This document shows, one piece after another, positions 1 through 64,000 of a stretch of DNA of 64,000 bases. The translations under genes and the position numbers were made by a program. The stretch is from assembly GCF_003391055.1 (NCBI RefSeq), contig NZ_QUAJ01000013.1, forward strand, positions 1 through 64,000. Reading direction: 5' to 3'. This stretch comes from Psychrilyobacter piezotolerans (GTDB lineage Bacteria > Fusobacteriota > Fusobacteriia > Fusobacteriales > Fusobacteriaceae). The notes beneath the pieces were generated by a model. It was not told where the DNA came from. It saw only the letters and a list, made by a program, of their open reading frames with translations, and ran no database searches. Positions within the stretch are counted from its first letter, which is position 1; each line of letters begins with the position of its first letter.

Positions 1-60
1 CTTAAAAAAAGCTTTTAGGTTGTCGTTGGTAAGAATATCTTTAAGTGTAATAGTAGTCAT
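1..60 (-). CDS. possible 5' end of an ORF running off the left edge
   Basis: Reading leftward from an ATG at 58-60 gives 20 open codons to the window edge, starting MTTITLKDIL. A TATAAT-like box lies at 68-73 on the same strand, so close to the ATG that a transcript would be nearly leaderless, and no Shine-Dalgarno sequence is visible. I do not recognise the product. It could be the start of a transposase-like or other accessory gene, or chance. Too little is inside the window to decide. Confidence 0.25.
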   Translation of the reverse strand, partial: MTTITLKDILTNDNLKAFFK

Positions 61-78
61 AATAGTTATTATACCAAA

Positions 79-127
79 AACCCCCAAGATGGGGGCTGGG
101 GGTTGAAGAAGCGTTAGCTTTTTTTTA
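79..127. repeat. GC-clustered hairpin repeat left of hppA
   Basis: A run of C, a short loop and a run of G (cccccaagatggggg) is followed by a second G-rich block and by AAGC-gtta-GCTT before a T-run. It resembles the hairpin-rich intergenic repeat words seen elsewhere in the window (12.2 kb, 34.9 kb). It could also work as a weak terminator on either strand. The rest of 128-275 is AT-rich and shows only the presumed leader of hppA. Confidence 0.4.
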
Positions 128-281
128 TCTAGGAAATTAAAAAAAATAATTTTGAAAAAGAAAAAATATAAACTATACTTAAACTGAACGAAATTATACT
201 TATAGATCACTTACTTAAATTACGTTAGGAGCTTCAAGGGACACCTTAGGTGAAACAAAAATTTATAGGGGGAAAATGATT

Positions 282-2279
282 ATGGTTAATTTATTGTTGT
301 TGGGAGTAGTTGGAGGACTGTTGGCATTGATAGCTTCATATTTTTACGCTTCAAAGGTAAGTAAATATGAGATTAACGATGTTAAAGTCGAGGAGATAAC
401 TGAAGCGATCAGAGAGGGTGCCATGGCATTTTTACATGCTGAATACAAGGTATTGGTATGGTTTGTTTTAGGAGTCGCAGTTTTATTAGGAGTATTTTTG
501 AGTCCCTATGTGGCACTTACCTTTATATTGGGAGCAATTACATCAGGAGTTGCAGGAAATGTAGGGATGAGGATAGCTACTAAAGCTAATGGAAGAACAG
601 CCATAGCTGCCAGAGACGGCGGACTGTCCAAGGCATTGGATGTAGCTTTTGCAGGGGGAGCTGTAATGGGTTTAGCAGTAGTAGGGCTGGGACTTATAGG
701 GATATCAGCACTGACTATAATATTTGATGCAAATATGGAAATTATAACAGGATTTGGAATGGGAGCATCGTCTATCGCCTTATTTGCCAGGGTAGGTGGA
801 GGAATCTACACTAAGGCAGCTGACGTAGGTGCAGACCTGGTAGGAAAGGTCGAAGCAGGAATACCTGAAGATGATCCGAGAAATCCGGCAACTATTGCAG
901 ATAATGTAGGAGATAATGTAGGAGATGTAGCAGGGATGGGAGCCGATTTATTTGAATCATATGTAGGCTCAATGATAGCTACCATGGCACTGGGAGCTAC
1001 CCTTTCCGGGCTTATGCCGGGACAGAGAATGGCACTGATTATAGCACCGATTTTAATAGCCTTTGTAGGGATTATAGCCTCGATAATCGGGACATTTACG
1101 GTGAAGACAGATAATCCGGATGAGGTTTATCATAAGTTAGAGGGGGCTACCAGAATTTCTGGAGTTCTAGCACTTTTAGGAGCCTTTGGGGTTATTAGAT
1201 ATCTGGGGATTCCAATGGGTGTATTCTATGCAATTGTTTCCGGGTTAGTGGCCGGATTAATTATAGCCTATTTTACAGGTGTATATACCGATACAGGCAG
1301 AAAATCAGTAAACAGGATTTCAGATGCAGCTAAAACCGGGCCAGCTACATGTATAATAGAGGGATTAGCAGTGGGAATGGAATCAACTGTAGCGCCTATA
1401 ATAATAATAGTAATAGCTATTTTGGCAGCATTTCACTTTGCAGGACTCTACGGAATAGCCATTGCAGCAGTTGGGATGTTATCAACTACAGGTATGGTAG
1501 TAGCAGTAGATGCATATGGACCAGTAGCGGATAATGCAGGTGGAATAGCAGAGATGTGTAACTTACCGGAAGAGGTAAGAGCTTGTACAGACAGACTGGA
1601 TGCAGTAGGGAATTCTACAGCAGCAGTAGGAAAAGGTTTTGCCATCGGATCGGCAGCTCTTACGGCATTATCGCTGTTTGCAGCATATAAACAGTCCATA
1701 GAAGCTCTGACAGGAAGGTCATTGCTAATCGATATAACTAATCCTAAAGTAATAGGTGGATTATTCATTGGTGGGATGCTTACATTCCTATTTTCAGCCT
1801 TGACGATGACAGCAGTAGGTAAAGCAGCCATGGAGATGGTGGAAGAGGTTAGAAGGCAATTTAGAGAACATCCAGGAATTATGGATTATACAGAAAAACC
1901 CGATCATAAAAGATGTATAGATATCTCTACAAAATCTTCTTTAAAAGAGATGATCGTACCTGGATTATTAGCAGTATTAGCCCCGGTAATTGTGGGGTTA
2001 TGGTCTGTAGAAGCTCTGGGAGGATTATTAGCAGGTGCACTTGTAACAGGGATATTAATGGCTATCATGATGGCAAATGCCGGTGGAGCTTGGGATAATG
2101 CTAAAAAGCAAATAGAAGCAGGCTATAATGGAGATGGCAAGGGATCTGAAAGACATAAAGCAGCAGTAGTTGGAGATACAGTGGGAGATCCATTTAAGGA
2201 TACTTCCGGGCCATCGTTAAACATCTTAGTTAAACTTATGTCTATAGTTTCATTGGTATTGGTACCGTTATTTATATGA
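282..2279 (+). CDS. hppA: K+-dependent ion-translocating membrane pyrophosphatase
   Basis: Integral membrane pyrophosphatase that couples hydrolysis of PPi to Na+ and/or H+ export across the inner membrane. The protein is about 665 residues with many hydrophobic helices, the usual size of the family. The substrate and Mg-binding loops are intact: [30 protein letters not shown] at about 200-225, and a C-terminal [15 protein letters not shown]. The [10 protein letters not shown] segment near residue 445 carries Ala where K+-independent enzymes carry Lys, so this is the K+-requiring type; whether it pumps Na+ or H+ cannot be decided by eye. Two ATGs, 276 and 282, are possible. The AGGGGGA at 267-273 is only 2 nt from the first and 8 nt from the second, so 282 is preferred. 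The gene stands alone and ends in a strong hairpin. Confidence 0.95.
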
Positions 2280-2304
2280 TAATAAAAATAAAATTATAGA
2301 TTAA

Positions 2305-2328
2305 GAGCCAGAGAAATTTCTCTGGCTC
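2305..2328. terminator. hairpin terminator after hppA
   Basis: A perfect 24-nt palindrome (GAGCCAGAGAAA and its complement) lies 26 nt after the hppA stop. The flanks are AT-rich but have no long T-run, so it may work partly as an mRNA 3' stabiliser. Confidence 0.6.
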
Positions 2329-2486
2329 ATATTAACTTCTAATGGATTCACTTTAAAAGTATATAAATTTGATTAATTTTAAAGTAAAACCAAAAATATT
2401 CAAAATAGTATTAAAAATACTTGAAATAATGAATATTATGGGATATACTGAAATGTAGTATCAAAATAAATTGAGATGGTGTTTTT

Positions 2487-4265
2487 ATGAGATTTAGAAA
2501 TGAAGATTTAGATAAGGTTATAACACAATTGAATATTGTAGAGGTTATAGGCGAATATGTCGATCTAAAGAAGACAGGTTCGAATTATAAAGGTCTTTGT
2601 CCATTTCATAAGGATACTAACCCTTCCTTTATGGTAAGTACCTCAAAAAACATATATAAGTGTTTTGTTTGTGGTGCAGGTGGAAATGTTATTAAATTCT
2701 ATATGGAATATAATAAGCTGACCTATGGGGAAGCAGTCTATGAGCTGAGTAAAAAATATAATATAGATATTTCTCCTATAAGTGGGAATAGTTCAGAGGA
2801 TAGAAATAAGAAATATTATAAGATCTTGGATGAAGCACTTTCATTTTTCAAGGGAAATATTTTTTCTAATTCTGGAAGGGAAGCGCTGTCCTATCTAAAT
2901 AACAGAGGGATGAAGCCTGATTTCATAAGGGAAAATAATTTAGGGTATGCTTTAAATGGCTGGGATTCACTATACAATTATTTGACAGGAAAGGGGTATG
3001 ATCCTCCGATCCTATCTAAATTAGGTCTGATAAAGAGTGGTGACAAGGGGTACTATGATACCTTTCGTGACAGGATAATCTATCCAATCTACTCACCTGG
3101 TGGAAATGTAATCGCTTTCGGCGGCAGAACTATGAGTGACAGAAAGGAAATTGCAAAATATCTGAACTCACCAGAAACCCCGGTATTTCATAAGGGACGG
3201 AATCTCTATGGAATAAAAAATAAGGGTAGCAGCATTAGGAGAAAAAATTATGCCATCCTAATGGAAGGCTATATGGATGTACTGGCAGCTCATGCCTATG
3301 GGTTTGATGTGGCTTTGGCTCCTTTGGGGACAGCTTTTTCAAGTGAACAGGCTGAACTCCTAAAAAGATATACATCCAATGTAATAATCGCTTTTGATAT
3401 GGATAATGCCGGCAGGGTAGCCAGTGAAAAAGCCAGTCTAGTCTTAAAGAAATATGGATTTAATATAAGGGTTTTAGAACTGAAAAATGCTAAAGATCCC
3501 GATGAATTTTTAAAAAAATATGGTAAGACTGAATTTTTGAAATCTGTAAAAAACTCAAAGGAGATCTTTGATTTTTTATATAGTTATTACGTCAGGGAAT
3601 ATGACCTGAGCAATTTTATGGCAAAGCAAAATTTTATAGGTAGATTTAAGGAATTTTTTCAATCTGTGGAAACTGATTTAGAAAAAAGCTTGTATTTGAA
3701 TAAATTGTCGGTATCTTTAGGGATGGAAAAAGAGGTTGAAATATTAAAAAAAATCTTAATATTAAACAACGAAGATACTGTGGTACCTAAAAGAATAGAA
3801 AGACAACCGTTAAAGACAAAATCATTAAAAATAGACGAATTAGAATTAGAAACACTGAAACTTTGTTTAAAAGACAGAAAGTATTTCGAAAGATTTAAAA
3901 ATAAGACTATAACTTCTCCCTTTGTTCAAAATATATTTGATACAATAGAGCAAAATGGAGAGCAGAACTATATACAAGAACTACTGCGTGGAAATTTTTT
4001 TAAGCTGGAAGAGGAAGAGGAGGAGATAATCCTCAATATATCTACAGAGCTTTCTGCTAAAAATGAAGACGATATTATAAATACTTATATTGAGGTTTAT
4101 AAGAGGTGGTTCGTAAAAGAAATTGATGAAAAAATGAGTTTTTTTAAAAAAAATGATATAAAATCATTTTTAAATTGTAAAAAAATATATGAAAAAATAA
4201 TTGGTGATATAAAGATAGATGATTTAGAGGAAAATTATAAAGAATTTATTTCTATGAAAATTTGA
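2487..4265 (+). CDS. dnaG: DNA primase DnaG
   Basis: Makes the RNA primers for chromosomal replication. The N-terminal CHC2 zinc finger is complete: CPFH near residue 38 and CFVC about 20 residues later (C-x2-H...C-x2-C). The catalytic Toprim core follows, with the MEGYMDVLAAHAYG segment near residue 260 and the acidic FDMDNAGR motif near 300. The C-terminal third is lysine/glutamate-rich and diverged, as expected for the DnaB-helicase-binding domain. At 592 residues it has the normal length. It sits 23 nt upstream of the sigma factor gene, preserving the dnaG-rpoD part of the classical macromolecular synthesis operon; rpsU is not present immediately upstream. The Shine-Dalgarno is weak (GAGATGG at 2473-2479). 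Confidence 0.97.
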   Translation: MRFRNEDLDKVITQLNIVEVIGEYVDLKKTGSNYKGLCPFHKDTNPSFMVSTSKNIYKCFVCGAGGNVIKFYMEYNKLTYGEAVYELSKKYNIDISPISGNSSEDRNKKYYKILDEALSFFKGNIFSNSGREALSYLNNRGMKPDFIRENNLGYALNGWDSLYNYLTGKGYDPPILSKLGLIKSGDKGYYDTFRDRIIYPIYSPGGNVIAFGGRTMSDRKEIAKYLNSPETPVFHKGRNLYGIKNKGSSIRRKNYAILMEGYMDVLAAHAYGFDVALAPLGTAFSSEQAELLKRYTSNVIIAFDMDNAGRVASEKASLVLKKYGFNIRVLELKNAKDPDEFLKKYGKTEFLKSVKNSKEIFDFLYSYYVREYDLSNFMAKQNFIGRFKEFFQSVETDLEKSLYLNKLSVSLGMEKEVEILKKILILNNEDTVVPKRIERQPLKTKSLKIDELELETLKLCLKDRKYFERFKNKTITSPFVQNIFDTIEQNGEQNYIQELLRGNFFKLEEEEEEIILNISTELSAKNEDDIINTYIEVYKRWFVKEIDEKMSFFKKNDIKSFLNCKKIYEKIIGDIKIDDLEENYKEFISMKI

Positions 4266-4288
4266 TTTGTGAGTGTTGAGGAGGCAAG

Positions 4289-5467
4289 ATGAAAGATTTT
4301 ATTAAAAATGGGAAGGTCCGTGAAATCATAAAGAAGGCTTTAGAAGACAAGATTATGTCTTTTGAGGAGATAAACAGTAAACTTCAAGATGATTTTGCTC
4401 CAGAAAAAATAGAAACCCTGATCAATGGGATGATCAATCAAGGGATAAAAGTAGTAAGTGAAAAAGAGTTGAAGAAAAAGGCTGAATCCAAGGAAAAACC
4501 CGCTAAGACGACTAAAACCAAATCAATGATAGTAAAATCTGATCTTCTAGAAGATGACTCTGAATTTGATCCTGAAAAAGTAAAGGAAGTAACTGAAGAA
4601 GAATTGGATACTAAAAACTTACTTGTAGGCGGGGTATCTGTAGACGAACCTATAAAAATGTATCTTCGTGAAATTGGTCAGGTTCCACTATTAAAGCATG
4701 CTCAGGAGATAGAATTAGCTAAACGGTCTGACGAAGGGGATGAATGGGCTAAAAACCAACTTGTAGAAGCTAACTTAAGACTGGTAGTAAGTATAGCAAA
4801 AAAACATACCAATAGAGGTCTTAAATTATTGGATCTGATCCAAGAGGGAAATATTGGTCTGATGAAGGCTGTTGGAAAATTTGAACATGCCAAAGGATAT
4901 AAATTTTCTACATATGCAACGTGGTGGATTCGTCAAGCTATAACAAGAGCTATAGCTGACCAGGGTAGAACCATAAGGATACCGGTACATATGATCGAAA
5001 CAATAAATAAGATAAAGAAGGAAGCCAGAATCTATCTGCAAGAGACAGGTAAGGAAGCTACACCTGAAATTTTAGGTAATAGATTGGGAATGGAAACTGA
5101 AAAGGTAAAAACTATTTTGGAAATGAACCAGGATCCGATTTCACTTGAAACTCCGGTAGGAAGTGAGGAGGACAGTGAATTAGGAGATTTCGTAGAAGAT
5201 AACAATATGCTGAGTCCATACGAAGAAACTCATAAGACTCTATTGAAGGAACAACTGAATGAAGTATTATGCAGTCTCAGTGATAGAGAGGAAAAAGTCT
5301 TAAGATTTAGATATGGTTTAGATGACGGATGTCCAAGAACCTTGGAAGAGGTTGGGAAGATATTTAAAGTAACCAGGGAAAGAATCAGACAAATCGAGGT
5401 AAAGGCCTTGAGAAAATTAAGACATCCCAGCAGAAGAAAGAAATTAGAAGATTTTAAAACGGTGTAA
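4289..5467 (+). CDS. rpoD: primary sigma factor RpoD (sigma-A)
   Basis: Housekeeping sigma-70 factor of RNA polymerase, 392 residues. An acidic/lysine-rich N-terminus (region 1.1-like, with a run of lysines near 60-80) precedes region 1.2 ([17 protein letters not shown], about 115-130). Region 2 has the core-binding, -10 recognition and melting motif ([17 protein letters not shown]) near 205-225. Regions 3 and 4 follow, with the -35-binding helix-turn-helix [20 protein letters not shown] near 350-370. All hallmark residues are present. A strong GAGGAGG precedes the ATG. It is cotranscribed with dnaG and closed by a strong terminator. Confidence 0.98.
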
Positions 5468-5485
5468 AAACTAATAACAATAATA

Positions 5486-5523
5486 AAAAAAAGAGGCTGA
5501 CCCAAAGGGTTGTGCCTCTTTTT
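5486..5523. terminator. bidirectional terminator between rpoD and the XRE gene
   Basis: AAAAAGAGGC ... GCCTCTTTTT with an inner GACCC/GGGTT pairing. The A-run on the left and T-run on the right let it serve rpoD (+) and the convergent regulator gene (-). Confidence 0.85.
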
Positions 5524-5563
5524 GATTACTAAATTCAGTAATTAACTATGAATTGCTCTTTTT

Positions 5564-6097
5564 TTAGTTTCTCAAAGAAAACCAATGAGTAACATTTTTC
5601 TTTTTAGCAGGATTTCTATATTTATGAGCTTGGAATTTCTCAATATAGATAGAATCGCCTTCATTTAAAGTGTAAAGTTTGTTATTTAGTTCAATTTCTA
5701 AGCTACCCTCGATAACAACTCCTACTTCATCATAGTTGTGTCCCCAAGAAAAGTCACTATGTTGATTATCATCAGAAATGGTGATAGATATACCATTTAA
5801 CGCGTGGTTAGCATTGGTTAAGGTTTCTATAGCGATATCTCCTTGTTCCGATTCAAAGATAGATTTCCTTTCAGTTCTCCTGGTGATCGGAGACTGTTCA
5901 TTTACATCCTGTAAAACTTCCATGAGGTTAACCTCTAAAGCTTCACAGATTTGTTGAAGGTTACTGATAGACGGACTATTCTGTCCCCTTTCGATATTAC
6001 TGATAAATCCAACTGACAGGCTGGTTTTACCCGAAAGGTCCTTTATAGTCATTTTTTGTTCTTTTCTAAAAAATTTGATTTTCTCTCCTAAATTCAA
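5564..6097 (-). CDS. XRE-family regulator with C-terminal cupin domain
   Basis: A 177-residue transcription regulator. Residues 5-60 form an XRE helix-turn-helix (MTIKDLSGKTSLSVGFISNIERG), and residues 105-175 form a cupin_2 beta-barrel (HNYDEVGVVIEGSLEIELN ... GDSIYIEKFQAHKYRN) that normally senses a small ligand. The start is TTG: GGAGGG at 6105-6110 is spaced 7 nt from the TTG at 6095-6097, and no better start exists. It is divergent from the carrier and serine dehydratase genes, so local control of serine catabolism is a reasonable inference. A 7-bp inverted repeat in the intergenic region is a candidate operator. The ligand is unknown. Confidence 0.9.
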   Translation of the reverse strand: MNLGEKIKFFRKEQKMTIKDLSGKTSLSVGFISNIERGQNSPSISNLQQICEALEVNLMEVLQDVNEQSPITRRTERKSIFESEQGDIAIETLTNANHALNGISITISDDNQHSDFSWGHNYDEVGVVIEGSLEIELNNKLYTLNEGDSIYIEKFQAHKYRNPAKKKNVTHWFSLRN

Positions 6098-6527
6098 GGT
6101 TTATCCCTCCTAAATTAAATGTTAATGTATATTTTACGTTCATCTCAAGAATCTTAATTTTAAGGTGATTTATGTATAAATAGAGCATAGATCAAATTTT
6201 AAGGCAAAACGTAATATTTTGAAACATTGTATTTTATTTAACACTTCATTGTATCATAAAAACTAATATATTAAAAATTGAAGTTTTATACTTGGAATTC
6301 AAAAAAATGAAAAAATAAAAAGGAAATTCATCAATTTTGTTAAGTTATAGTGAATTTTTTGCTTTTATGTTTAATTAAATTGTTTTTTTTTTGGAAAAAG
6401 TACACTTTTATTCAGAAAAGTGATTTTTTTATTTGAAAATAGTGAATTTTATGTTATACTAATCAGGTTGTTAAACAAGAATGTTGAACATTAAGCAATT
6501 AAAATATTTAGGAGGAAAGAAAAAATC
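6098..6527. promoter_or_regulatory. divergent control region with inverted repeat and promoter
   Basis: This 430-nt AT-rich gap separates the XRE-cupin gene from the carrier gene. CACTTTT-6 nt-AAAAGTG at 6403-6422 is a perfect inverted repeat just upstream of a plausible promoter, TTGAAA at 6433-6438 and TATACT at 6455-6460 with a 16-nt spacer. The words AGTGAATTTT recur at about 6350 and 6441. An operator for the neighbouring regulator is inferred from position only. No ORF of note lies here. Confidence 0.55.
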
Positions 6528-7544
6528 ATGGAAATTTTAAAAGGAATAGTATTATTATTATTAGTATTAGTCGGATTCACAATGTTTAGTTTAAAGATGC
6601 CAAAAGGTATGAAGGCAATGGGTGCATTAGCAGGAGCAGCAACAGCTAGTTTCTTAGTAGAAGCTTTTCACTTTTATGTTGGAGGAGACTTATTTGGAAT
6701 TACTATATTAAGAGATTTAGGAGCAGCATCTGGTGGAATGGGTGGAGTAGCAGCAGCAACTCTAGTGGCGTTAGCACTTGGATCATCACCTGTATATGCA
6801 GTATTAATTGGTTGTGCAGTATCTGGATTCGGAATATTACCAGGGTTTTTTGCAGGATACGTATTAGGATTTATCTTACCTAAGATGGAAGAAAAAATAC
6901 CTGATGGAATAGATCTAATAGCAGTTATAGTAATAGCAGCACCATTAGCAAGATTAGTGGCTATTGGAGCAGACCCGTTAGTTAACGCTACTTTAATCAA
7001 CATCGGAAAAATAATTACTCAAGCTACAGCTCAAAGCCCGACTATAATGGCAATTATTTTAGGTGGAGTAATCACAGTAGTAGCAACAGCACCACTTAGC
7101 TCAATGGCACTTACAGCAATGTTAGGATTAACAGGATTACCAATGGCAATAGGAGCATTATCTGTAATGGGATCATCTTTTATGAATGCAGTATTCTTCC
7201 ACAAGATATTCAAAGATAAGTCAACTACTATTGCAGTTGCAGTAGAACCGTTGACACAAGCTGACTTAATCTCGGCTAACCCAATTCCTGTATATTGTAC
7301 AAACTTCGTAGGTGGAGCTATAGCAGGACTTATCGTAACTCACTTTGGACTTATTAACAATGCAGCAGGAACAGCAACACCAATCGCAGGATTAATGGTT
7401 ATGTACGGATTTAACAGCCCGTTAAAAGTAACTATTGCAGCAGCACTATGTGCAGTGGCTGGATTAACAATAGGATTTATTGGATCACTTGTATTTAAAA
7501 ACTTTAAGATCAAAAGTGTTGCAGAAGTTAGAGGAACAGTATAA
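6528..7544 (+). CDS. PTS_EIIC_2-type membrane carrier, probable serine transporter
   Basis: A 338-residue, very hydrophobic protein with about 9-10 membrane helices, rich in Gly/Ala. It matches the orphan PTS transporter subunit IIC family (PTS_EIIC_2), with conserved stretches such as GGMGGVAAATLVALALGSSP and NPIPVYCTNFVGGA. No IIA or IIB domains or HPr-type phosphorylation sites are encoded nearby, so sugar phosphotransfer is unlikely. The next gene is L-serine dehydratase, and in other anaerobes this carrier type is also found beside serine dehydratase. I infer serine (or a related amino acid) uptake. Start: AGGAGG at 6511-6516 before the ATG. It belongs to the regulon suggested by the divergent XRE-cupin gene. 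Confidence 0.8.
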   Translation: MEILKGIVLLLLVLVGFTMFSLKMPKGMKAMGALAGAATASFLVEAFHFYVGGDLFGITILRDLGAASGGMGGVAAATLVALALGSSPVYAVLIGCAVSGFGILPGFFAGYVLGFILPKMEEKIPDGIDLIAVIVIAAPLARLVAIGADPLVNATLINIGKIITQATAQSPTIMAIILGGVITVVATAPLSSMALTAMLGLTGLPMAIGALSVMGSSFMNAVFFHKIFKDKSTTIAVAVEPLTQADLISANPIPVYCTNFVGGAIAGLIVTHFGLINNAAGTATPIAGLMVMYGFNSPLKVTIAAALCAVAGLTIGFIGSLVFKNFKIKSVAEVRGTV

Positions 7545-7550
7545 AACTAA

Positions 7551-7590
7551 AAGGATATAAAAGAATATAAAAGAATATAAAAGAATATCG
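7551..7590. repeat. 10-bp tandem repeat after the carrier gene
   Basis: Four head-to-tail copies of aagAatataa; the first has G at position 4 and the last ends cg. Length variation here would be easy to generate by slippage. No function is visible. Confidence 0.7.
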
Positions 7591-7615
7591 TATTAAGATA
7601 TTGTACAAAATAATG

Positions 7616-7644
7616 ATAGGTTTAGGGGTGCCTCCTAAACCTAT
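7616..7644. terminator. hairpin between the carrier and sdaA
   Basis: ATAGGTTTAGG pairs with CCTAAACCTAT around a short G/C loop. No clear T-run follows, so termination or mRNA processing are both possible. A separate -10-like TATAAT at 7754-7759 suggests that sdaA also has its own promoter. Confidence 0.6.
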
Positions 7645-7825
7645 TTATGATTTTCGGAGTACAGAATGAACTGCTTTAGTTCTTAACAGCTTATAAATGT
7701 ACAGTGTTATAAAATTTGTATGGAAGAAAGTTTGTAAATTATAAAAATTATGTTATAATATAGTGTATAAAAAATTATTTTATTGAATTATTTGAAATTC
7801 AGAAAAAACTTAGGAGGAAACAGTT

Positions 7826-9034
7826 ATGGATTCGTTAAAGGAATTATTTAAGATAGGAAATGGACCATCTAGTTCGCACACTATGGGACCGGAAAGAGCG
7901 GCAAAGAGATTTAAAATGGAGAACCCTGATGCAGCTAGTTTTAAGGTAGAATTATATGGATCATTGGCAGCTACAGGTAAGGGACATTTAACTGACTGGG
8001 TTATCGAAGAAACTTTAAAGCCTAAAGCTACGGAGATAGTTTGGATGCCGGAATTCGTTCATGAGTTCCATACAAATGGAATGAAGTTCATAGCTGTAGA
8101 TAAAGATGGAAATGAAACTAAAGAATGGTTAGTCTTCTCTGTAGGTGGAGGAACTATCGTAGAAGATGGTGAAGCTAGAGGCGGATCAAATAGAATTTAT
8201 CCATTGACAACTATGGATGAAGTAATAAAGTGGTGTAAATCAAACCAAAAAGAATTATGGGAATATGTAGCAGAGATGGAAGATGCTTCTATCTGGGCAT
8301 TCTTAGAGAGAATTTGGGAAGCTATGGAAGAATCTGTAAAAACAGGTCTTTCAAAGACTGGAGTATTACCAGGAACTATTAAATACCCGAGAAAAGCTCA
8401 AATGTTTTATAGAAAAGCCAGAAGAGATGACTCAAGAACTAGTTATTTAGGGAAAATATTTGCTTATACATTGGCAGTATCGGAAGAAAACGGTGGGGGA
8501 GGAAGAGTAGTTACTGCTCCTACATGTGGTGCCGCTGGGATTATCCCGGGATTATTATATGCACTAAAAGAAGAACATAACTTATCTAAGGAAGAGACTT
8601 TAAGAGGTCTTGCTATAGCAGGATTAATTGGAAACTTAATCAAAGAAAATGCAACTATATCTGGAGCAGAAGGTGGATGTCAGGCTGAAGTAGGAGCTGG
8701 GTGTGCAATGGCAGCAGGAATGGCAGCATTTATCTTAGGAGGATCTTTAGATCAAATAGAATATGCAGCAGAGATGGCATTAGAGCATCACTTAGGACTT
8801 ACATGTGACCCAGTGGGAGGATATGTACAAATTCCTTGTATCGAAAGAAATGCAGCAGCAGCAGTTAGAGCATTGGATGCAGCTAACTATTCATTATTTA
8901 CAGATGGTCAGCATACAGTTAGTTTTGATAAGGTAGTACTTACAATGAAGCAGACTGGTCTGGACATGAAGAGTGAATATAAAGAAACATCATTAGGCGG
9001 GTTAGCTAAATTTGATTTTAATGCAAACTGCTAA
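7826..9034 (+). CDS. sdaA: L-serine dehydratase, iron-sulfur dependent, single chain
   Basis: Deaminates L-serine to pyruvate and ammonia in the cytoplasm using a labile [4Fe-4S] cluster. The N-terminal part carries the family signature GPSSSHTMGP near residue 13. The C-terminal catalytic part carries the cysteine motifs APTCGAAGIIPGLL (about 235), GGCQAEVGAGCAMAAG (about 290) and LTCDPVGGYVQIPCIERNA (about 335), which include the cluster ligands. At 402 residues it is a one-chain enzyme, somewhat shorter than E. coli SdaA. GGAGG precedes the ATG. Together with the upstream carrier it forms a serine uptake and fermentation module. Confidence 0.95.
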   Translation: MDSLKELFKIGNGPSSSHTMGPERAAKRFKMENPDAASFKVELYGSLAATGKGHLTDWVIEETLKPKATEIVWMPEFVHEFHTNGMKFIAVDKDGNETKEWLVFSVGGGTIVEDGEARGGSNRIYPLTTMDEVIKWCKSNQKELWEYVAEMEDASIWAFLERIWEAMEESVKTGLSKTGVLPGTIKYPRKAQMFYRKARRDDSRTSYLGKIFAYTLAVSEENGGGGRVVTAPTCGAAGIIPGLLYALKEEHNLSKEETLRGLAIAGLIGNLIKENATISGAEGGCQAEVGAGCAMAAGMAAFILGGSLDQIEYAAEMALEHHLGLTCDPVGGYVQIPCIERNAAAAVRALDAANYSLFTDGQHTVSFDKVVLTMKQTGLDMKSEYKETSLGGLAKFDFNANC

Positions 9035-9086
9035 TTAAAAAATAAAAATTAAGTATATTTAGAGCATATCTAGTATGCTTGATTAA

Positions 9087-9124
9087 CTAAGAGGCAGTTC
9101 CTATCGGACTGCCTCTTAATTTAA
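9087..9124. terminator. terminator after sdaA
   Basis: TAAGAGGCAGT ... ACTGCCTCTTA with a 9-nt loop followed by an AT-rich tail. A smaller AGCATA/TATGCT inverted repeat lies just upstream at about 9063-9079. Confidence 0.8.
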
Positions 9125-9200
9125 TTTTAAATTAATTGAAAGAGTTTAAAATCTTTGGTATTATATATAATACTAAAAAAATATATTTGGAGTTGGGAAG

Positions 9201-10187
9201 ATGAAAAAAGATGTTAAAGACATTAAAAATATAGGGGATATCATAGATATGAGAAGTTTTGAAGTGATGGCTGAAACTTCTACTCCTAATGAATTTAAGA
9301 GTTTAATATTAACTTTAGAGGGAAAAAAAATAGATGAGACAGGTGGAAGGGTTGAAAAATTCGATAGAAAAAATATAGGAAATTTTTATGAAGATACTGT
9401 GGAGAATTATCTGAGGGAACTATCCTCTGTAAAATCTATAAAAAAAGAAACAATATCAGAATTAATAAAAAATATTCAGGATGGAGATATCTCTTCCAGG
9501 GAAATTCTCATGGAAGGATCGTTAAAATTAGTGGCTAAGACAGCTCTTTATTATTCCAAAGTAGGAACAAGTTATATAGAGTTAGTTCAAGACGGTCTTA
9601 TGGGAATAATAAAAGCCATAGATAACTATGATCCGGACTGTTTTATGGATTTTTCAGAATATATGGGATTTTGGATAAAATATGAGATGATTCAAAGTAA
9701 CAAGCTGATTGTTGAAGAACTGAAATCACCTATAGTGGCTTACTTTAAAAATATGAAGGTAGAAGTATATAAGTCGGAAAATAAAATCATCAATTCAGAA
9801 ATAAAAGAGACATACGAGGCAGAGATAAAGAGAGTTTTAAATATGGATATGGAAGAATTTGAAAATTTACAGAAGATCAATGAATATGGATTTTTGATAA
9901 AAAAAGAAGACAGGGAGGAAGCAGAGGTATATAAGAGTATTGCCGAGATAGATATGGAGCTGGCAAAGGTAGAAAAACTGATGTCGGTATCTAATTTAGC
10001 CAATAAATTTACAGCGGCAGAGATAAAGATCCTGGATCTATACTATGGACTCAGCGGGAAGAGAAAATACTTTGAGGAGATTGGAGAGATCTTAGATATG
10101 CAGCCGTCCAAGGTAAAGGCAGAGGTGGAAAAGCTTATGATAAAATTAAAGTATAACGGAAAGAAGGTATGGATCGATGAAGATTAA
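9201..10187 (+). CDS. divergent sigma-70-like protein
   Basis: 328 residues. The middle (about 105-165) aligns by eye with sigma region 2: a long helix MEGSLKLVAKTALYYSK, then VQDGLMGIIKAIDNYDP and FSEYMGFWIKYEMIQ, which parallels the RpoD melting motif [13 protein letters not shown]. The C-terminus (about 265-325) resembles region 4 (AAEIKILDLYYGLSG ... EEIGEILDMQPSKVKAEVEKL). The N-terminus and the linker are unlike RpoD, region 4 lacks the strong RERIRQIE recognition helix, and the protein is very rich in Glu/Lys. It may be an alternative sigma factor with unusual promoters or a sigma-derived RNA polymerase-binding protein. It overlaps the next gene by 11 nt, so the two are translationally coupled. 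Confidence 0.75.
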   Translation: MKKDVKDIKNIGDIIDMRSFEVMAETSTPNEFKSLILTLEGKKIDETGGRVEKFDRKNIGNFYEDTVENYLRELSSVKSIKKETISELIKNIQDGDISSREILMEGSLKLVAKTALYYSKVGTSYIELVQDGLMGIIKAIDNYDPDCFMDFSEYMGFWIKYEMIQSNKLIVEELKSPIVAYFKNMKVEVYKSENKIINSEIKETYEAEIKRVLNMDMEEFENLQKINEYGFLIKKEDREEAEVYKSIAEIDMELAKVEKLMSVSNLANKFTAAEIKILDLYYGLSGKRKYFEEIGEILDMQPSKVKAEVEKLMIKLKYNGKKVWIDED

Positions 10188-11244
10188 GACTTTAATAAAA
10201 AGATTGGAAAAAAAATTTCCTAAAAACATTGCTGAATCCTGGGACAACATAGGCCTTTTGGTTGGGGATGATAATAGAGAAGTAACTAAAATCCAGATCT
10301 CGCTGGATGCCACAGAAGAGGTGATAGATCATGCCATAGAGGCGGGGGCAAATCTCATCATAACCCACCACCCGATTATATTCAGCGGGATAAAAAATGT
10401 TACTTCTAAAAATATCATGGGGAGAAAACTTTTAAAATTAATTGAAAACAAGATTGCCGTATATTCTATGCATACCAACTTAGATTCAGCAGAAAATGGA
10501 TTAAACCAGTATATATGTGAAAAATTAGGGGTGAAAACATCTAAGATTTTAGATGAAAAATATATGGAGATGTATCTGCTATCGGTCTATATAAAGGCAG
10601 AATTTGAGGAGAGGCTGGAATCTAAGGTAGAGGAATTCGGACTGGAGTATAATGGGTATAAAAATGTATACTATACCTCTGATTCTGTGGAAAGTTTTGA
10701 AAAGATAGAGGAAAAGACAGAAAAAAAAGAAAAGTTCAGGAATAAAAATAAAAAAATAAGTATCTTAGGTGAAAAAGGAAAACTGTCGAATCTTTTAAAT
10801 GAAATAAAAAAAATTCATCCCTATGATGAAGTCGCATATGAGATGATAAAAACAGAAAATAAGATTTCTTTAGGCGGGCTGGGCAGGATATACAGTCTGT
10901 CTGAAGGAATGGAACTAGGCAGCTATTTAGAGGTGGTTAAAGATAAGTTATCTCTAAATAATGTAAGGGTAGTGGGAGAATTGGATAAAAAAATAAAAAA
11001 AATAGCTGTAGTAAATGGCGGAGGAGCTAGTTTTTTAAGTAGGTTAGAAAAAATAGGTGTTGACCTTTTTATAACAGGTGATATAAAATATCATGAAGCC
11101 CTGGATGCCAGGGAGATGGGAATATCTATCTTTGACATCGGCCACTATGAGAGTGAGTATTTCTTTACCGATATAATAGAAAGACATTGTGATGATTTAG
11201 CGGTGGAGATCTACAATGATCGGCCAGTATTTAAGAGTTTATAA
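10177..11244 (+). CDS. Nif3-like dinuclear metal-centre protein
   Basis: A 355-residue member of the Nif3/YbgI family, which form hexameric rings with a dinuclear metal site; the cellular role is unsettled (the name GTP cyclohydrolase I type 2 is attached to the family). Metal ligands are visible in IITHHPIIFSG near residue 66, TNLDSAENGLN near 105, and in the C-terminal GDIKYHEALDA and DIGHYESE near 310-330. The roughly 120-residue insert between the two halves is the PII-like/YqfO-type domain seen in longer family members. The ATG lies inside the end of the upstream sigma-like gene. The pairing with a sigma-type gene may be conserved in the phylum; that is inference. Confidence 0.88.
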   Translation: MKIKTLIKRLEKKFPKNIAESWDNIGLLVGDDNREVTKIQISLDATEEVIDHAIEAGANLIITHHPIIFSGIKNVTSKNIMGRKLLKLIENKIAVYSMHTNLDSAENGLNQYICEKLGVKTSKILDEKYMEMYLLSVYIKAEFEERLESKVEEFGLEYNGYKNVYYTSDSVESFEKIEEKTEKKEKFRNKNKKISILGEKGKLSNLLNEIKKIHPYDEVAYEMIKTENKISLGGLGRIYSLSEGMELGSYLEVVKDKLSLNNVRVVGELDKKIKKIAVVNGGGASFLSRLEKIGVDLFITGDIKYHEALDAREMGISIFDIGHYESEYFFTDIIERHCDDLAVEIYNDRPVFKSL

Positions 11245-11259
11245 AATTAGGAGGATCCT

Positions 11260-11811
11260 ATGATAAAAAGAATGGTGTTTCTAATCCTTGTAGTGTTTAC
11301 TTTTTCCTTTGGGCAGGTAACTGACAGCGGGAACTATTTGACTGCAGAAGAGAAGCAGGAAATCGAAAAAAAATTATCAGAGATTGAAAAAAATGGAGAT
11401 ATAGTGTATCATATAAATCTTGGCAGAAAAATGGATGAAAAAAATATCGTTGAAAAAGCGATAATTTTGGACATAATTCCAGATGGGAAAAATGATATCA
11501 ATGTACAATTAAAGTTTACCCAGGATATAGATACTAGTGATTACGAGGAAGAAATCGACAATTTGCTGGTTGAAGGGGAAGATGCAGTAGTAAAAAAAGA
11601 GTATAAGAAGTTTATACTAAGTGTTTTGGATGTATCGGAAAAAATCGTGGATGATATAGAGGTAGACAAAAAAGAGATCCAAAAACAAGAGGTAAAAAAA
11701 ACATTCATTGAAAATAAATTTGCAGGATTACTGATCCTGATATTTATGGCTATAGCTATTTTTGTAACTTTAAGGTTTATAAAGATGGGTGGAATTAGAA
11801 AGAGTAAATAA
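11260..11811 (+). CDS. small exported protein with C-terminal membrane helix
   Basis: 183 residues, no firm family. Residues 1-19 form a signal peptide (lysine/arginine, then a hydrophobic core ending SFG-Q). Residues 25-160 are charged and probably outside the cytoplasmic membrane. Residues 152-172 form one membrane helix followed by a positive tail (KMGGIRKSK), so the chain is likely anchored with the tail in the cytoplasm. The segment LTAEEKQEIEKKLSEIEKN followed by a strand is reminiscent of the start of TPM/YgcG domains, but the match is weak. GGAGG lies 10 nt before the ATG. It follows the Nif3-like gene by 15 nt and is probably in the same operon. Confidence 0.65.
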   Translation: MIKRMVFLILVVFTFSFGQVTDSGNYLTAEEKQEIEKKLSEIEKNGDIVYHINLGRKMDEKNIVEKAIILDIIPDGKNDINVQLKFTQDIDTSDYEEEIDNLLVEGEDAVVKKEYKKFILSVLDVSEKIVDDIEVDKKEIQKQEVKKTFIENKFAGLLILIFMAIAIFVTLRFIKMGGIRKSK

Positions 11812-11822
11812 AGTATTAATAA

Positions 11823-12174
11823 CTAGGTGTTAGAGTCAGTCGCTGCTGGAGTAATCCAGGGGAGGAACGTCCGGGCTCCACAGGGCAATGAAGGCAGCTA
11901 ACGGCTGCTGAGGGAAACCTTAAGGAAAGTGCCACAGAAAATAGACCGCCTATGAACTTGTTTTGTAGGTAAGGGTGAAAAGGTGGGGTAAGAGCCCACC
12001 AGTATGATAGGAAACTATTGTAGCTTGGTAAACCCCTTCTGGAGCAAGACCGAAGAAAGGTCATTATGAGACTGCCCGTCTCGATCTTTAGGTGTGTCGC
12101 TTGAGCCTATAAGCAATTATAGGCCTAGATAAATGATTGACCAACGACAAAACCCGGCGTATCCTAACACCTAT
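11823..12174 (+). ncRNA. rnpB: RNase P RNA (bacterial type A)
   Basis: The catalytic RNA of RNase P, which removes 5' leaders from pre-tRNAs. The closing P1 helix is visible as AGGTGTTAG (11825-11833) pairing with CTAACACCT (12164-12172). The conserved core words are present: GAGGAACGTCCGGGCTCC near 11861 (CR-I region), CAGGGCA, GGTAAGGGTGAAAAGGTG, GGTAAACCCC and near the 3' end ACAAAACCCGGCGTA (CR-V/P4 strand). The length of about 350 nt is typical. A strong terminator follows. Exact transcript ends are not known. Confidence 0.96.
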
Positions 12175-12187
12175 TTATCATAAAATT

Positions 12188-12229
12188 AACCCCTCCTGAA
12201 TCAGCATGCTGATTTAGGAGGGGTTTTTA
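12188..12229 (+). terminator. terminator of rnpB
   Basis: AACCCCTCC ... GGAGGGGTT with an inner ATCAGC/GCTGAT stem, followed by a T-run. Confidence 0.9.
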
Positions 12230-12617
12230 CATATAGACCCATTTGACCCTCTCTCTGGATCTCTCTCCCTCGTAGGGAGAAAGAACTTTCTTCTACCCTA
12301 ACACCCTCCCCTCCAATGGAGAGGGAAAGGTTATAACGGGATTGAGGAGTGAAATACTAAAAAATATGGAAAATGATTTAGAACAGATTAATTTATAAAA
12401 TTAGTGTCAAAAAAGAAAAACTTTGTGAGCCTCTTTATCTCCTTTCTTTGTGATGAAGGGTTAGAGGTTTTGAATCTGTGTAAATCCAATTAATCCGTGT
12501 CCTCTGTGTTCTATAAATTGGCGGCAAAAACTCAGACTTTAATCTGTATCAAAAAGCATTTTACCAATTTTTATGATATCATATACTTGGAATAAAAATC
12601 TGATATGAGGTGAAAAT
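12230..12617. repeat. intergenic region filled with dispersed repeat words
   Basis: A 388-nt gap with no gene. It contains CTCTCCCTCGTAGGGAGA (also at about 34920), an inverted CCCTCCCCTCCAatGGAGAGGG hairpin, and words shared with other gaps: AAAAACTTTGTGAG (also about 23093) and TTAATCTGTATCAAAAAG (12539-12556, also 23124-23141). It is read as diverged dispersed repeat debris. The last 60 nt presumably hold the promoter and leader of the HAD gene. Confidence 0.6.
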
Positions 12618-13439
12618 ATGAAATATAAGATGATAGTAACGGATATGGATGATACATTGTTAAACAGTGAGGGAAAGATATCGAGAGAAAATAAAAAAGC
12701 CATAATGAAAGCTCAGGAGATGGGGGTAAAATTTGTTTTAGCTTCTGGAAGGCCTACCTTTGCCATGAAAGAGTTTGCCAAGGAATTGGAACTGGATAGA
12801 TACGGGAGTTATATGCTGAGCTATAACGGAGCTATAATTACCGAGTGTGCTACAGATAAGACATGGCTGGAGGAAAAATTAACTGTAGAAGATGCCCACA
12901 AGATATATGACCTGTCTAAGGAGCATAATGTTCATCTCCTTACCTATGTAGGTGAGGAAATTACCGCAGAAACTGAAAGTGAATACATAGATGTAGAGGT
13001 AGATCTTACAGGTATGCCCTATAGAAAGGTAGACTGCTTTAAATCAACTGTAACCGAGCCGGTAGTAAAATGTATCATGCTGGAAAAACCAGAGTATCTA
13101 AAAGAAGTAGAGAAAAAATTAAATGAACTCCTAAAAGGGGACTATAGTCTGGCTATATCCAAGCCATTTTTCCTGGAAGTAATGAAAAAAGGGATCGATA
13201 AAGGGGCTAGTTTATTGAAATTAGCTCATAAATTGGATATAAAACCGGAGGAGATAATAAGTGTAGGAGATTCCTATAACGACATGACTATGCTAGAGGT
13301 GGCAGGGATGCCGGTAGCTGTAGAAAATGCCAAGGTAGAAGTGAAGAATATGGCAAAATTTATCTCAACATCTCACAACGATCACGCGCTGAAAACAGTG
13401 ATTGAGAGATTTATAATGGATAAACCATTAAATATGTAG
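12618..13439 (+). CDS. Cof-type HAD-IIB phosphatase
   Basis: A 273-residue cytoplasmic HAD-superfamily hydrolase of the Cof/YidA group, acting on sugar phosphates or similar small phosphoesters. Motif I DMDDTLLNSEG (about 8-18) contains the nucleophile Asp and the acid/base Asp. Motif II is the Ser/Thr of LASGRPT near 41, Lys is in motif III near 195, and motif IV is VGDSYNDMTML near 215. A type IIB cap (about 85-185) lies between. The substrate cannot be predicted. It is a single-gene unit ended by hairpins, with a GAGGTGA Shine-Dalgarno. Confidence 0.92.
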   Translation: MKYKMIVTDMDDTLLNSEGKISRENKKAIMKAQEMGVKFVLASGRPTFAMKEFAKELELDRYGSYMLSYNGAIITECATDKTWLEEKLTVEDAHKIYDLSKEHNVHLLTYVGEEITAETESEYIDVEVDLTGMPYRKVDCFKSTVTEPVVKCIMLEKPEYLKEVEKKLNELLKGDYSLAISKPFFLEVMKKGIDKGASLLKLAHKLDIKPEEIISVGDSYNDMTMLEVAGMPVAVENAKVEVKNMAKFISTSHNDHALKTVIERFIMDKPLNM

Positions 13440-13462
13440 TAAGGTTAAATTTTCCACAAAAT

Positions 13463-13490
13463 AGAAAAGCTGAATCCTTCAGCTTTTCTT
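13463..13490. terminator. terminator after the HAD gene
   Basis: AGAAAAGCTGAA-tcc-TTCAGCTTTTCT, a 12-bp stem with T-rich tail. Confidence 0.85.
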
Positions 13491-13528
13491 ATATAAGAAT
13501 AATTTTAAAAAAAATGTAAGATAAAATT

Positions 13529-13553
13529 AAGACCTTTAATAGGGTCTTTTTTT
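13529..13553 (+). terminator. second hairpin with T-run
   Basis: AAGACC-8 nt-GGTCTT followed by seven T. It sits 40 nt beyond the first terminator, so it may belong to the structured leader region of the next gene or simply back up termination. Confidence 0.55.
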
Positions 13554-13577
13554 CTTGATCCCGCTTTTATTTATTCT

Positions 13578-13664
13578 AATCATCCTTTAATATTAAAGTT
13601 CATTACATGACTGAACTTTCGCGAAACAATAGTTAGATGATTAAGACCTATGCAGAGGTCTTAA
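13578..13664 (+). other. candidate structured leader upstream of the EAL gene
   Basis: Three nested or serial pairings occur in this gap: TAATCATC (13578-13585) with GATGATTA (13636-13643), enclosing AAAGTTCA (13595-13602) with TGAACTTT (13612-13619), and then TTAAGACCT (13641-13649) with AGGTCTTAA (13656-13664). The outer helix and the last hairpin share the GATTA/TTAAG bases, so they would exclude one another. No GEMM or c-di-GMP-II riboswitch consensus was recognised. A cis-regulatory RNA is possible but unproven. Confidence 0.35.
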
Positions 13665-13748
13665 ATTGTACCTAATATAGAATAAAAAGCTAAATAAAAA
13701 GGAAGTATTTTCTTTTTAAGTATAACATCTTTACCAGGAGGTGATGCT

Positions 13749-15695
13749 GTGAAAAATATCAAAACAATCACTATGTCCAATCAAATTATATTATTTGTCT
13801 TTGGTCTTTTAACACTTTTTTTTATCATTTTTTTTATGGAATTTAATGACGTTCAGACGGAAATAGACTCTGATCTATATATGGGAGCTTCAAATGTCAA
13901 ATACTATATGGGGGAAAATTTCGTTAGTAAGAAGCTGAATGAAAATACATTAACCCCGGAAGAAGCTCTTGAAAAATTTAATTTTTTACATGAAAAAGCA
14001 CTATTATTGGGATTGGATTATTTTTACATCCTTATGAAAGATGGTAACGATATAGTTTATGCTGCCGTAAGTGATACCAAGGAAGAACTCCAAAAAGTTC
14101 CAAATTCAGGATTTTGGTTTTCCTTAAAGGAATCCGGGGATAATTCATTTGATGAAACCTGGGAAGCCTTTAAATCTTCTGAACCTGTATATATAGAATC
14201 CTCGGATATGTGGGGGAGCTATCGATCGGTGTATATTCCCGAAATTTCAAAGGATGGTATTAGATATATTGCCGGGGCCGATATTACAACTACTTCTTTA
14301 AAAAAACAGATTTTTTTAAAAACAATGAAGATATTTACTATATTTTTAATATCTATGTTTTTCATTGTACCGGTTTTATTTCTCTCTAAAAAAAGCATGA
14401 AAGCCAAAAAAAAATTAGAGAAATATATTACTTTTATGGATAATAGGGACAGACTTACAACTGCTTATAATAGAGACTATGGATTGAAACTCCTCTCAAA
14501 TAAAATTAAAGAGTTTCACACTGAGGGTAAATCCTTTTCTATCGGTCTTTTAAACATAGATAACCTAAGGTTTATAAATGAATCCCGTGGAATGGATGTA
14601 GGAGATTGTTTACTTATTATAGTTCATAGGCTTTTAGTCCGAATTTCTAGAAAAACAGATACAATTGTAAGGGTGGAAGGAAATAAATTTATGATCATAC
14701 TTCCCGGATTCCGTAAAAAATATCAGGGGAAAATATATGATGCCATTGAAAAAAAAATAGTGTTTTTCAATCAAAACAATAAAAAAGAATATTTTCTTAG
14801 ATTAAATTACATTATATGTGAATATTATGATGGCAGTATGAAGGATTTTTTTGAGGAATCTATTCAAAAATTAAAGAAATTAAAAAAAAATGGAGGGATG
14901 GAAGATCTGGTACTTAAAGATGAGATCTCAAGGGGGATAAAAAACCTGGAATTCAAAACATTTTTCCAGCCTAAGGTGTATTTAGAAGAAGAAAAAGTTG
15001 GTTTTGAAGCTCTAGTCAGGTGGTTTCATCCTGAAAAGGGAGTTATTTCACCAAACATATTTATTCCCCTGGCAGAAGAATCTTATCTGATCAATAAAAT
15101 AACTGAAATAGTTTTAAATGATTCCCTGAATGCTGCTGAGATCCTTAAAACAGATATTTCTATAAATTTATCTGCCATTTCATTTGAAAATAATTATTTT
15201 TTAAGTTCTCTTCAAAAAAAAATAGATGACTCTAGAAATAAAAATTATATTACCTTTGAATTAACAGAGAGAATAGCTGTAACTAATTTTGAGGATACCT
15301 TGGATAAAATAAATAATTTCAAAAAATCCGGAGTTTCATTTTCTATAGATGATTTTGGAAGCGGGTATTCTTCCCTTTCATATATTGAAAAACTTCCTAT
15401 AAATGAACTAAAGATAGACAAATCGTTTATAGACAATATAAATACATCTTTGGTTAACCCCATCATAATAGAATTGATTACAAAAATTGGAAGAGTTGCA
15501 GGGTTTAAAACTGTGTGCGAAGGTGTGGAAACCGAAGAGCAGATTGAAAAGTTAATATCACTGGGAAGCGACAGCTTCCAGGGATATTATTTTGGAAAAC
15601 CAGAGCCTCTTTTGAGGGTAGTGGAAAAATATGAGAAGGGAGAATATCATTCTAAGTTAAGGCAGTTTTCGTATAAAAATCAGCCTGAAAAATAG
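13749..15695 (+). CDS. membrane EAL c-di-GMP phosphodiesterase with degenerate GGDEF
   Basis: 648 residues: membrane helix about 10-30, an extracytoplasmic Cache-like sensor (30-185), second helix 188-212, GGDEF-fold domain (230-375) and EAL domain (390-635). The GGDEF signature is replaced by EGNKF, so cyclase activity is not expected; this half may bind GTP or regulate. The EAL half keeps the catalytic set: EALVRW, the Asn of INLS, the Glu of FELTER, DDFGSGYSSL, the Lys of LKIDKSF and EGVETEEQ. It should therefore hydrolyse c-di-GMP. The start is GTG at 13749 after AGGAGGTGAT; the ATG at 13744 meets a stop two codons later. It heads a run of c-di-GMP genes. Confidence 0.92.
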   Translation: MKNIKTITMSNQIILFVFGLLTLFFIIFFMEFNDVQTEIDSDLYMGASNVKYYMGENFVSKKLNENTLTPEEALEKFNFLHEKALLLGLDYFYILMKDGNDIVYAAVSDTKEELQKVPNSGFWFSLKESGDNSFDETWEAFKSSEPVYIESSDMWGSYRSVYIPEISKDGIRYIAGADITTTSLKKQIFLKTMKIFTIFLISMFFIVPVLFLSKKSMKAKKKLEKYITFMDNRDRLTTAYNRDYGLKLLSNKIKEFHTEGKSFSIGLLNIDNLRFINESRGMDVGDCLLIIVHRLLVRISRKTDTIVRVEGNKFMIILPGFRKKYQGKIYDAIEKKIVFFNQNNKKEYFLRLNYIICEYYDGSMKDFFEESIQKLKKLKKNGGMEDLVLKDEISRGIKNLEFKTFFQPKVYLEEEKVGFEALVRWFHPEKGVISPNIFIPLAEESYLINKITEIVLNDSLNAAEILKTDISINLSAISFENNYFLSSLQKKIDDSRNKNYITFELTERIAVTNFEDTLDKINNFKKSGVSFSIDDFGSGYSSLSYIEKLPINELKIDKSFIDNINTSLVNPIIIELITKIGRVAGFKTVCEGVETEEQIEKLISLGSDSFQGYYFGKPEPLLRVVEKYEKGEYHSKLRQFSYKNQPEK

Positions 15696-15718
15696 AGACT
15701 GAAAGTCTCTATTTTTCT
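15690..15718 (+). terminator. terminator after the EAL gene
   Basis: AATAGAGACT-gaa-AGTCTCTATT followed by T-rich sequence. The hairpin begins at the stop codon. Confidence 0.85.
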
Positions 15719-15808
15719 TAATTTGAATCACAATTTTTATAAAAATTAGATGAAATAACTAAAAACTATACTTTTAGGAGAAACCATCTGAAAAAAATAT
15801 TAGAGAAG

Positions 15809-16720
15809 GTGAAGAAGTTGGAAAATTTTAAATCATCTAAAATACTCATTTCATACTTAATCTTAATAGTGGTCACACTAACATTAGTATATTTAGATTC
15901 ATCCTTTGCAAAAGTAGAAAATCCATCATCAAAAGATATCATAAGTGAATTTTTAATCTGTATTCAACCTGCAATATGGATATACTTTGGAAAATCCGGT
16001 TTTAGAAACAGCAATCACTGCCGTTTGATGCTGGGTGGCTTTATTATCCTTTATTCAGGGATCTTACAGGATTTAATGGATGAATTTTATGAAATAGAAG
16101 GGGTCTTAGGCGAACTGGAAAATGTTTTGGTCCCCATTGGACTGATCATCATATCGATTGCCGTTATTTTACGTTTTTTAGAGGAGGAAAAAAACAAGCT
16201 GCTTCTCTCACAAAAGACTGAAGATATCTATAATAAAAGCATAAAAGATCCATTAACCGGACTATATAACAGATATCATCTTGAAGAACATCTCGAAACT
16301 ATCCTAGACAGACTAATTGATATTGATGCAGATGTATCGGTGGCGTTTATCGACATCGATAATTTTAAAGCAGTCAACGATGTGTATGGGCATGTAAAAG
16401 GTGATGAGGTTTTGACAATATTGGGGACAGAAATAAACAGATGCATAAGAAAGTCTGATTATGCTTTTAGATACGGCGGGGATGAATTTTTAATAATATA
16501 TCCGAATACTAAAGTAAAAACAGCTCTAGCAATAACCGAGAGGGTCAAAAAAAATATTTCTATATCATTGAAAATAAAAGGGATAAAATCAAGTCTCAGT
16601 ATTGGAATCACCACATATCAAAAATTTGAAAACTATAAAAATTTAATAGACAGAGCTGATAAGATTATGTACGAATCCAAAAGAAATGGTAAAAATCAAA
16701 TAACCATAGCTACTTCATGA
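15809..16720 (+). CDS. membrane diguanylate cyclase (GGDEF)
   Basis: 303 residues. Four hydrophobic helices (about 13-33, 45-60, 72-90, 105-125) are followed by a complete GGDEF domain from about 145: KDPLTGLYNRYHLEEHL, FIDIDNFKAVNDVYGH and FRYGGDEFLIIYP. The inhibitory I-site RKSD stands five residues before GGDEF, so product feedback is likely. It makes c-di-GMP from GTP. The start is uncertain: GTG at 15809 lacks a separate Shine-Dalgarno, whereas AAGGTGA at 15806-15812 would fit a TTG start at 15818. It follows the terminator of the EAL gene, so it probably has its own promoter, and it precedes a DUF1622 gene. Confidence 0.92.
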   Translation: MKKLENFKSSKILISYLILIVVTLTLVYLDSSFAKVENPSSKDIISEFLICIQPAIWIYFGKSGFRNSNHCRLMLGGFIILYSGILQDLMDEFYEIEGVLGELENVLVPIGLIIISIAVILRFLEEEKNKLLLSQKTEDIYNKSIKDPLTGLYNRYHLEEHLETILDRLIDIDADVSVAFIDIDNFKAVNDVYGHVKGDEVLTILGTEINRCIRKSDYAFRYGGDEFLIIYPNTKVKTALAITERVKKNISISLKIKGIKSSLSIGITTYQKFENYKNLIDRADKIMYESKRNGKNQITIATS

Positions 16721-16759
16721 TGGGGAATAAAAAAATCTGATGATTCAAAAGGAGGATGA

Positions 16760-17161
16760 ATGCAGAATCTTATACGAATTATAAACGAGATTATTATTAA
16801 TATGTGTCAGCTTTTAGCTTCCATAGTTATACTCTTAGGGGTAATCAAGGCTCTAATAATTTATGTTAAGGATCTTTTGTTTCAAAAGAACTCTCTAGAT
16901 ACCATCCAGGAGAGCAGATTAGAGATAGGACATTCCTTTTCTTTAGGATTAGCCTTTCTTATTGGAGCTAGTATTTTAAAAACTATTATTACCCCAAACT
17001 GGAATGATATCGGACAATTAGCGGCAACAATTGCAATTAGAACTACCCTCAATCATTTTTTGCTGAATGATCTAAAGAATATCTTCGAAAAAGAGAATAA
17101 TGCAGATACTCCGGAAGGGAACAACCTGAAAAAAGAAGATAGGGATAATAAAAAAAATTGA
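16760..17161 (+). CDS. DUF1622 membrane protein
   Basis: 133 residues with three hydrophobic segments (about 8-35, 55-75, 80-100). The pattern SRLEIGHSFSLGLAFLIGASILKTI ... DIGQLAATIAIRTTLNHFL is characteristic of the DUF1622 family of small inner-membrane proteins, whose function is unknown. A charged tail (about 110-133) is probably cytoplasmic. AAAGGAGGATGA precedes the ATG. It lies 39 nt after the GGDEF gene and 46 nt before the corrinoid-protein gene, so it may be part of either unit. Confidence 0.85.
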   Translation: MQNLIRIINEIIINMCQLLASIVILLGVIKALIIYVKDLLFQKNSLDTIQESRLEIGHSFSLGLAFLIGASILKTIITPNWNDIGQLAATIAIRTTLNHFLLNDLKNIFEKENNADTPEGNNLKKEDRDNKKN

Positions 17162-17207
17162 AATTTTAAAAATTTATTTTATAAATCTAAACAAAAGGAG
17201 GTATTTT

Positions 17208-17855
17208 GTGGATTATATCGAAATTTTTAGAGAGGAGTTTAAAACTTCTCTACTTAACAATGACCGTATTGGGATTTTTGATATCTATAGGAAGGTAAAA
17301 AATCATCCTATAGATTTTGATTTTATTGAAGATATTATGGTGCCGGCTGCCGAAGAAATAGGAGAATACTGGGATAAGGGGGAGGTGTCTCTGTCCCAGC
17401 TATATATGAGCGGCCGTATCTGCGAAGAGTTGGTAATTTCAATTTTTCCAGATCAACATCTACTTCACAGGGGCACTATGAATACGGCTATAGTCAATTT
17501 TTGCGACCACCATCCGCTGGGCAAGAAAATAGTCTGTTCCACATTCAAAGTAAATGGAATCCCCCTGCTCGACTACGGACACGGAATCGACCAGGAGACC
17601 CTCATAGAAAAACTCAAGAGGGATAGACCAAAATTTTTAGTAATCTCTGTTCTGATGCTGCCCTCAGCTCTAAAAATTAAAAAGCTGAAAGAGAGGCTGT
17701 TAAAAGAAGGGATGGATACCAAAATATTGGTTGGAGGTGCACCCTTTAGATTTGATAAAGATTTGTGGAAACAAGTCGGTGCAGATGCCATGGGTATTAC
17801 ACCAATGGATACGTTAAATATCATAAAGGAATGGGGGGGGAGCTGCAATGAGTAA
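17208..17855 (+). CDS. corrinoid (B12)-binding protein, MtaC/MtbC-like
   Basis: 215 residues. Residues 1-85 form the helical cap domain of methyltransferase corrinoid proteins (DFIEDIMVPAAEEIGEYWDKGEVSLSQ resembles the MtaC/MetH cap). Residues 90-210 form a Rossmann-type B12 domain with the cobalt-ligand signature DxHxxG as DHHPLG near 102 and a late VGGAPFRFD strand-loop. The His could serve as lower axial ligand. It should carry a methyl or other group on cobalamin, or sense cobalamin. The start is GTG at 17208 with an ideal AAAGGAGG. Its last codons overlap the methyltransferase-like gene by 8 nt. The local DNA looks somewhat richer in C/G codons than neighbours, which may hint at transfer. 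Confidence 0.9.
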   Translation: MDYIEIFREEFKTSLLNNDRIGIFDIYRKVKNHPIDFDFIEDIMVPAAEEIGEYWDKGEVSLSQLYMSGRICEELVISIFPDQHLLHRGTMNTAIVNFCDHHPLGKKIVCSTFKVNGIPLLDYGHGIDQETLIEKLKRDRPKFLVISVLMLPSALKIKKLKERLLKEGMDTKILVGGAPFRFDKDLWKQVGADAMGITPMDTLNIIKEWGGSCNE

Positions 17856-18903
17856 GTCTATGACATCACTAGAGAGAGTATTGAAGGCAATGAGCCACCA
17901 AGAAGCCGACAGGGTGCCGCTGTTTTTACTGTTTTCCATGTACGGAGCCAAAGAATTGAATTTAAGTATAGAAGATTATTACTCCGATCCCAAAAACGTG
18001 GTTAGAGCTCAGATAAAGCTAAGGGAAAAATATGGGCATGATTGCTTCTATACATTTTATTATGCATCCATCGAGACAGAAGCCTGGGGTGGAGAAGTTA
18101 TTTTTTCAGAAGATGGTCCTCCAAATTCTGGTAAGCCTATAATAACAGAAAGGGTGGAAATAAGTGATTTGAAGGTTCCTGACATCCATTCTTCACCCTG
18201 TCTGAACAGGGTTTTAGAGACGACCAGGGAACTAAAAAGGTACAGCGATGAGGTGCCCATTATAGGCGTGGTGATGTCCCCCTTCTCATTACCTGTCATG
18301 CAAATGGGGTTTGATAAGTACATAGAAATGATCTATGAAGACAGACAATTTTTTGATAAACTGATGGAGATAAACGAGGAGTTTTGCATCCGCTGGGCAA
18401 ATGCCCAATTAGAAGCCGGAGCCACAGCTATCTGCTATTTTAATCCAGTGTCATCCACTAGCATTATACCGAAAGAAATGTACAAAAAAACCGGATTCCA
18501 GGTGGACAAAAGAACAATTTCAAGAATTAACGGCCCTACCGTTACCCACGTTGCATCCGGTCGCTGCCTCCCAATCATAGAGGAAATCATAGAGACTGGT
18601 ACCCTGGGCATAGGTGTGAGTACACTGGAAGATATAGGGGCTTTAAAGGAGGAGTGCAGGGGGAAGCTTTTCGTATTTGGAAATTTGGATGGAATAGAGA
18701 TGTGTAACTGGGATGAAGGTGAGACGAAAAAAAAATTAGAAGAGCTTATTGAAAAAGCGGGATCCGGGGGTGGTCTTGCCATTTCAGATAATCACGGCGA
18801 AATACCATGGCAGGTACCTGAAAAAACTCTTTTGAATATATCAAAATATTCAAAAATCTTAGGGCTGTATCCTTCCAAAGATGCTGATCTAAATGAAGAA
18901 TAA
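17848..18903 (+). CDS. MtaA/UroD-family methyltransferase-like protein
   Basis: 351 residues with the uroporphyrinogen decarboxylase fold used by MtaA/CmuA corrinoid methyltransferases: SLERVLKAMSHQEADRVPLF at the N-terminus, ATAICYFNPVSSTSIIPKEMY near 195, and VFGNLDG near 275. The zinc ligands of MtaA (HxC plus a late Cys) are not in canonical form: the strand reads HVASGRC near 233-239, and the C-terminal loop reads AISDNHGEIP with no Cys. So it may use another metal site or act as a binding protein. It shares an 8-nt overlap with the corrinoid gene upstream and 11 nt with the GGDEF gene downstream, which is strong evidence that the three work together. The substrate is unknown. Confidence 0.85.
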   Translation: MSKSMTSLERVLKAMSHQEADRVPLFLLFSMYGAKELNLSIEDYYSDPKNVVRAQIKLREKYGHDCFYTFYYASIETEAWGGEVIFSEDGPPNSGKPIITERVEISDLKVPDIHSSPCLNRVLETTRELKRYSDEVPIIGVVMSPFSLPVMQMGFDKYIEMIYEDRQFFDKLMEINEEFCIRWANAQLEAGATAICYFNPVSSTSIIPKEMYKKTGFQVDKRTISRINGPTVTHVASGRCLPIIEEIIETGTLGIGVSTLEDIGALKEECRGKLFVFGNLDGIEMCNWDEGETKKKLEELIEKAGSGGGLAISDNHGEIPWQVPEKTLLNISKYSKILGLYPSKDADLNEE

Positions 18904-20911
18904 AACCTGTATACTGATATGCAGCAATTTTTATTTGGAATTGAAGGCTGTACTGGATAAAGAAAAACTAAATGATTTCTTTGCAAAAAGTTTTGACTGC
19001 AATTGTGCGGTACCTCAGCAGGAGAGCTGCTCTGTCATAGAAAGAATCTTAGAAAAAAATAAAAATAAATATTCAAGAACTCACCTGATATGCAGCAGCG
19101 GGTGTACGGGTACTGGAAGCCTAAATAAAAATAAGCCTGACTTTGGAATCAGCGAGACAAAATTATGTTTTAATTATCTTATCAATGAAAATATCGTCAA
19201 TACTTATCTGGATAAAGGCAACTATATAATAAGCCCTGGATGGCTGAACAGATGGGAACACTATGTTATAGACATCTGGAAATTTGATCAAAATACTGCA
19301 AGAGAGTTTTTTAGAGAACATGTATCGCAGCTGCTTCTTCTGGATACCGGGGTATATAAAGAAAGTATCCGTAAAATACAGCAATTTTCAAACTATGTAG
19401 ACAGGCCTTTTGAAATTTTGCCCGTTGGCCTTGATTATTTCAGCCTGTTTATCAAAAATATTATTCTTGAATTAAAAAATGAATCGGTCCAGGCAAGGCA
19501 GGAAGAACAAAGAAAGATCTCCATACTGCAAAACAAGAAAAATTCCGATTATTCGATGATCTGTGATTGGTTTGGAAATTTGAAGCAAACAATGGGCGAG
19601 GAATCCGTAATCAAACACATTCTCGATTTGATAAAAATGCTTTTTGCACCGGGAAAAATAATATATCTATCGGTAGGAGATGGCGAAAAAATAAATAAGC
19701 TTATTTGTTTTCCCCAGGGATGCGATCAAAGTGAATTAATGGAAATTTATGAAAATAGGATGGATGGAAAGTATCGGTGGACAAGATCAGGAAGTGGTTT
19801 TTGCATTAAGATCAGTCATGAAGGTACCTTACTAGGGATTCTTTTGGTGGATGATATAATGTTTGCGGAATATAGAAACAGCTACTTAAATACTTTTTTA
19901 GACATAAGCAACATATTTGGGTTAACTATTTCCACAGCGAGAATATACTCTAAATTTTTAGATACGAAAAACAGCCTAAGCATACAAAAATCATATTTTC
20001 AGCAGTTATTTAAAAATTCACCTGATGGGATTTTAAGACTGGATAAAGATTTAAGTGTCAAGGACGTCAATATCGCCTTTTTGCAAATGTTTCAGTCTTT
20101 TAAAAAAAATGTGATAGGTATAAAAATAAGAGATCTCTTAGGACTTTCCAACAAGACAGAAAATTATGATATATACATATATCAGCTGAAAAAAGGTCAA
20201 ACTGTTAAAATTGAAACTAAAATAAGATCCCAAAATAGGGAGAGAGATGTATATATTCTAGCTTACCCCATAATAAATTTGGATGAATTAACCGGCTTCT
20301 ATGTTATCTTCTCTGATATCTCAGATAGAAAAAATAAAGAAAAGAAAATTAGAAAACTGGCCTACGAAGACAGCCTGACCGGAATGCTGAACAGAAGGGC
20401 GTTTGAAATACAGCTCATGACAGCTTTAGACCGCTACCGGTTAAAAAAAGAAATTTTTACTCTGTTCATAATAGATATAAATAAATTCAAGAAAATTAAC
20501 GATACTTTCGGGCATAGCGTAGGGGATGAGGTGTTGGTCAAGGTGGCTGCCAAATTAAAAGGGTGCATGCGTAAAAGTGACGCTGCATTTAGAATAGGCG
20601 GTGATGAATTCGCCTTAATAATACCGGATCTCTGTCAAGTTGATGTAGTTGAAAATATGGCCAAAAGGATATTATCTAATCTGGAGATGAAGTTTCCAGT
20701 CAAAGAATCTACTTTTAAACTCTCCGCCAGTATGGGGATATCCATCTGCCCATACGACGGTACAGATATGGAAACATTGTATAAAAAAGCCGATATAGCC
20801 ATGTACAAGGTAAAGAAGATGCAGAGTCATGAGTTCAGTTTTTTTAGCAGCAGGTATGATAATGAAAGTAATGCAGACTTATGCGCAGCGGCTGTGAGAT
20901 CAGAATATTAA
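18893..20911 (+). CDS. DUF1638-like-GAF-PAS-GGDEF diguanylate cyclase
   Basis: 672 residues, apparently soluble. Residues 1-185 resemble DUF1638, a domain otherwise met beside corrinoid methyltransferases: a Cys-rich CSSGCTGTG loop near 68, then ETKLCFNYL and GNYIISPGWLNRWEHYV near 105-125. Residues about 215-355 look GAF-like, 365-480 is a PAS domain (LFKNSPDGILRLDKDLSVKD), and 490-650 is a complete GGDEF domain (EDSLTGMLNRRAFE, FRIGGDEFALIIPD) with the I-site RKSD five residues upstream. It should make c-di-GMP in response to an input from the N-terminus. The start lies inside the upstream gene and has only a weak Shine-Dalgarno, so translation is probably coupled. The DUF1638 assignment is by eye. 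Confidence 0.85.
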   Translation: MKNKTCILICSNFYLELKAVLDKEKLNDFFAKSFDCNCAVPQQESCSVIERILEKNKNKYSRTHLICSSGCTGTGSLNKNKPDFGISETKLCFNYLINENIVNTYLDKGNYIISPGWLNRWEHYVIDIWKFDQNTAREFFREHVSQLLLLDTGVYKESIRKIQQFSNYVDRPFEILPVGLDYFSLFIKNIILELKNESVQARQEEQRKISILQNKKNSDYSMICDWFGNLKQTMGEESVIKHILDLIKMLFAPGKIIYLSVGDGEKINKLICFPQGCDQSELMEIYENRMDGKYRWTRSGSGFCIKISHEGTLLGILLVDDIMFAEYRNSYLNTFLDISNIFGLTISTARIYSKFLDTKNSLSIQKSYFQQLFKNSPDGILRLDKDLSVKDVNIAFLQMFQSFKKNVIGIKIRDLLGLSNKTENYDIYIYQLKKGQTVKIETKIRSQNRERDVYILAYPIINLDELTGFYVIFSDISDRKNKEKKIRKLAYEDSLTGMLNRRAFEIQLMTALDRYRLKKEIFTLFIIDINKFKKINDTFGHSVGDEVLVKVAAKLKGCMRKSDAAFRIGGDEFALIIPDLCQVDVVENMAKRILSNLEMKFPVKESTFKLSASMGISICPYDGTDMETLYKKADIAMYKVKKMQSHEFSFFSSRYDNESNADLCAAAVRSEY

Positions 20912-20921
20912 ATAAAAAATT

Positions 20922-20962
20922 AAAGAGCTTGTTTTCTGTGTTTTGCAGGAGCAGGCTTTTTA
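20922..20962 (+). terminator. imperfect terminator after the corrinoid/GGDEF operon
   Basis: AAAGAGCTTG ... CAGGAGCAGGCTTTTT forms an interrupted stem with T-run. Confidence 0.6.
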
Positions 20963-21008
20963 ATTTTAACTGCATTTTATATTTATTATTTCCATATGAT
21001 AAAAAAAA

Positions 21009-21064
21009 TTGACTTGTGTGTGTGGAAAATGTTACACTAACACAGAAGTGACTAGTCAGTCATT
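21009..21064 (+). promoter_or_regulatory. promoter and TetR-type operator of the efflux operon
   Basis: TTGACT (21009-21014), an 18-nt spacer and TACACT (21033-21038), followed about 10 nt later by TGACTAGTCA (21049-21058), a perfect 10-bp palindrome continued by GTCA. The palindrome lies at or just after the expected start site, as expected for autorepression by the TetR protein encoded next. Confidence 0.65.
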
Positions 21065-21085
21065 TTTTTATTAAAGGAGGAAAGA

Positions 21086-21667
21086 ATGGACAATAAAATC
21101 AAAAAAAGAAAAAAAATAATAGAAGTAGCCACAAAGCTTTTTGTGGAAAGGGGATTTCATGGAACTCCTACCAGCTTAATAGCCAAGGAAGCCGGGATTG
21201 CCACAGGAACCCTGTTTAACTATTTTAAAACCAAGGATATATTGATAAATGAAATATTCAAGGACATAAAATCAGAACAAAAAGAAATCATTTTAAAAGA
21301 TTTAGATGAAGCGAAGACCTCTAAACTGAAATTGAAGAAAATTTGGAAAAACTTGATTGTATGGGGAATAAACAATCCGCAGGAAAGGAAGTTTATAAAT
21401 TATTTTAGTAATTCTAATTTTATAAGTGATGATACCAAAACTGAGATCAAAAAAAATTATAAGTTCTTATTGGATATTTTCAGAGAGATTATAGAAAAAA
21501 AAGGAATGAAAAATACCAATGAACTGATGCTGATCCTTAATTTTATGGGAGCCTGTATATTTACAGGGAAATATTTTCATATAACTAAGGAACCCTATAA
21601 TGAAAAAGTATGCGATGAACCCTTTGAAAGGTTTTGCAAGAGTATAGAGCTGTGCGATGAAGATTAA
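21086..21667 (+). CDS. TetR/AcrR-family repressor
   Basis: 193 residues. Residues 10-55 form the TetR helix-turn-helix (IIEVATKLFVERGFHGTPTS ... AGIATGTLFNYFKTKD). The rest is helical with the hydrophobic ligand-pocket pattern usual in the family. It precedes genes for a TolC-RND pump, so it most likely represses them and is released by an exported compound. The candidate operator TGACTAGTCA lies 28 nt before the start. AAAGGAGG precedes the ATG. The 3' end nearly abuts the TolC gene. Confidence 0.92.
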   Translation: MDNKIKKRKKIIEVATKLFVERGFHGTPTSLIAKEAGIATGTLFNYFKTKDILINEIFKDIKSEQKEIILKDLDEAKTSKLKLKKIWKNLIVWGINNPQERKFINYFSNSNFISDDTKTEIKKNYKFLLDIFREIIEKKGMKNTNELMLILNFMGACIFTGKYFHITKEPYNEKVCDEPFERFCKSIELCDED

Positions 21668-21692
21668 TTATCGAGAAAAAGGAGAAGAAAAG

Positions 21693-22958
21693 ATGAAGAA
21701 GATAATAAGTTTGATGTTAATATTAATGGTATCTTCCCTATGGGGAGCAGAAAAAATGACTTTAAACGAGTCCTTAGAGACGGCCTACGAAAACAACTAT
21801 GAGTATCAAAATATAAAAATTGATAAGGAAAATATTGATTTACAGGTGAGAGAGGGATATAAATCGGCTGCTCCTGCACTGGATTATAGAGGTGGATATA
21901 CTGCTACAGGGGATGAAAACAAAATGAGTATGACCGACGGGTCAAAGAGTGACCAAAGGCTGAACCATGAACTGGGAATTACACAGCCGATCTACAATGG
22001 CGGAACGGTAATTGCAGGAATTGAAATTGCTAAGATATCCCAAGAATTGACGACATATAAATTGGCTAAAAGTAAGAGTCAGTTGAAACTGGGAGTTATA
22101 GATGCGTACCTAAAGATCCTTGCTCAGGCAGAGGTTATTGTGGTATATGAAACGTCGCTGGAAGAAGTGAAGGCGGCTTTTGAAAAAGCAGAGAGAAAAT
22201 ATCAGTTGGATCTAATATCTAAATCGGATTACCTGCCTCTTAAAACCCAGGTTATATCTACAGGTACTGATCTGGTGGAAGCACAGAATCAAGGGGAAAT
22301 ATATATGATTGAGTTTAAAAATATTATCGGGATGCCCATGGATAGAGATATAGATTTAGAGAATCTAGAGTTTCAAAAATATGATTTAGATCTGATAGAT
22401 ATAGATGCTGACATAAATTATGCTCTTTTAAATAATAAAGACAGCCGAATATCTAAGTTAAACACCGATATAGTAGAAAAGCAGGAAAAAATATCCAGAG
22501 CAGACTTATTGCCGCAAATCAATGGTAGGCTGGCTTATAAGGCAGAAGACCGGCACTTGAGTGATTCTATGGATAATTGGTATTGGACTGCTGGTATAGA
22601 AGTAAATTGGAGATTATTTGATTTTGGAAAATCCTGGGATGCTTATACAAGATCTAAAAATGAGACCAGAAAAGCCGGAAATATTGAGAGAAAAACTTTG
22701 GACGATTTGGAAGTAAACATAAGAACTAACTATATTGACCTGGTTAAGTTAAATGGGACTACAGAGGCTAAGGAGGCTGAATTGGAAGCTGCCCAAGAGA
22801 ACTACGATCTGCAAAAAAGAAAGTATAATGAAGGGATTATATCTATAACAGATTATTTGATCTATGAAACTCAGTTAAATAATACGAAACTATCTCTCAT
22901 TAAAACAAAGCTTGATTATTACTATGCATATGAAAAATATTTAGAAGATTTGAAATAA
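21693..22958 (+). CDS. TolC-family outer-membrane efflux channel
   Basis: 421 residues from the chosen start. An upstream ATG at 21657 is in frame, but AAAGGAG at 21678-21684 and the signal peptide (MKKIISLMLILMVSSLWGA) point to 21693. The mature part is the long alpha-helical/beta architecture of TolC/OEP with its two internal repeats, including LAKSKSQLKLGVIDAYLKIL and the equivalent DLEVNIRTNYIDLVKLNG in the second half. It forms the outer-membrane duct for the adaptor and RND pump encoded downstream. The gap to the adaptor gene (258 nt) is filled with a dispersed repeat, which is odd for an operon. Confidence 0.93.
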   Translation: MKKIISLMLILMVSSLWGAEKMTLNESLETAYENNYEYQNIKIDKENIDLQVREGYKSAAPALDYRGGYTATGDENKMSMTDGSKSDQRLNHELGITQPIYNGGTVIAGIEIAKISQELTTYKLAKSKSQLKLGVIDAYLKILAQAEVIVVYETSLEEVKAAFEKAERKYQLDLISKSDYLPLKTQVISTGTDLVEAQNQGEIYMIEFKNIIGMPMDRDIDLENLEFQKYDLDLIDIDADINYALLNNKDSRISKLNTDIVEKQEKISRADLLPQINGRLAYKAEDRHLSDSMDNWYWTAGIEVNWRLFDFGKSWDAYTRSKNETRKAGNIERKTLDDLEVNIRTNYIDLVKLNGTTEAKEAELEAAQENYDLQKRKYNEGIISITDYLIYETQLNNTKLSLIKTKLDYYYAYEKYLEDLK

Positions 22959-23180
22959 AAAAACAGTCACGAATTACACGAAGGAGATGCGAAGGAAAAA
23001 CTTAGCCACCAATAAACACCGATCTTCACTGATGGAAAAGAAAAAGAGTTCATAAAGAGAATCTAAAACTTAGTGATCTTGGTTCAAAAACTTTGTGAGT
23101 TTGGTGTAAAGGTTATAATTTTATTAATCTGTATCAAAAAGATTGATTGGTTTAATTCATGAAAAAAATCGTATAATTTT
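22959..23180. repeat. dispersed repeat between the tolC-like and adaptor genes
   Basis: Contains CACGAATTACACGAA, TTAGCCACCAATaAACACCGAT (close copy at about 46297), AAAAACTTTGTGAG (also 12.4 kb) and TTAATCTGTATCAAAAAG (exact match at 12539-12556). It has no coding potential. It interrupts an otherwise compact efflux operon. Immediately after it, GTGCGCAGCAC (a small hairpin) leads into the GGGAGG Shine-Dalgarno of the adaptor. Confidence 0.65.
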
Positions 23181-23216
23181 AGTATAGATTTGTGCGCAGC
23201 ACATTGGGAGGATAGA

Positions 23217-24341
23217 ATGAATAAAATAATGAAGCAGATGGCGATATTACTTGTAGGATTGAGTTTGGTAGCCTGCGGAAAAAAAGAGGAAATTGTTAAG
23301 GGGAAGGAAGAGATAAATTATAAAAATGTAAAGGTGGTAGATGCTGATTTAAGCCATATAAATAAAGTGTCGGTATCATCTGGGTCTTTAGATTCCATAA
23401 ATGAGATGGAAGAGATCACTAAAACCAGGGTAGATGTAATAAAAATAAATTATAAAAACGGAGATAAGGTAAGGGTAGGAGATGTAGTATTGGTCCTTGA
23501 AAATCAAGATGTGAAATCTGCGTATTTAGATTCTAAAGCGAGAGTGATCTCAGCAAAGGCAGACTATGAAACGCAGAAAACTACCTACAATAAATATGAA
23601 ATTCTTTACAATGAAAAATTAATTTCAGAAGAGGAGTTCTTAAATATTAAGAATAAATTAGCTTCCAGTGAAGGAACATACAGGTCTGCTGTGGCAGCAC
23701 TTTTAAAAAATGAAAAAGATTATAATGATCTTACTGTAAAAGCAAAAATAAATGGAACAATAGCGGACTTAGACTTAAAATTATATCAAAAAATAGAAAA
23801 GGAGCAGCCGCTGTTTAAGGTAGTAGACAATGACAGTTTAAGAATTTTAAGCGGGGTATCCTCCCAGGATGTAATCGGACTAAAGACAGAGGCAACAGCT
23901 AATATCTATGTGGAAGATTCTTTGGAACCTGTGCAGGGGTCGCTGTATGAGATCAATCCAATAGCCAATTCCTCTACTCGAAAATTTGAAGTGAAAATAA
24001 AGATAGAGAACGAAGATTCTAAGTATAAGCAGGGGATGTTTGCAAAGGTAGAACTATATACGGGAAAAAAAGAAGGAATACTGGTTCCTAAAAAAGCTGT
24101 GATTGTTGAGGAATTGTATTCATATATATTTGTGGTAGATAAAGAAAATATAGAGTCAGAAAACTATATAGTGAAAGAGACAAATGAGAGGTTGGTAGCC
24201 AGAAAGATAAGGGTAAACGTAGGGATCTCCAACGGGGAAAATTGCGAGGTAATAAGCTCGGATTTGAAAGAGTCAAATAAAGTAGTAGTGGCAGGGCAGT
24301 ATTCTCTGAATGATGGAGATTATATAAAGGAAGAGAATTAG
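23217..24341 (+). CDS. RND efflux periplasmic adaptor lipoprotein
   Basis: 374 residues from ATG 23217; an in-frame ATG at 23190 would place nine extra residues before the signal peptide, and GGGAGG at 23205-23210 favours 23217. The lipoprotein signal ends at LVAC-G near residue 20, so the protein should be anchored by lipid to the inner membrane. It has the membrane-fusion-protein order: biotinyl-lipoyl half motif (INYKNGDKVRVGDVVLVLEN), coiled-coil hairpin (about 85-150), second lipoyl half (VKAKINGTIADLDLKLYQKIE) and beta-barrel. It bridges the RND pump and TolC. It ends 10 nt before the pump gene. Confidence 0.94.
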   Translation: MNKIMKQMAILLVGLSLVACGKKEEIVKGKEEINYKNVKVVDADLSHINKVSVSSGSLDSINEMEEITKTRVDVIKINYKNGDKVRVGDVVLVLENQDVKSAYLDSKARVISAKADYETQKTTYNKYEILYNEKLISEEEFLNIKNKLASSEGTYRSAVAALLKNEKDYNDLTVKAKINGTIADLDLKLYQKIEKEQPLFKVVDNDSLRILSGVSSQDVIGLKTEATANIYVEDSLEPVQGSLYEINPIANSSTRKFEVKIKIENEDSKYKQGMFAKVELYTGKKEGILVPKKAVIVEELYSYIFVVDKENIESENYIVKETNERLVARKIRVNVGISNGENCEVISSDLKESNKVVVAGQYSLNDGDYIKEEN

Positions 24342-24351
24342 GAGGACGAAG

Positions 24352-27300
24352 ATGGCTATATCATCAATTGCAATAAAAAGACCTGTTTCGGTTATCATGC
24401 TCATGATAACCATGGTGGGAATGGGTTTATTAGGGTTAAAAAATATGCCGGTAGATCTTATGCCAAATATGAACGTTCCTGTAGTAATGATTCAGACTAC
24501 CTGGATAGGAGCTACCCCGGAGGATATGGATAGTCTGGTTACCAGAAAAATAGAGGAAGTTATGCCCAATATTGAAGGGATAAAAGAGATGAACTCAACC
24601 TCATCGGAAAATTCATCCTTCGTTGTATTAGAATTTGATTATGGAACAGATACAGATAAGAAAGTAACCGACGTACAGACAGAATTAAACAACATTAGGA
24701 ATGATCTGCCATCGGATATAAATACCCCCATAGTAAAAAAAATTCAACCAGGGGGAGAAACGGTAATTGCCGTTACAGTCTCGGCTGAAGATTTGATTTC
24801 AGCTAAAAGTTTGGCAGAAAATAGAATTAAACCCAGGTTTCAACAGATCTTAGGAGTTGGAAATGTAGGGGTTTATGGTGGATATGAAAAAGAAGTAAAG
24901 GTAGAGGTCGATCCAAATAAGATAGAGTCTTATGGAATGAATATCGATGATCTCTATAATATCATTGGAAAATCCAGTTCGAATATTCCTGCCGGAACTG
25001 TAGAAGAAGGCGGAAAGAGATATCTTATTAAGGTAATGACAGAATTAAAAACTATAGAAGAGGTACAGAATATAGTGATCAGTAATGAAGATGGTGAGGT
25101 GCTATATCTGAAAGATGTAGCAAATGTAAAGTTGGGAAATAAAGATGTGGAGAGTTACAACAGGATGAATGGCACTCCTTCGATTTCCATATCGGTGGAG
25201 AAGTCTACCGATGGAAACTCTGTATCGATTTCAGATGGAGTAAAAGAAGCCATTGAATCACTGTCACAGACGTTACCGTCAGATGTAAAATTAAGTGTAT
25301 CCTATGATACATCCATAGATATATCCAACTCTATAAACAATGTAAAAAATAGTGCCATAGCAGGGCTGATCCTTGCTTCAATAGTATTGTTTATATTTTT
25401 AAAAGATCTCAGAGCTACGATTATCATAGCCATGGCAATACCGCTATCCATTATAGGAGCATTTTTCTTTCTAAATAGTATAGGGGTAGGATTGAATATA
25501 ATATCTCTCATGGGATTATCCCTAGGAGTGGGGATGCTGGTAGATAATGGGGTAGTAGTTCTGGATAATATCTACAGGCATATGACAGAATTGAAAAAAC
25601 CTAAATTTGAATCTGCCAGAGATGGAGCTTCGGAGATGTTAGTGCCGATCATAGCTTCTACAGCTACTACAGTTGCGGTATTTTTACCCATAGTAATGAC
25701 AGAAGGACTGGCTAAAGAAGTATTTTGGGGGATGTCGTGGGCTGTAACCTTTTCATTACTGGCTTCATTATTAGTTGCCATGACCTTTGTACCCATGATA
25801 TCCAATAAGATATTGAAGGAAAGGGTAGTGGAAGTCCAGGATGGAAGATTTCTTATTTTAATAAAAAAGAAATATGTAAAATTATTGTCATTGACATTAA
25901 GGAATAAGTTTAAAACCTTATTGATAGTAATAATAATGTTCTTTGCCATAGTAATACCGGGAATTCAGATAGTTGGAGGAGGATTTATCCCTGCAACAGA
26001 TGACAATGTATACGTAGTGACGGGGGAAACGCCGCCAGGAGTTACACTGGATAAAGTTGATTCTATTACCAGAAGGGTAGAAAAAATATTAGAGGCCGAT
26101 AAATATACAAAAAATATAGAAACATCGGTAGAGAATGATGGATTTTCTATCAATGTAAAGTTAGACCTGAGAAAAGACAGGGATAGATCGGTATTTGAAA
26201 TAACGGATATCATAAGGGAAAAATTAAAAGGAATTCCTGATGTAGATTTAAATGTAGCCGACGGATATGCTAAGGGCCCAGACAGCGGCGGGAGAGACAT
26301 AAGTCTAGATCTTACATCGGATAATGCAAGACAATTGGATAGTTTTGCTAATCTGGTCTTTGAAGAGATGAAAAATATGCCGGAAATAGGGGACTTTAAG
26401 AGTAGTTTGACCGGAGGAAGTCCTGAGGCCAGGATAGTAATAGACAGGGAAAAGGCAAGATATTATGGTATAAGACCAGCAGATATCAATAAGGTGATCT
26501 TCTATCAAGTATTAGGATCTAATCCTATAGATCTGAAAACAGATTTAGAAGAGATCGAGGTAAATGTAATGCTGCCTGATGAATATAGAAAATCATTGTC
26601 TAAGTTGATGACAAGTAAATTAAAATTAGATTCAGGGGATATTATTCAAGTTTCAGATGTTGCCCATATACAGATAGCAGAAGGACCAGCAGAAAAGGAG
26701 AAATTAAACAGAGTCAGAAAGGTAACCCTCAGTGCAAATTTAAGAGGCGGGAATAACAGTAAAACAGTGGAAAAATTGATTACGGAGAAGATTGAGAAAT
26801 TAGGTGTTCCTAACACTACAAGTTATAGATTTGGTGGAGATAACCAAAGAACCAGTGAGATGATGGTACAGCTGAAAAATTCTATGTTTATTGCGATATT
26901 CTTAATCTTTGTAATATTAGCTTCTCAATTTGAATCATTGGTATTACCATTTATAATCATGGGATCTGTACCACTATCCATAATGGGGGTATATGCAGGT
27001 CTGATAATTACAGGTAAGGAATTTAATGTAATGGTAATGGTAGGAATTATCATGTTAGCTGGTATAGTAGTTAATAATGCCTTGGTACTTATAGATTATA
27101 TAAAGTTATTGATTGCAAGGGGAAGTAACAGAAGGCAGGCTGTGTTAGAAGCAGGTAGAACAAGGCTGAGACCGATTCTTATGACAACTCTAACAACTAT
27201 GTTAGGGATGTTACCGTTAGCCTTAGGGATAGGGCAGGGGTCTGAGATGTATCAGAGTATGGCTATAGCTGTAATATTTGGATTGATGATTTCCACCTTG

Positions 27301-27381
27301 TTAACCCTGGTGGTAATACCGGTGCTCTATGAATTGGTAGAAAACGGAGTGGACAGGGTAAAGGCTAAATTTAAAAAATAA
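24352..27381 (+). CDS. RND-family multidrug/solute efflux pump
   Basis: 1009 residues, the standard size for AcrB/HAE1-type pumps, with 12 membrane helices and two large periplasmic loops. It begins SIAIKRPVSVIMLMI, the usual N-terminal amphipathic segment. The TM4 proton-relay region reads VGMLVDNGVVVLDN: one of the two adjacent Asp of AcrB is kept and the other is Asn, as in many SwrC-type pumps. The partner helix (GIVVNNALVLIDYI) and the final GQGSEMYQSMAIAVIFG motif are normal. It uses the ion-motive force to export substrates from the periplasm or membrane. The substrate is unknown. GGAGGACGAAG precedes the ATG. Confidence 0.95.
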   Translation: MAISSIAIKRPVSVIMLMITMVGMGLLGLKNMPVDLMPNMNVPVVMIQTTWIGATPEDMDSLVTRKIEEVMPNIEGIKEMNSTSSENSSFVVLEFDYGTDTDKKVTDVQTELNNIRNDLPSDINTPIVKKIQPGGETVIAVTVSAEDLISAKSLAENRIKPRFQQILGVGNVGVYGGYEKEVKVEVDPNKIESYGMNIDDLYNIIGKSSSNIPAGTVEEGGKRYLIKVMTELKTIEEVQNIVISNEDGEVLYLKDVANVKLGNKDVESYNRMNGTPSISISVEKSTDGNSVSISDGVKEAIESLSQTLPSDVKLSVSYDTSIDISNSINNVKNSAIAGLILASIVLFIFLKDLRATIIIAMAIPLSIIGAFFFLNSIGVGLNIISLMGLSLGVGMLVDNGVVVLDNIYRHMTELKKPKFESARDGASEMLVPIIASTATTVAVFLPIVMTEGLAKEVFWGMSWAVTFSLLASLLVAMTFVPMISNKILKERVVEVQDGRFLILIKKKYVKLLSLTLRNKFKTLLIVIIMFFAIVIPGIQIVGGGFIPATDDNVYVVTGETPPGVTLDKVDSITRRVEKILEADKYTKNIETSVENDGFSINVKLDLRKDRDRSVFEITDIIREKLKGIPDVDLNVADGYAKGPDSGGRDISLDLTSDNARQLDSFANLVFEEMKNMPEIGDFKSSLTGGSPEARIVIDREKARYYGIRPADINKVIFYQVLGSNPIDLKTDLEEIEVNVMLPDEYRKSLSKLMTSKLKLDSGDIIQVSDVAHIQIAEGPAEKEKLNRVRKVTLSANLRGGNNSKTVEKLITEKIEKLGVPNTTSYRFGGDNQRTSEMMVQLKNSMFIAIFLIFVILASQFESLVLPFIIMGSVPLSIMGVYAGLIITGKEFNVMVMVGIIMLAGIVVNNALVLIDYIKLLIARGSNRRQAVLEAGRTRLRPILMTTLTTMLGMLPLALGIGQGSEMYQSMAIAVIFGLMISTLLTLVVIPVLYELVENGVDRVKAKFKK

Positions 27382-27597
27382 AAAAAAACTGAACCACGAA
27401 TGGAACGAATTATCGTGAAAGATAAAAGATAAAAAGATTTCAACGCAGAGTAAGGAGGTCACAGAGTAACTCAGAGAAAAAATAGAATTTCTCTGTTTAA
27501 GAACTCAATAAAACTAAGTGTTCAGAGATTTTAATTTAATTATCCATTATCAATTATAAATTGTACATTTTGCCGTAGGTGACAGAGGGGAGGCTTC
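27382..27597. repeat. dispersed repeat ending in the ribosome-binding site of the next gene
   Basis: Carries ACCACGAATggAACGAATT, a CGCAGAGTAAGGAGGTCACAGAG-like tract (27438 on), AAGTGTTCAGAGATTTT, then TTATCAATTATAAATTGT and GCCGTAGG, ending GACAGAGGGGAGG directly before the PII-like gene. The final module recurs at 34.95 kb and 44.3 kb. Confidence 0.65.
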
Positions 27598-27598
27598 T

Positions 27599-27913
27599 AT
27601 GGAATTAAAGGGAGAATATAAAGAACTCAGATTATTGTTTGACGGATCTTTAGAAGAGTTAATATTGGAGGAGTTAAAAAATAGTGATGTTATAAAATAT
27701 GCTATTATCCCAAAGTTAAAGGTATCGTGGCAAAAAGGAATAAAACATCTCAATACCCATGTCTGGCCTGGAGAGGATGAAATCTTACTGGTTATAGCAG
27801 AAAAGGAAAGGTGCTACGAACTGGTGGAAAAATTTTCCAATTTAAAAGAGAGTTTAGAGTATAATATAACTTTTGACATATCGGTAAGAGCACTGGAATA
27901 TATTAATATTTAG
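27599..27913 (+). CDS. small PII-like protein
   Basis: 104 residues. The pattern of short strands and helices, and in particular NTHVWPGEDEILLVIAEKER followed by ELVEKFSNLKESL, matches PII-like trimeric proteins often encoded beside cation or RND transporters. The T-loop and ATP-binding signatures of true GlnB/GlnK are not obvious. By position it may regulate or report on the RND pump, but the dispersed repeat in front makes cotranscription uncertain. The start ATG has a strong GAGGGGAGG that lies in the repeat. A terminator follows at once. Confidence 0.6.
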   Translation: MELKGEYKELRLLFDGSLEELILEELKNSDVIKYAIIPKLKVSWQKGIKHLNTHVWPGEDEILLVIAEKERCYELVEKFSNLKESLEYNITFDISVRALEYINI

Positions 27914-27915
27914 AT

Positions 27916-27944
27916 AAAATGAGGGTGTTAATCGCCCTCATTTT
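27916..27944 (+). terminator. terminator after the PII-like gene
   Basis: AAAATGAGGG-9 nt-CCCTCATTTT followed by AT-rich sequence ending in T5. Confidence 0.85.
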
Positions 27945-28089
27945 AAATTTTTAGAACTCAAAAATTTAATGGTTATACAGATACAGAAGTAAAATTAAGA
28001 ATATTTAATTTAGAAACGCCAATTGTTTTACCTTTGTGTAATGAAATTGGAAATATGTTTCAAAAAAAACAAAATAAAACAAAAAAATC

Positions 28090-28118
28090 TTGAAATTTGA
28101 CACTTGATTGATTATAAT
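28090..28118 (+). promoter_or_regulatory. promoter of the NtrC-type regulator gene
   Basis: TTGAAA (28090-28095), a 17-nt spacer and TATAAT (28113-28118). Near-consensus sigma-70 type; no -24/-12 sigma-54 element was seen. Confidence 0.65.
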
Positions 28119-28156
28119 ACAGTGATGAAAAAAATCAAGAATATAGGAGGGATATT

Positions 28157-29545
28157 GTGAAAAAATCGATTTTAGCAATTTCTGAAAGAAAAGAAATTTT
28201 AAAGCAGGTAAGAAAAGAGTTGTTAGGTGAATATGAAGTAATTACTTTTAATAATTTTTTAGATGGGTTAGATATGTTGAGGGAAAGTGATTTTGACATT
28301 ATTTTATTGGATCAAAATATGACATGGTTTACTTTTACAGAGGTAAGAAGAAAATTAAATGGTATAGGAAAAGATTTTGTAGTAGTGGGGTTAATAGAGG
28401 AAGAAACTGATGAAGTATTAAAAGACCTAAGAGGTGCTGACATATATAACTACCTATTAAAACCTTTGTGTATAAAAGAATTTAATAAGTTAATTTTCCC
28501 GGCTTTACAAAGTTTATCTATATTGAAGGAAAAGAGAAAGTTAGAAAAGAAGCTGTCTGATACAGAGGAAATTAAAGAAATTGTCGGGCAAAGTACTAAG
28601 ATCAAAGAGATTAAAAACTTAATAGACAAGATAGCAGAAAGTGACCTGACTGTTCTTATTAGTGGAGAAAATGGTGTAGGAAAAGAATTGATAGCAGCAG
28701 AAATCTATAAAAAGTCCGATAGAAGAAAGAAAAACTTTATGGTAATCAGTTGTGCATCCATGTCTTCAGATATAATAGAATCGGAATTATTTGGATATGA
28801 AAGGGATGTTTTCCCTGGATCTGGATCTGGGAAGGTAGGAATCTTAGAGGAAGCTGACGGGGGAACTGTATTCTTAGATGAAATTACAGGTTTAGATATC
28901 AAGGCTCAGGCAAAATTACTTAGAGTAATAGAATATGGTGAATTTAGAAGGGTAGGAGGAAATAAAACTAAGAGAGTAGATATCAGGTTTATTGTTTCTA
29001 CAAATAAAAACCTTAAAACAGAGGTTGAAAGCGGGAAGTTTAGAAGTGATCTATATCATAGATTAACAGCTTTTCCAATTGAAATGGCGCCGCTTAGAGA
29101 GAGAAAAGACGATATTCCACTACTGGCTAACTATTTTTTAAATAAGATAGTTGTAGATATCCATAGAGAGATGCCTATTATCTCAAGTGACGCAATGAAA
29201 TACCTTATGGAATATTCATACCCTGGAAATATCAGAGAGTTAAAAAATATAATTGAAAGAATGGTTATACTATCAACTGATAGGGTAATCGGAGTAGAAG
29301 ATCTGCCGTTAGAAATCAAGATGAAATCAGATACCCTTGAAAATAAAACGATAATTGGATTGGGACCACTAAAAGAAATTTTAGAGAAGGAACTCTATAA
29401 TTTAGCTGATGTTGAAAAAGTAGTAATAGCTACAGCCTTACAAAAAACCAGATGGAATAAGCAGGAAACAGCAAAATTATTAGGGATAGGTAGAACTACA
29501 TTATATGAAAAGATTAGAAGATATAAACTGGATCAAAAAGGATAG
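28157..29545 (+). CDS. NtrC-type response regulator lacking the GAFTGA loop
   Basis: 462 residues: receiver domain 1-120 (phospho-acceptor Asp in DIILLDQNM, Lys in YLLKPL), AAA+ domain about 140-375 and Fis-type helix-turn-helix at 430-460 (NKQETAKLLGIGRTTLYEKI). Walker A (GENGVGKE), Walker B (GGTVFLDEI) and the arginine finger region (FRSDLYHRL) are intact. The GAFTGA loop that touches sigma-54 is replaced by DVFPGS after LFGYER (about residue 214). So it probably does not activate sigma-54 polymerase and may act as a DNA-binding regulator at sigma-70 promoters. No sensor kinase is adjacent. It lies 27 nt upstream of a foldase gene, suggesting envelope-related control. Confidence 0.9.
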   Translation: MKKSILAISERKEILKQVRKELLGEYEVITFNNFLDGLDMLRESDFDIILLDQNMTWFTFTEVRRKLNGIGKDFVVVGLIEEETDEVLKDLRGADIYNYLLKPLCIKEFNKLIFPALQSLSILKEKRKLEKKLSDTEEIKEIVGQSTKIKEIKNLIDKIAESDLTVLISGENGVGKELIAAEIYKKSDRRKKNFMVISCASMSSDIIESELFGYERDVFPGSGSGKVGILEEADGGTVFLDEITGLDIKAQAKLLRVIEYGEFRRVGGNKTKRVDIRFIVSTNKNLKTEVESGKFRSDLYHRLTAFPIEMAPLRERKDDIPLLANYFLNKIVVDIHREMPIISSDAMKYLMEYSYPGNIRELKNIIERMVILSTDRVIGVEDLPLEIKMKSDTLENKTIIGLGPLKEILEKELYNLADVEKVVIATALQKTRWNKQETAKLLGIGRTTLYEKIRRYKLDQKG

Positions 29546-29572
29546 GATTAAAATAAAAATGGGGGAAATATA

Positions 29573-31297
29573 ATGGCGATTAGAAGTTTAAGAAAAAAGA
29601 TGAGACCTGTAATTTGGATGATTACAATAGGATTTTTCATCTCGATGTTAACTGTAATAGTTAGTAATATCAGCATGGGATTAAAAAATAAACAATATGC
29701 TTTTAAAGTAAATGGAAATAAGATAGCAATTCCTGAGTTAGAGAGAGGGATCAATAATATCAGTAATCAATATGGTCAATACTTTACAACTCCTATGGAC
29801 AGGGAAGAAGCTAAGATATTAGCGGTGGATAACATCTTAACCAATGAAATTTTGAAAGAAATTGGAAATGATCTTAAGGTTAAGGTAAGTAGTTCAGAAG
29901 TAAAGGTAAAAATTGGTGCTATAGAAGCACAAATTCCAGATAAAGAACAATTTAAAAGGATGTTAAGTGCACAAGGGTACACAAAAAAAACTTTTGAGCA
30001 ATCTATTGAAGACTCTATCTTAGTGGAAAAAACCAGAGATAAAATAGTTGAGAAGACTAAAAGTTCAGAAGAAGAGAAAATATCTCAATATGAAAAAGGT
30101 AGATATAGTGAGTATTTAGGTAAAACTTATGAGGTGGCAAAACCTCTCGTTGAGAAAAATCTAAAGGAAGTAAATGGAAATAAAGAGTTGATTAAATTAG
30201 TAGAAGCGGGTAAAAAAGAGGCTAAACTAGACGATATCAGAGAAAACTACGGTAAAATCACACCTACTGTAGAATTTGAAGAAGATGGATTTGAGATAAC
30301 AAATATAGATATCATAAAAGGTGCATTATACCAGTCTTTCTACGGTGTTAAAGACTATAATGAGGCAAAAGTTAAATCTACAGCCAGTATAAAAGATGAG
30401 ATTAAATTGGCAAAAATTGCAATGGATAGAGGGGCTGAAAAAGATGAAACTCTGCCGACTATGAACCAGATAATGGATCTTAAATTACAGCTTGTAGATA
30501 ACATCAAAGAAAATATTGTAGTGAATGATGCAGAGATCAAAAAGTTTTTTAATGAAAATAAGGAAGTTTACAATATAGAGGCCAGTGCTGACGCCAATAT
30601 AATTAATTTTGTTGTAAATCCAACGGACCTGGATATGGAAGAAGCGAAAGAGAGAACCGACAAAATTTTGAAAGAAGTAGATGCAGCTAATTTTTCTGAG
30701 ATGGCTAAAAAATACTCAGAGGGACCAAGTGCACCAAATGGCGGAGATTTAGGATGGTTTGGAAAGGGTCAGATGATTCCTGAATTTGAAACAGCAGCTT
30801 TTAAAGGTGAAGTGGGGAAGGTGTATCCAGAAGTTGTTAAATCTAAATTTGGGTATCACATTATTTTTGTAGAAAATAAAAATGAGGAAAAAGGGCAGGT
30901 TAAAGCATCTCATATCTTGATAAAGGTAAGCTCAGGGGAAGAAACTTTTAAAAAAGTCATGGGAACTGCTAAAACAGTAGCTGAAGAGTTGAAAACCAAT
31001 AAATTAACCTTTGAAGATGCCGGTAAAAAAGCATATTCAAAGTATAAAGTTGTAGAATATTTAGATATAAAGAAAGACGGATATATTAAATCTTTAGGAT
31101 ACGATGATCTATTGGCTAAAAAAATCTTTGAATCTAACCTAAATGAAATAAGTGTAATAAAGACTGAAAAGGGAATCTATGTATTCCAAAAGACAAAGGA
31201 AATAAAATTTGAAGAAGCTGACTTTGATAAAGTCAGAGACAGAGTAGTCTATGATTATAAAAATCAAAAGTTAATGGAAGAGATGAAAAAATTATAG
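29573..31297 (+). CDS. membrane-anchored PpiD/SurA-like peptidyl-prolyl isomerase
   Basis: 574 residues. A short cytoplasmic N-terminus and one membrane helix (about 13-38) resemble PpiD. The chaperone-like SurA_N region follows (about 50-160). A parvulin-type domain occupies about 335-445, with the signature YSEGPSAPNGGDLGWFGKGQMIPEFE and FGYHIIFVE. A second HILIKV strand start near 455 (ASHILIKVSSGEET) suggests a partial second parvulin-like unit. It should assist folding of exported proteins in the periplasm. It is read together with the preceding regulator. GGGGGAAA precedes the ATG, and a strong terminator follows. Confidence 0.9.
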   Translation: MAIRSLRKKMRPVIWMITIGFFISMLTVIVSNISMGLKNKQYAFKVNGNKIAIPELERGINNISNQYGQYFTTPMDREEAKILAVDNILTNEILKEIGNDLKVKVSSSEVKVKIGAIEAQIPDKEQFKRMLSAQGYTKKTFEQSIEDSILVEKTRDKIVEKTKSSEEEKISQYEKGRYSEYLGKTYEVAKPLVEKNLKEVNGNKELIKLVEAGKKEAKLDDIRENYGKITPTVEFEEDGFEITNIDIIKGALYQSFYGVKDYNEAKVKSTASIKDEIKLAKIAMDRGAEKDETLPTMNQIMDLKLQLVDNIKENIVVNDAEIKKFFNENKEVYNIEASADANIINFVVNPTDLDMEEAKERTDKILKEVDAANFSEMAKKYSEGPSAPNGGDLGWFGKGQMIPEFETAAFKGEVGKVYPEVVKSKFGYHIIFVENKNEEKGQVKASHILIKVSSGEETFKKVMGTAKTVAEELKTNKLTFEDAGKKAYSKYKVVEYLDIKKDGYIKSLGYDDLLAKKIFESNLNEISVIKTEKGIYVFQKTKEIKFEEADFDKVRDRVVYDYKNQKLMEEMKKL

Positions 31298-31301
31298 TCA
31301 G

Positions 31302-31336
31302 TGAAAAAGATATAGAAATTTTCTATATCTTTTTCA
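31302..31336 (+). terminator. terminator after the foldase gene
   Basis: TGAAAAAGATATAGAA-att-TTCTATATCTTTTTCA, a 16-bp stem with T5 in its 3' arm. Confidence 0.85.
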
Positions 31337-31438
31337 TTTGAAAAAACAAATTTTTAAGTGTAGACTATAAAAGTTAGTTAAAATAACATCCAGGCATTTT
31401 TTGCTCTAAATTTGTTTGAAAATGATACAAAATTAATC

Positions 31439-31467
31439 TTTACATAGATAAAAAAATGTACTATTAT
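31439..31467 (+). promoter_or_regulatory. promoter of eno
   Basis: TTTACA (31439-31444), 17-nt spacer, TATTAT (31462-31467), giving a leader of about 30 nt. Confidence 0.6.
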
Positions 31468-31480
31468 TAATACATATTAA

Positions 31481-32812
<1,332 letters not shown>

Positions 32813-32818
32813 TTTTTT

Positions 32819-32848
32819 AAAGGTGTCTTAGGGCACCTTTTTTTTTTG
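32819..32848 (+). terminator. terminator of eno
   Basis: AAAGGTG-tcttaggg-CACCTTT followed by a run of T. Confidence 0.9.
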
Positions 32849-33015
32849 GAAATATTGCACAAGATGGAATTTAGTCGTATAATGATATAGTTGTTATAAT
32901 TACAGTTTTAAATTAATTTTTTTTAATTAAATTTAATATAGGAAAAAACAAAATATACAAGTATAGGTTATAAATACTATGAAAGTTATTATAGTTATTA
33001 AAAGTGAGGTAGAAG

Positions 33016-33741
33016 ATGCAGTGGTTAGTTTTATTATTGGGATTTATTATAGGAAGTTTTTTAAATGTTTGTATTTACAGGATACCTAGGGGGGAAAGTG
33101 TGGCATTCCCCCCTTCTCATTGTCCGTCGTGCGGACATACTATCAGGTGGTATGAAAATATACCGGTATTCTCCTATCTCTTTATTTTGAGGGGGAGATG
33201 CAGTGGCTGTAAGGAGAGGATATCTATACAGTATCCCCTTGTAGAATTTATAACAGGGATCTTATTCTACCTGTTTTTCTTAAGGTTTGGATTAGGGATC
33301 ATGGGAATAAAGTATTTGATATTCATATGTCTCCTAATTGTTGGTATATGGGTGGACTTTACCCACTATTATATCCCGGACAGGGTCAGCTTATCTATAT
33401 TTATAATAGGAATTGTGACTTCTTTTTTTACCATTGGTTTTGAAAGAAGTGTATTAGGGGCAGGAATTTTTGCACTATTCTACATAGTTTTATATGGTTT
33501 TGGAGAAAGTTTTGGTCATGAGATAATGGGGTTTGGAGATGTGAAATTAGCCATGGGTATAGGAGCAATGATTGGATACTTCAGCCTATATCAGGTTTTT
33601 ATATTCTTAAATATTGCATTTATCACAGGAGCGATAATTGGTGTAGGACTGATTCTTTTAAAGAGAAAAACAAGAAAGGACATAATGCCTTTTGGACCGT
33701 ATATAGCAATAGCAGGATTAGTGGTGGGGTATTTGAGCTAG
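33016..33741 (+). CDS. pilD: prepilin peptidase (type IV pilus/type II secretion)
   Basis: 241-residue inner-membrane aspartic peptidase and N-methyltransferase that trims prepilin leaders. The N-terminal cytoplasmic loop has two CxxC pairs (CPSCGHTIRWYENIPVFSYL and CSGC, about 35-75), typical of the bifunctional enzyme. The catalytic Asps are in WVDFTHYYIPD (about 115) and MGFGDVKLAMG (about 175). Seven to eight helices are predicted by eye. It heads a cluster with three pseudopilin genes whose leaders it should process. Confidence 0.95.
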   Translation: MQWLVLLLGFIIGSFLNVCIYRIPRGESVAFPPSHCPSCGHTIRWYENIPVFSYLFILRGRCSGCKERISIQYPLVEFITGILFYLFFLRFGLGIMGIKYLIFICLLIVGIWVDFTHYYIPDRVSLSIFIIGIVTSFFTIGFERSVLGAGIFALFYIVLYGFGESFGHEIMGFGDVKLAMGIGAMIGYFSLYQVFIFLNIAFITGAIIGVGLILLKRKTRKDIMPFGPYIAIAGLVVGYLS

Positions 33742-33758
33742 ACGACAGAGGTGGTGAA

Positions 33759-34373
33759 ATGATGAGTGTAGAAAGAACAGAAAATAGAAGGAATAAAAAA
33801 AAAACAGGATATAGTTTAATAGAAGCTTTGGTAGCTCTGGGAATATTACTTCTAGGAATAGTGCCGGTGGTTACTGTAGCAACACAGGCTATGCTGTTTC
33901 ATCATAGAGCCTCTGAAACCGAGGAGGCAGCGAGAATCAGCCAGACCATGATAGATTATATAAAATCCAGGGGATATGATAATTTAGATCCATTGGGAGG
34001 AACAAAATATTCGTTAAGTTCTACCAGTGGAGGAGCTTTTACTGTAGATGGTTTTGGATCATCCTTTGGGATATCTCAAGATTTAGTTTTGTTGAATTCA
34101 AAAGGAATAAATCTTAATGAAGCTAGTTTTTATGTGGTTATGGATAAGGATAAAAATATAGCCAAGCTAAAAAAGAGTGATGGCAGTGATGATACTTATA
34201 CCGACCCTGTCACAGGTGAGACACCAGCCGGTCCAAAGGATATGTATAGAGAAGATCTCATCTACGGAAAATTTATATTTGGATTTGGAGATACAGATAC
34301 TGCTAAAAAAACCGGCAGGGAAAAAGAGATGGAGACCACATTTATAATAACCCCTATCGAAAATTGGAAGTGA
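33759..34373 (+). CDS. minor pseudopilin (PilV/GspI-like)
   Basis: 204 residues. A long, basic leader (about 20 residues) ends at the type III cleavage site: TG before YSLIEALVALGILLLGIVPV, with the Glu at position +5 of the mature chain. The hydrophobic stalk helix is followed by a globular part with no recognisable family. The ALVALGILL core resembles GspI/PilV. The start codon is one of two adjacent ATGs (33759 or 33762) after GAGGTGGTGA. It ends 4 nt before the next pseudopilin gene. Confidence 0.82.
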   Translation: MMSVERTENRRNKKKTGYSLIEALVALGILLLGIVPVVTVATQAMLFHHRASETEEAARISQTMIDYIKSRGYDNLDPLGGTKYSLSSTSGGAFTVDGFGSSFGISQDLVLLNSKGINLNEASFYVVMDKDKNIAKLKKSDGSDDTYTDPVTGETPAGPKDMYREDLIYGKFIFGFGDTDTAKKTGREKEMETTFIITPIENWK

Positions 34374-34377
34374 TGAG

Positions 34378-34902
34378 ATGAAAAAAAGTGGATTTAGTTT
34401 AATAGAAATAATAACAGTAACAGCTATAATGGGAATAGTTATGCTTATATTTTCTCCTATGATCGATGCCTTCACAGGTGCTCAAGACAGACTTTATAAT
34501 CAGTCCAAGGTAGACAGCAGGTTGAATGAGGTAGTGGAGTTTATCAAAAGAGATGTAAGAAATGCAAGAAGTAACCCAGGCGGGGAACCGATAGAAGTAT
34601 TTGATAATAATACTGATAATAACCTAATTACTGACGGCTCTACAGGAAAAAAAATAATTATCCACGGAGTAGATTTTAATGGAGTTTCTAAAGATATTGA
34701 ATATTATTTAGATGATACGGATTTAAAATTAAAAGTAACGACTAGTAGTTCTATTATTTTAAGTAATGTAGAAGAAGGCGAGTTTAAATATAAAGATAAG
34801 ATATTACTCTTTTATTTTAAGATAGATCTACCCGATAGATTGGAAGGAAAAGTAAGAAATGAGGTCAGAGATGTGGGAGTCACAAGGATAAATTTAGAAT
34901 AA
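34378..34902 (+). CDS. minor pseudopilin (PilW/GspJ-like)
   Basis: 174 residues with a very short leader MKKSG and the mature start FSLIEIITVTAIMGIVMLIF, carrying Glu+5. The region after the stalk (SRLNEVVEFIKRDVRNARSN) matches the GspJ/PilW type. It is expected to sit in the tip complex of the pseudopilus. GTGATGAG overlaps the preceding stop region and serves as Shine-Dalgarno. After it the DNA holds a dispersed repeat before the next pilus gene. Confidence 0.85.
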   Translation: MKKSGFSLIEIITVTAIMGIVMLIFSPMIDAFTGAQDRLYNQSKVDSRLNEVVEFIKRDVRNARSNPGGEPIEVFDNNTDNNLITDGSTGKKIIIHGVDFNGVSKDIEYYLDDTDLKLKVTTSSSIILSNVEEGEFKYKDKILLFYFKIDLPDRLEGKVRNEVRDVGVTRINLE

Positions 34903-34904
34903 CC

Positions 34905-35015
34905 CTCTTCTTCTTATGTCTCTCCCTCGTAGGGAGAAACGAAGTGGTTTTAGAGATTTTAATTTTAAATTGTTCATTATAAATTATCAATTACGCCGAA
35001 GGCGTATAGGGGGGA
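34905..35015. repeat. dispersed repeat inside the pilus operon
   Basis: CTCTCCCTCGTAGGGAGA hairpin (also at about 12.27 kb), then TTGTTCATTATAAATTATCAATT, then GCCgaaGGC and ATAGGGGGGAG directly before the next start codon. The last part matches the modules upstream of 27599 and 44375. Confidence 0.65.
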
Positions 35016-35018
35016 GTT

Positions 35019-35888
35019 ATGAAGAAGAAAGGTTCGGCTTTAATTTTATCTATATTGATGCTGTCATTTTTTATGACAATTACCCTGACCATGTATTATA
35101 TAGCAAGGAATAGAAATAAGCGGTCGATATATAAGATAAAGGGAATGAGGATAAGCAGTGGTCTGGACAGCGGATCAGCTATAGCCCACTATGAACTATA
35201 TTTGGCTGATGAATATGTGAGTAAAGGATATCTTTATGAGACTAGCGGAACACCAGATTATAGAGGAGATAATTATCCAACAACACCTCCTTCGATAACA
35301 AAAAGGTATACTCAAGAAGTAGTTACCTCTGGAGGTGTGATAACTATAGTTCCAAAACTAGGGGAACATTATACAGGGGTAGTTTTAAATAACTATAATG
35401 AATATTTTGCAGCCTATTGGGATCCGACTACAGGAACAGCAATACAAGTCAGTTCTGGATCAACTATAACTTCTAATGATGTGTTGATTCAACCCTGGGT
35501 AGCAGAGGATAAAATCATAGATGGTAAAATAGCCAGTCGTGCCTGGATGAATAATACCGGGGAAAAAATAGTGAGGTTGTGGACAAAAACAACAGGAAGT
35601 GCAATAAGTGTGGGAGGGTATAGATTAACAACGGTAAGTGGGGTATATATAGATGGAAGTTCTATAGGTGCTCCTTTGGTTCCTGCTAAATTGGATCCCA
35701 CTACATCAACCTCTATAGAACTAACCTATGAAAAAATAGTATCCATAGATAAAACAACTATAGGGGATTCAGGAACAGAAGACTACAGAATAACCTATAT
35801 AGAAGATGCGGAAGCAACGTCTAGTGGGAGCAGTATAATAATAGATAAGGATGAATTAAAAAGTATGACGGTAGAGAAATTAAAATAA
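35019..35888 (+). CDS. PilX/GspK-like pilus minor component
   Basis: 289 residues. The N-terminus MKKKGSALILSILMLSFFMTITL has a prepilin-like Gly-Ser junction and hydrophobic stalk but no Glu at +5, as in GspK/PilX-type tip subunits. A basic stretch (RNRNKRSIYKIKG) is followed by a Ser/Thr/Gly-rich, probably beta-rich, extracellular part with no domain I recognise. Position between GspJ-like and PilM genes supports a tip role. The Shine-Dalgarno GGGGGGAG belongs to the repeat in front. Confidence 0.72.
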   Translation: MKKKGSALILSILMLSFFMTITLTMYYIARNRNKRSIYKIKGMRISSGLDSGSAIAHYELYLADEYVSKGYLYETSGTPDYRGDNYPTTPPSITKRYTQEVVTSGGVITIVPKLGEHYTGVVLNNYNEYFAAYWDPTTGTAIQVSSGSTITSNDVLIQPWVAEDKIIDGKIASRAWMNNTGEKIVRLWTKTTGSAISVGGYRLTTVSGVYIDGSSIGAPLVPAKLDPTTSTSIELTYEKIVSIDKTTIGDSGTEDYRITYIEDAEATSSGSSIIIDKDELKSMTVEKLK

Positions 35889-35907
35889 AAAAAGGGGGGG
35901 AGAATCT

Positions 35908-36960
35908 ATGTTTGAGTTCAAGGTTGACGGAGCTTTAGATATAGGGAGCAGCGGAATAAAGGTGGCACTCTATAAAAATAAGAAGATAGATAAGGTGGGT
36001 TTTGTTAATTATGCGGATATGACTGAAGAAAAAATAATAGCTCTTCAGGAATCTTTGGAGATACTGGAAAAAAAAATAAATCTAAAGGGGAAAAATTTAA
36101 TAGTGACCATGCCTGCTTCTAAATTTTATGTAAAAACATTGGAATATAACAACACTAAAGAGGAAGATGCAGAGGCTGACCTGGAGGCTAAAATAGAGGA
36201 GGATCTTGAGGATATAATTTCAGGTTATACAAAGGATGAATTTATTACCCAGATAGAAACAGTCTATGAAAATGATCTCTATAAAAAACTGTTGGTAATC
36301 ACAATTCCCATAGAGGAAATTGAAAAAATTATGGGTATTTTAAGTCAATTTAAAATAAGGGTATTGAAAATAATTCCAGATTTTATTGCTCTCAACGATT
36401 TAGTGGATCTATTGGATCAAAAATCGGAGGAAGAGACGGCTGAAAATATAATGATCGTTGATATAGGGGGAGAAACCAGTAAAATATTTATGAGTACACT
36501 GGGAACCCTGAATATGCTCAGGATAGTAGGAATAGGTGGAAATGATTTTACTGAGATAATAAAAGACCACGAGATGTTAGATTATGAAGGGGCAGAACTA
36601 GAGAAACAACAGCTGGAATTAGGTGATGATGAGGCTAGAGATTATAAGACACAGGGTGAGATGTCCATGTTCAAAGATCTCACATCAATAGTGAATGAAT
36701 TGACTACTCAGATAGAAGATTCTCTGGAATACTTTAATACTAACTTGGCTGAAGGAAGGATAAGTAAAATTATATTAACTGGAGGAGGAGCACTTATAAA
36801 GGGATTTAAAACTTATTTTGATGATGCCTTTGAGATACCCTGTGAGGGGATAGATTTGAACCTATTAAATTTAGACTATAAAAACATAGAGGACAAGGAA
36901 CTATTATCGAGTTTTAAAATGACGACCCTTGTGGGAGCCTTAATAAAAGAGGTGGGATAA
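35908..36960 (+). CDS. pilM: PilM-like actin-fold assembly protein
   Basis: 350 residues with the FtsA/actin fold of PilM: phosphate-1 ALDIGSSGIKVALYKN near 10, phosphate-2 IMIVDIGGETSKIFM near 190, and ILTGGGALIKGFKTYFDD near 290 as the adenosine motif. It acts at the cytoplasmic face of the inner membrane and binds the N-terminus of PilN; in type II secretion the counterpart is the GspL cytoplasmic domain. The next gene, PilN-like, starts directly after its stop codon. Confidence 0.9.
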   Translation: MFEFKVDGALDIGSSGIKVALYKNKKIDKVGFVNYADMTEEKIIALQESLEILEKKINLKGKNLIVTMPASKFYVKTLEYNNTKEEDAEADLEAKIEEDLEDIISGYTKDEFITQIETVYENDLYKKLLVITIPIEEIEKIMGILSQFKIRVLKIIPDFIALNDLVDLLDQKSEEETAENIMIVDIGGETSKIFMSTLGTLNMLRIVGIGGNDFTEIIKDHEMLDYEGAELEKQQLELGDDEARDYKTQGEMSMFKDLTSIVNELTTQIEDSLEYFNTNLAEGRISKIILTGGGALIKGFKTYFDDAFEIPCEGIDLNLLNLDYKNIEDKELLSSFKMTTLVGALIKEVG

Positions 36961-37518
36961 ATGAATCAGATGAATTTTTTAACGAAAGAATATAAAGACA
37001 AATTAGAGATAGAGGAACATATCAGGGAATGTTTTGGTGTTTTCGTAATGGTATTTTTAGTTCTCTATGCAGTTTCTTTCGGTATCGAAAGGATAGAAAA
37101 TTCTGTCCAGAAAAAAATTAGTATAGAAATGACAGAGATAGCAGAAAATAATAATAGAATAAAACAATTGACCCTGGAATCTAAAAAAGAAACTAATTTG
37201 GGTGCAAAAATAGAGATTATAGAGGATATCTTCTCACAAAAAAACTTGAGGGTGTCGGAGATCTTACGGTCATTGGAGGGAAATATTCCTAAAAATGTAT
37301 GGATTCAAAATTTAGTTTATGAGGGGAAAGAGGTAAGGATAAAAGGCTTTTCTTTTAAGGATGACGGATCTAAGAGTTCAGAGGAGAATGCCTACTATTT
37401 TGAAGAAAGGATGCTGGATAGTGAGGTGTACGGGACTGTAACTCTAAATTATTTGAGAAAATCAAGTAAATATGGGGAAAAAATAAATGAATTTGAATAT
37501 GTGTTAGTATTGGAATAG
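36961..37518 (+). CDS. pilN: PilN-like inner-membrane assembly protein
   Basis: 185 residues. The N-terminal MNQMNFLTKEYKDKLE resembles the PilM-binding INLLP segment in position, though not in exact sequence. One membrane helix (about 25-45) and a coiled coil (about 48-80) lead to a ferredoxin-like periplasmic domain (about 95-185; VSEILRSLEGNIPKNVWIQNL). It pairs with the PilO-like protein to form the alignment complex. It begins right after the pilM stop. Confidence 0.82.
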   Translation: MNQMNFLTKEYKDKLEIEEHIRECFGVFVMVFLVLYAVSFGIERIENSVQKKISIEMTEIAENNNRIKQLTLESKKETNLGAKIEIIEDIFSQKNLRVSEILRSLEGNIPKNVWIQNLVYEGKEVRIKGFSFKDDGSKSSEENAYYFEERMLDSEVYGTVTLNYLRKSSKYGEKINEFEYVLVLE

Positions 37519-37546
37519 ACTGATATATAATTAGGGGTTGAGCGCT

Positions 37547-38185
37547 ATGGATCTATTTGGGAAAGAGATAAATATTAATATTGATAAAAAGCAAACGAAA
37601 CTGCTCATAATCACAGGAACGGCTATAGGAATAATTATTGTTGTTTATTTCTTGGTAATATCACCTATAGGAAAAATTTTTGATAAAAAAGAAGAGTTGT
37701 TGAGAGTTAAGCAGGAAAAAATATCAACTGAACAAAATTTGAAATTATTTGAAAAAAGATACGAGAGAGTAAAGGTAGAAAGGGAAGCTCAAAAATATAG
37801 GTTAGAAAAATTGTTGGAGGAATTTAGGCAGCATAGCTTTAAGGATGAGGCCAGATTAAAACAGATGATACAGGATATATTAGATTATCTGAACATAGAA
37901 TTATTAGAAATCGGAAAGACGGAAACTATGGAAATAGAGGAGAATAAGGAATACCAAAGAAAGACTATACCATATAAAATATCAGGTAATGGCAGAGATA
38001 TAGGGTTGTTTTTCTATTATTTAGAGAACTCTAAAGCGCTGCTTACGCTGAAAAAAAGTCGGTTAGAGGTAGCAGTAAAACCATTTAATGAAGGAGATAA
38101 AAAAATAGGACTGGTAGAAGTTAAATTTAAGCTGGGATACTATAATATTACCGCTGAAAATGAAGGAGGTAATGATGAAAACTAA
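37547..38185 (+). CDS. pilO: PilO-like inner-membrane assembly protein
   Basis: 212 residues from ATG 37547. A TTG at 37538 is in frame, but AGGGG at 37533-37537 is right against it and well spaced for the ATG. A membrane helix (about 18-40), a coiled coil (45-95) and a periplasmic ferredoxin-like domain (about 100-205) give the PilO architecture (IGLFFYYLENSKALLTLKKSRLEV). It should dimerise with PilN and contact the lipoprotein encoded next. Its end overlaps the next gene by 11 nt. Confidence 0.82.
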   Translation: MDLFGKEININIDKKQTKLLIITGTAIGIIIVVYFLVISPIGKIFDKKEELLRVKQEKISTEQNLKLFEKRYERVKVEREAQKYRLEKLLEEFRQHSFKDEARLKQMIQDILDYLNIELLEIGKTETMEIEENKEYQRKTIPYKISGNGRDIGLFFYYLENSKALLTLKKSRLEVAVKPFNEGDKKIGLVEVKFKLGYYNITAENEGGNDEN

Positions 38186-38690
38186 GATATTTTTTATAAC
38201 ATTAGTAGGAATCGTTCTTGTCTCTTGCGGGAAGAAGGAAGAGGAAAAAGAGGTGAAAATACCGGTAAAAACAGAAATAATAGAGGTGGTGGAGGCGGCG
38301 ACTCCTCCTGCAATAGAGATAGTGGAGGAAGTTAATCCACTCTCTAAATATATTTCCGATGAAGTTTACAATGAAGGAGTTGGAATTTTTTATGGAGATA
38401 AGGAGAGTATGTTTACAGAAGATGCAGATGCATTTTCTGGAAATTACGAGGAGTTCAAAGCTTATATTGAAGCAAGATTTAAACCAACCATGCTGATAAA
38501 GCAGAATGGAATAAATTCAGCAGTGGTCTATTATTTAGAAGATGGTTCTAAAAATAGAACTATGGTAAGCGGGTTTAAAATAATTGAAATAGAAAAAATA
38601 GTATATTATATTAAAGTTTTTAAGGATAGGATAGAAATAAAACAGGGGAAGAATGGTAGAGCCGTTCCCCTATACTTAAGGGAAAGGTGA
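38175..38690 (+). CDS. PilP-like lipoprotein
   Basis: 171 residues from ATG 38175; upstream in-frame ATGs at 38160 and 38172 are too close to or before GGAGG (38165-38169). The lipoprotein signal is MKTKIFFITLVGIVLVSC-G. A Glu/Val/Pro-rich linker (about 25-55) is followed by a folded segment of about 110 residues without a clear match to the PilP pilotin-like domain. Between PilO and secretin genes this is the PilP position, and a bridge from the inner-membrane complex to the secretin is inferred. Confidence 0.7.
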   Translation: MKTKIFFITLVGIVLVSCGKKEEEKEVKIPVKTEIIEVVEAATPPAIEIVEEVNPLSKYISDEVYNEGVGIFYGDKESMFTEDADAFSGNYEEFKAYIEARFKPTMLIKQNGINSAVVYYLEDGSKNRTMVSGFKIIEIEKIVYYIKVFKDRIEIKQGKNGRAVPLYLRER

Positions 38691-38694
38691 TGAG

Positions 38695-40413
38695 ATGAAA
38701 AAATATATTTTTATGCTGCTTATAATTTTTACTGTAGGAGCTGCAACCTTTGGAGCTACTATAAAAAAATTACCGCAATCAAGATTTGAGGAGGATATGG
38801 ACTTTAATGGGGCTAGGTTATCCGATGCCTTGGCACTGATGTCTAAGGTAACCGGGGTAACCATGGTAGCGGATTCAGAGGTTAAAGACGTGGTAATAGA
38901 CCTGTACATCAATAAAGGACAGCCTCTAAGGGAAGTATTGGATATAATAAAGGTAACCAATGGGTTAGAAGAGATATATGTAGGGGAAGTAATTATGTTA
39001 GCCAAGACAGGTAAGGGTGCCACTTCACTGATGGGGAAGATAGTGGGTGACAGCAATCAAGGTTTGCCTGGAGTAAGAGTGACCTTGGTAGACAGTGGAT
39101 ATAAATCTATAAGAACAGAGGCCGGAGGAGTATTTATCTATGATAATATAAGACCTGGGGTCTATATATTAAAATTAGAAAAAAATGGGTACGCTACATC
39201 TAGTGAAGTGGTTGACATCAGGCAAAATAAGATCACCAACATAGATGTAATTTTAGACAAGAAAAATAAAGAGGGGTTAGTTGTAGCAAAAAAAGAAGAA
39301 GGCCTCAGAGAAAAGGAGCTGGGGAGCAGTAAAAATATAGATGGAATAGAAGTTATTACCGAAAGGATCCAGCTAAAACATGGTTTTGCAGAGGATATAA
39401 AGGGTGTGGTGGATTCTATCTTGGGAGAAACTCTGACAGTGACTGCATTTCCTAAACTGCATATGCTGGTATTAAAAGGCGGAAAAGATGATATAGATAC
39501 AGCTAAAAAATTGATAGATGACTTAGATCGTTCCGTAAAGCAGGTGAGGATAACAGCCCAGGTGCTGGAAACAAGTGATGATTTGCTTGAAGATCTCGGA
39601 TTCGATTGGTTATTTTCCAACAAAGACAAAGACGTAAATGACCCTACTAATCCAGGTAAAGAAGGTACTGGTGTAGGATTATTGAGTGCAGCAGGAACAG
39701 CAGGATCAGTGGCTACTGCAGGAAGTACCATTGATTTTTTGGATATATTCAATGATGGAAAAAACTTATTGGACCTTTCAATAAATCTTCTGCAGACTAC
39801 TTCGGATTTATCGATCTCTTCTGTACCCTCTGTGGTCATTGTAAATGGAGAGTTGGCTGATTTTAAAGTGACAGAAGAAGTAATTGTAGGAACAAAGGTA
39901 GAGGTTGATGATGATGGTAATCGTACAGAGGAACCGATTTGGGAAGAAGCCGGGACAATATTCTCTGTAACTCCTATAATAAGGGAGGGATTGGATGAAC
40001 CGGATACAATAATTCTCGAGGTCAGCTCTGAGGTCAGTGATTTTGAATTAACCTCTGGATATTCAGGTGACTCAGGAGGAAAACAGCAAAGTAATATCTC
40101 AACAAAGGTACAGATACAGGATGGAGATGTAATCTTTATAGGGGGATTAAAAAAGGTTAACGTAAGTGAAACTGTCAACAAGGTGCCTATCCTGGGGGAT
40201 ATTCCTTTATTGGGGACTTTATTCAGAAGCACTACAACTAAAAACGATATTACGCAAGTATATATTCAGCTGACTGCTGAAATAGTAACAGATAAAAATG
40301 CAAACTCAGAGATAGAACTGTCTAAGTTTAAGGAAAACCCGGCTACAACAGGGAAGCTCAACAGGATCTACCCTAATTTCGAAAGGACAAAGGAAGAGGG
40401 AATAGATCTTTAG
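38695..40413 (+). CDS. secretin (PilQ/GspD family) with inserted carboxypeptidase-regulatory-like domain
   Basis: 572-residue outer-membrane channel for the pilus or pseudopilus. A signal peptide (1-20) is followed by an STN/N0-like domain (about 30-105). Residues about 110-187 look like a CarboxypepD_reg beta-sandwich (GKIVGDSNQGLPGVRVTLVD ... GVFIYDNIRPGVYILKLEK), unusual in a secretin. Then come an N1-type KH-like domain (about 220-285) and the secretin core (about 285-545), including VPILGDIPLLGTLFRS, the family signature. The last gene of the cluster; the ATG overlaps GGTGATGAG. Confidence 0.93.
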   Translation: MKKYIFMLLIIFTVGAATFGATIKKLPQSRFEEDMDFNGARLSDALALMSKVTGVTMVADSEVKDVVIDLYINKGQPLREVLDIIKVTNGLEEIYVGEVIMLAKTGKGATSLMGKIVGDSNQGLPGVRVTLVDSGYKSIRTEAGGVFIYDNIRPGVYILKLEKNGYATSSEVVDIRQNKITNIDVILDKKNKEGLVVAKKEEGLREKELGSSKNIDGIEVITERIQLKHGFAEDIKGVVDSILGETLTVTAFPKLHMLVLKGGKDDIDTAKKLIDDLDRSVKQVRITAQVLETSDDLLEDLGFDWLFSNKDKDVNDPTNPGKEGTGVGLLSAAGTAGSVATAGSTIDFLDIFNDGKNLLDLSINLLQTTSDLSISSVPSVVIVNGELADFKVTEEVIVGTKVEVDDDGNRTEEPIWEEAGTIFSVTPIIREGLDEPDTIILEVSSEVSDFELTSGYSGDSGGKQQSNISTKVQIQDGDVIFIGGLKKVNVSETVNKVPILGDIPLLGTLFRSTTTKNDITQVYIQLTAEIVTDKNANSEIELSKFKENPATTGKLNRIYPNFERTKEEGIDL

Positions 40414-40447
40414 ATTGAATTTTTTAAACTCAAAATTATATATAAAT

Positions 40448-40490
40448 AAAAAAGGTATCCCTCCTAAAATCTGGAGGGGTACCTTTTTTT
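40448..40490. terminator. bidirectional terminator between secretin and asnA
   Basis: AAAAAGGTATCCCTCC ... GGAGGGGTACCTTTTTTT, flanked by A-run and T-run, so it can serve both convergent genes. Confidence 0.9.
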
Positions 40491-40499
40491 ATTGTTTTT

Positions 40500-41498
40500 T
40501 TACAGAAGTTCTATCCCTTTTTCCAGGCACTCCTCAATGATATGAGCAGGCCATGAAGATGACTGGACTTCTCCAATATGGGCTTTTTCCAGGAAATACA
40601 TACAGATTCTAGACTGCCCTATTCCCCCGCCTACAGTAAAGGGTAGTTTTCCTTCAAGAAGCGATCTATGGAAATCCAGATCTTTTTTCCACATGGTATC
40701 TGTTTTTTCCAGTTGCTCTAGGAGAGCTTTTTTGTCTACCCTGATACCCATAGAAGATAACTCTAAAGATCTGTCTAATACAGAGTTCCAAAATAATATA
40801 TCTCCATTCAATGACCAATCATCGTAGTCCGGAGCACGGCCATCGTGACGATCTCCAGAAGGAAGTTTATCCCCGATTCCAATAATAAATACGGCACCAT
40901 ATTCCTTAGTTACAGCATGTTCCCTTTCTTTAGGAGTAAGCTCAGGGTATCTTTGTTCTAATTCAACGGCTGTGATATAGTGTATTTCCTCAGGTAGGCC
41001 AAGAGTAAGAACTGGATATTCTCTCTTTATATAGCTTTCTGTTTTTTTAAATGCTTTATATATTCTATCGACGATATCTTTAAGCTTTGTGATGTTTCTT
41101 TCCTCTTCTAAAATTATTTTCTCCCAATCCCATTGATCTACATATAGAGAATGGATCTCAGAAAGGTCTTCATGTTTTCTTATGGCATTCATATCGGCAT
41201 ATAAACCTGTATGGGATTTAAATCCATATCTGTATAGTGCCATTCTCTTCCATTTTGCCAGTGAGTGAACGATCTCTAATCTTTCCTCATATTCAGTTGA
41301 AAAAGATACTGCCTTTTCAATTCCGTTGAGATCATCGTTTAATCCAGATGTGCTTTTTACAAACAGGGGAGCTGAAACCCTAGTTAGGTTAAGTTCGTAA
41401 GCTAGTGAACTTTCAAAAAAATCTTTAAGTTTTTTGATTGCGATCTCTGTCTCTAATAGTGATAGTTTACTTTCATACTTGTCTGTTGTTTTTTTCAT
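40500..41498 (-). CDS. asnA: aspartate-ammonia ligase (asparagine synthetase A)
   Basis: Makes asparagine from aspartate, ammonia and ATP. 332 residues, class II aminoacyl-tRNA-synthetase-like fold. Family motifs are visible: [20 protein letters not shown] near 40-60, [12 protein letters not shown]-type segment near 80, [13 protein letters not shown] near 115, and the C-terminal [23 protein letters not shown] near 290. The ATG follows AGGAGG with a 6-nt gap. The 280-nt leader carries a promoter, an Asn-rich leader peptide and an intrinsic terminator, suggesting attenuation by Asn-tRNA charging. Confidence 0.97.
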
Positions 41499-41555
41499 GG
41501 TTGTCCTCCTGAGTTTATTTGTTTAAGATTATTAGGTTAAAAAGGTGAGGTAAAT

Positions 41556-41590
41556 TAAAAAACCATCAAAGCAAAATTGCCTTGATGGTT
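41556..41590 (-). terminator. attenuator terminator in the asnA leader
   Basis: On the minus strand AACCATCAAGGCA ... TGCTTTGATGGTT is followed by a run of T, then about 45 nt to the asnA Shine-Dalgarno. The loop side GGCAATTTTGC (41571-41581) can instead pair with GCAAATGCC at 41619-41627, giving an antiterminator. Confidence 0.85.
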
Positions 41591-41673
41591 TCCCTTATAG
41601 TTTCATTGAGGGGTTCTAGGCATTTGCATCTTGTTTTTATCACAAAATGGATCTGCCTAAAGATAACTAAATG

Positions 41674-41679
<6 letters not shown>
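41591..41679 (-). promoter_or_regulatory. alternative-pairing region of the asnA attenuator
   Basis: On the minus strand, AGATAAC/GTTATCT (41661-41679) forms a hairpin at the leader stop codon. TAGGCA/TGCCTA (41617-41622 with 41654-41659) forms a second. TGAGGGG, coded by the leader codons right after the Asn run (41690-41696), pairs with CCCCTCA at 41607-41613 and encloses both. These would be affected by a ribosome stalled in the Asn codons. The exact switching path was not computed. Confidence 0.6.
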
Positions 41680-41757
<78 letters not shown>

Positions 41758-41787
41758 AGTCTTACTCCTTATAATCTATTTGTAACT

Positions 41788-41816
41788 AGTATAGAACATT
41801 TTTTTGATTATGTCAA
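41788..41816 (-). promoter_or_regulatory. promoter of the asnA leader
   Basis: On the minus strand TTGACA (41811-41816), exactly 17 nt, then TATACT (41788-41793). Near-perfect sigma-70 promoter about 20 nt before the leader Shine-Dalgarno. Confidence 0.85.
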
Positions 41817-41873
41817 TAATAAATATTATAGTACTTAAAAAATGGTATTACATTAAATTTGGGTCTATCAAAC

Positions 41874-41900
41874 TACCCCTAATATAAGGGGTAATTGTTT
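41874..41900. terminator. hairpin between asnA leader and prfA
   Basis: TACCCCT-aatata-AGGGGTA followed by a T-rich tail. No gene on the + strand reads into it inside the window, so its role is unclear. The region up to the prfA start holds a TATACT-like box near 41930 but no clear -35. Confidence 0.5.
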
Positions 41901-42038
41901 TTAATAACATATTATGGTATACTTTATAAGTTAAAGTCTTGAATTTTAAAGGTATATACCACTATAAAAATTAAGAAAAAATAAAAAAACGAACAATAGA
42001 TATTGTAAAAAAATAAAGTTGTAGGAAGGGATGAATAG

Positions 42039-43112
42039 ATGTTTAAAAAATTAGATGACGTAGCAAAAAAATATGATGAATTAAATGCATTATTAGCGAC
42101 TCCAGAAGTAGCTACAGATCACAAGAGGATGATCGAATACAATAAGGCCATAAATGACATGGAAGAAATTGTATTAAAATACAGGGAATACAAGGGGTAC
42201 TTAGAAGAATTAGAATTCATCAAAGAAAATTTAAAAGATGAAAAAGATGAAGAAATGAAAGAGATGATGTTAGAAGAAAAAAGCGAGATAGAGGAAAAAT
42301 TACCTGAGATGGAAGAGGATATGAAAATATTGTTACTTCCAAAGGATCCTAACGATGATAAAAACGTAATCGTAGAGATCAGAGGTGGAGCAGGTGGAGA
42401 CGAGGCTGCCCTATTCGCTGGGGACATTTTCAGAATGTATAGTAGATATGCTGAAAGAAGAAAGTGGAAGATAGAAATAATGGATAAAAATGAGATTGGT
42501 GTAGGTGGATTGAAAGAAATTATCTTCTTGATCAAAGGGCAGGGAGCTTACTCCAGATTAAAATTTGAATCAGGAGTACATAGAGTACAAAGAGTACCTG
42601 CTACAGAAGCATCTGGAAGAATTCATACTTCTACAATTACAGTAGCAATCTTACCTGAAATAGATGATGTAGCACAAGTTGATATCAAGACATCTGACCT
42701 TAAGATAGATACATACAGATCAGGCGGATCAGGTGGTCAGCATGTAAATACTACCGATTCAGCAGTAAGAATAACTCATATACCGACGGGAACTATTGTT
42801 CAATGTCAAGATGGTAGATCACAATTAAAAAACAGGGAACAAGCTATGAAAATATTAGCTGCTAAGATATTTGAGGCAGAGGTAGAAAAGCAAAGATCAG
42901 AGGTAGAAGGAGACAGAAAGTTACAAGTAGGAACTGGAGCCAGATCTGAAAAAATCAGAACATATAACTTCCCGCAAGGAAGAGTAACGGATCACAGAAT
43001 CAAGCTTACCCTTCATAGGTTAGACTATATCTTAGATGGAGATTTAGATGAGATAATCGATGGATTAATCACATTTGACCAGGCAGATCAACTACAAAGT
43101 ATGGTAGATTAA
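42039..43112 (+). CDS. prfA: peptide chain release factor 1
   Basis: Releases completed peptides at UAA and UAG codons. 357 residues, normal RF1 length. The helical N-terminal domain is acidic/lysine-rich. The codon-recognition region near 180-190 reads [19 protein letters not shown], containing the PAT-type tripeptide of RF1 (PxT) rather than SPF of RF2. The catalytic GGQ loop is at [20 protein letters not shown] near 230. Its last base is the first base of the next start codon, coupling it to the methyltransferase that modifies the GGQ glutamine. RF1 reads UAG/UAA, so it does not compete with the UGA-Sec codons of the prd cluster. Confidence 0.97.
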
Positions 43113-44263
43113 TGAAAAATCTACTCGATATATTGAGATGGAGTGAGGAGTATTTTAAAAAATACTCCTTTTCTAAACCTAGATTAGAGGCAGAAAAGGT
43201 AATATCATACGTATTATCCATCGACAGGATATTACTCTATGCAGAATATGACAGACCCCTTGTGGATGATGAGAGGGTTAAGATTAAAAGATATATATTA
43301 CAGATGATAAAGAAAAAAATTGGATTTGATCAACTCCTAAGGGAAGAGAAGACAGAAAGTAAAAATGATAAAATAATTACAGAGTTAGACGGGGATAAGA
43401 TTGGGAAGAATTACAGAAAAGAATTTTTAGAACTCCTGACTAAGAGTATAGTTTACCTGAAAAAACATGGATCCAAGGAAGCAAAATTAGATGCAGAACA
43501 TGTATTCAGCCATATTTTGAAAGTTTCCAGGATGGATATGACTCTGAAGTTTGAAAGGGAGATCACAGAGGCAGAAAAAAGAGAAATTCGGGAGATGCTG
43601 GTAGAAATAGGGAAAAATAAGAGACCCCTCCAATATGTTTTGGGATTTGAGGAGTTTTATGGCTATAAATTTTATGTAGATGAGTCGGTACTTATTCCAC
43701 GGCCGGAAACTGAATTATTGGTGGAAAGATGTATAAAATTGATGAGTGAAATAGAGGAGCCTAAGATACTGGATATCGGTAGTGGCAGTGGAGCTATATC
43801 TATAAGTTTAGGAAAGGAACTTCCAAAATCCATGGTTTTAGGAGTGGATATTAGTGAGAAAGCTTTAGCAGTAGCCAATAAAAATAAGGCAGAAAATAAT
43901 GCTGCCAATGTAAAATTCATTAAATCTGATATACTGAAGGGTGTAGAATATAAGAAGTTTAATCTGATAGTTTCCAACCCGCCCTATATTCCTGACTATG
44001 AATATGAAGTGTTGGAGGAGAAGGTATTAAAATATGAGCCTAAATTAGCTCTGACTGCTCCTGAGAATGGTTTATATTTTTATGAGGAAATCTCTAAAAA
44101 TGCCCCTGATCACCTGGTCAAAGGCGGGTATCTGGCTTTTGAAATCGGGTATAATCAGGGGGAAGCTGTAAAAAAAATAATGGAAAAAAATGATTTTTTA
44201 AATGTAGGAGTATATTATGACTATGCAGAACACGAAAGAATGGTCATAGGGAGAAAAAAATAA
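43112..44263 (+). CDS. prmC: release-factor glutamine methyltransferase with doubled N-terminal domain
   Basis: Methylates the GGQ glutamine of release factors. The usual PrmC has about 280 residues; this one has 383. The SAM-binding domain is normal: ILDIGSGSGAISISLGKEL near 220 and the catalytic NPPYIPDYE near 288-296. The extra length comes from two successive copies of the helical N-terminal substrate-binding domain. Copy one is about residues 3-65 (LLDILRWSEEYFKKYSFSKP ... RPLVDDERVKIKRYI); copy two is about 105-170 (FLELLTKSIVYLKKHGSKEA ... REITEAEKREIREML). The second, adjacent to the catalytic domain, keeps the RPLQYVLG motif. The start overlaps the prfA stop by one base. Confidence 0.95.
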   Translation: MKNLLDILRWSEEYFKKYSFSKPRLEAEKVISYVLSIDRILLYAEYDRPLVDDERVKIKRYILQMIKKKIGFDQLLREEKTESKNDKIITELDGDKIGKNYRKEFLELLTKSIVYLKKHGSKEAKLDAEHVFSHILKVSRMDMTLKFEREITEAEKREIREMLVEIGKNKRPLQYVLGFEEFYGYKFYVDESVLIPRPETELLVERCIKLMSEIEEPKILDIGSGSGAISISLGKELPKSMVLGVDISEKALAVANKNKAENNAANVKFIKSDILKGVEYKKFNLIVSNPPYIPDYEYEVLEEKVLKYEPKLALTAPENGLYFYEEISKNAPDHLVKGGYLAFEIGYNQGEAVKKIMEKNDFLNVGVYYDYAEHERMVIGRKK

Positions 44264-44370
44264 TTGAAAATGGATAAATGAAAATTGAAAATAATCTAGT
44301 CACAGATTACACTAATTTATTATTAATTTTCAATTATAAATTATTAATTTAACCGAAGGTTAGAGGGGGG
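44264..44370. repeat. dispersed AT-rich repeat ending in the hflK ribosome-binding site
   Basis: Contains GTCACAGATTACACTAATTT, then ATTAATTTTCAATTATAAATT, then CCGAAGGTTAGAGGGGGG directly before the hflK ATG. It is the third example of the same terminal module (others before 27599 and 35019). Confidence 0.6.
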
Positions 44371-44374
44371 CATT

Positions 44375-45460
44375 ATGGGAGAAATAAGGTTCGATGATTT
44401 GGAAGATGTTCAACGATTTATAAAGGAGGTCTTTTTCGGTAAGGGCAAGGGGAGAAATGATCAGAATGAACCGCCAAGGGATGATCAACCTAGGGGCGGA
44501 AGACCCAGAAAATCATCTGGAAAGCATATGAAGGGTGGATTAGGAGGAGTAATGATAATATTATTTCTTGTTTTTCTTGGAACCGGTATCTACCAGGTCG
44601 GACCAGATGAGGAGGCGGTACTTCTTAGGTTTGGACAATATTCTAAAACTGTAGGACCTGGGATGCACTGGTATTTTCCCAGACCAATCGGGAGAAGATA
44701 TGTTGTAAAAACAACAAAAGTCTATAGGGTGGAGATAGGATTTGAAACTGTTGAGATCGGGCCACCTGCAAGGTATCAAAATATCCCAGAGGAATCATTG
44801 ATGTTTACAGGGGACGAAAATATGATAGATGTTGATTTTAGTGTCCAATATAAAATCAGCAACTTAAAAGATTATATATTCAATGTAAAAGATCAGTATG
44901 AAACGATAAAAAGTGCATCTGAATCTGCTCTTAGACAGGTTGTTGGAAGTAAGGGAATAGAGGAAACTCTGACAATTGGAAAAGAGGGGATACAAGAGGA
45001 AACCCGTGAAAAACTAAAGGAAATATTAGACAGTTACGGAATTGGAATAATGATAATAGGATTGCAGCTGCAGGATGTAGGGCCCCCAGAAGCAGTTATG
45101 CAGGCTTTTAAAGAAGTAGCCAATGCCCGTGAAGACAGATCTAGATTTATAAATGAAGCTAATGGTTATAGGAACGACATTATTCCAAATGCCCGTGGAC
45201 AGGCATCTCAAATGGTAAATAGAGCGGAAGCTTATAAGGAAAGAAGAGTAAAAGAATCCCAGGGAGATGTAGCAAAATTTATAAAATTAAGTGAAAAATA
45301 TTCATTGGGGAAAGAGGTTACAAAAACAAGGATGTATCTGGAAACTATGGAAAAAACAATGCCGGGTATTGAAAAAATAATAATAGATCCTGAATTAAAA
45401 GGAAGTATTATAAACTTAATTGGGGGAGGTGTGGAAGCTAATGAAAAAACTAATAATTAG
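44375..45460 (+). CDS. hflK: HflK, membrane protease regulator subunit
   Basis: 361-residue SPFH/band-7 protein that with HflC forms a large membrane cage around FtsH and modulates its proteolysis. A glycine/proline/arginine-rich cytoplasmic N-terminus (20-50) precedes one membrane helix (about 52-72). The band-7 domain follows: GIYQVGPDEEAVLLRFGQYS, TVGPGMHWYFPRPIG and NMIDVDFSVQYKI. A coiled-coil tail (about 235-310) completes it. The start follows GAGGGGGG supplied by a repeat. Its 3' end overlaps hflC by 20 nt. Confidence 0.95.
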   Translation: MGEIRFDDLEDVQRFIKEVFFGKGKGRNDQNEPPRDDQPRGGRPRKSSGKHMKGGLGGVMIILFLVFLGTGIYQVGPDEEAVLLRFGQYSKTVGPGMHWYFPRPIGRRYVVKTTKVYRVEIGFETVEIGPPARYQNIPEESLMFTGDENMIDVDFSVQYKISNLKDYIFNVKDQYETIKSASESALRQVVGSKGIEETLTIGKEGIQEETREKLKEILDSYGIGIMIIGLQLQDVGPPEAVMQAFKEVANAREDRSRFINEANGYRNDIIPNARGQASQMVNRAEAYKERRVKESQGDVAKFIKLSEKYSLGKEVTKTRMYLETMEKTMPGIEKIIIDPELKGSIINLIGGGVEANEKTNN

Positions 45461-46286
45461 TATTCTGGTAATGGTTGTAATAGTGTTATCTACATCTTTA
45501 TTTCAAGTTTCAGAAATTGAAAATGCCGTTGTGATCAGGTTGGGAAAACCAAAAAGAGTGGTAACGGAGCCTGGATTATATGCAAAACTTCCATTTATCG
45601 ATGATGTCAGATATTTTGATAAAAGATTATTAAACTATGATGCAGCACCTAAGGGAATTATAATTAAAGAAAAGAAAAGTATAGTAATAGATAACTATGC
45701 CAGGTGGAAGATTGCTGATCCCCTATTATTTTTACAAAGTGTACAAAATATAGGAGGAGCCCAGGCCAGATTAGATGACATCGTATATTCCGAACTCCGA
45801 AGAGAGATGGGGAAATATACCTTATCTGAAATAATATCTTCCAAAAGAGATGTTATTATGGAAAATGTAACCGGGGAAAGCAGGAAAAAAGCTAAATCTT
45901 CAGGGATTGAGATAATAGATGTAAGGATAAAAAGGGTAGAGCTGCCTAAAGAAAATGAACAAAACATCTATAAAAGGATGGAAGCTGAAAGGAATCAACA
46001 GGCTAAAAAATATAGAGCTGAAGGAAGAGAAAAATCACTGGAGATAACTTCTCAAGCCGACCAGGAAAAAACTATAATATTAGCAGAAGCTTACAGAAAA
46101 TCAGAGGAATTAAAGGGTGAAGGAGATGCAAAAGCTCTGGAAATATATGCTGACGCATACAACAGAGATCCTGAATTTTATAAATTTATGAAAACTTTGG
46201 AATCCTATGAAAAGATTATGGATAAAAAAACCAAGGTAATATTATCTACAGATTCAGAATTATGGAAGATGTTACAAACAAAATAG
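45441..46286 (+). CDS. hflC: HflC, membrane protease regulator subunit
   Basis: 281 residues from ATG 45441; an in-frame start at 45420 would lie before the Shine-Dalgarno GGGGGAGGTG at 45422-45431. A signal-anchor (MKKLIISILVMVVIVLSTSL) is followed by the band-7 domain (SEIENAVVIRLGKPKRVVTE, EPGLYAKLPFIDDVRYFDKR) and a coiled-coil (RMEAERNQQAKKYRAEGREK). It partners HflK. The end of the operon runs into a long repeat. Confidence 0.95.
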   Translation: MKKLIISILVMVVIVLSTSLFQVSEIENAVVIRLGKPKRVVTEPGLYAKLPFIDDVRYFDKRLLNYDAAPKGIIIKEKKSIVIDNYARWKIADPLLFLQSVQNIGGAQARLDDIVYSELRREMGKYTLSEIISSKRDVIMENVTGESRKKAKSSGIEIIDVRIKRVELPKENEQNIYKRMEAERNQQAKKYRAEGREKSLEITSQADQEKTIILAEAYRKSEELKGEGDAKALEIYADAYNRDPEFYKFMKTLESYEKIMDKKTKVILSTDSELWKMLQTK

Positions 46287-46555
46287 CTAAGAGTTTAGCC
46301 ACCAATGAACACCGATTATTAACCAATAACCTAAAACTAATAATAAAAGCTTAGTCACAAATTACACAAATTAAAAGATTATTTTTAAATCTTGGGCACA
46401 AAATAAGAGAGTAACTTGTTACTGATTTTAGTTATTGGTGTAGATTAGTGGCAAAAAAAAGTTACTTAGGAGTAGTAAGAACTAAGAATTTTAAATTCGA
46501 GGTAATTAGTGCAATTCGTGACAAAGAAAAAAAGAAATAATTAAGAAAGAGGTAT
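46287..46555. repeat. dispersed repeat between hflC and queA
   Basis: A 274-nt gap without genes. It holds TTTAGCCACCAATgAACACCGAT (close copy at about 22.99 kb), CTTAGTCACAAATTACACAAATT, ATTGGTGTAGATTAGTGGC and GTGCAATTCGTGACAAAG. It matches the cacgaattacac/aatctgtgtc word family seen in five other gaps. It ends at the AGAGGTA Shine-Dalgarno of queA. Confidence 0.65.
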
Positions 46556-46560
46556 AGAAA

Positions 46561-47616
46561 TTGAATAAGAAAAAGCAAGAGATAAAAGAAGAAATATTAT
46601 TGTCGGATTATGACTACCATCTTCCGGAGGAATTGATAGGACAGACCCCTACAATGCCCCGGGATCATTCGAGACTATTGGTTGTAGATAAAACTAAAAA
46701 AGAGATAGAACATAAAAAATTCTATGATATTTTAGACTATCTGAATGAGGGCGATGTTCTCGTTCGAAATTCTACCAAGGTAATTCCTGCAAGACTTATA
46801 GGTAAAAAAGAAAGCGGAGCAGTGATGGAAGTATTTTTACTGAAAAGACTGGAATTAAACAGATGGGAATGTTTGGTAAGGCGTGCTAAAAAATTAAAAT
46901 TGGATCAGACAATAATATTTGGAGATGGCCAGTTAAAAGCTACTCTAAAAGAGGTAAAAGATGACGGGAATAGAATCCTTGAATTTACTTTTGATGGAGT
47001 TTTCGAAGAGATCATCCATGAATTGGGGCAGATGCCGTTACCGCCATATATTACAGAAAAATTAGAAGATGGAGACAGGTATCAGACTGTTTACGCTGAA
47101 AAAGGCCAGTCGGTAGCAGCTCCTACAGCCGGACTGCATTTTACCGAGGAATTATTTGAGAAAATAGCCCAAAAAGGTGTAGAAGTAGTGGATGTATATT
47201 TAGAAGTTGGACTGGGAACGTTCAGGCCTGTTCAAACTGAAAATGTATTGGAACATAAGATGCACTCTGAAACTTTTGAAGTGCCGGAAAAAACAGCAGA
47301 AGTTGTAAACAGGGCAAAGGCAGAGGGGAGAAGGATAGTCGCAGTAGGGACAACTTCTGTAAGAACGTTAGAATCAGCTGCCGATAGTTCTGGAAAGTTA
47401 ATGGCAACTTCTGGAGATACTGAGATATTTATCTATCCGGGATACGAATTTAAAATAGTAGATGCATTGATTACAAACTTTCATCTCCCTAAATCCACCC
47501 TGCTTATGCTGGTTTCGGCACTGTCTGAAAAGGACTTTATGTTTAGTGTTTACGAGGAAGCTGTAAAAGAAAAATATGAATTCTTTAGTTTTGGAGATGC
47601 AATGTTTATATATTAA
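46561..47616 (+). CDS. queA: S-adenosylmethionine:tRNA ribosyltransferase-isomerase
   Basis: Transfers and isomerises the ribosyl of SAM onto 7-aminomethyl-7-deazaguanine in tRNA, forming epoxyqueuosine. 351 residues. Family motifs: [17 protein letters not shown] near 14, [18 protein letters not shown] near 65, [20 protein letters not shown] near 178, and the C-terminal [16 protein letters not shown] near 305. The start is TTG at 46561 with AGAGG 6 nt before; the extra 13 N-terminal residues before LSDYDY are lysine/glutamate-rich, and no ATG is available nearer. Other queuosine genes are not in the window. Confidence 0.95.
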
Positions 47617-47830
47617 CACAGAAAAAAATGGGACACGAAGCACACGGAGGAAAAGAGATAGAGTTCACAAAGGATTACTAAAAAGCTTAGTGTTCTCTGA
47701 GGCTATTTCTTAGTGAGTTTTGTGTAGGGAATTTTGATTTAATTTAATGTAATGTAATCTGTGTCAAAATCAAAAAAGTCAGATTTTAGTCTGCGTCAAA
47801 AAAATGGATAACAAAATAAAAGAAGAGGTA
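47617..47830. repeat. dispersed repeat between queA and rsmD
   Basis: Holds GACACGAAGCACACGGAGG, GAGTTCACAAAGGATTAC, CTTAGTGTTCTCTGAGGC, ATTTCTTAGTGAGTTTTGTG, AATCTGTGTCAAAA and GTCTGCGTCAAAAA. It is the clearest copy of the word family also found at 12.4, 23.0, 27.4 and 46.3 kb. It ends just before the AAGAGGTA of rsmD. Confidence 0.65.
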
Positions 47831-47837
47831 TGGAAAT

Positions 47838-48386
47838 ATGAGAATAATAGCAGGAAGTGCCAAGGGTAAAAATATAAAATGCAGGGATGGATTTGATACC
47901 AGACCAACTACAGACAGGGTAAAGGAATCATTGTTTTCAATGATTGCTCCCTATATAGATGGAGCTAAAGTATTGGATTTATTCAGTGGAACTGGAAATA
48001 TAGCTTTAGAGGCAATAAGTCGTGGAGCTTCAAGAGCTGTAATGATCGAAAAGGAAAAAGACGCCCTTAGAGTGATCATAGAAAATGTAAATAATTTAGG
48101 ATTTGAAGATCAGTGCAGGGCATATAAGAACGAAACTTTGAGAGCTCTTACAATCTTAGGGAAAAAAAGGGAAAAGTTTGATATTATATTTCTGGACCCG
48201 CCGTACAAAGATAATGTATGTACTGTGGTAATTGAAAAGATAGCTGAAACGGAAATATTAGCAGAAAATGGATTAATAATAGCAGAACACCATATATTAG
48301 AAGATATGGCAGAAAGTGTAGCAGAATTTAAAAAAGCAGATGAAAGAAGATACGGTAAAAAAGAATTGAGTTTTTACACCAGATAA
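47838..48386 (+). CDS. rsmD: 16S rRNA (guanine966-N2)-methyltransferase
   Basis: 182-residue SAM-dependent enzyme modifying G966 of 16S rRNA during 30S assembly. The N-terminus MRIIAGSAKGKNIKC and RPTTDRVKESLFSMI is characteristic. The SAM motif is VLDLFSGTGNIALEAISRGA near 47, and the catalytic DPPYKD is near 120. The length is normal. coaD, a common partner, is not adjacent. A terminator follows. Confidence 0.95.
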   Translation: MRIIAGSAKGKNIKCRDGFDTRPTTDRVKESLFSMIAPYIDGAKVLDLFSGTGNIALEAISRGASRAVMIEKEKDALRVIIENVNNLGFEDQCRAYKNETLRALTILGKKREKFDIIFLDPPYKDNVCTVVIEKIAETEILAENGLIIAEHHILEDMAESVAEFKKADERRYGKKELSFYTR

Positions 48387-48402
48387 AGATTTATAAATGG
48401 CT

Positions 48403-48437
48403 GAGAGAGGAAGGTTTTTAAGACTTTCCTCTCTTTT
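48403..48437 (+). terminator. terminator after rsmD
   Basis: GAGAGAGGAAGG ... CTTTCCTCTCTTTT with T-rich tail. Confidence 0.85.
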
Positions 48438-48559
48438 ATTTTTTAAGAAAATAACCACTTTTCTTATTTTGTTTAGGTTTTACTTAGTTGAAAGTATTTT
48501 TTATTTGTTATTTTTTCTTTGGTTTCACCACTAAAATAATTTAATCACAATATTATTTG

Positions 48560-48588
48560 TTGACAAAATGTTCTGTATACGGTATAAA
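48560..48588 (+). promoter_or_regulatory. promoter of the OPA-family transporter
   Basis: TTGACA (48560-48565), exactly 17 nt, TATAAA (48583-48588). The stretch 48438-48559 before it is AT-rich and shows nothing else. Confidence 0.8.
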
Positions 48589-48617
48589 TATATGCAAACT
48601 AAATATCCTGAAGAGAA

Positions 48618-48669
48618 AAAGAGAGGGGGAGAAGATCAGCTGATCAGCTGGTCCTCTCTTTTATTTTTT
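48618..48669 (+). terminator. intrinsic terminator inside the transporter leader
   Basis: AAAGAGAGG ... CCTCTCTTT with an inner GATCAGCT/AGCTGGTC stem and a long T-run lies between the promoter and the transporter start. Transcripts would stop after about 75 nt unless the hairpin is prevented, so this is either an attenuator or the end of a small RNA. Confidence 0.75.
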
Positions 48670-48735
48670 TTTTTGGAGTATTGCTTTGAGGTAAACAAAG
48701 GATAAAATAAATAAAGGTATATAAGGAGGAAAAAA

Positions 48736-50046
48736 ATGAGTAATTTTTTTAAATCGATAGGAGGAGTTGTTGGTGTCGACACTAAAAATGTAGACAAGGA
48801 GTACACCAGGTATAAATGGCAGGTTTTTATCACGATATTTGTAGGTTATGCAATTTTTTATATAACGAGGAAGAATCTTTCCTTTGCAAAACCATATTTG
48901 ATAGAACAACTCGGATATACGAAACTTCAAGTAGGAGCTATTGCAGCAGGAATGCCACTAGCTTACGGATTAGGAAAATTTATTATGGGTGGAGTATCGG
49001 ATAAATCAAATCCCAGATATTTTATGGGACTTGGACTTATCTTGGCAGGAATAGTAAATATTATTTTTGGAAGTGTTCATAGTATTTTAGCTTTTACCGT
49101 TCTTTGGACTATAAATGGTTGGGTTCAATCTATGGGATGGCCTCCATGCGGGAAAACAATGAAGGTGTGGTTTTCTGACAATGAGAGGGGAACATGGATG
49201 TCTGTCTGGAATACAGCTCATAATGTAGGAGCTATGATGATTCCAGCTATAGTAATACTAGGAGTAGGTATGTTCTCGGGAAGCTGGAGAGGACTATTTT
49301 TCCTGCCGGGAATCATATCTATAATAGCCGGTATTCTGACAATGGTATTCTTGAGAGACAAACCGGAATCATTGGGACTGCCCTCTGTAAGGGAATATCA
49401 TGGTGAAGTTCTAAAAGAAGATGTAAAGGTTATAAGTAAAAGAAGTTCTAAACAAATATTTGTAGAAGATATCTTAAAAAATAAAGTTCTTTGGTCTTTA
49501 GCGCTTTCAAATGCCTTTGTTTATTTTCTTAGATATGGAACATTGGACTGGATCTCTGTATACTTAGTTCAATATAAAGGGATCAACATAAAGGAAGCTG
49601 GATTCTCATTTTTCATGTTTGAATTTGCAGCAATACCAGGAACTATTTTATTGGGATGGATATCGGATAAGGTTTTCAAAGGGAGAAGAACTCCTCTAAT
49701 CATGCTATGCTTATTATTATCAGCTGTATTAGTAACAACTTATTGGATGACTGATAATATGGTAATAATAAATATCGCTATTTCACTGATAGGAGCCTTA
49801 ATATACTTCCCGGTAGCAGCTATAGGTATAGCAGCAGTAGACATTGCTAAAGATGACAGTGCCGGTATGTCGGCAGGATGGACAGGATTATTCGGTTACT
49901 TTGTAGGGGCTACAGGGGCTGAATTAGGAGTAGGATATGTTTTGGATAATTATTCATGGAACGTATATTTTATCATGCTGATAGCTTCGGCAATAATAGC
50001 CATGGTACTTTTAATACCTGCGTGGAATTCAGGTAAAGATAGATAG
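48736..50046 (+). CDS. MFS organophosphate:phosphate antiporter (GlpT/UhpT/PgtP type)
   Basis: 436-residue inner-membrane transporter with 12 helices. The OPA-family pattern is clear: YKWQVFITIFVGYAIFYITR with the conserved Arg of helix 1 followed by KNLSFAKPYL, GKFIMGGVSDKSNPRYFMG in loop 2-3, NGWVQSMGWPPCGKTMKVWF in helix 4, and RGTWMSVWNTAHNVGAMMIP. These proteins exchange phosphate for glycerol-3-phosphate, hexose phosphate or phosphoglycerate; which one cannot be decided here. It is preceded by a strong promoter and a leader terminator, so expression is probably conditional. AAGGAGG precedes the ATG. Confidence 0.9.
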   Translation: MSNFFKSIGGVVGVDTKNVDKEYTRYKWQVFITIFVGYAIFYITRKNLSFAKPYLIEQLGYTKLQVGAIAAGMPLAYGLGKFIMGGVSDKSNPRYFMGLGLILAGIVNIIFGSVHSILAFTVLWTINGWVQSMGWPPCGKTMKVWFSDNERGTWMSVWNTAHNVGAMMIPAIVILGVGMFSGSWRGLFFLPGIISIIAGILTMVFLRDKPESLGLPSVREYHGEVLKEDVKVISKRSSKQIFVEDILKNKVLWSLALSNAFVYFLRYGTLDWISVYLVQYKGINIKEAGFSFFMFEFAAIPGTILLGWISDKVFKGRRTPLIMLCLLLSAVLVTTYWMTDNMVIINIAISLIGALIYFPVAAIGIAAVDIAKDDSAGMSAGWTGLFGYFVGATGAELGVGYVLDNYSWNVYFIMLIASAIIAMVLLIPAWNSGKDR

Positions 50047-50054
50047 ATTGAAAT

Positions 50055-50897
50055 TTAAAAGGTATAGGTAGCTCCTAAACCTATCATATTGGAATTGCTC
50101 CCTTTTACAAGGGGGCTTTTTTTTATGTTATCCGAAAGAGATTCTATATAATAATATGAAAACAGATCCATATTTCTGCTCAAGCTGTATGCTAATACAG
50201 TGGTGAATCTTATGGCACTCCCAAATCCATCGATATTATGAGGTGGAATTCCAGAATCGGATGCAGAGATACCAAAATATCGATTGGTGTAGGAATTACT
50301 CATCATCTCATAACTTAAAAAACCAAGGATAATAAATTTTTTGAAGGGGATGCCTCCTAAAACACCTATAGATGCAGTATTTTCATCACTATTTCCACGA
50401 ACATTATGTTTGATTCCACCGGTTAAAAGAACATGACCAACTGGATAATTACTTCCAATTCCCAGCATGATGGGGTTATTTTCATCGGAAAGCTCTTTCA
50501 GGTAGGAGTCGAATTTATCCTCTGTATGGCCGGCAAATCTATATTCAGCGTTAAAATTTAAAGCCAATTTATCTCCCTGGTAGAAGTTATACCCATTATA
50601 GATACCGCCAAAGGTATAAAAATTATTGTATTTAACATTTATTAAGGGAACTACGGTGGAATAAGAAGATGTATCATTGAACCGTGGTTCAATGGCTGAT
50701 CCGGCAAGCCCAAGGGAAATAAATTTTTCTTTTTTTCTCTCTTTTTCCTCTGCTATCCCTCGTATAAAGGCGTAGTTATTGGCTCCATCCTTATCTATGT
50801 AGATCATGATACGATTTATGGCGGGATCTAAAAAGTATATGGAGAAACTTTTTATGGAAATAAAAAATATCAAGATGATAAATTTAAGTTTTTTCAT
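50055..50897 (-). CDS. MipA/OmpV-family outer-membrane protein
   Basis: 280 residues. A signal peptide (about 1-19, MKKLKFIILIFFISIKSFS) precedes a beta-barrel-like pattern of alternating residues with aromatic girdles. It ends GLGATYTF with terminal Phe, the usual outer-membrane insertion signal. The spacing of motifs (YNFYQGDKLALNFNAEYRFAG) fits MipA/OmpV, a family linked to MltA scaffolding or to small-molecule uptake. It is convergent with the transporter gene, whose terminator lies inside this coding region. The Shine-Dalgarno is GGAGC at about 50905-50909. Confidence 0.78.
   Translation of the reverse strand: MKKLKFIILIFFISIKSFSIYFLDPAINRIMIYIDKDGANNYAFIRGIAEEKERKKEKFISLGLAGSAIEPRFNDTSSYSTVVPLINVKYNNFYTFGGIYNGYNFYQGDKLALNFNAEYRFAGHTEDKFDSYLKELSDENNPIMLGIGSNYPVGHVLLTGGIKHNVRGNSDENTASIGVLGGIPFKKFIILGFLSYEMMSNSYTNRYFGISASDSGIPPHNIDGFGSAIRFTTVLAYSLSRNMDLFSYYYIESLSDNIKKSPLVKGSNSNMIGLGATYTF
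50097..50124 (+). terminator. terminator of the OPA transporter, inside the OmpV-like gene
   Basis: GCTCCCTT-ttac-AAGGGGGC followed by eight T on the + strand. On the opposite strand the same bases encode part of KKSPLVKGSNSN of the outer-membrane protein. Confidence 0.8.
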
Positions 50898-51132
50898 AAT
50901 TTACAGCTCCTATTATATGAATTAAAAACTTCCTTTTAAATTATAGACATCTATAATTTAATCGATGGTTTGTGGCAGCTAAAACTATAATAATACCTAG
51001 TTTCAAATAGGGAAGCTTAATGTAATATAGTTTATCATAAAATTAGGAATAAAAAATTAAAATGTATATACATATATTATAGTTTAGTATTGTATAATAG
51101 GAATAAGGACATAAAATTAGGAGTACTTACAT

Positions 51133-54100
51133 ATGAGATTTTTAATAACTGGAGATTTTTTTAAAAATGTACCTAAGGAAAAGATAAAGCAGGTCAAAGA
51201 GAGGATACAATATTTTTACAGGGAAATATCGGAAAATAAAAAAAAGATATTTGATATCCCCAAAGGGTTTTGGGTAAAAAAACTGAAGGAAAATTTATAT
51301 GAATTCAGGGTAAATAGCGGCGATAGGGTATTGTTTGAATTTAAAGATATTAAACGGGCTGGATATGGGGAAAAAGTACTGGTACTGCTGTTATTTTCAA
51401 CTCATGATCTGGCAGTGAAAAGCGGAATACGTCAAAATAAAACTGAAGATTTAAAAGTTGAAAAATTAGAGATAGAGAAGAGCTGTGAGATAGTGGATGA
51501 AAGGCTGGATAAAGATTTAGATGCTATATACAGTGGGATAAATTCAAAGATAGTCTATGAGATTACCTCCGATGAGAACCTTTTGGAATTCATCCAAAAC
51601 GAGGATGAATATACGTATTATTATCTGAATGATGAGCAGTATGAAATTTTAAACTGTGAATTTCCATTATTTTTAAAAGGGAGTGCTGGAAGCGGAAAAA
51701 CTACAGTGGCCATCAGAAAAACTATGGAATTGGAGGAACGACAAGATTTAAAGGTGGGATATATAACATTTACCCAGCCCTTAAAAGAAAAAGCCCATGA
51801 AATGTATGAAAAATTTAGAGACCCTAATTGTGAAAAGATGGTTGAATTTTACTCTTTGGAGGAGTTATATGAAAAACAACTGAGGGAAAAACCTACGGGA
51901 TTGAAGATATTTGAAAAATTTATCTATGAATATAATCCAAGGACTCCTAAAGGAATGGAAAACCTAGAGTTATATCAGGAGATCAGAGGGATAATAAAGG
52001 GAAGTATGGGAGCTAAAGGGGTCGGGAATTGGAATAGAGATCTAAAGCAGGAACTTATACCTCGGGAAGATTATTTAGCCTTGAATAAGAAATATACGGT
52101 ATACAGTGAAGAGGTGAGGAAGGAGATATACAAAATTGCCCTTATATATCAAAAGTGGCTCACCGAAAGAGATTATCTGGATGAAAATGATCTGGCACGA
52201 AGGGTTATCCTGAGTGGTAAAGAAATTTTTGACTGTATAATTTGTGATGAAGTACAGGATCTGACTGAAGTTGAGATATATATGCTGAAAAATCTGGTGA
52301 AAAACGGAGAAAATTTATTATTATCAGGAGATATCCACCAGATAATAAATCCGACTTATTTTAATTTTTCCAGGGTAAAATCACTATTTTATAAGGGAGA
52401 ATATACAGAAAAGCAGCTGGGAAAAAATTATAGGAGCCAGAAAAAAATAGTGGATCTGGCCAATAAACTAAGTGACCTCAGGGGAGAATATATCGGAAAG
52501 CTGGGAGAGGATTATAAAGAAGCTTCCATATTAGAAGGGGAAGACGTATATATCCATAAAAAAGATAATAAATTTTTAAAAAAAATGGAAGAAAATACAG
52601 CTATTATCTTAGTTCCAACCTATCAAATAAAAGAAACGTTGAGGGCTGAATTACCGAAGATCGCCAATAAAATATTGACGGTACAGGATATAAAAGGGTT
52701 GGAATTTGATTCGGTTGTACTCTATAACTTTGCAACAGAACTAAAAAAATATTGGAAAATTATTTTTTCTGGAAGGGCTAAAACAAACCAACTTTACAGA
52801 TATTACTTTAATCTGCTGTATGTGGGGTTGACCCGTGCCAAAAAAAGACTCCTTCTTATGGAGGAAGAAAAAGATCTTTGTTTATTAAAGGAATTGAAAA
52901 ATTATCTGGTTCCCATGACAGTAGAGGGAAAAAGAGATTTTACTCTGAAGAGCGGGGAATTGGATTTTTTGAAAGAGGGGAAAGAATTTTTTAATCGAAA
53001 ATTATTTGCAGAAGCCATTGCTGCATTTGAAAAAGCAGGAGCAGAAAAATATATAAAAAAAGCTAAAGATGAATTAGCAGCCGATGAATTCTTCACTGAA
53101 TACAACGAGGAGAAAACAATAGAGTATATCGTAAATAACGATGATTCATTATCCCGTTGTTTAGAAAAATATGTAGTGACAGACAGGATAGGTGACTATG
53201 CATTTGAAAAAAAATATTATGAAAAAGCAAAAAAATATTATGAAAAAAGTGAAAATTATGAAAAACTCTCACAATTATTTGAAATGGATGGCAACTTGGA
53301 AAAAAGTTTAGAATACGCCGTAAAATCAGAGATAACTCCACTGATAAAGAGGGTAAAACAGGAACTGGAAAAGAATGATGCGGCCTTAGATATAGCTAAT
53401 GAAGTAAGGGTTCTGCCGGATAAAAAAATCAATTCTAAAAAAATTTCCCTGGTTGAGTTTGAAAATTTAGATAAAAAATATATAATGAGAAAACAGCAAA
53501 AAAATACAGGTGATATTCTGGTAATATTAAACGGCAGATTTAAATCTAAGGGTAAGGATCCAAAAAAAAATAGTGTGAAATCTCCTACCAAACTATTGAT
53601 TAAGCTCTACCATATAGATGGCGGAGGAAATGGCATCAGCTATCTCATGGAAAATTTTTCCAGTCAGTTAAATATAAAAACCATTGTATCTCTTTTAGAT
53701 GATGGAAATATCATTGAAAAATACATATCAAAGAGTAAGAAAAAACCTGAATTAGATGAGCTGCTGTTACTGGCCTGTGAACACAAGAGAATAAAAAATA
53801 CAAAAAAACTCCTGCAATTAGGGGGAGAAATAGAGGTGAAGTCCGAAGATGGTCTGACTCCGTTGATGACAGCCATAAAAAATAAAGATTTAGAGATGGT
53901 AAAATTATTGGTAAGCAGTGGTGCTGGATTAGGAGAAGTTTCAGATGAAAAAAATAAGTTGAAAGTTACCCCGTTAATTTATTCTGTTGCAGAAGATGAA
54001 TTTGATATTTTTAAATATTTAATAGATAAGGGTGCAGATGTAGAATTGCAAAATCCTGTCTATCATGGGGTAGCTCACAGAAATAAACCTATGATTAGAG

Positions 54101-54540
54101 CCTTGCTGGATAAAAATGTAAAGTTAGATATAGAGGTAGAAGGGATGACACCGCTGTTATCAGCCGTAATATCAAAAGATTTGGAGATAATGAAGATGTT
54201 AATAGAGGGAGGTGCAAACCTGGATTATACCGTGGGGGGATCCGCCCCTATGATGAAGATAATTCAAAACAATTATTTGGAAGGGATGAAATTATTTTTA
54301 GAAAAAGGCTATAGATTAAAGGCGGAAGATCTTGCAGCCTTATCCTTAAAAGGTAATATTGAACTTTCTAAACTGGTTTTAATAGATAATTTAGGATATA
54401 ATTATATTGAAAAAATAGAACAGAATATATCCCATATAAAAAATAATAGAAAAATAGAACAAAAAATAGAGCCATTAAAAAAAATAAAGAAAAAATATGA
54501 TTTTGAAGAATATAGGAAGATAGCAGAAGAGGAGGAATAA
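51133..54540 (+). CDS. RelE-like/UvrD-type helicase/TPR/ankyrin multidomain protein
   Basis: 1135 residues in one frame. Residues 1-95 resemble a RelE/ParE-type small fold (MRFLITGDFFKNVPKEKIKQ ... LYEFRVNSGDRVLFEF). Residues about 165-590 form an SF1 UvrD-like helicase with every motif: LNDEQ, GSAGSGKTT (about 183), DEVQDL (about 371), SGDIHQ, NYRSQ, KGLEFDSVV and YVGLTRAKKR (about 566). Residues about 615-720 look TPR-like (FNRKLFAEAIAAFEKAGAEK; KKYYEKAKKYYEKSENYEKL). Residues about 875-1065 form ankyrin repeats (DGLTPLMTAIKNKDLEMVKL). The order resembles eukaryotic TRANK1-type proteins and some phage-defence helicases. The function is unknown; a nucleic-acid-sensing effector is inferred. 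It precedes xseB by 3 nt. Confidence 0.88.
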   Translation: MRFLITGDFFKNVPKEKIKQVKERIQYFYREISENKKKIFDIPKGFWVKKLKENLYEFRVNSGDRVLFEFKDIKRAGYGEKVLVLLLFSTHDLAVKSGIRQNKTEDLKVEKLEIEKSCEIVDERLDKDLDAIYSGINSKIVYEITSDENLLEFIQNEDEYTYYYLNDEQYEILNCEFPLFLKGSAGSGKTTVAIRKTMELEERQDLKVGYITFTQPLKEKAHEMYEKFRDPNCEKMVEFYSLEELYEKQLREKPTGLKIFEKFIYEYNPRTPKGMENLELYQEIRGIIKGSMGAKGVGNWNRDLKQELIPREDYLALNKKYTVYSEEVRKEIYKIALIYQKWLTERDYLDENDLARRVILSGKEIFDCIICDEVQDLTEVEIYMLKNLVKNGENLLLSGDIHQIINPTYFNFSRVKSLFYKGEYTEKQLGKNYRSQKKIVDLANKLSDLRGEYIGKLGEDYKEASILEGEDVYIHKKDNKFLKKMEENTAIILVPTYQIKETLRAELPKIANKILTVQDIKGLEFDSVVLYNFATELKKYWKIIFSGRAKTNQLYRYYFNLLYVGLTRAKKRLLLMEEEKDLCLLKELKNYLVPMTVEGKRDFTLKSGELDFLKEGKEFFNRKLFAEAIAAFEKAGAEKYIKKAKDELAADEFFTEYNEEKTIEYIVNNDDSLSRCLEKYVVTDRIGDYAFEKKYYEKAKKYYEKSENYEKLSQLFEMDGNLEKSLEYAVKSEITPLIKRVKQELEKNDAALDIANEVRVLPDKKINSKKISLVEFENLDKKYIMRKQQKNTGDILVILNGRFKSKGKDPKKNSVKSPTKLLIKLYHIDGGGNGISYLMENFSSQLNIKTIVSLLDDGNIIEKYISKSKKKPELDELLLLACEHKRIKNTKKLLQLGGEIEVKSEDGLTPLMTAIKNKDLEMVKLLVSSGAGLGEVSDEKNKLKVTPLIYSVAEDEFDIFKYLIDKGADVELQNPVYHGVAHRNKPMIRALLDKNVKLDIEVEGMTPLLSAVISKDLEIMKMLIEGGANLDYTVGGSAPMMKIIQNNYLEGMKLFLEKGYRLKAEDLAALSLKGNIELSKLVLIDNLGYNYIEKIEQNISHIKNNRKIEQKIEPLKKIKKKYDFEEYRKIAEEEE

Positions 54541-54543
54541 AAG

Positions 54544-54759
54544 GTGGCAAAAATAAAGACTTTTGAAGAAAATATAAGTGAGATAGACGAGATAATATCA
54601 AAGTTAGAAGATGGAATGGATTTGGATGAATCTATGAAGGAATATGAAATAGCAATGAAGTTACTGGCTAAATCTGGAGCCATATTGGAAAAAGCTGAGG
54701 GGAAAATAAAGAAGGTAATGGAAAAAAATGGTCAAATAATAATAGAAGATTTTGAGTAG
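54544..54759 (+). CDS. xseB: exodeoxyribonuclease VII small subunit
   Basis: 71 residues, helical. TFEENISEIDEIISKLEDGM and LDESMKEYEIAMKLL are the XseB signature. It binds XseA to form ExoVII, which degrades single-stranded DNA; xseA is not in this window. The start is GTG, 3 nt after the helicase gene, with GAGGA in the end of that gene as Shine-Dalgarno. Confidence 0.93.
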   Translation: MAKIKTFEENISEIDEIISKLEDGMDLDESMKEYEIAMKLLAKSGAILEKAEGKIKKVMEKNGQIIIEDFE

Positions 54760-54769
54760 GAGGGAAACG

Positions 54770-55642
54770 ATGAAGGAATACTTAAAGGAAAGAAGGGATC
54801 TTGTAGATCTGGTTATTGAGGAGTGTCTGAATGAACTGAAATATCCAAAAGTCATAGCTGAAGGGATGAAATACTCGGTGCTGAACGGTGGAAAGAGGCT
54901 GAGACCTATCCTGCTTTTAATGACATTGGATCTATTGGGAGTTCAGGAAAAAAAAGGGGTGCCTATGAGTGTGGCTATAGAAATGATCCACTCTTATTCA
55001 TTGGTTCATGATGATCTGCCGGCCTTAGATAATGATGATTACCGACGGGGAAAATTTTCAACTCACAAAAAATTTGGAGAGGCAGAAGCTATATTAATAG
55101 GGGATGCACTCCTAACCCATGCTTTTAATCTGATAACCAGGGAAGATATTGAACCATCTAAAATAGTGGAATTGATTAAATTAACCTCTAGTTATGCAGG
55201 GGTAAATGGGATGATCGGCGGACAGATGGTAGACATTGAATCTGAGGGGAAAGAGATCGATCTTCCCACACTGCAGTATATCCATACCCATAAAACAGGT
55301 AAATTGTTGATGCTGCCGGTGGAGTGTGCCTGTATAATTGCAGGGGCAGGGGACGAAAGAAGGGAAGTTTTAAAAAGATATGCAGAATTAATTGGATTGG
55401 CTTTCCAGATAAAGGATGATATTTTAGATATCGAGGGAACTTTTGAGGAGATAGGAAAACCGGTTGGAAGCGACAGAGAACTCCTGAAATCTACCTATCC
55501 GTCGATCTTTGGAATGGAAAAAACCAAGGAAATTTTGGATGAAAAAGTAGAAGAAGCCAAGCGGCTAATGTTTGATGCCTTTGGAGAAGAGGCAAAGTGG
55601 CACATGAAACTGGCTGATTATATAGGGAATAGGAGAAAATAA
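54770..55642 (+). CDS. ispA: polyprenyl diphosphate synthase (farnesyl/geranyl type)
   Basis: 290 residues from ATG 54770, placed 6 nt after AGGAGG (54758-54763); an in-frame TTG at 54752 would precede that site. First Asp-rich motif HDDLPALDNDD near 85, second KDDILD near 217, and NGGKRLRPIL near 37. It condenses isopentenyl diphosphate with allylic diphosphates in the cytoplasm. The order xseB-ispA is common in bacteria. It ends in a strong terminator. Confidence 0.94.
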   Translation: MKEYLKERRDLVDLVIEECLNELKYPKVIAEGMKYSVLNGGKRLRPILLLMTLDLLGVQEKKGVPMSVAIEMIHSYSLVHDDLPALDNDDYRRGKFSTHKKFGEAEAILIGDALLTHAFNLITREDIEPSKIVELIKLTSSYAGVNGMIGGQMVDIESEGKEIDLPTLQYIHTHKTGKLLMLPVECACIIAGAGDERREVLKRYAELIGLAFQIKDDILDIEGTFEEIGKPVGSDRELLKSTYPSIFGMEKTKEILDEKVEEAKRLMFDAFGEEAKWHMKLADYIGNRRK

Positions 55643-55680
55643 AACTAGGGATCACGAGTTGTGATCCCTAGTTTTATTTT
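55641..55680. terminator. terminator after ispA
   Basis: AAAACTAGGGATCAC-gagtt-GTGATCCCTAGTTTT, a 15-bp perfect stem followed by ATTTT. Confidence 0.92.
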
Positions 55681-55923
55681 GAAAAGAATTATATGTGAAA
55701 ACTATATCTAAAATATCGAAAATTAAAATGTTTTAATCTGTTACAGAACACTTATTGTGGTTATTGGACTCTAGAAGAGGGGTGAAATTTTTTTTAAAAT
55801 ATTGTAATTATTTCTTGACGTAATATAAAAAATATGTGAATATATAACTGTGCAAAGATTCACTTAGATGAAAAAATGGAAGTATAAACACAGGAAGTTT
55901 AAATTTAAGGGGGTGAAAATTTA
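55681..55923 (+). promoter_or_regulatory. control region of the proline reductase operon
   Basis: 243 nt without genes. TTGACG at 55815-55820 with TATATA/TATAAC around 55841-55848 is a weak promoter candidate with a long spacer. No convincing -24/-12 sigma-54 promoter was found, and no PrdR-type regulator gene lies in the window. The leader ends in GGGGGTGA. Confidence 0.35.
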
Positions 55924-57219
55924 ATGAGTATGAAAAATTTCAAGTTTGTTCTGAAAATGGCTGTAGGAGCTCCTTCTAAATCAATTGTAAAGATAGATGA
56001 GGAAGTGAAGAGGGGTCAGTGTATAGCTGAACCAATTTCATTGGGGTGTAAAATACATTCAAGTGTTAACGGTGTAGTGAAAAAAATAACCGATTCTTAT
56101 ATAGAAATTCAACAAACCGAAGAAAATTCAAATGATTATTTAAAAATAAAAGAATGTGAAACTATTTCTGAATATGCATTTGAAGCAGGAATAGTAGGAT
56201 CAGGAGGGGCAGGGTTCCCTAGTCACATTAAATTATCTACAAAACTAAATGGGGGTTATGTATTAGCCAATGCAGCTGAGTGTGAACCTGTATTATCTCA
56301 TAATGTGGAGTTAATGGAACAAAATCCGGAAATTGTAGTGAAGGGTGTTAAATATGCCATGGAATCTACAGGAGCTAAGATGGGTTATATTGCTATGAAG
56401 CCTAAGTATCTTAAAGCTGCCATGGCTATTGGTAAAGTTTTGAAAAACTATGAAAATATAGAGATAAAATGGTTACCGAATATGTATCCTGCTGGAGATG
56501 AAAGAGTAATTGTTAGAGAAGTTCTGGGAATAGAATTACAACCAGGAGAATTACCATCTAAAGCAGATGCTGTAGTATTTAATGTGGAAACGTTAAAGAA
56601 CTTAGTATTGGCTGTAGAAGACAGAAAGCCTGTCATCGACAAAGATATTACAGTAGGCGGAAGAGTAGTAAACGCTGAAAAAGGTAAAGTTTTCACAGAT
56701 GTTCCAATTGGAGCTACTGTAAAAGAATATATTGAAAAAAGTGGTGGCTACATACTTCCTTACGGAGAGATAGTTGCCGGAGGTCCATTCACTGGAAGTG
56801 CTATAACTGAAGATACATCAATAACTAAAACTACAGGTGGAATATTAGTGGCAATGCCGTATCCAAAAGATACGAGAAAAGTCGGAATAATCGCTTGTGA
56901 ATGTGGAGCTGGAGAGGAAAGATTAACTGAAATAGCTCACGGTATGGGTGGAGAAGTAGTGGCAGAAGCCAAGTGTAAGAGGATGGTAGAAGTTAATGGC
57001 AGATATAGATGCGATAAGCCGGGAATTTGTCCAGGACAAGCAGAAAAAGTGTTATTCTTAAAGAGCCAAGGTGCAGAAGTAATAATAACAGGAACTTGCG
57101 AAGACTGAACGAATACAGTTATGACTGTAGCTCCTAGGTTAGGAGTACCTGTATATCATAGTACCGACCACATACTTCGTGGTGCAAGACACAAAATTTA
57201 TAGAAGTAAGAAAAACTAA
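55924..57219 (+). CDS. prdC: PrdC, proline reductase-associated RnfC-like electron carrier (selenoprotein)
   Basis: 431 residues when the in-frame TGA at 57106-57108 is read as selenocysteine (residue 395); otherwise it would stop after GTCED. Downstream of the TGA the frame stays open for 36 codons (TNTVMTVAPRLGVPVYHSTD ...) to TAA. The core is RnfC-like: GIVGSGGAGFPSHIKLSTKL near 95, the SLBB-like and NAAECEPVL segments, and a Cys-rich tail (CECGAGEERLTE, CDKPGICPGQAEKV). The C-E-D-U end suggests a CxxU redox centre. It is thought to pass electrons from NADH to the reductase. A SECIS-like hairpin follows the TGA. Confidence 0.93.
57106..57145 (+). promoter_or_regulatory. UGA-Sec codon and SECIS candidate in prdC
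   Basis: After the TGA come TACAGT-tatg-ACTGTA (57114-57129) and CTCCTA-GGT-TAGGAG (57131-57145). The second has a GGU apical loop about 29 nt past the UGA, a little farther than the usual E. coli spacing. Confidence 0.6.
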
Positions 57220-57278
57220 ATATATATAGAGTTAACTTTTATGTTGATTCAATTTTAAAAGAAAATCAGGAGGGAAAA

Positions 57279-59165
57279 ATGTCAATCACTGTAGAAACTG
57301 CAAAAGAACATGCAATGGATCACGCTGTAAGTTGTTGTAGATTTGAGGCTGGAACAATAATCGAGCCTTCAAATTTAGAGGACCCAGCAATATTCTTTGA
57401 CTTAGAAGAGTCAGGGTTATTAAAATTTGATGAAAACTCATTAACAATAGGTGAGGTTTTAGGAGCAAAATTAATTAAAACAGCAGAAGCATTAACACCA
57501 TTAACAGCTGATATGTTAGAGGGACTTAATGTACAAACTGAAGAGGTAAAAGAAGAAGTTAAGGAAGAAGTAGTAGGAACACCAACAGCAGCTACTGAAG
57601 CTGTAGCACCTGCTTCAATGACGACATCATTAAATGGTGGAATGTTAAAAATTCACATAGGTGAAGGAAAAGACATCAACTTAGAAATTCCTATGTTCGC
57701 AGCTCAAGGATCAGTAGCGGCGGCAGCACCAACAGCTAAAATCGTAGAAGTTCAAGAAACTGCTGCAACTACTGAAACAAAAATAGAAGAATTACCTGCA
57801 AAGAAGTTAAGAACTTTAACTAAAAAGCATTTCAAAATAGAGAAAGTAGTATTAGGAGAAGAGACTAAGATAGAAGGAACTACTCTTACATTAAGAAAAG
57901 GTATAGAATTAGAAGCTGTAGAATCTCAAGAATTAGTAACTGCTATGACTTTAGAGATCATAACTCCGGCTGAGTATGATACTTACAGTGAGACTATCAT
58001 GGACGTTCAACCGATAGCTACAAAAGAAGATGATAACTTCTTAGGAACAGGAAACACAAGAGTAATCGACGGTGTTATCGTAATGGTAACAGGTGTAGAC
58101 GAAAATGGAGTACAAATAGGAGAATTCGGATCATCTGAAGGAATCTTATCTGAAAACATCATGTGGAACAGACCTGGATCACCTGATAAGGGAGATATCT
58201 TCATCAAAACTACAGTTACAATCAAAGCTGGAACAAACATGGAAAGACCTGGGCCGTTAGCAGCTCATACAGCAAGTGACTTTATCACTCAAGAGATCAG
58301 AAATGTCTTAAAGAAAATGGACGAGTCATTAGTTGTAGAAACTGAAGAATTAGTTCAATTCAGAAGACCTGGAAAGAAAAAAGTAGTAGTAATCAAAGAG
58401 ATCATGGGACAAGGTGCGATGCATGACAACATCATCTTACCTACTGAACCTGCAGGGATCATGGGTGGAAAGCCAAACGTTGATTTAGGAAACTTACCTA
58501 TCGTATTGTCTCCACTTGAAGTATTAGATGGAGGAGTTCATGCATTAACTTGTATCGGACCTGCATCAAAAGAGTGTACTAGACATTACTATAGAGAGCC
58601 ATTAGTAATCGAAGCAATGAATGACCCTGAAATAGACTTATGTGCAGTTATATTTGTTGGAAGTCCACAAGTTAACTCTGAAAAATTCTATGTATCTGAG
58701 AGATTAGGTATGACAGTTGAAGCTTTAGACATAGAAGGAGCTATCGTTACAACTGAAGGATTTGGAAATAACCATATCGACTTCGCAAGTCATATTGAGC
58801 AAATCGGAATGAGAGGAATGAAAGTAGTAGGAATGTCATTCTCTGCAGTTCAAGGTGCATTAGTTGTAGGAAATAAATACATGGAACTTATGGTAGACAA
58901 CAACAAATCTGAAGAGGGAATTGAAAATGAAGTTCTTGCTTGTAACACATTATGTAAAGAAGACGCTTTAAGAGCTCTTGGAATGTTAAAGTCAGCTATG
59001 GGTGGTTCAGAAGTTAAAGGACCTGAAAGAAAATGGAATCCTAACGTTAAAGAAGCAAACTTAGAAGCTGTAGAAGCTCATTTAGGATCAGACATAGAGA
59101 GAGTTTTAAATGAGACTTCTATCCCTATGAGTGAAAAAAGAGAATCAAAATTAAAAACTAAATAA
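57279..59165 (+). CDS. prdA: PrdA, D-proline reductase pyruvoyl-forming proprotein
   Basis: 628 residues. It is cleaved internally to give the two PrdA subunits, the C-terminal one starting with a pyruvoyl group made from Cys. The cleavage junction is visible as HALT-CIGPASKECTRHY, Cys at residue 425. The N-terminal half contains an Ala/Glu/Val-rich, low-complexity linker (about 90-170). With PrdB it reduces D-proline to 5-aminovalerate, an electron sink in Stickland fermentation. Codon use is highly biased, suggesting high expression. AGGAGGG precedes the ATG. Confidence 0.95.
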   Translation: MSITVETAKEHAMDHAVSCCRFEAGTIIEPSNLEDPAIFFDLEESGLLKFDENSLTIGEVLGAKLIKTAEALTPLTADMLEGLNVQTEEVKEEVKEEVVGTPTAATEAVAPASMTTSLNGGMLKIHIGEGKDINLEIPMFAAQGSVAAAAPTAKIVEVQETAATTETKIEELPAKKLRTLTKKHFKIEKVVLGEETKIEGTTLTLRKGIELEAVESQELVTAMTLEIITPAEYDTYSETIMDVQPIATKEDDNFLGTGNTRVIDGVIVMVTGVDENGVQIGEFGSSEGILSENIMWNRPGSPDKGDIFIKTTVTIKAGTNMERPGPLAAHTASDFITQEIRNVLKKMDESLVVETEELVQFRRPGKKKVVVIKEIMGQGAMHDNIILPTEPAGIMGGKPNVDLGNLPIVLSPLEVLDGGVHALTCIGPASKECTRHYYREPLVIEAMNDPEIDLCAVIFVGSPQVNSEKFYVSERLGMTVEALDIEGAIVTTEGFGNNHIDFASHIEQIGMRGMKVVGMSFSAVQGALVVGNKYMELMVDNNKSEEGIENEVLACNTLCKEDALRALGMLKSAMGGSEVKGPERKWNPNVKEANLEAVEAHLGSDIERVLNETSIPMSEKRESKLKTK

Positions 59166-59170
59166 GTCTA

Positions 59171-59207
59171 AATTATGAAATATGGAGTTAAATTATGAAA
59201 TATGGAG
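59171..59207 (+). repeat. tandem duplication at the start of the small prd gene
   Basis: AATTATGAAATATGGAG occurs twice with a 20-nt period (59171-59187 and 59191-59207). The first copy gives an ATG whose frame stops after seven codons; its TATGGAG then lies in front of the second, used, ATG. Confidence 0.8.
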
Positions 59208-59443
59208 ACAGATTAGTAAAGATGCAGGGAATCATAGTACACATTTCAGACGGAGGAGTGGCTATGGATTTAAAGGGTAGGTTAGGTCACCTGACTGTAC
59301 CTATGAGAATGCTGATAACTGATTATGAGTTAAAAGTAGGTCAAGAAGTAGAATTTAACATGAGTTTTCCAGAAGTAATGTCTGGAGAAGTAAATGAAAA
59401 ATATGTAAGTAATATAGAAAAAAATAAAAGAGGAGGAAAATAG
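59195..59443 (+). CDS. CBO2463/CBO2479-domain small protein of the prd cluster
   Basis: 82 residues. The sequence (MQGIIVHISDGGVAMDLKGR, GHLTVPMRMLITD, LKVGQEVEFNMSFPEV) is the small, beta-rich protein regularly found between prdA and prdB. Its function is unknown; it may assist maturation or assembly of the reductase. GGAG from the duplicated start region serves as Shine-Dalgarno. It ends 1 nt before prdB. Confidence 0.85.
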   Translation: MKYGDRLVKMQGIIVHISDGGVAMDLKGRLGHLTVPMRMLITDYELKVGQEVEFNMSFPEVMSGEVNEKYVSNIEKNKRGGK

Positions 59444-59444
59444 A

Positions 59445-60161
59445 ATGGCAATAAAAGGTATGCAATCGGAAATATTTGTACCGATTACTCCTAAGTCAGT
59501 TTGGACACCAGTTACTAAGCCTTTAAACGAAATGAAAATCGGTTTAGCTACTGCAGCAGGGGTACATTTAAAGTCACAAGAAAGATTTAACTTCGCAGGA
59601 GATTTCACATATAGATTTATCCCAGGAGATGCACCTACATCAGAAATGATGGTATCTCATGGTGGGTATGATAACGGTGACGTAAACAAAGACGTTAACT
59701 GTATGTTCCCGGTAGATCCATTAAATGAATTAGTTAAAGAAGGATTCATCAAAGAAGTATCAGGAATCCATGCAGGATTCATGGGTGGAGGTGGAAACCA
59801 AGAGAAGTTTAAAAACGAAACTGGTCCTGCCATCGCAGCAAAATTTAAAGAAGACGGCGTAGACGCAGTAGTTTTAACAGCTGGCTGAGGAACTTGTCAC
59901 CGTTCTGCTGTATTAGTACAGAGAGCGATTGAGGAATCGGGGATTCCTACAATAATCATCGCAGCATTACCACCAGTAGTAAGACAAGCTGGAACACCAA
60001 GAGCAGTAGCACCAAACGTACCAATGGGAGCTAACGCAGGTGAACCTAATAACCCTAAGATGCAAAAAGAGTTATTAGTAGCAACATTAGAAAAATTAAT
60101 GGAAATTCAAACACCTGGTAAGATAATATCATTACCATTTGAATATATCGCAAAGGTATAA
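59445..60161 (+). CDS. prdB: PrdB, D-proline reductase selenoprotein subunit
   Basis: 238 residues with selenocysteine at residue 148, encoded by TGA at 59886-59888 in the context TAG-U-GTCHRS (U-x-x-C). A reader that stops at TGA would see a 147-residue fragment; the frame continues for 90 codons (VLVQRAIEESGIPTIIIAAL ... ISLPFEYIAKV). The Sec attacks the C-N bond region of D-proline while the pyruvoyl of PrdA binds the amine. A SECIS-like hairpin (CTGTA-ttag-TACAG, 59908-59921) follows. GGAGG precedes the ATG. Confidence 0.96.
59886..59924 (+). promoter_or_regulatory. UGA-Sec codon and SECIS candidate in prdB
   Basis: The TGA at 59886-59888 is followed, 19 nt later, by CTGTA-ttag-TACAG extended by TCT/AGA with one bulge, within the coding frame. 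The distance fits bacterial SECIS elements; the loop has G but no clear GU. Confidence 0.65.
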
Positions 60162-60184
60162 TTTGAATTTTTAGGAGATTATAT

Positions 60185-60946
60185 ATGAAAAGTTTAAAAA
60201 GACGTAAGTTGCAAATAAAAGCTTTTCACATAGAGAGAGTGGTTTCTTCGGAAACCACTTTAATCTCTGGAAATACTCTGTTTCTAGGAACAGATATTAA
60301 AAATCCAGAGTTAATATCTCGATTAAAATATGTGAAAGAGTTAAGAATCGAGTTAATTAAGCCAAACGAAAGAGATAAGTTTGTTAATTCTATTGTGGAC
60401 TTTATTCCTATTTCAACGAAGGTATTGGGTAAAATGGGAGAAGGAATAACTCATACATTGACAGGGGTCAATGTGATGTTAACTGCTATAGATGAAGATA
60501 ATATTCAAGCAGCAGAATTCGGGTCTTCAGAAGGAGTATTATCAGAGCAGGTAGTATTTGGAAGAGCAGGAACTCCAAGAGAGGAAGATTTGATCATCCA
60601 TGTGGATGTGACATTAGTATCAGGGGGAACCAAGGTTAGAAGTGGAATAGACCAATGTCACGAAATCTGCGACTATCTAGTTCAGCAGATAAGGGATGTT
60701 CTGAAAAAGTTAAATGGGAGAGATTGTACAGATAAATGTGAATTTTTTGACAATATCAGACCAGGAGGGAAAAAAGTAGTTATATTAAAGCAGGTTGCAG
60801 GACAGGGAGCTATGTATGATACTAGGATTTTTTCTACGGAACCATCTGGGTTTACGGGTGGAAAATCTATAATAGACTTAGGCAATATGCCTGTGCTCAT
60901 AACTCCGAATGAATATAGAGATGGTGCTATAAGGGCCATGCATTAG
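60185..60946 (+). CDS. prdD: PrdD, PrdA N-terminal-half paralog
   Basis: 253 residues, similar along its whole length to the part of PrdA before the cleavage site: KKVVILKQVAGQGAMYDTRI, STEPSGFTGGKSIIDLGNMP and LITPNEYRDGAIRAMH correspond to PrdA KKVVVIKEIMGQGAMHDNII ... GGVHALT. It lacks the Thr-Cys junction because the chain stops just there. Role within the reductase system is not known. Confidence 0.9.
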   Translation: MKSLKRRKLQIKAFHIERVVSSETTLISGNTLFLGTDIKNPELISRLKYVKELRIELIKPNERDKFVNSIVDFIPISTKVLGKMGEGITHTLTGVNVMLTAIDEDNIQAAEFGSSEGVLSEQVVFGRAGTPREEDLIIHVDVTLVSGGTKVRSGIDQCHEICDYLVQQIRDVLKKLNGRDCTDKCEFFDNIRPGGKKVVILKQVAGQGAMYDTRIFSTEPSGFTGGKSIIDLGNMPVLITPNEYRDGAIRAMH

Positions 60947-60958
60947 GAGGGGTTAGAT

Positions 60959-61429
60959 ATGGGGATTGGACCTTCAACAAAGGAAACGACACTGCATCAT
61001 TTTAGAGATCCGTTATTAGATGTGGTATCCAGTGATCAGGATATAGACTTATTGGGAATAATATTGGTAGGAACTCCTCAAGGGAATGAAGAGAAAAATT
61101 TTGTAGGGAAGAGAGCTGCAAATTTAATCGAAGCCATGAGAGCTGATGGTGTGATTTTTTCACTGGATGGTTGGGGTAATAGTCATGTGGACTATGAAAA
61201 CACCATGAGAGAGATCGGTGAGAGGGAAATACCGGTAGTTGGACTTAGCTTTGTTGGAACTCAAGGTGAGTTCGTTGTGAAAAATAAATATATGGACACC
61301 ATAGTTGATATAAATAAAAGTAAAGATGGTATTGAAACAGAGGTTGTAGGAGAAAATAATATGACCCGTTTAGACGCGAAAAAAGCTTTGGCCATGCTAA
61401 AGTTAAAAATAAGAAGGGGGAACAAATAA
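60959..61429 (+). CDS. prdE: PrdE, PrdA C-terminal-half paralog
   Basis: 156 residues matching PrdA after its cleavage site: GIGPSTKETTLHHFRDPLLD against PrdA CIGPASKECTRHYYREPLVI, and EIPVVGLSFVGTQGEFVVKN against MKVVGMSFSAVQGALVVGN. It begins with Met-Gly where PrdA has the pyruvoyl-forming Cys, so it cannot make a pyruvoyl group. GGAGG precedes the ATG. Its stop overlaps the prdF start by one base. Confidence 0.9.
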   Translation: MGIGPSTKETTLHHFRDPLLDVVSSDQDIDLLGIILVGTPQGNEEKNFVGKRAANLIEAMRADGVIFSLDGWGNSHVDYENTMREIGEREIPVVGLSFVGTQGEFVVKNKYMDTIVDINKSKDGIETEVVGENNMTRLDAKKALAMLKLKIRRGNK

Positions 61430-62436
61430 TGAAAATCAACAAACAGATAATTGCTGTAGATTCACACACAATGGGAGAACCAACTAGAATAATCATCAGT
61501 GGATTACCAAAAATCCCTGGAAAAACAATGGCAGAAAAGAAAAGCTACTTAGAAAAGAATATGGATGATGTAAGAACATTATCTATGCACGAGCCTAGAG
61601 GACATGCTGATATGTTCGGTTCAATAATAGTTACACCTACAATTGATGAAGCAGATTTAGGAATAATCTTCATGGATGGTGGAGGTTACTTAAATATGTG
61701 CGGCCATGGGACTATCGGTGCTATGACAGTTGCAGTAGAAATGGGAATGGTAGAAGTTACTGAACCATACACAAATATCACAATGGAATCTCCTGCAGGA
61801 TTAATAAGAGGTAGAGTTAGGGTAGAAGATGGAAAAGCATTGGAAGTATCATTTACAAATGTACCAGCATTCTTACATAAAGAAAATGTTAAGATAGACG
61901 TAGATGGAATAGGAACTCTTACTTTAGATGTTTCTTTCGGAGGAAGTTTCTTCGCTATATTAGAAGCTACTCAATTAGGATTAGATATATGCCCGGCGAA
62001 CACAAATAAACTTTGTGAATTAGGTGTTAAAATCTTAAAGGCAGCCAATGAGCAAATCACAGTAAAACATCCTGAATTAGACCATATCAAGACAATCGAT
62101 TTAGTTGAAATATACGGACCTGCAAAGAGTGAAGATGCTACCTTACAAAATGTCGTAGTATTCGGGGAAGGTCAGGTAGACAGATCTCCTTGTGGAACTG
62201 GAACGTGTGCTAAGATGGCAACTTTATTCACTAAAGGAAAGTTAGCTAAAGGTGAAAAATTTGTTTACGAGAGTATAATCGAGACTAAGTTCATCGGTGA
62301 AATACTTGACACAAATACTAAAGATGGAGTACAATATGTAATTCCACAGATTACAGCAAGTGCATATATTACAGGGATAAATCATCTATTGGTAGATCCA
62401 ACAGATCCATTAAAATATGGATTCTCATTAAAATAA
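61429..62436 (+). CDS. prdF: PrdF, proline racemase
   Basis: 335 residues. Interconverts L- and D-proline without cofactor, feeding the D-specific reductase. The two catalytic cysteines are in YLNMCGHGTIGAM (Cys91) and DRSPCGTGTCAKMA (Cys255). The N-terminal DSHTMGEPTRIIISG is the family signature. It is translationally coupled to prdE (TAATG). Its last 57 nt are duplicated just downstream. Confidence 0.95.
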   Translation: MKINKQIIAVDSHTMGEPTRIIISGLPKIPGKTMAEKKSYLEKNMDDVRTLSMHEPRGHADMFGSIIVTPTIDEADLGIIFMDGGGYLNMCGHGTIGAMTVAVEMGMVEVTEPYTNITMESPAGLIRGRVRVEDGKALEVSFTNVPAFLHKENVKIDVDGIGTLTLDVSFGGSFFAILEATQLGLDICPANTNKLCELGVKILKAANEQITVKHPELDHIKTIDLVEIYGPAKSEDATLQNVVVFGEGQVDRSPCGTGTCAKMATLFTKGKLAKGEKFVYESIIETKFIGEILDTNTKDGVQYVIPQITASAYITGINHLLVDPTDPLKYGFSLK

Positions 62437-62511
62437 AATAAATATTGTAGAATAAATTATCTGTCGGCAGATCCAACGGATCCATTAAAATATGGATCCG
62501 CATTAAAATAA
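62380..62511 (+). repeat. duplicated 3' end of prdF forming a hairpin
   Basis: The last 57 nt of prdF (62380-62436) recur at 62455-62511, offset 75 nt and so in the same frame, with about nine substitutions. In the second copy, changes give CGGATCCAT-taaaat-ATGGATCCG-type pairing, a perfect hairpin that the first copy forms only partly. It lies between prdF and the permease gene. Confidence 0.8.
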
Positions 62512-62532
62512 AAAGAACTTAGGGGGTATGAA

Positions 62533-63411
62533 ATGGTACAAATATTACTGGGGATTTTAGGAATTATGGCTATTTGGTATTTAGTGGTTTTCGCTAAAGA
62601 CTACAAAGAATTTAAAACGAATAACGCTGGAGTGGATGAAGGAAGTACGGCAGCACATGGAGGAATAGCTCTTGGAGTAAATTTCTTCGATACTTTGGGT
62701 ATTGGTGGATTCGCACCGATGACGGCTCTTTTCAAACAATTTAACTTGGTTCATGATAGGATAATACCAGGAACTTTAAATACAGCAATGACTATTCCTG
62801 TAATAGCTGAAGCTTTTATATTTATCAAAAAAGTTGAAGTTGAACCAATAACATTAATATCTATGTTAGTAGCAGCAACTCTTGGAGCTATAATAGGAGC
62901 GGGTGTTGTAGCTAAGCTGGATGAGAAAAAAGTACAATTATACATGGGATCAGCATTAATAATTGTAGTATTGATAATGCTTGCTCAACAATTCGGATTG
63001 ATTCAAGGCGGAGGAGAAGCAGTTGGCTTAACTGGAATTAAATTAGTTATAGCCGTAGTTGGAAACTTTATATTAGGAGCTCTTATGACTTTAGGAATAG
63101 GTCTATATGCCCCTTGTATGGCTTTAGTTTACGCTTTAGGTTTAAGTCCATTAGTGGCATTCCCAGTTATGATGGGTTCTTGTGCATACCTTATGCCGGC
63201 AGCAAGTGTAAAGTTTATTAAGGCAGGAGCTTATAATAGAAAAGCAACTTTAATGAATGCTACAATTGGTGTTGTAGGAGTAATTGTTGCGGCTTACTTA
63301 GTAACAGGATTATCTATAGCAATGTTAACTAAGGTAGTTATAGCAGTAGTATTATATACAGCTATTAAATTACTAAAGGATTCAAGAAAGGTCGTTTCAG
63401 TAGCAGCTTAA
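62533..63411 (+). CDS. TauE/SafE-like permease of the proline reductase cluster
   Basis: 292 residues with eight or so membrane helices and the TauE/SafE repeat pattern (GIGGFAPMTALFKQFNLVHD ... GIGLYAPCMALVYALGLSP, PVMMGSCAYLMPAASVKFIK). The family exports or imports organic anions such as sulfite or sulfonates. Here, 96 nt after prdF and before the operon terminator, uptake of proline or export of 5-aminovalerate is a reasonable inference, not shown. GGGGG at 62522-62526 is the likely Shine-Dalgarno. Confidence 0.82.
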   Translation: MVQILLGILGIMAIWYLVVFAKDYKEFKTNNAGVDEGSTAAHGGIALGVNFFDTLGIGGFAPMTALFKQFNLVHDRIIPGTLNTAMTIPVIAEAFIFIKKVEVEPITLISMLVAATLGAIIGAGVVAKLDEKKVQLYMGSALIIVVLIMLAQQFGLIQGGGEAVGLTGIKLVIAVVGNFILGALMTLGIGLYAPCMALVYALGLSPLVAFPVMMGSCAYLMPAASVKFIKAGAYNRKATLMNATIGVVGVIVAAYLVTGLSIAMLTKVVIAVVLYTAIKLLKDSRKVVSVAA

Positions 63412-63452
63412 TCATTAATTGGATATATTCCAAATTTGGTTTAATTCAATTT

Positions 63453-63502
63453 AACCTTCCCAGTTATTAGAGATACACTCTATTAACTGGGAAGGTTTTT
63501 TT
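63453..63502 (+). terminator. terminator of the prd operon
   Basis: AACCTTCCCAGTTA ... TAACTGGGAAGGTT followed by a T-run. Confidence 0.92.
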
Positions 63503-63830
63503 ATTATTCATTTTTATAATAAAGCATATTTTTATATGATATAACATCTATATTGATAAAGTATAGCTTGCAAAAATATTTTAGACTGTTTTTTTTTAAA
63601 AAATGAGAGGTAATTCATTAGGAAGGGATTGAGTATATTAATGGAGCAAAATTTAAAATCCATAATTTAAAATTTTTCCAACAAAAAATCATTTTCTTGA
63701 TATAAGTGTACAATAATTGCTCACAAAAAGATGAAAAAATGATCTTTTTTCAATATTTTTGTTGACTTTTTCAGTGAAAAAGGGTTATATTGAGATGTAA
63801 AAAATTTAAATATATTCTCAAGGGGGAAAG
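63503..63830 (+). promoter_or_regulatory. AT-rich gap with gap promoter
   Basis: 328 nt without a gene. Near its right end TTGACT (63762-63767), 17 nt, TTATAT (63785-63790) forms a good sigma-70 promoter, giving a leader of about 35 nt before AGGGGGA. An AAAAAGAT/ATCTTTTT hairpin at about 63726-63748 is too AT-rich to call. Nothing else was seen. Confidence 0.65.
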
Positions 63831-64000
63831 ATGTCAGTAAAAGTAGCAATAAATGGTTTTGGAAGAATTGGAAGGTTAGCGTTAAGAGTGATGGAAGATG
63901 ACCCCGAATTTGAGGTAGTAGCAATAAATAGTATGAGTGGACCGGAGACTGCAGCATACCTGTTAAAATATGATACTGCCCAGGGAAGATTCAAAGAAGA
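63831..64000 (+). CDS. gap: glyceraldehyde-3-phosphate dehydrogenase, 5' part
   Basis: The first 56 codons are inside the window: [20 protein letters not shown] gives the NAD-binding GxGxxG motif, and [12 protein letters not shown] is the family's LKYDS-type segment. It oxidises glyceraldehyde-3-phosphate in glycolysis. The chain runs off the right edge. AGGGGGA precedes the ATG. Confidence 0.96.

Follow-up and report, generated by a model that had tools for sequence, protein, structure and literature searches.

The methylcobamide:CoM methyltransferases MtaA, MtbA and CmuA combine a UroD fold with pairing to a corrinoid protein, and the corrinoid proteins MtaC, MttC, MtgC and CobDH have a cap and a B12 domain with DxHxxG, SxL and GG motifs; both properties are shared by the three-gene locus described here (the trio). 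Genetic evidence links DUF1638 proteins that stand alone to corrinoid-dependent methyl transfer and to corrinoid reactivation, in the synthesis of methionine and the demethylation of betaine (PMC5764234, PMC12478193). Cobalamin photoreceptors carry a light signature consisting of GxxW, EH, GxxH and GxxxP (PMC11796333). A census of c-di-GMP inputs has no mention of cobalamin or corrinoid (PMC8846402). In the main texts of open-access papers that we searched, we found no co-sensor that goes back to a corrinoid methyltransferase pair, nor an earlier description of the module reported below, although such a description may exist.

The window, that is, the whole stretch of 64,000 nucleotides that was analysed, contains three genes that overlap by 8 nt (corrinoid/UroD) and 11 nt (UroD/DUF1638 gene), all on the plus strand. 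The sequence-only reading had described these overlaps, and the ORF coordinates agree with it. Tight overlaps between the trio genes recur in related loci. The features of the locus are as follows:

13443..21045, no strand, 7.6-kb block that four congeneric genomes lack, with the trio and three c-di-GMP/membrane genes
13749..15695, plus strand, co-inserted GGDEF-EAL protein (Pfam; empty-site comparison)
15809..16720, plus strand, co-inserted GGDEF protein (Pfam; empty-site comparison)
16760..17161, plus strand, co-inserted small DUF1622 protein, ending 46 nt before the corrinoid gene
17208..17855, plus strand, corrinoid gene, GTG start, 215 aa, MtaC/MttC/CobDH-like with DxHxxG intact
17848..18903, plus strand, UroD/MtaA-fold gene, ATG start, 351 aa, with H-x-A...DNHGEIP in place of HxC...C
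18893..20911, plus strand, DUF1638-GAF-PAS-GGDEF gene, ATG start
18893..19462, plus strand, DUF1638 domain, residues 1-190 (Pfam PF07796, Cys/His conservation, modelled alpha/beta fold)
19433..19582, plus strand, long linker/signalling helix, residues 181-230 (AlphaFold2 model, DSSP)
19598..19939, plus strand, GAF domain, residues 236-349 (AlphaFold2 pLDDT about 88-96; GAF structure matches)
19997..20326, plus strand, PAS domain, residues 369-478 (Pfam PAS families)
20360..20824, plus strand, GGDEF domain, residues 490-644 (Pfam 1.5e-45; active site and I-site intact)

The corresponding site is empty in four congeners (L185, L186, L187 and L188), indicating that the trio locus was gained, within a c-di-GMP block. 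At the block borders we found no long terminal repeats, and no integrase-like ORF among the ORFs listed there. Association of the GGDEF-EAL protein with the trio is seen in this genome only. No B12 riboswitch or other Rfam RNA was detected near the trio at the gathering threshold; the sole Rfam match in the window is RNase P, which lies elsewhere.

A lack of conserved linkage would have refuted the sequence-only reading, but the gene order recurs in other genomes. Among 80 loci chosen by UroD similarity alone, the corrinoid gene is adjacent in all 80 and a DUF1638-bearing signalling protein follows in 68; 8 of the remaining 12 have a protein that starts at a GAF domain. Trio linkage is far above chance, and the trio is a conserved module. 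It is found in at least 14 other phyla, usually once per genome (a single copy in 34 of 35 host genomes). Its hosts include the cultured strains Acetobacterium fimetarium (L084) and Halanaerobium saccharolyticum (L085), as well as Desulfonema magnum (L058) and Methylobacter. A search of 98 genomes of the host's phylum gave no second trio at useful similarity, as would be expected if these genes were chance neighbours in one genome, but the linkage across phyla in UroD-selected loci refutes that explanation, to which we give next to no weight. Within one bacterial class, 18 of 194 genomes carry the system, and every carrier has the corrinoid gene, a GAF or DUF1638 protein and the UroD gene, although in two of them UroD is broken or truncated; the seeming exceptions to co-occurrence are a UroD frame break (G150), a UroD truncation (G317) and a contig end (G247). 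Thus, a corrinoid protein, a UroD-like protein with HxA/DNHGEIP and a DUF1638- or GAF-headed protein are linked in independent lineages. One further locus (L172) has a related corrinoid and DUF1638-kinase pair without UroD. Taken with the eight loci that lack DUF1638, this means that none of the components apart from the corrinoid protein is indispensable, which counts against the sensor reading given below.

The first protein had been proposed to be a B12-binding, MtaC-like protein, and it matches Pfam B12-binding (2e-14) and B12-binding_2 (6e-8). Its DxHxxG motif reads D100-H-H102-P-L-G105, with D100, H102 and G105 kept in all 79 aligned family rows that have a residue there; SxL and GG are also present. 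From its cap and B12 domains and DxHxxG, the protein is predicted to bind a cobamide. By its scores, which fall under every curated NCBIfam cut-off, it is a distinct subfamily. A natural corrinoid-UroD fusion occurs in one locus (L089). We modelled this fusion (pLDDT 84, pTM 0.62) from an alignment with two rows that read through stop codons between neighbouring genes, and used the model for fold identity only, since contact was modelled only as a single fused chain and a pTM of 0.62 does not demonstrate docking. The model matches 4ay7/4ay8 in Foldseek with E about 3e-18 (for 4ay8, TM 0.88 by target length).

The second protein, which had been described as MtaA/UroD-like without canonical zinc ligands, proved to be just that. 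It matches Pfam URO-D at 4e-52, and the MtaA zinc motif HxC...C reads H234-x-A236...D314-N315-H316. The zinc-ligand cysteine is alanine in 79 of 81 family members, DNH stands for the second cysteine in about 80 homologues, and the three metabolic UroD paralogues of the host genome all keep HIC...C. Without these ligands, thiol chemistry of the MtaA kind is unlikely, and the protein must differ from MtaA in its reaction or its ligand; with the canonical zinc site gone, the protein may even have lost catalysis and only bind. The invariant DNHGEIP at the place of the zinc cysteine suggests a single conserved ligand, which would be expected near H234, D314, N315, H316 and E318. The protein falls short of the MtaA model TIGR01463 (114 bits against a cut-off of 235 bits). 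We rejected two other identities. HemE (TIGR01464) gives 49 bits against a cut-off of 303, and the HemE catalytic Asp is missing, its position being Tyr72 (Y in 75 of 81 family members). E-X14-E-X20-H is an O-demethylase-type zinc motif, and it is absent from all 81 family members.

We also considered a light or tetrapyrrole sensor like the photocobilins, which combine diguanylate cyclase, cobalamin and bilin domains; the UroD fold would then bind the tetrapyrrole. HemE, another UroD-fold family, binds tetrapyrrole, the DNHG histidine aligns with the histidine of the HemE GHG motif, and the corrinoid model is similar in fold to the cobalamin domains of photocobilins and of the CarH type. However, although GxxW is present in the corrinoid family, the EH pair of the light signature is replaced by V/I/L-Y (one F), the HemE catalytic Asp is lost, and many host records are, by their titles, sediment or groundwater metagenomes. 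We regard such a sensor as very improbable.

The third protein had been read as a soluble DUF1638-like-GAF-PAS-GGDEF protein, and the domains are there. Its N-terminal match to DUF1638, whose absence the sequence-only reading had named as a refuting result, scores 32.7 bits against a gathering cut-off of 27, and PF07796 matches 65 of 68 related signalling proteins at E 0.001. The domain has four conserved cysteines (C10, C38, C71 and C92), likely forming a metal or redox site. A fold search with this domain returned two match lists filled by GAF structures, so there is no ground to call the DUF1638 fold novel. The GAF domain itself is missed by Pfam, but the AlphaFold2 model (pLDDT 92.9) matches GAF structures with a best Z of 14.3. 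The cyclase motifs are intact (I-site RKSD and RIGGDEF, as RKSD-AAFRI-GGDEF), and the GGDEF domain, with GG[DE]EF and I-site, is a predicted diguanylate cyclase. The Kyte-Doolittle maximum is only 1.5, indicating no transmembrane helix.

Outputs vary across the family. Of 68 DUF1638 signalling proteins, 42 carry HATPase_c (histidine kinase) and 14 carry GGDEF, all 14 with intact active and I-sites, and the output was swapped at least eight times on the UroD tree. Hence c-di-GMP, the output originally proposed, holds for this genome but not as the sole output, histidine kinases being about three times commoner. Beyond the trio, no neighbours but signalling genes recur: among 43 downstream genes, 15 encode kinases and 14 receivers. 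These data bear on the idea that the trio is a methyltransferase system of metabolism in which the DUF1638 reactivation protein gained a signalling tail, to report on the flux of the system or to adjust it. Each of the three families does occur in corrinoid methyltransferase metabolism, in which stand-alone DUF1638 acts (PMC5764234, PMC12478193). Nevertheless, no methyltransferase or metabolic gene (MttB/MtaB-like, RACo, folate, C1) recurs beside the 80 loci, GAF-headed signalling proteins remain where DUF1638 has been lost, and the host runs its metabolic system from another operon, which has RACo and UroDs of the zinc type (L147). We therefore consider a metabolic role improbable.

Of the components, the UroD-like protein, which defines the family, is conserved best, with mean identity falling from UroD (62%) through the corrinoid protein (48%) and DUF1638 (32%) to GAF (30%). 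This gradient, and the one copy in nearly all hosts, fit an input that is single and conserved, joined to an output that is free to evolve. Distances for corrinoid, UroD, DUF1638 and GAF correlate (highest for corrinoid-DUF1638, r 0.74), as would also arise from shared inheritance alone. The comparative evidence strongly supports a signalling role, and we put at roughly 60% the reading of the trio as a cytoplasmic sensor with a UroD-like input, a corrinoid messenger, a DUF1638 reader and a swappable output. The linkage, domains, zinc-ligand loss, output swapping, lateral spread and gain come from sequence and models; the ligand, methyl transfer, protein contacts and direction of control we infer. 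The UroD-like protein would bind a single small ligand that is conserved across the family, a methyl donor being the likeliest, and would transfer a methyl group to the cobalt in the corrinoid protein or take one from it. The message would be the state of the corrinoid protein, which may be methylated, Co(I)/Co(II), or docked. DUF1638 would read that state via its conserved Cys4 site, and the signal would travel through the long helix into GAF (and, in this protein, PAS) before reaching the output domain: GGDEF (c-di-GMP) in this genome, a histidine kinase in most others. It is possible, though we hold this more tentatively, that a UroD-like enzyme working without zinc takes methyl from one particular compound that is met widely and loads it onto the corrinoid protein, and that methyl-cobalt gates kinases and cyclases via DUF1638.

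The corrinoid state could instead be sensed without a methyl donor, reporting cobamide availability or cobalt redox (oxygen, NO, CO, reductant), with the UroD-like protein as a non-catalytic ligand- or cobamide-handling partner. The cysteine-to-alanine change points this way, the four DUF1638 cysteines suit a metal or Fe-S site, and L172 does without UroD. In its stand-alone form, DUF1638 has been connected, along with RamA/RACo, to the reactivation of corrinoids (PMC5764234), and a RamA/RACo-like gene adjoins DUF1638 in one locus (L009). Against this, RACo was not found in 12 of 43 host genomes, and the rebuilt, invariant pocket of the most conserved component is hard to explain without specific recognition. 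We judge this alternative unlikely, if less so than the others.

The proposal that a catabolic corrinoid methyltransferase-like pair has been reused as a signalling input thus gains conserved linkage well beyond this genome. If the sensor reading is true, it adds a new class of sensory input, in which such a pair feeds two-component and c-di-GMP signalling, and, should methyl-cobalt be the message, a signalling chemistry common to at least 14 phyla. The system has spread laterally among bacteria of anaerobic habitats and sediments, including sulphate reducers, magnetotactic bacteria and methylotrophs, and perhaps among archaea. Since the UroD pocket is single and conserved, one ligand is predicted. 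DUF1638, which has so far accompanied corrinoid methyl transfer without an explanation, would gain a testable role: it is predicted to read the corrinoid protein through a Cys4 or Cys3His site.

Compared with MtaA, MtbA and CmuA, the trio lacks the HxC...C zinc ligands, scores far under the curated NCBIfam cut-offs and is linked to signalling genes rather than to methanogenic or C1 genes. Compared with MtaC, MttC, MtgC and CobDH, its corrinoid gene always adjoins a UroD-like gene in the fetched loci, and no substrate methyltransferase recurs nearby. CarH and the photocobilins, B12 photoreceptors of which one has a diguanylate cyclase (PMC11796333), likewise use a B12 domain as sensor with a possible cyclase output; however, they are single-chain AdoCbl light sensors with EH, whereas the trio comprises three proteins, has no EH and adds a UroD-like partner and DUF1638. 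The trio shares with kinases and cyclases that have separate cytoplasmic co-sensors the ordinary HisKA/HATPase, REC or GGDEF outputs. Lastly, stand-alone and trio-type DUF1638 belong to the same Pfam family and conserve C10, C71, C92 and a fourth ligand position, which is His in the stand-alone proteins and usually Cys in the trio type; in methionine synthesis and in betaine demethylation DUF1638 is a protein by itself, whereas trio-type DUF1638 continues into GAF and then a kinase or cyclase in one chain.

All three open reading frames lie where the sequence-only reading had placed them, with overlaps of 8 and 11 nt:

17208-17855, + strand, corrinoid protein
17848-18903, + strand, UroD-like protein (MtaA/UroD fold)
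18893-20911, + strand, DUF1638-GAF-PAS-GGDEF protein

Pfam matches bear out the domains claimed for them (B12-binding cap and domain, URO-D, DUF1638, PAS and GGDEF), and the proposed DUF1638 identity of the GGDEF protein N-terminus holds at 32.7 bits against a cut-off of 27. Pfam is blind to the GAF domain, which is clear in an AlphaFold2 model of residues 1-350 (pLDDT 92.9) and whose segment has structural matches with Z up to 14.3. As had also been claimed, the GGDEF domain has an intact active site and an intact I-site, the protein is soluble in that it has no transmembrane helix, and the UroD-like protein is missing its zinc ligands: relative to MtaA, HxC is replaced by H-x-A and the second Cys by DNH. 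HIC...C is kept in three metabolic UroDs of the same genome. These zinc-type UroDs belong to a separate metabolic corrinoid operon (L147; G000:C20:50000-68000), together with a corrinoid protein, RACo, a G3E-like GTPase and transporter-like genes.

With the UroD-like protein as sole query, we scanned about 85,000 species genomes and studied the best 80 of 201 loci (52-62% identity), chosen irrespective of what lies beside them. The UroD-like gene adjoins a same-subfamily corrinoid gene in 80 of 80 loci, and a DUF1638-bearing protein comes next in 68; hence, the three-gene linkage suspected from the window is conserved elsewhere. In eight loci the GAF segment is the start of a signalling or stand-alone protein; three loci end at contig ends, and one has neither a DUF1638 nor a GAF protein. 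Gene overlaps of 1-16 nt recur, corrinoid and UroD are fused in one protein at L089, and DUF1638 is separate at L066, adjoining a GAF-kinase. The system occurs in 18 of 194 genomes of the Desulfonema magnum class, among which no genuine UroD-only or output-only case was left after inspection. Two Desulfobacterota-class genomes (L206, L207) have the UroD-like gene split into two frames or truncated, flanked by intact corrinoid and GAF genes; these breaks are decay or assembly error. The module is present in one copy in 34 of 35 hosts. Since a sister subfamily (42-44% identity) has the same gene order, with a DUF1638-GAF-PAS-kinase-receiver protein, the arrangement is old.

Several loci depart from this layout. 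In two Electrothrix loci (L078, L086), UroD precedes the corrinoid gene, after which come the DUF1638 kinase gene and a response-regulator-like gene; L086 has a second UroD copy. A Parabeggiatoa genome has the full trio and also a second corrinoid gene directly before a DUF1638-GAF-kinase-receiver gene, with no UroD between them (L172:474-3309). Six mostly Desulfobacterota loci (L032, L039, L040, L055, L198, L199) keep corrinoid and UroD alongside a stand-alone GAF protein of ~230-270 aa that has neither DUF1638 nor a recognised output domain.

Among the 68 full DUF1638 proteins, matches were to HATPase_c (42), GGDEF (14) and receiver (11) domains; the output and DUF1638 counts rest partly on family-built models, with which Pfam independently agrees. 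The active site and I-site are kept in all 14 cyclases. The UroD tree implies at least 8 switches of output between kinase and cyclase, an approximate count because the tree comes from a short search and has many weak forks. Host phylum changed at least 29 times on this tree, and single phylum assignments, above all the archaeal L047 and L095, may be binning errors since most hosts are metagenome-assembled genomes. The recurrent genes beside the module are kinases and receivers, nearly all other neighbour families being singletons, and no recurrent methyltransferase, RACo or C1 gene was found among the genes neighbouring the loci. Output swapping and this neighbour pattern mark the trio as a predicted sensory input module, not a catabolic operon.

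In four congeneric genomes (L185, L186, L187, L188), the HAD gene is directly followed by the TetR gene region, so the window genome gained the intervening sequence as a block:

to 13442, end of the HAD gene (left border)
13443-21045, gained block (7.6 kb)
from 21046, TetR gene region (right border)

Its six genes (GGDEF-EAL, a second GGDEF protein, DUF1622 and the trio) are specific to the window genome relative to these congeners; neither an integrase nor long terminal repeats were seen at the block. G+C is 0.40-0.42 in the corrinoid and UroD genes versus 0.31-0.32 in the three upstream block genes, hinting at a separate origin of the former within the block. Judged by the character of its proteins, the host is probably a fusobacterium. 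An ordinary bacterial class A RNase P RNA lies at 11824-12177.

Pairwise identity averages 62% for UroD, 48% for corrinoid, 32% for DUF1638 and 30% for GAF. Constraint is strongest at the UroD pocket, for which one conserved ligand would be the simplest reading; D314-N315-H316-G-E318-I-P is invariant, and H234-x-A-S-G, GPPNSG, SPFSLPVMQMGF and YFDPVSS are near-invariant. The corrinoid protein keeps the cobalt-binding DxHxxG. In DUF1638, each of C10, C38, C71 and C92 is kept by at least 90% of rows, and in the AlphaFold2 model each lies where one of the first four strands ends or just past that point. Strand ends are the usual active-site place in such folds, which suggests a putative metal or Fe-S site. 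Stand-alone DUF1638 proteins (L009, L011, L149-L178) have C, H, C and C at the same positions, a pattern that may mark a metal site throughout the family. Phaeobacter needs stand-alone DUF1638, along with a RamA-like protein, for B12-dependent methionine synthesis, and Ruegeria has more of it when growing on betaine; thus, it works with corrinoid proteins (PMC5764234, PMC12478193). Because of the conserved UroD pocket, the kept DxHxxG, the DUF1638 Cys residues and this cooperation, we propose a chain in which a ligand would act on the UroD-like protein, the UroD-like protein on the corrinoid state, and the corrinoid state on DUF1638, which would signal through a helix and GAF to the output. 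Anatomy and linkage are what we observed; the ligand, chemistry and contacts of the chain we infer.

We found no description of a corrinoid/UroD-linked kinase or cyclase in the open literature, most subscription journals lying outside the search, so priority is uncertain; a census of c-di-GMP inputs never mentions cobalamin or corrinoid (PMC8846402). B12-based sensors are already known, namely CarH and the photocobilins, one of which is a DGC-cobalamin-bilin protein (PMC11796333). Unlike the trio, these have neither UroD nor DUF1638, and they depend on an EH motif (PMC11796333) that the trio family lacks. In our view the novelty lies in the input module, whose outputs are of ordinary kinds.
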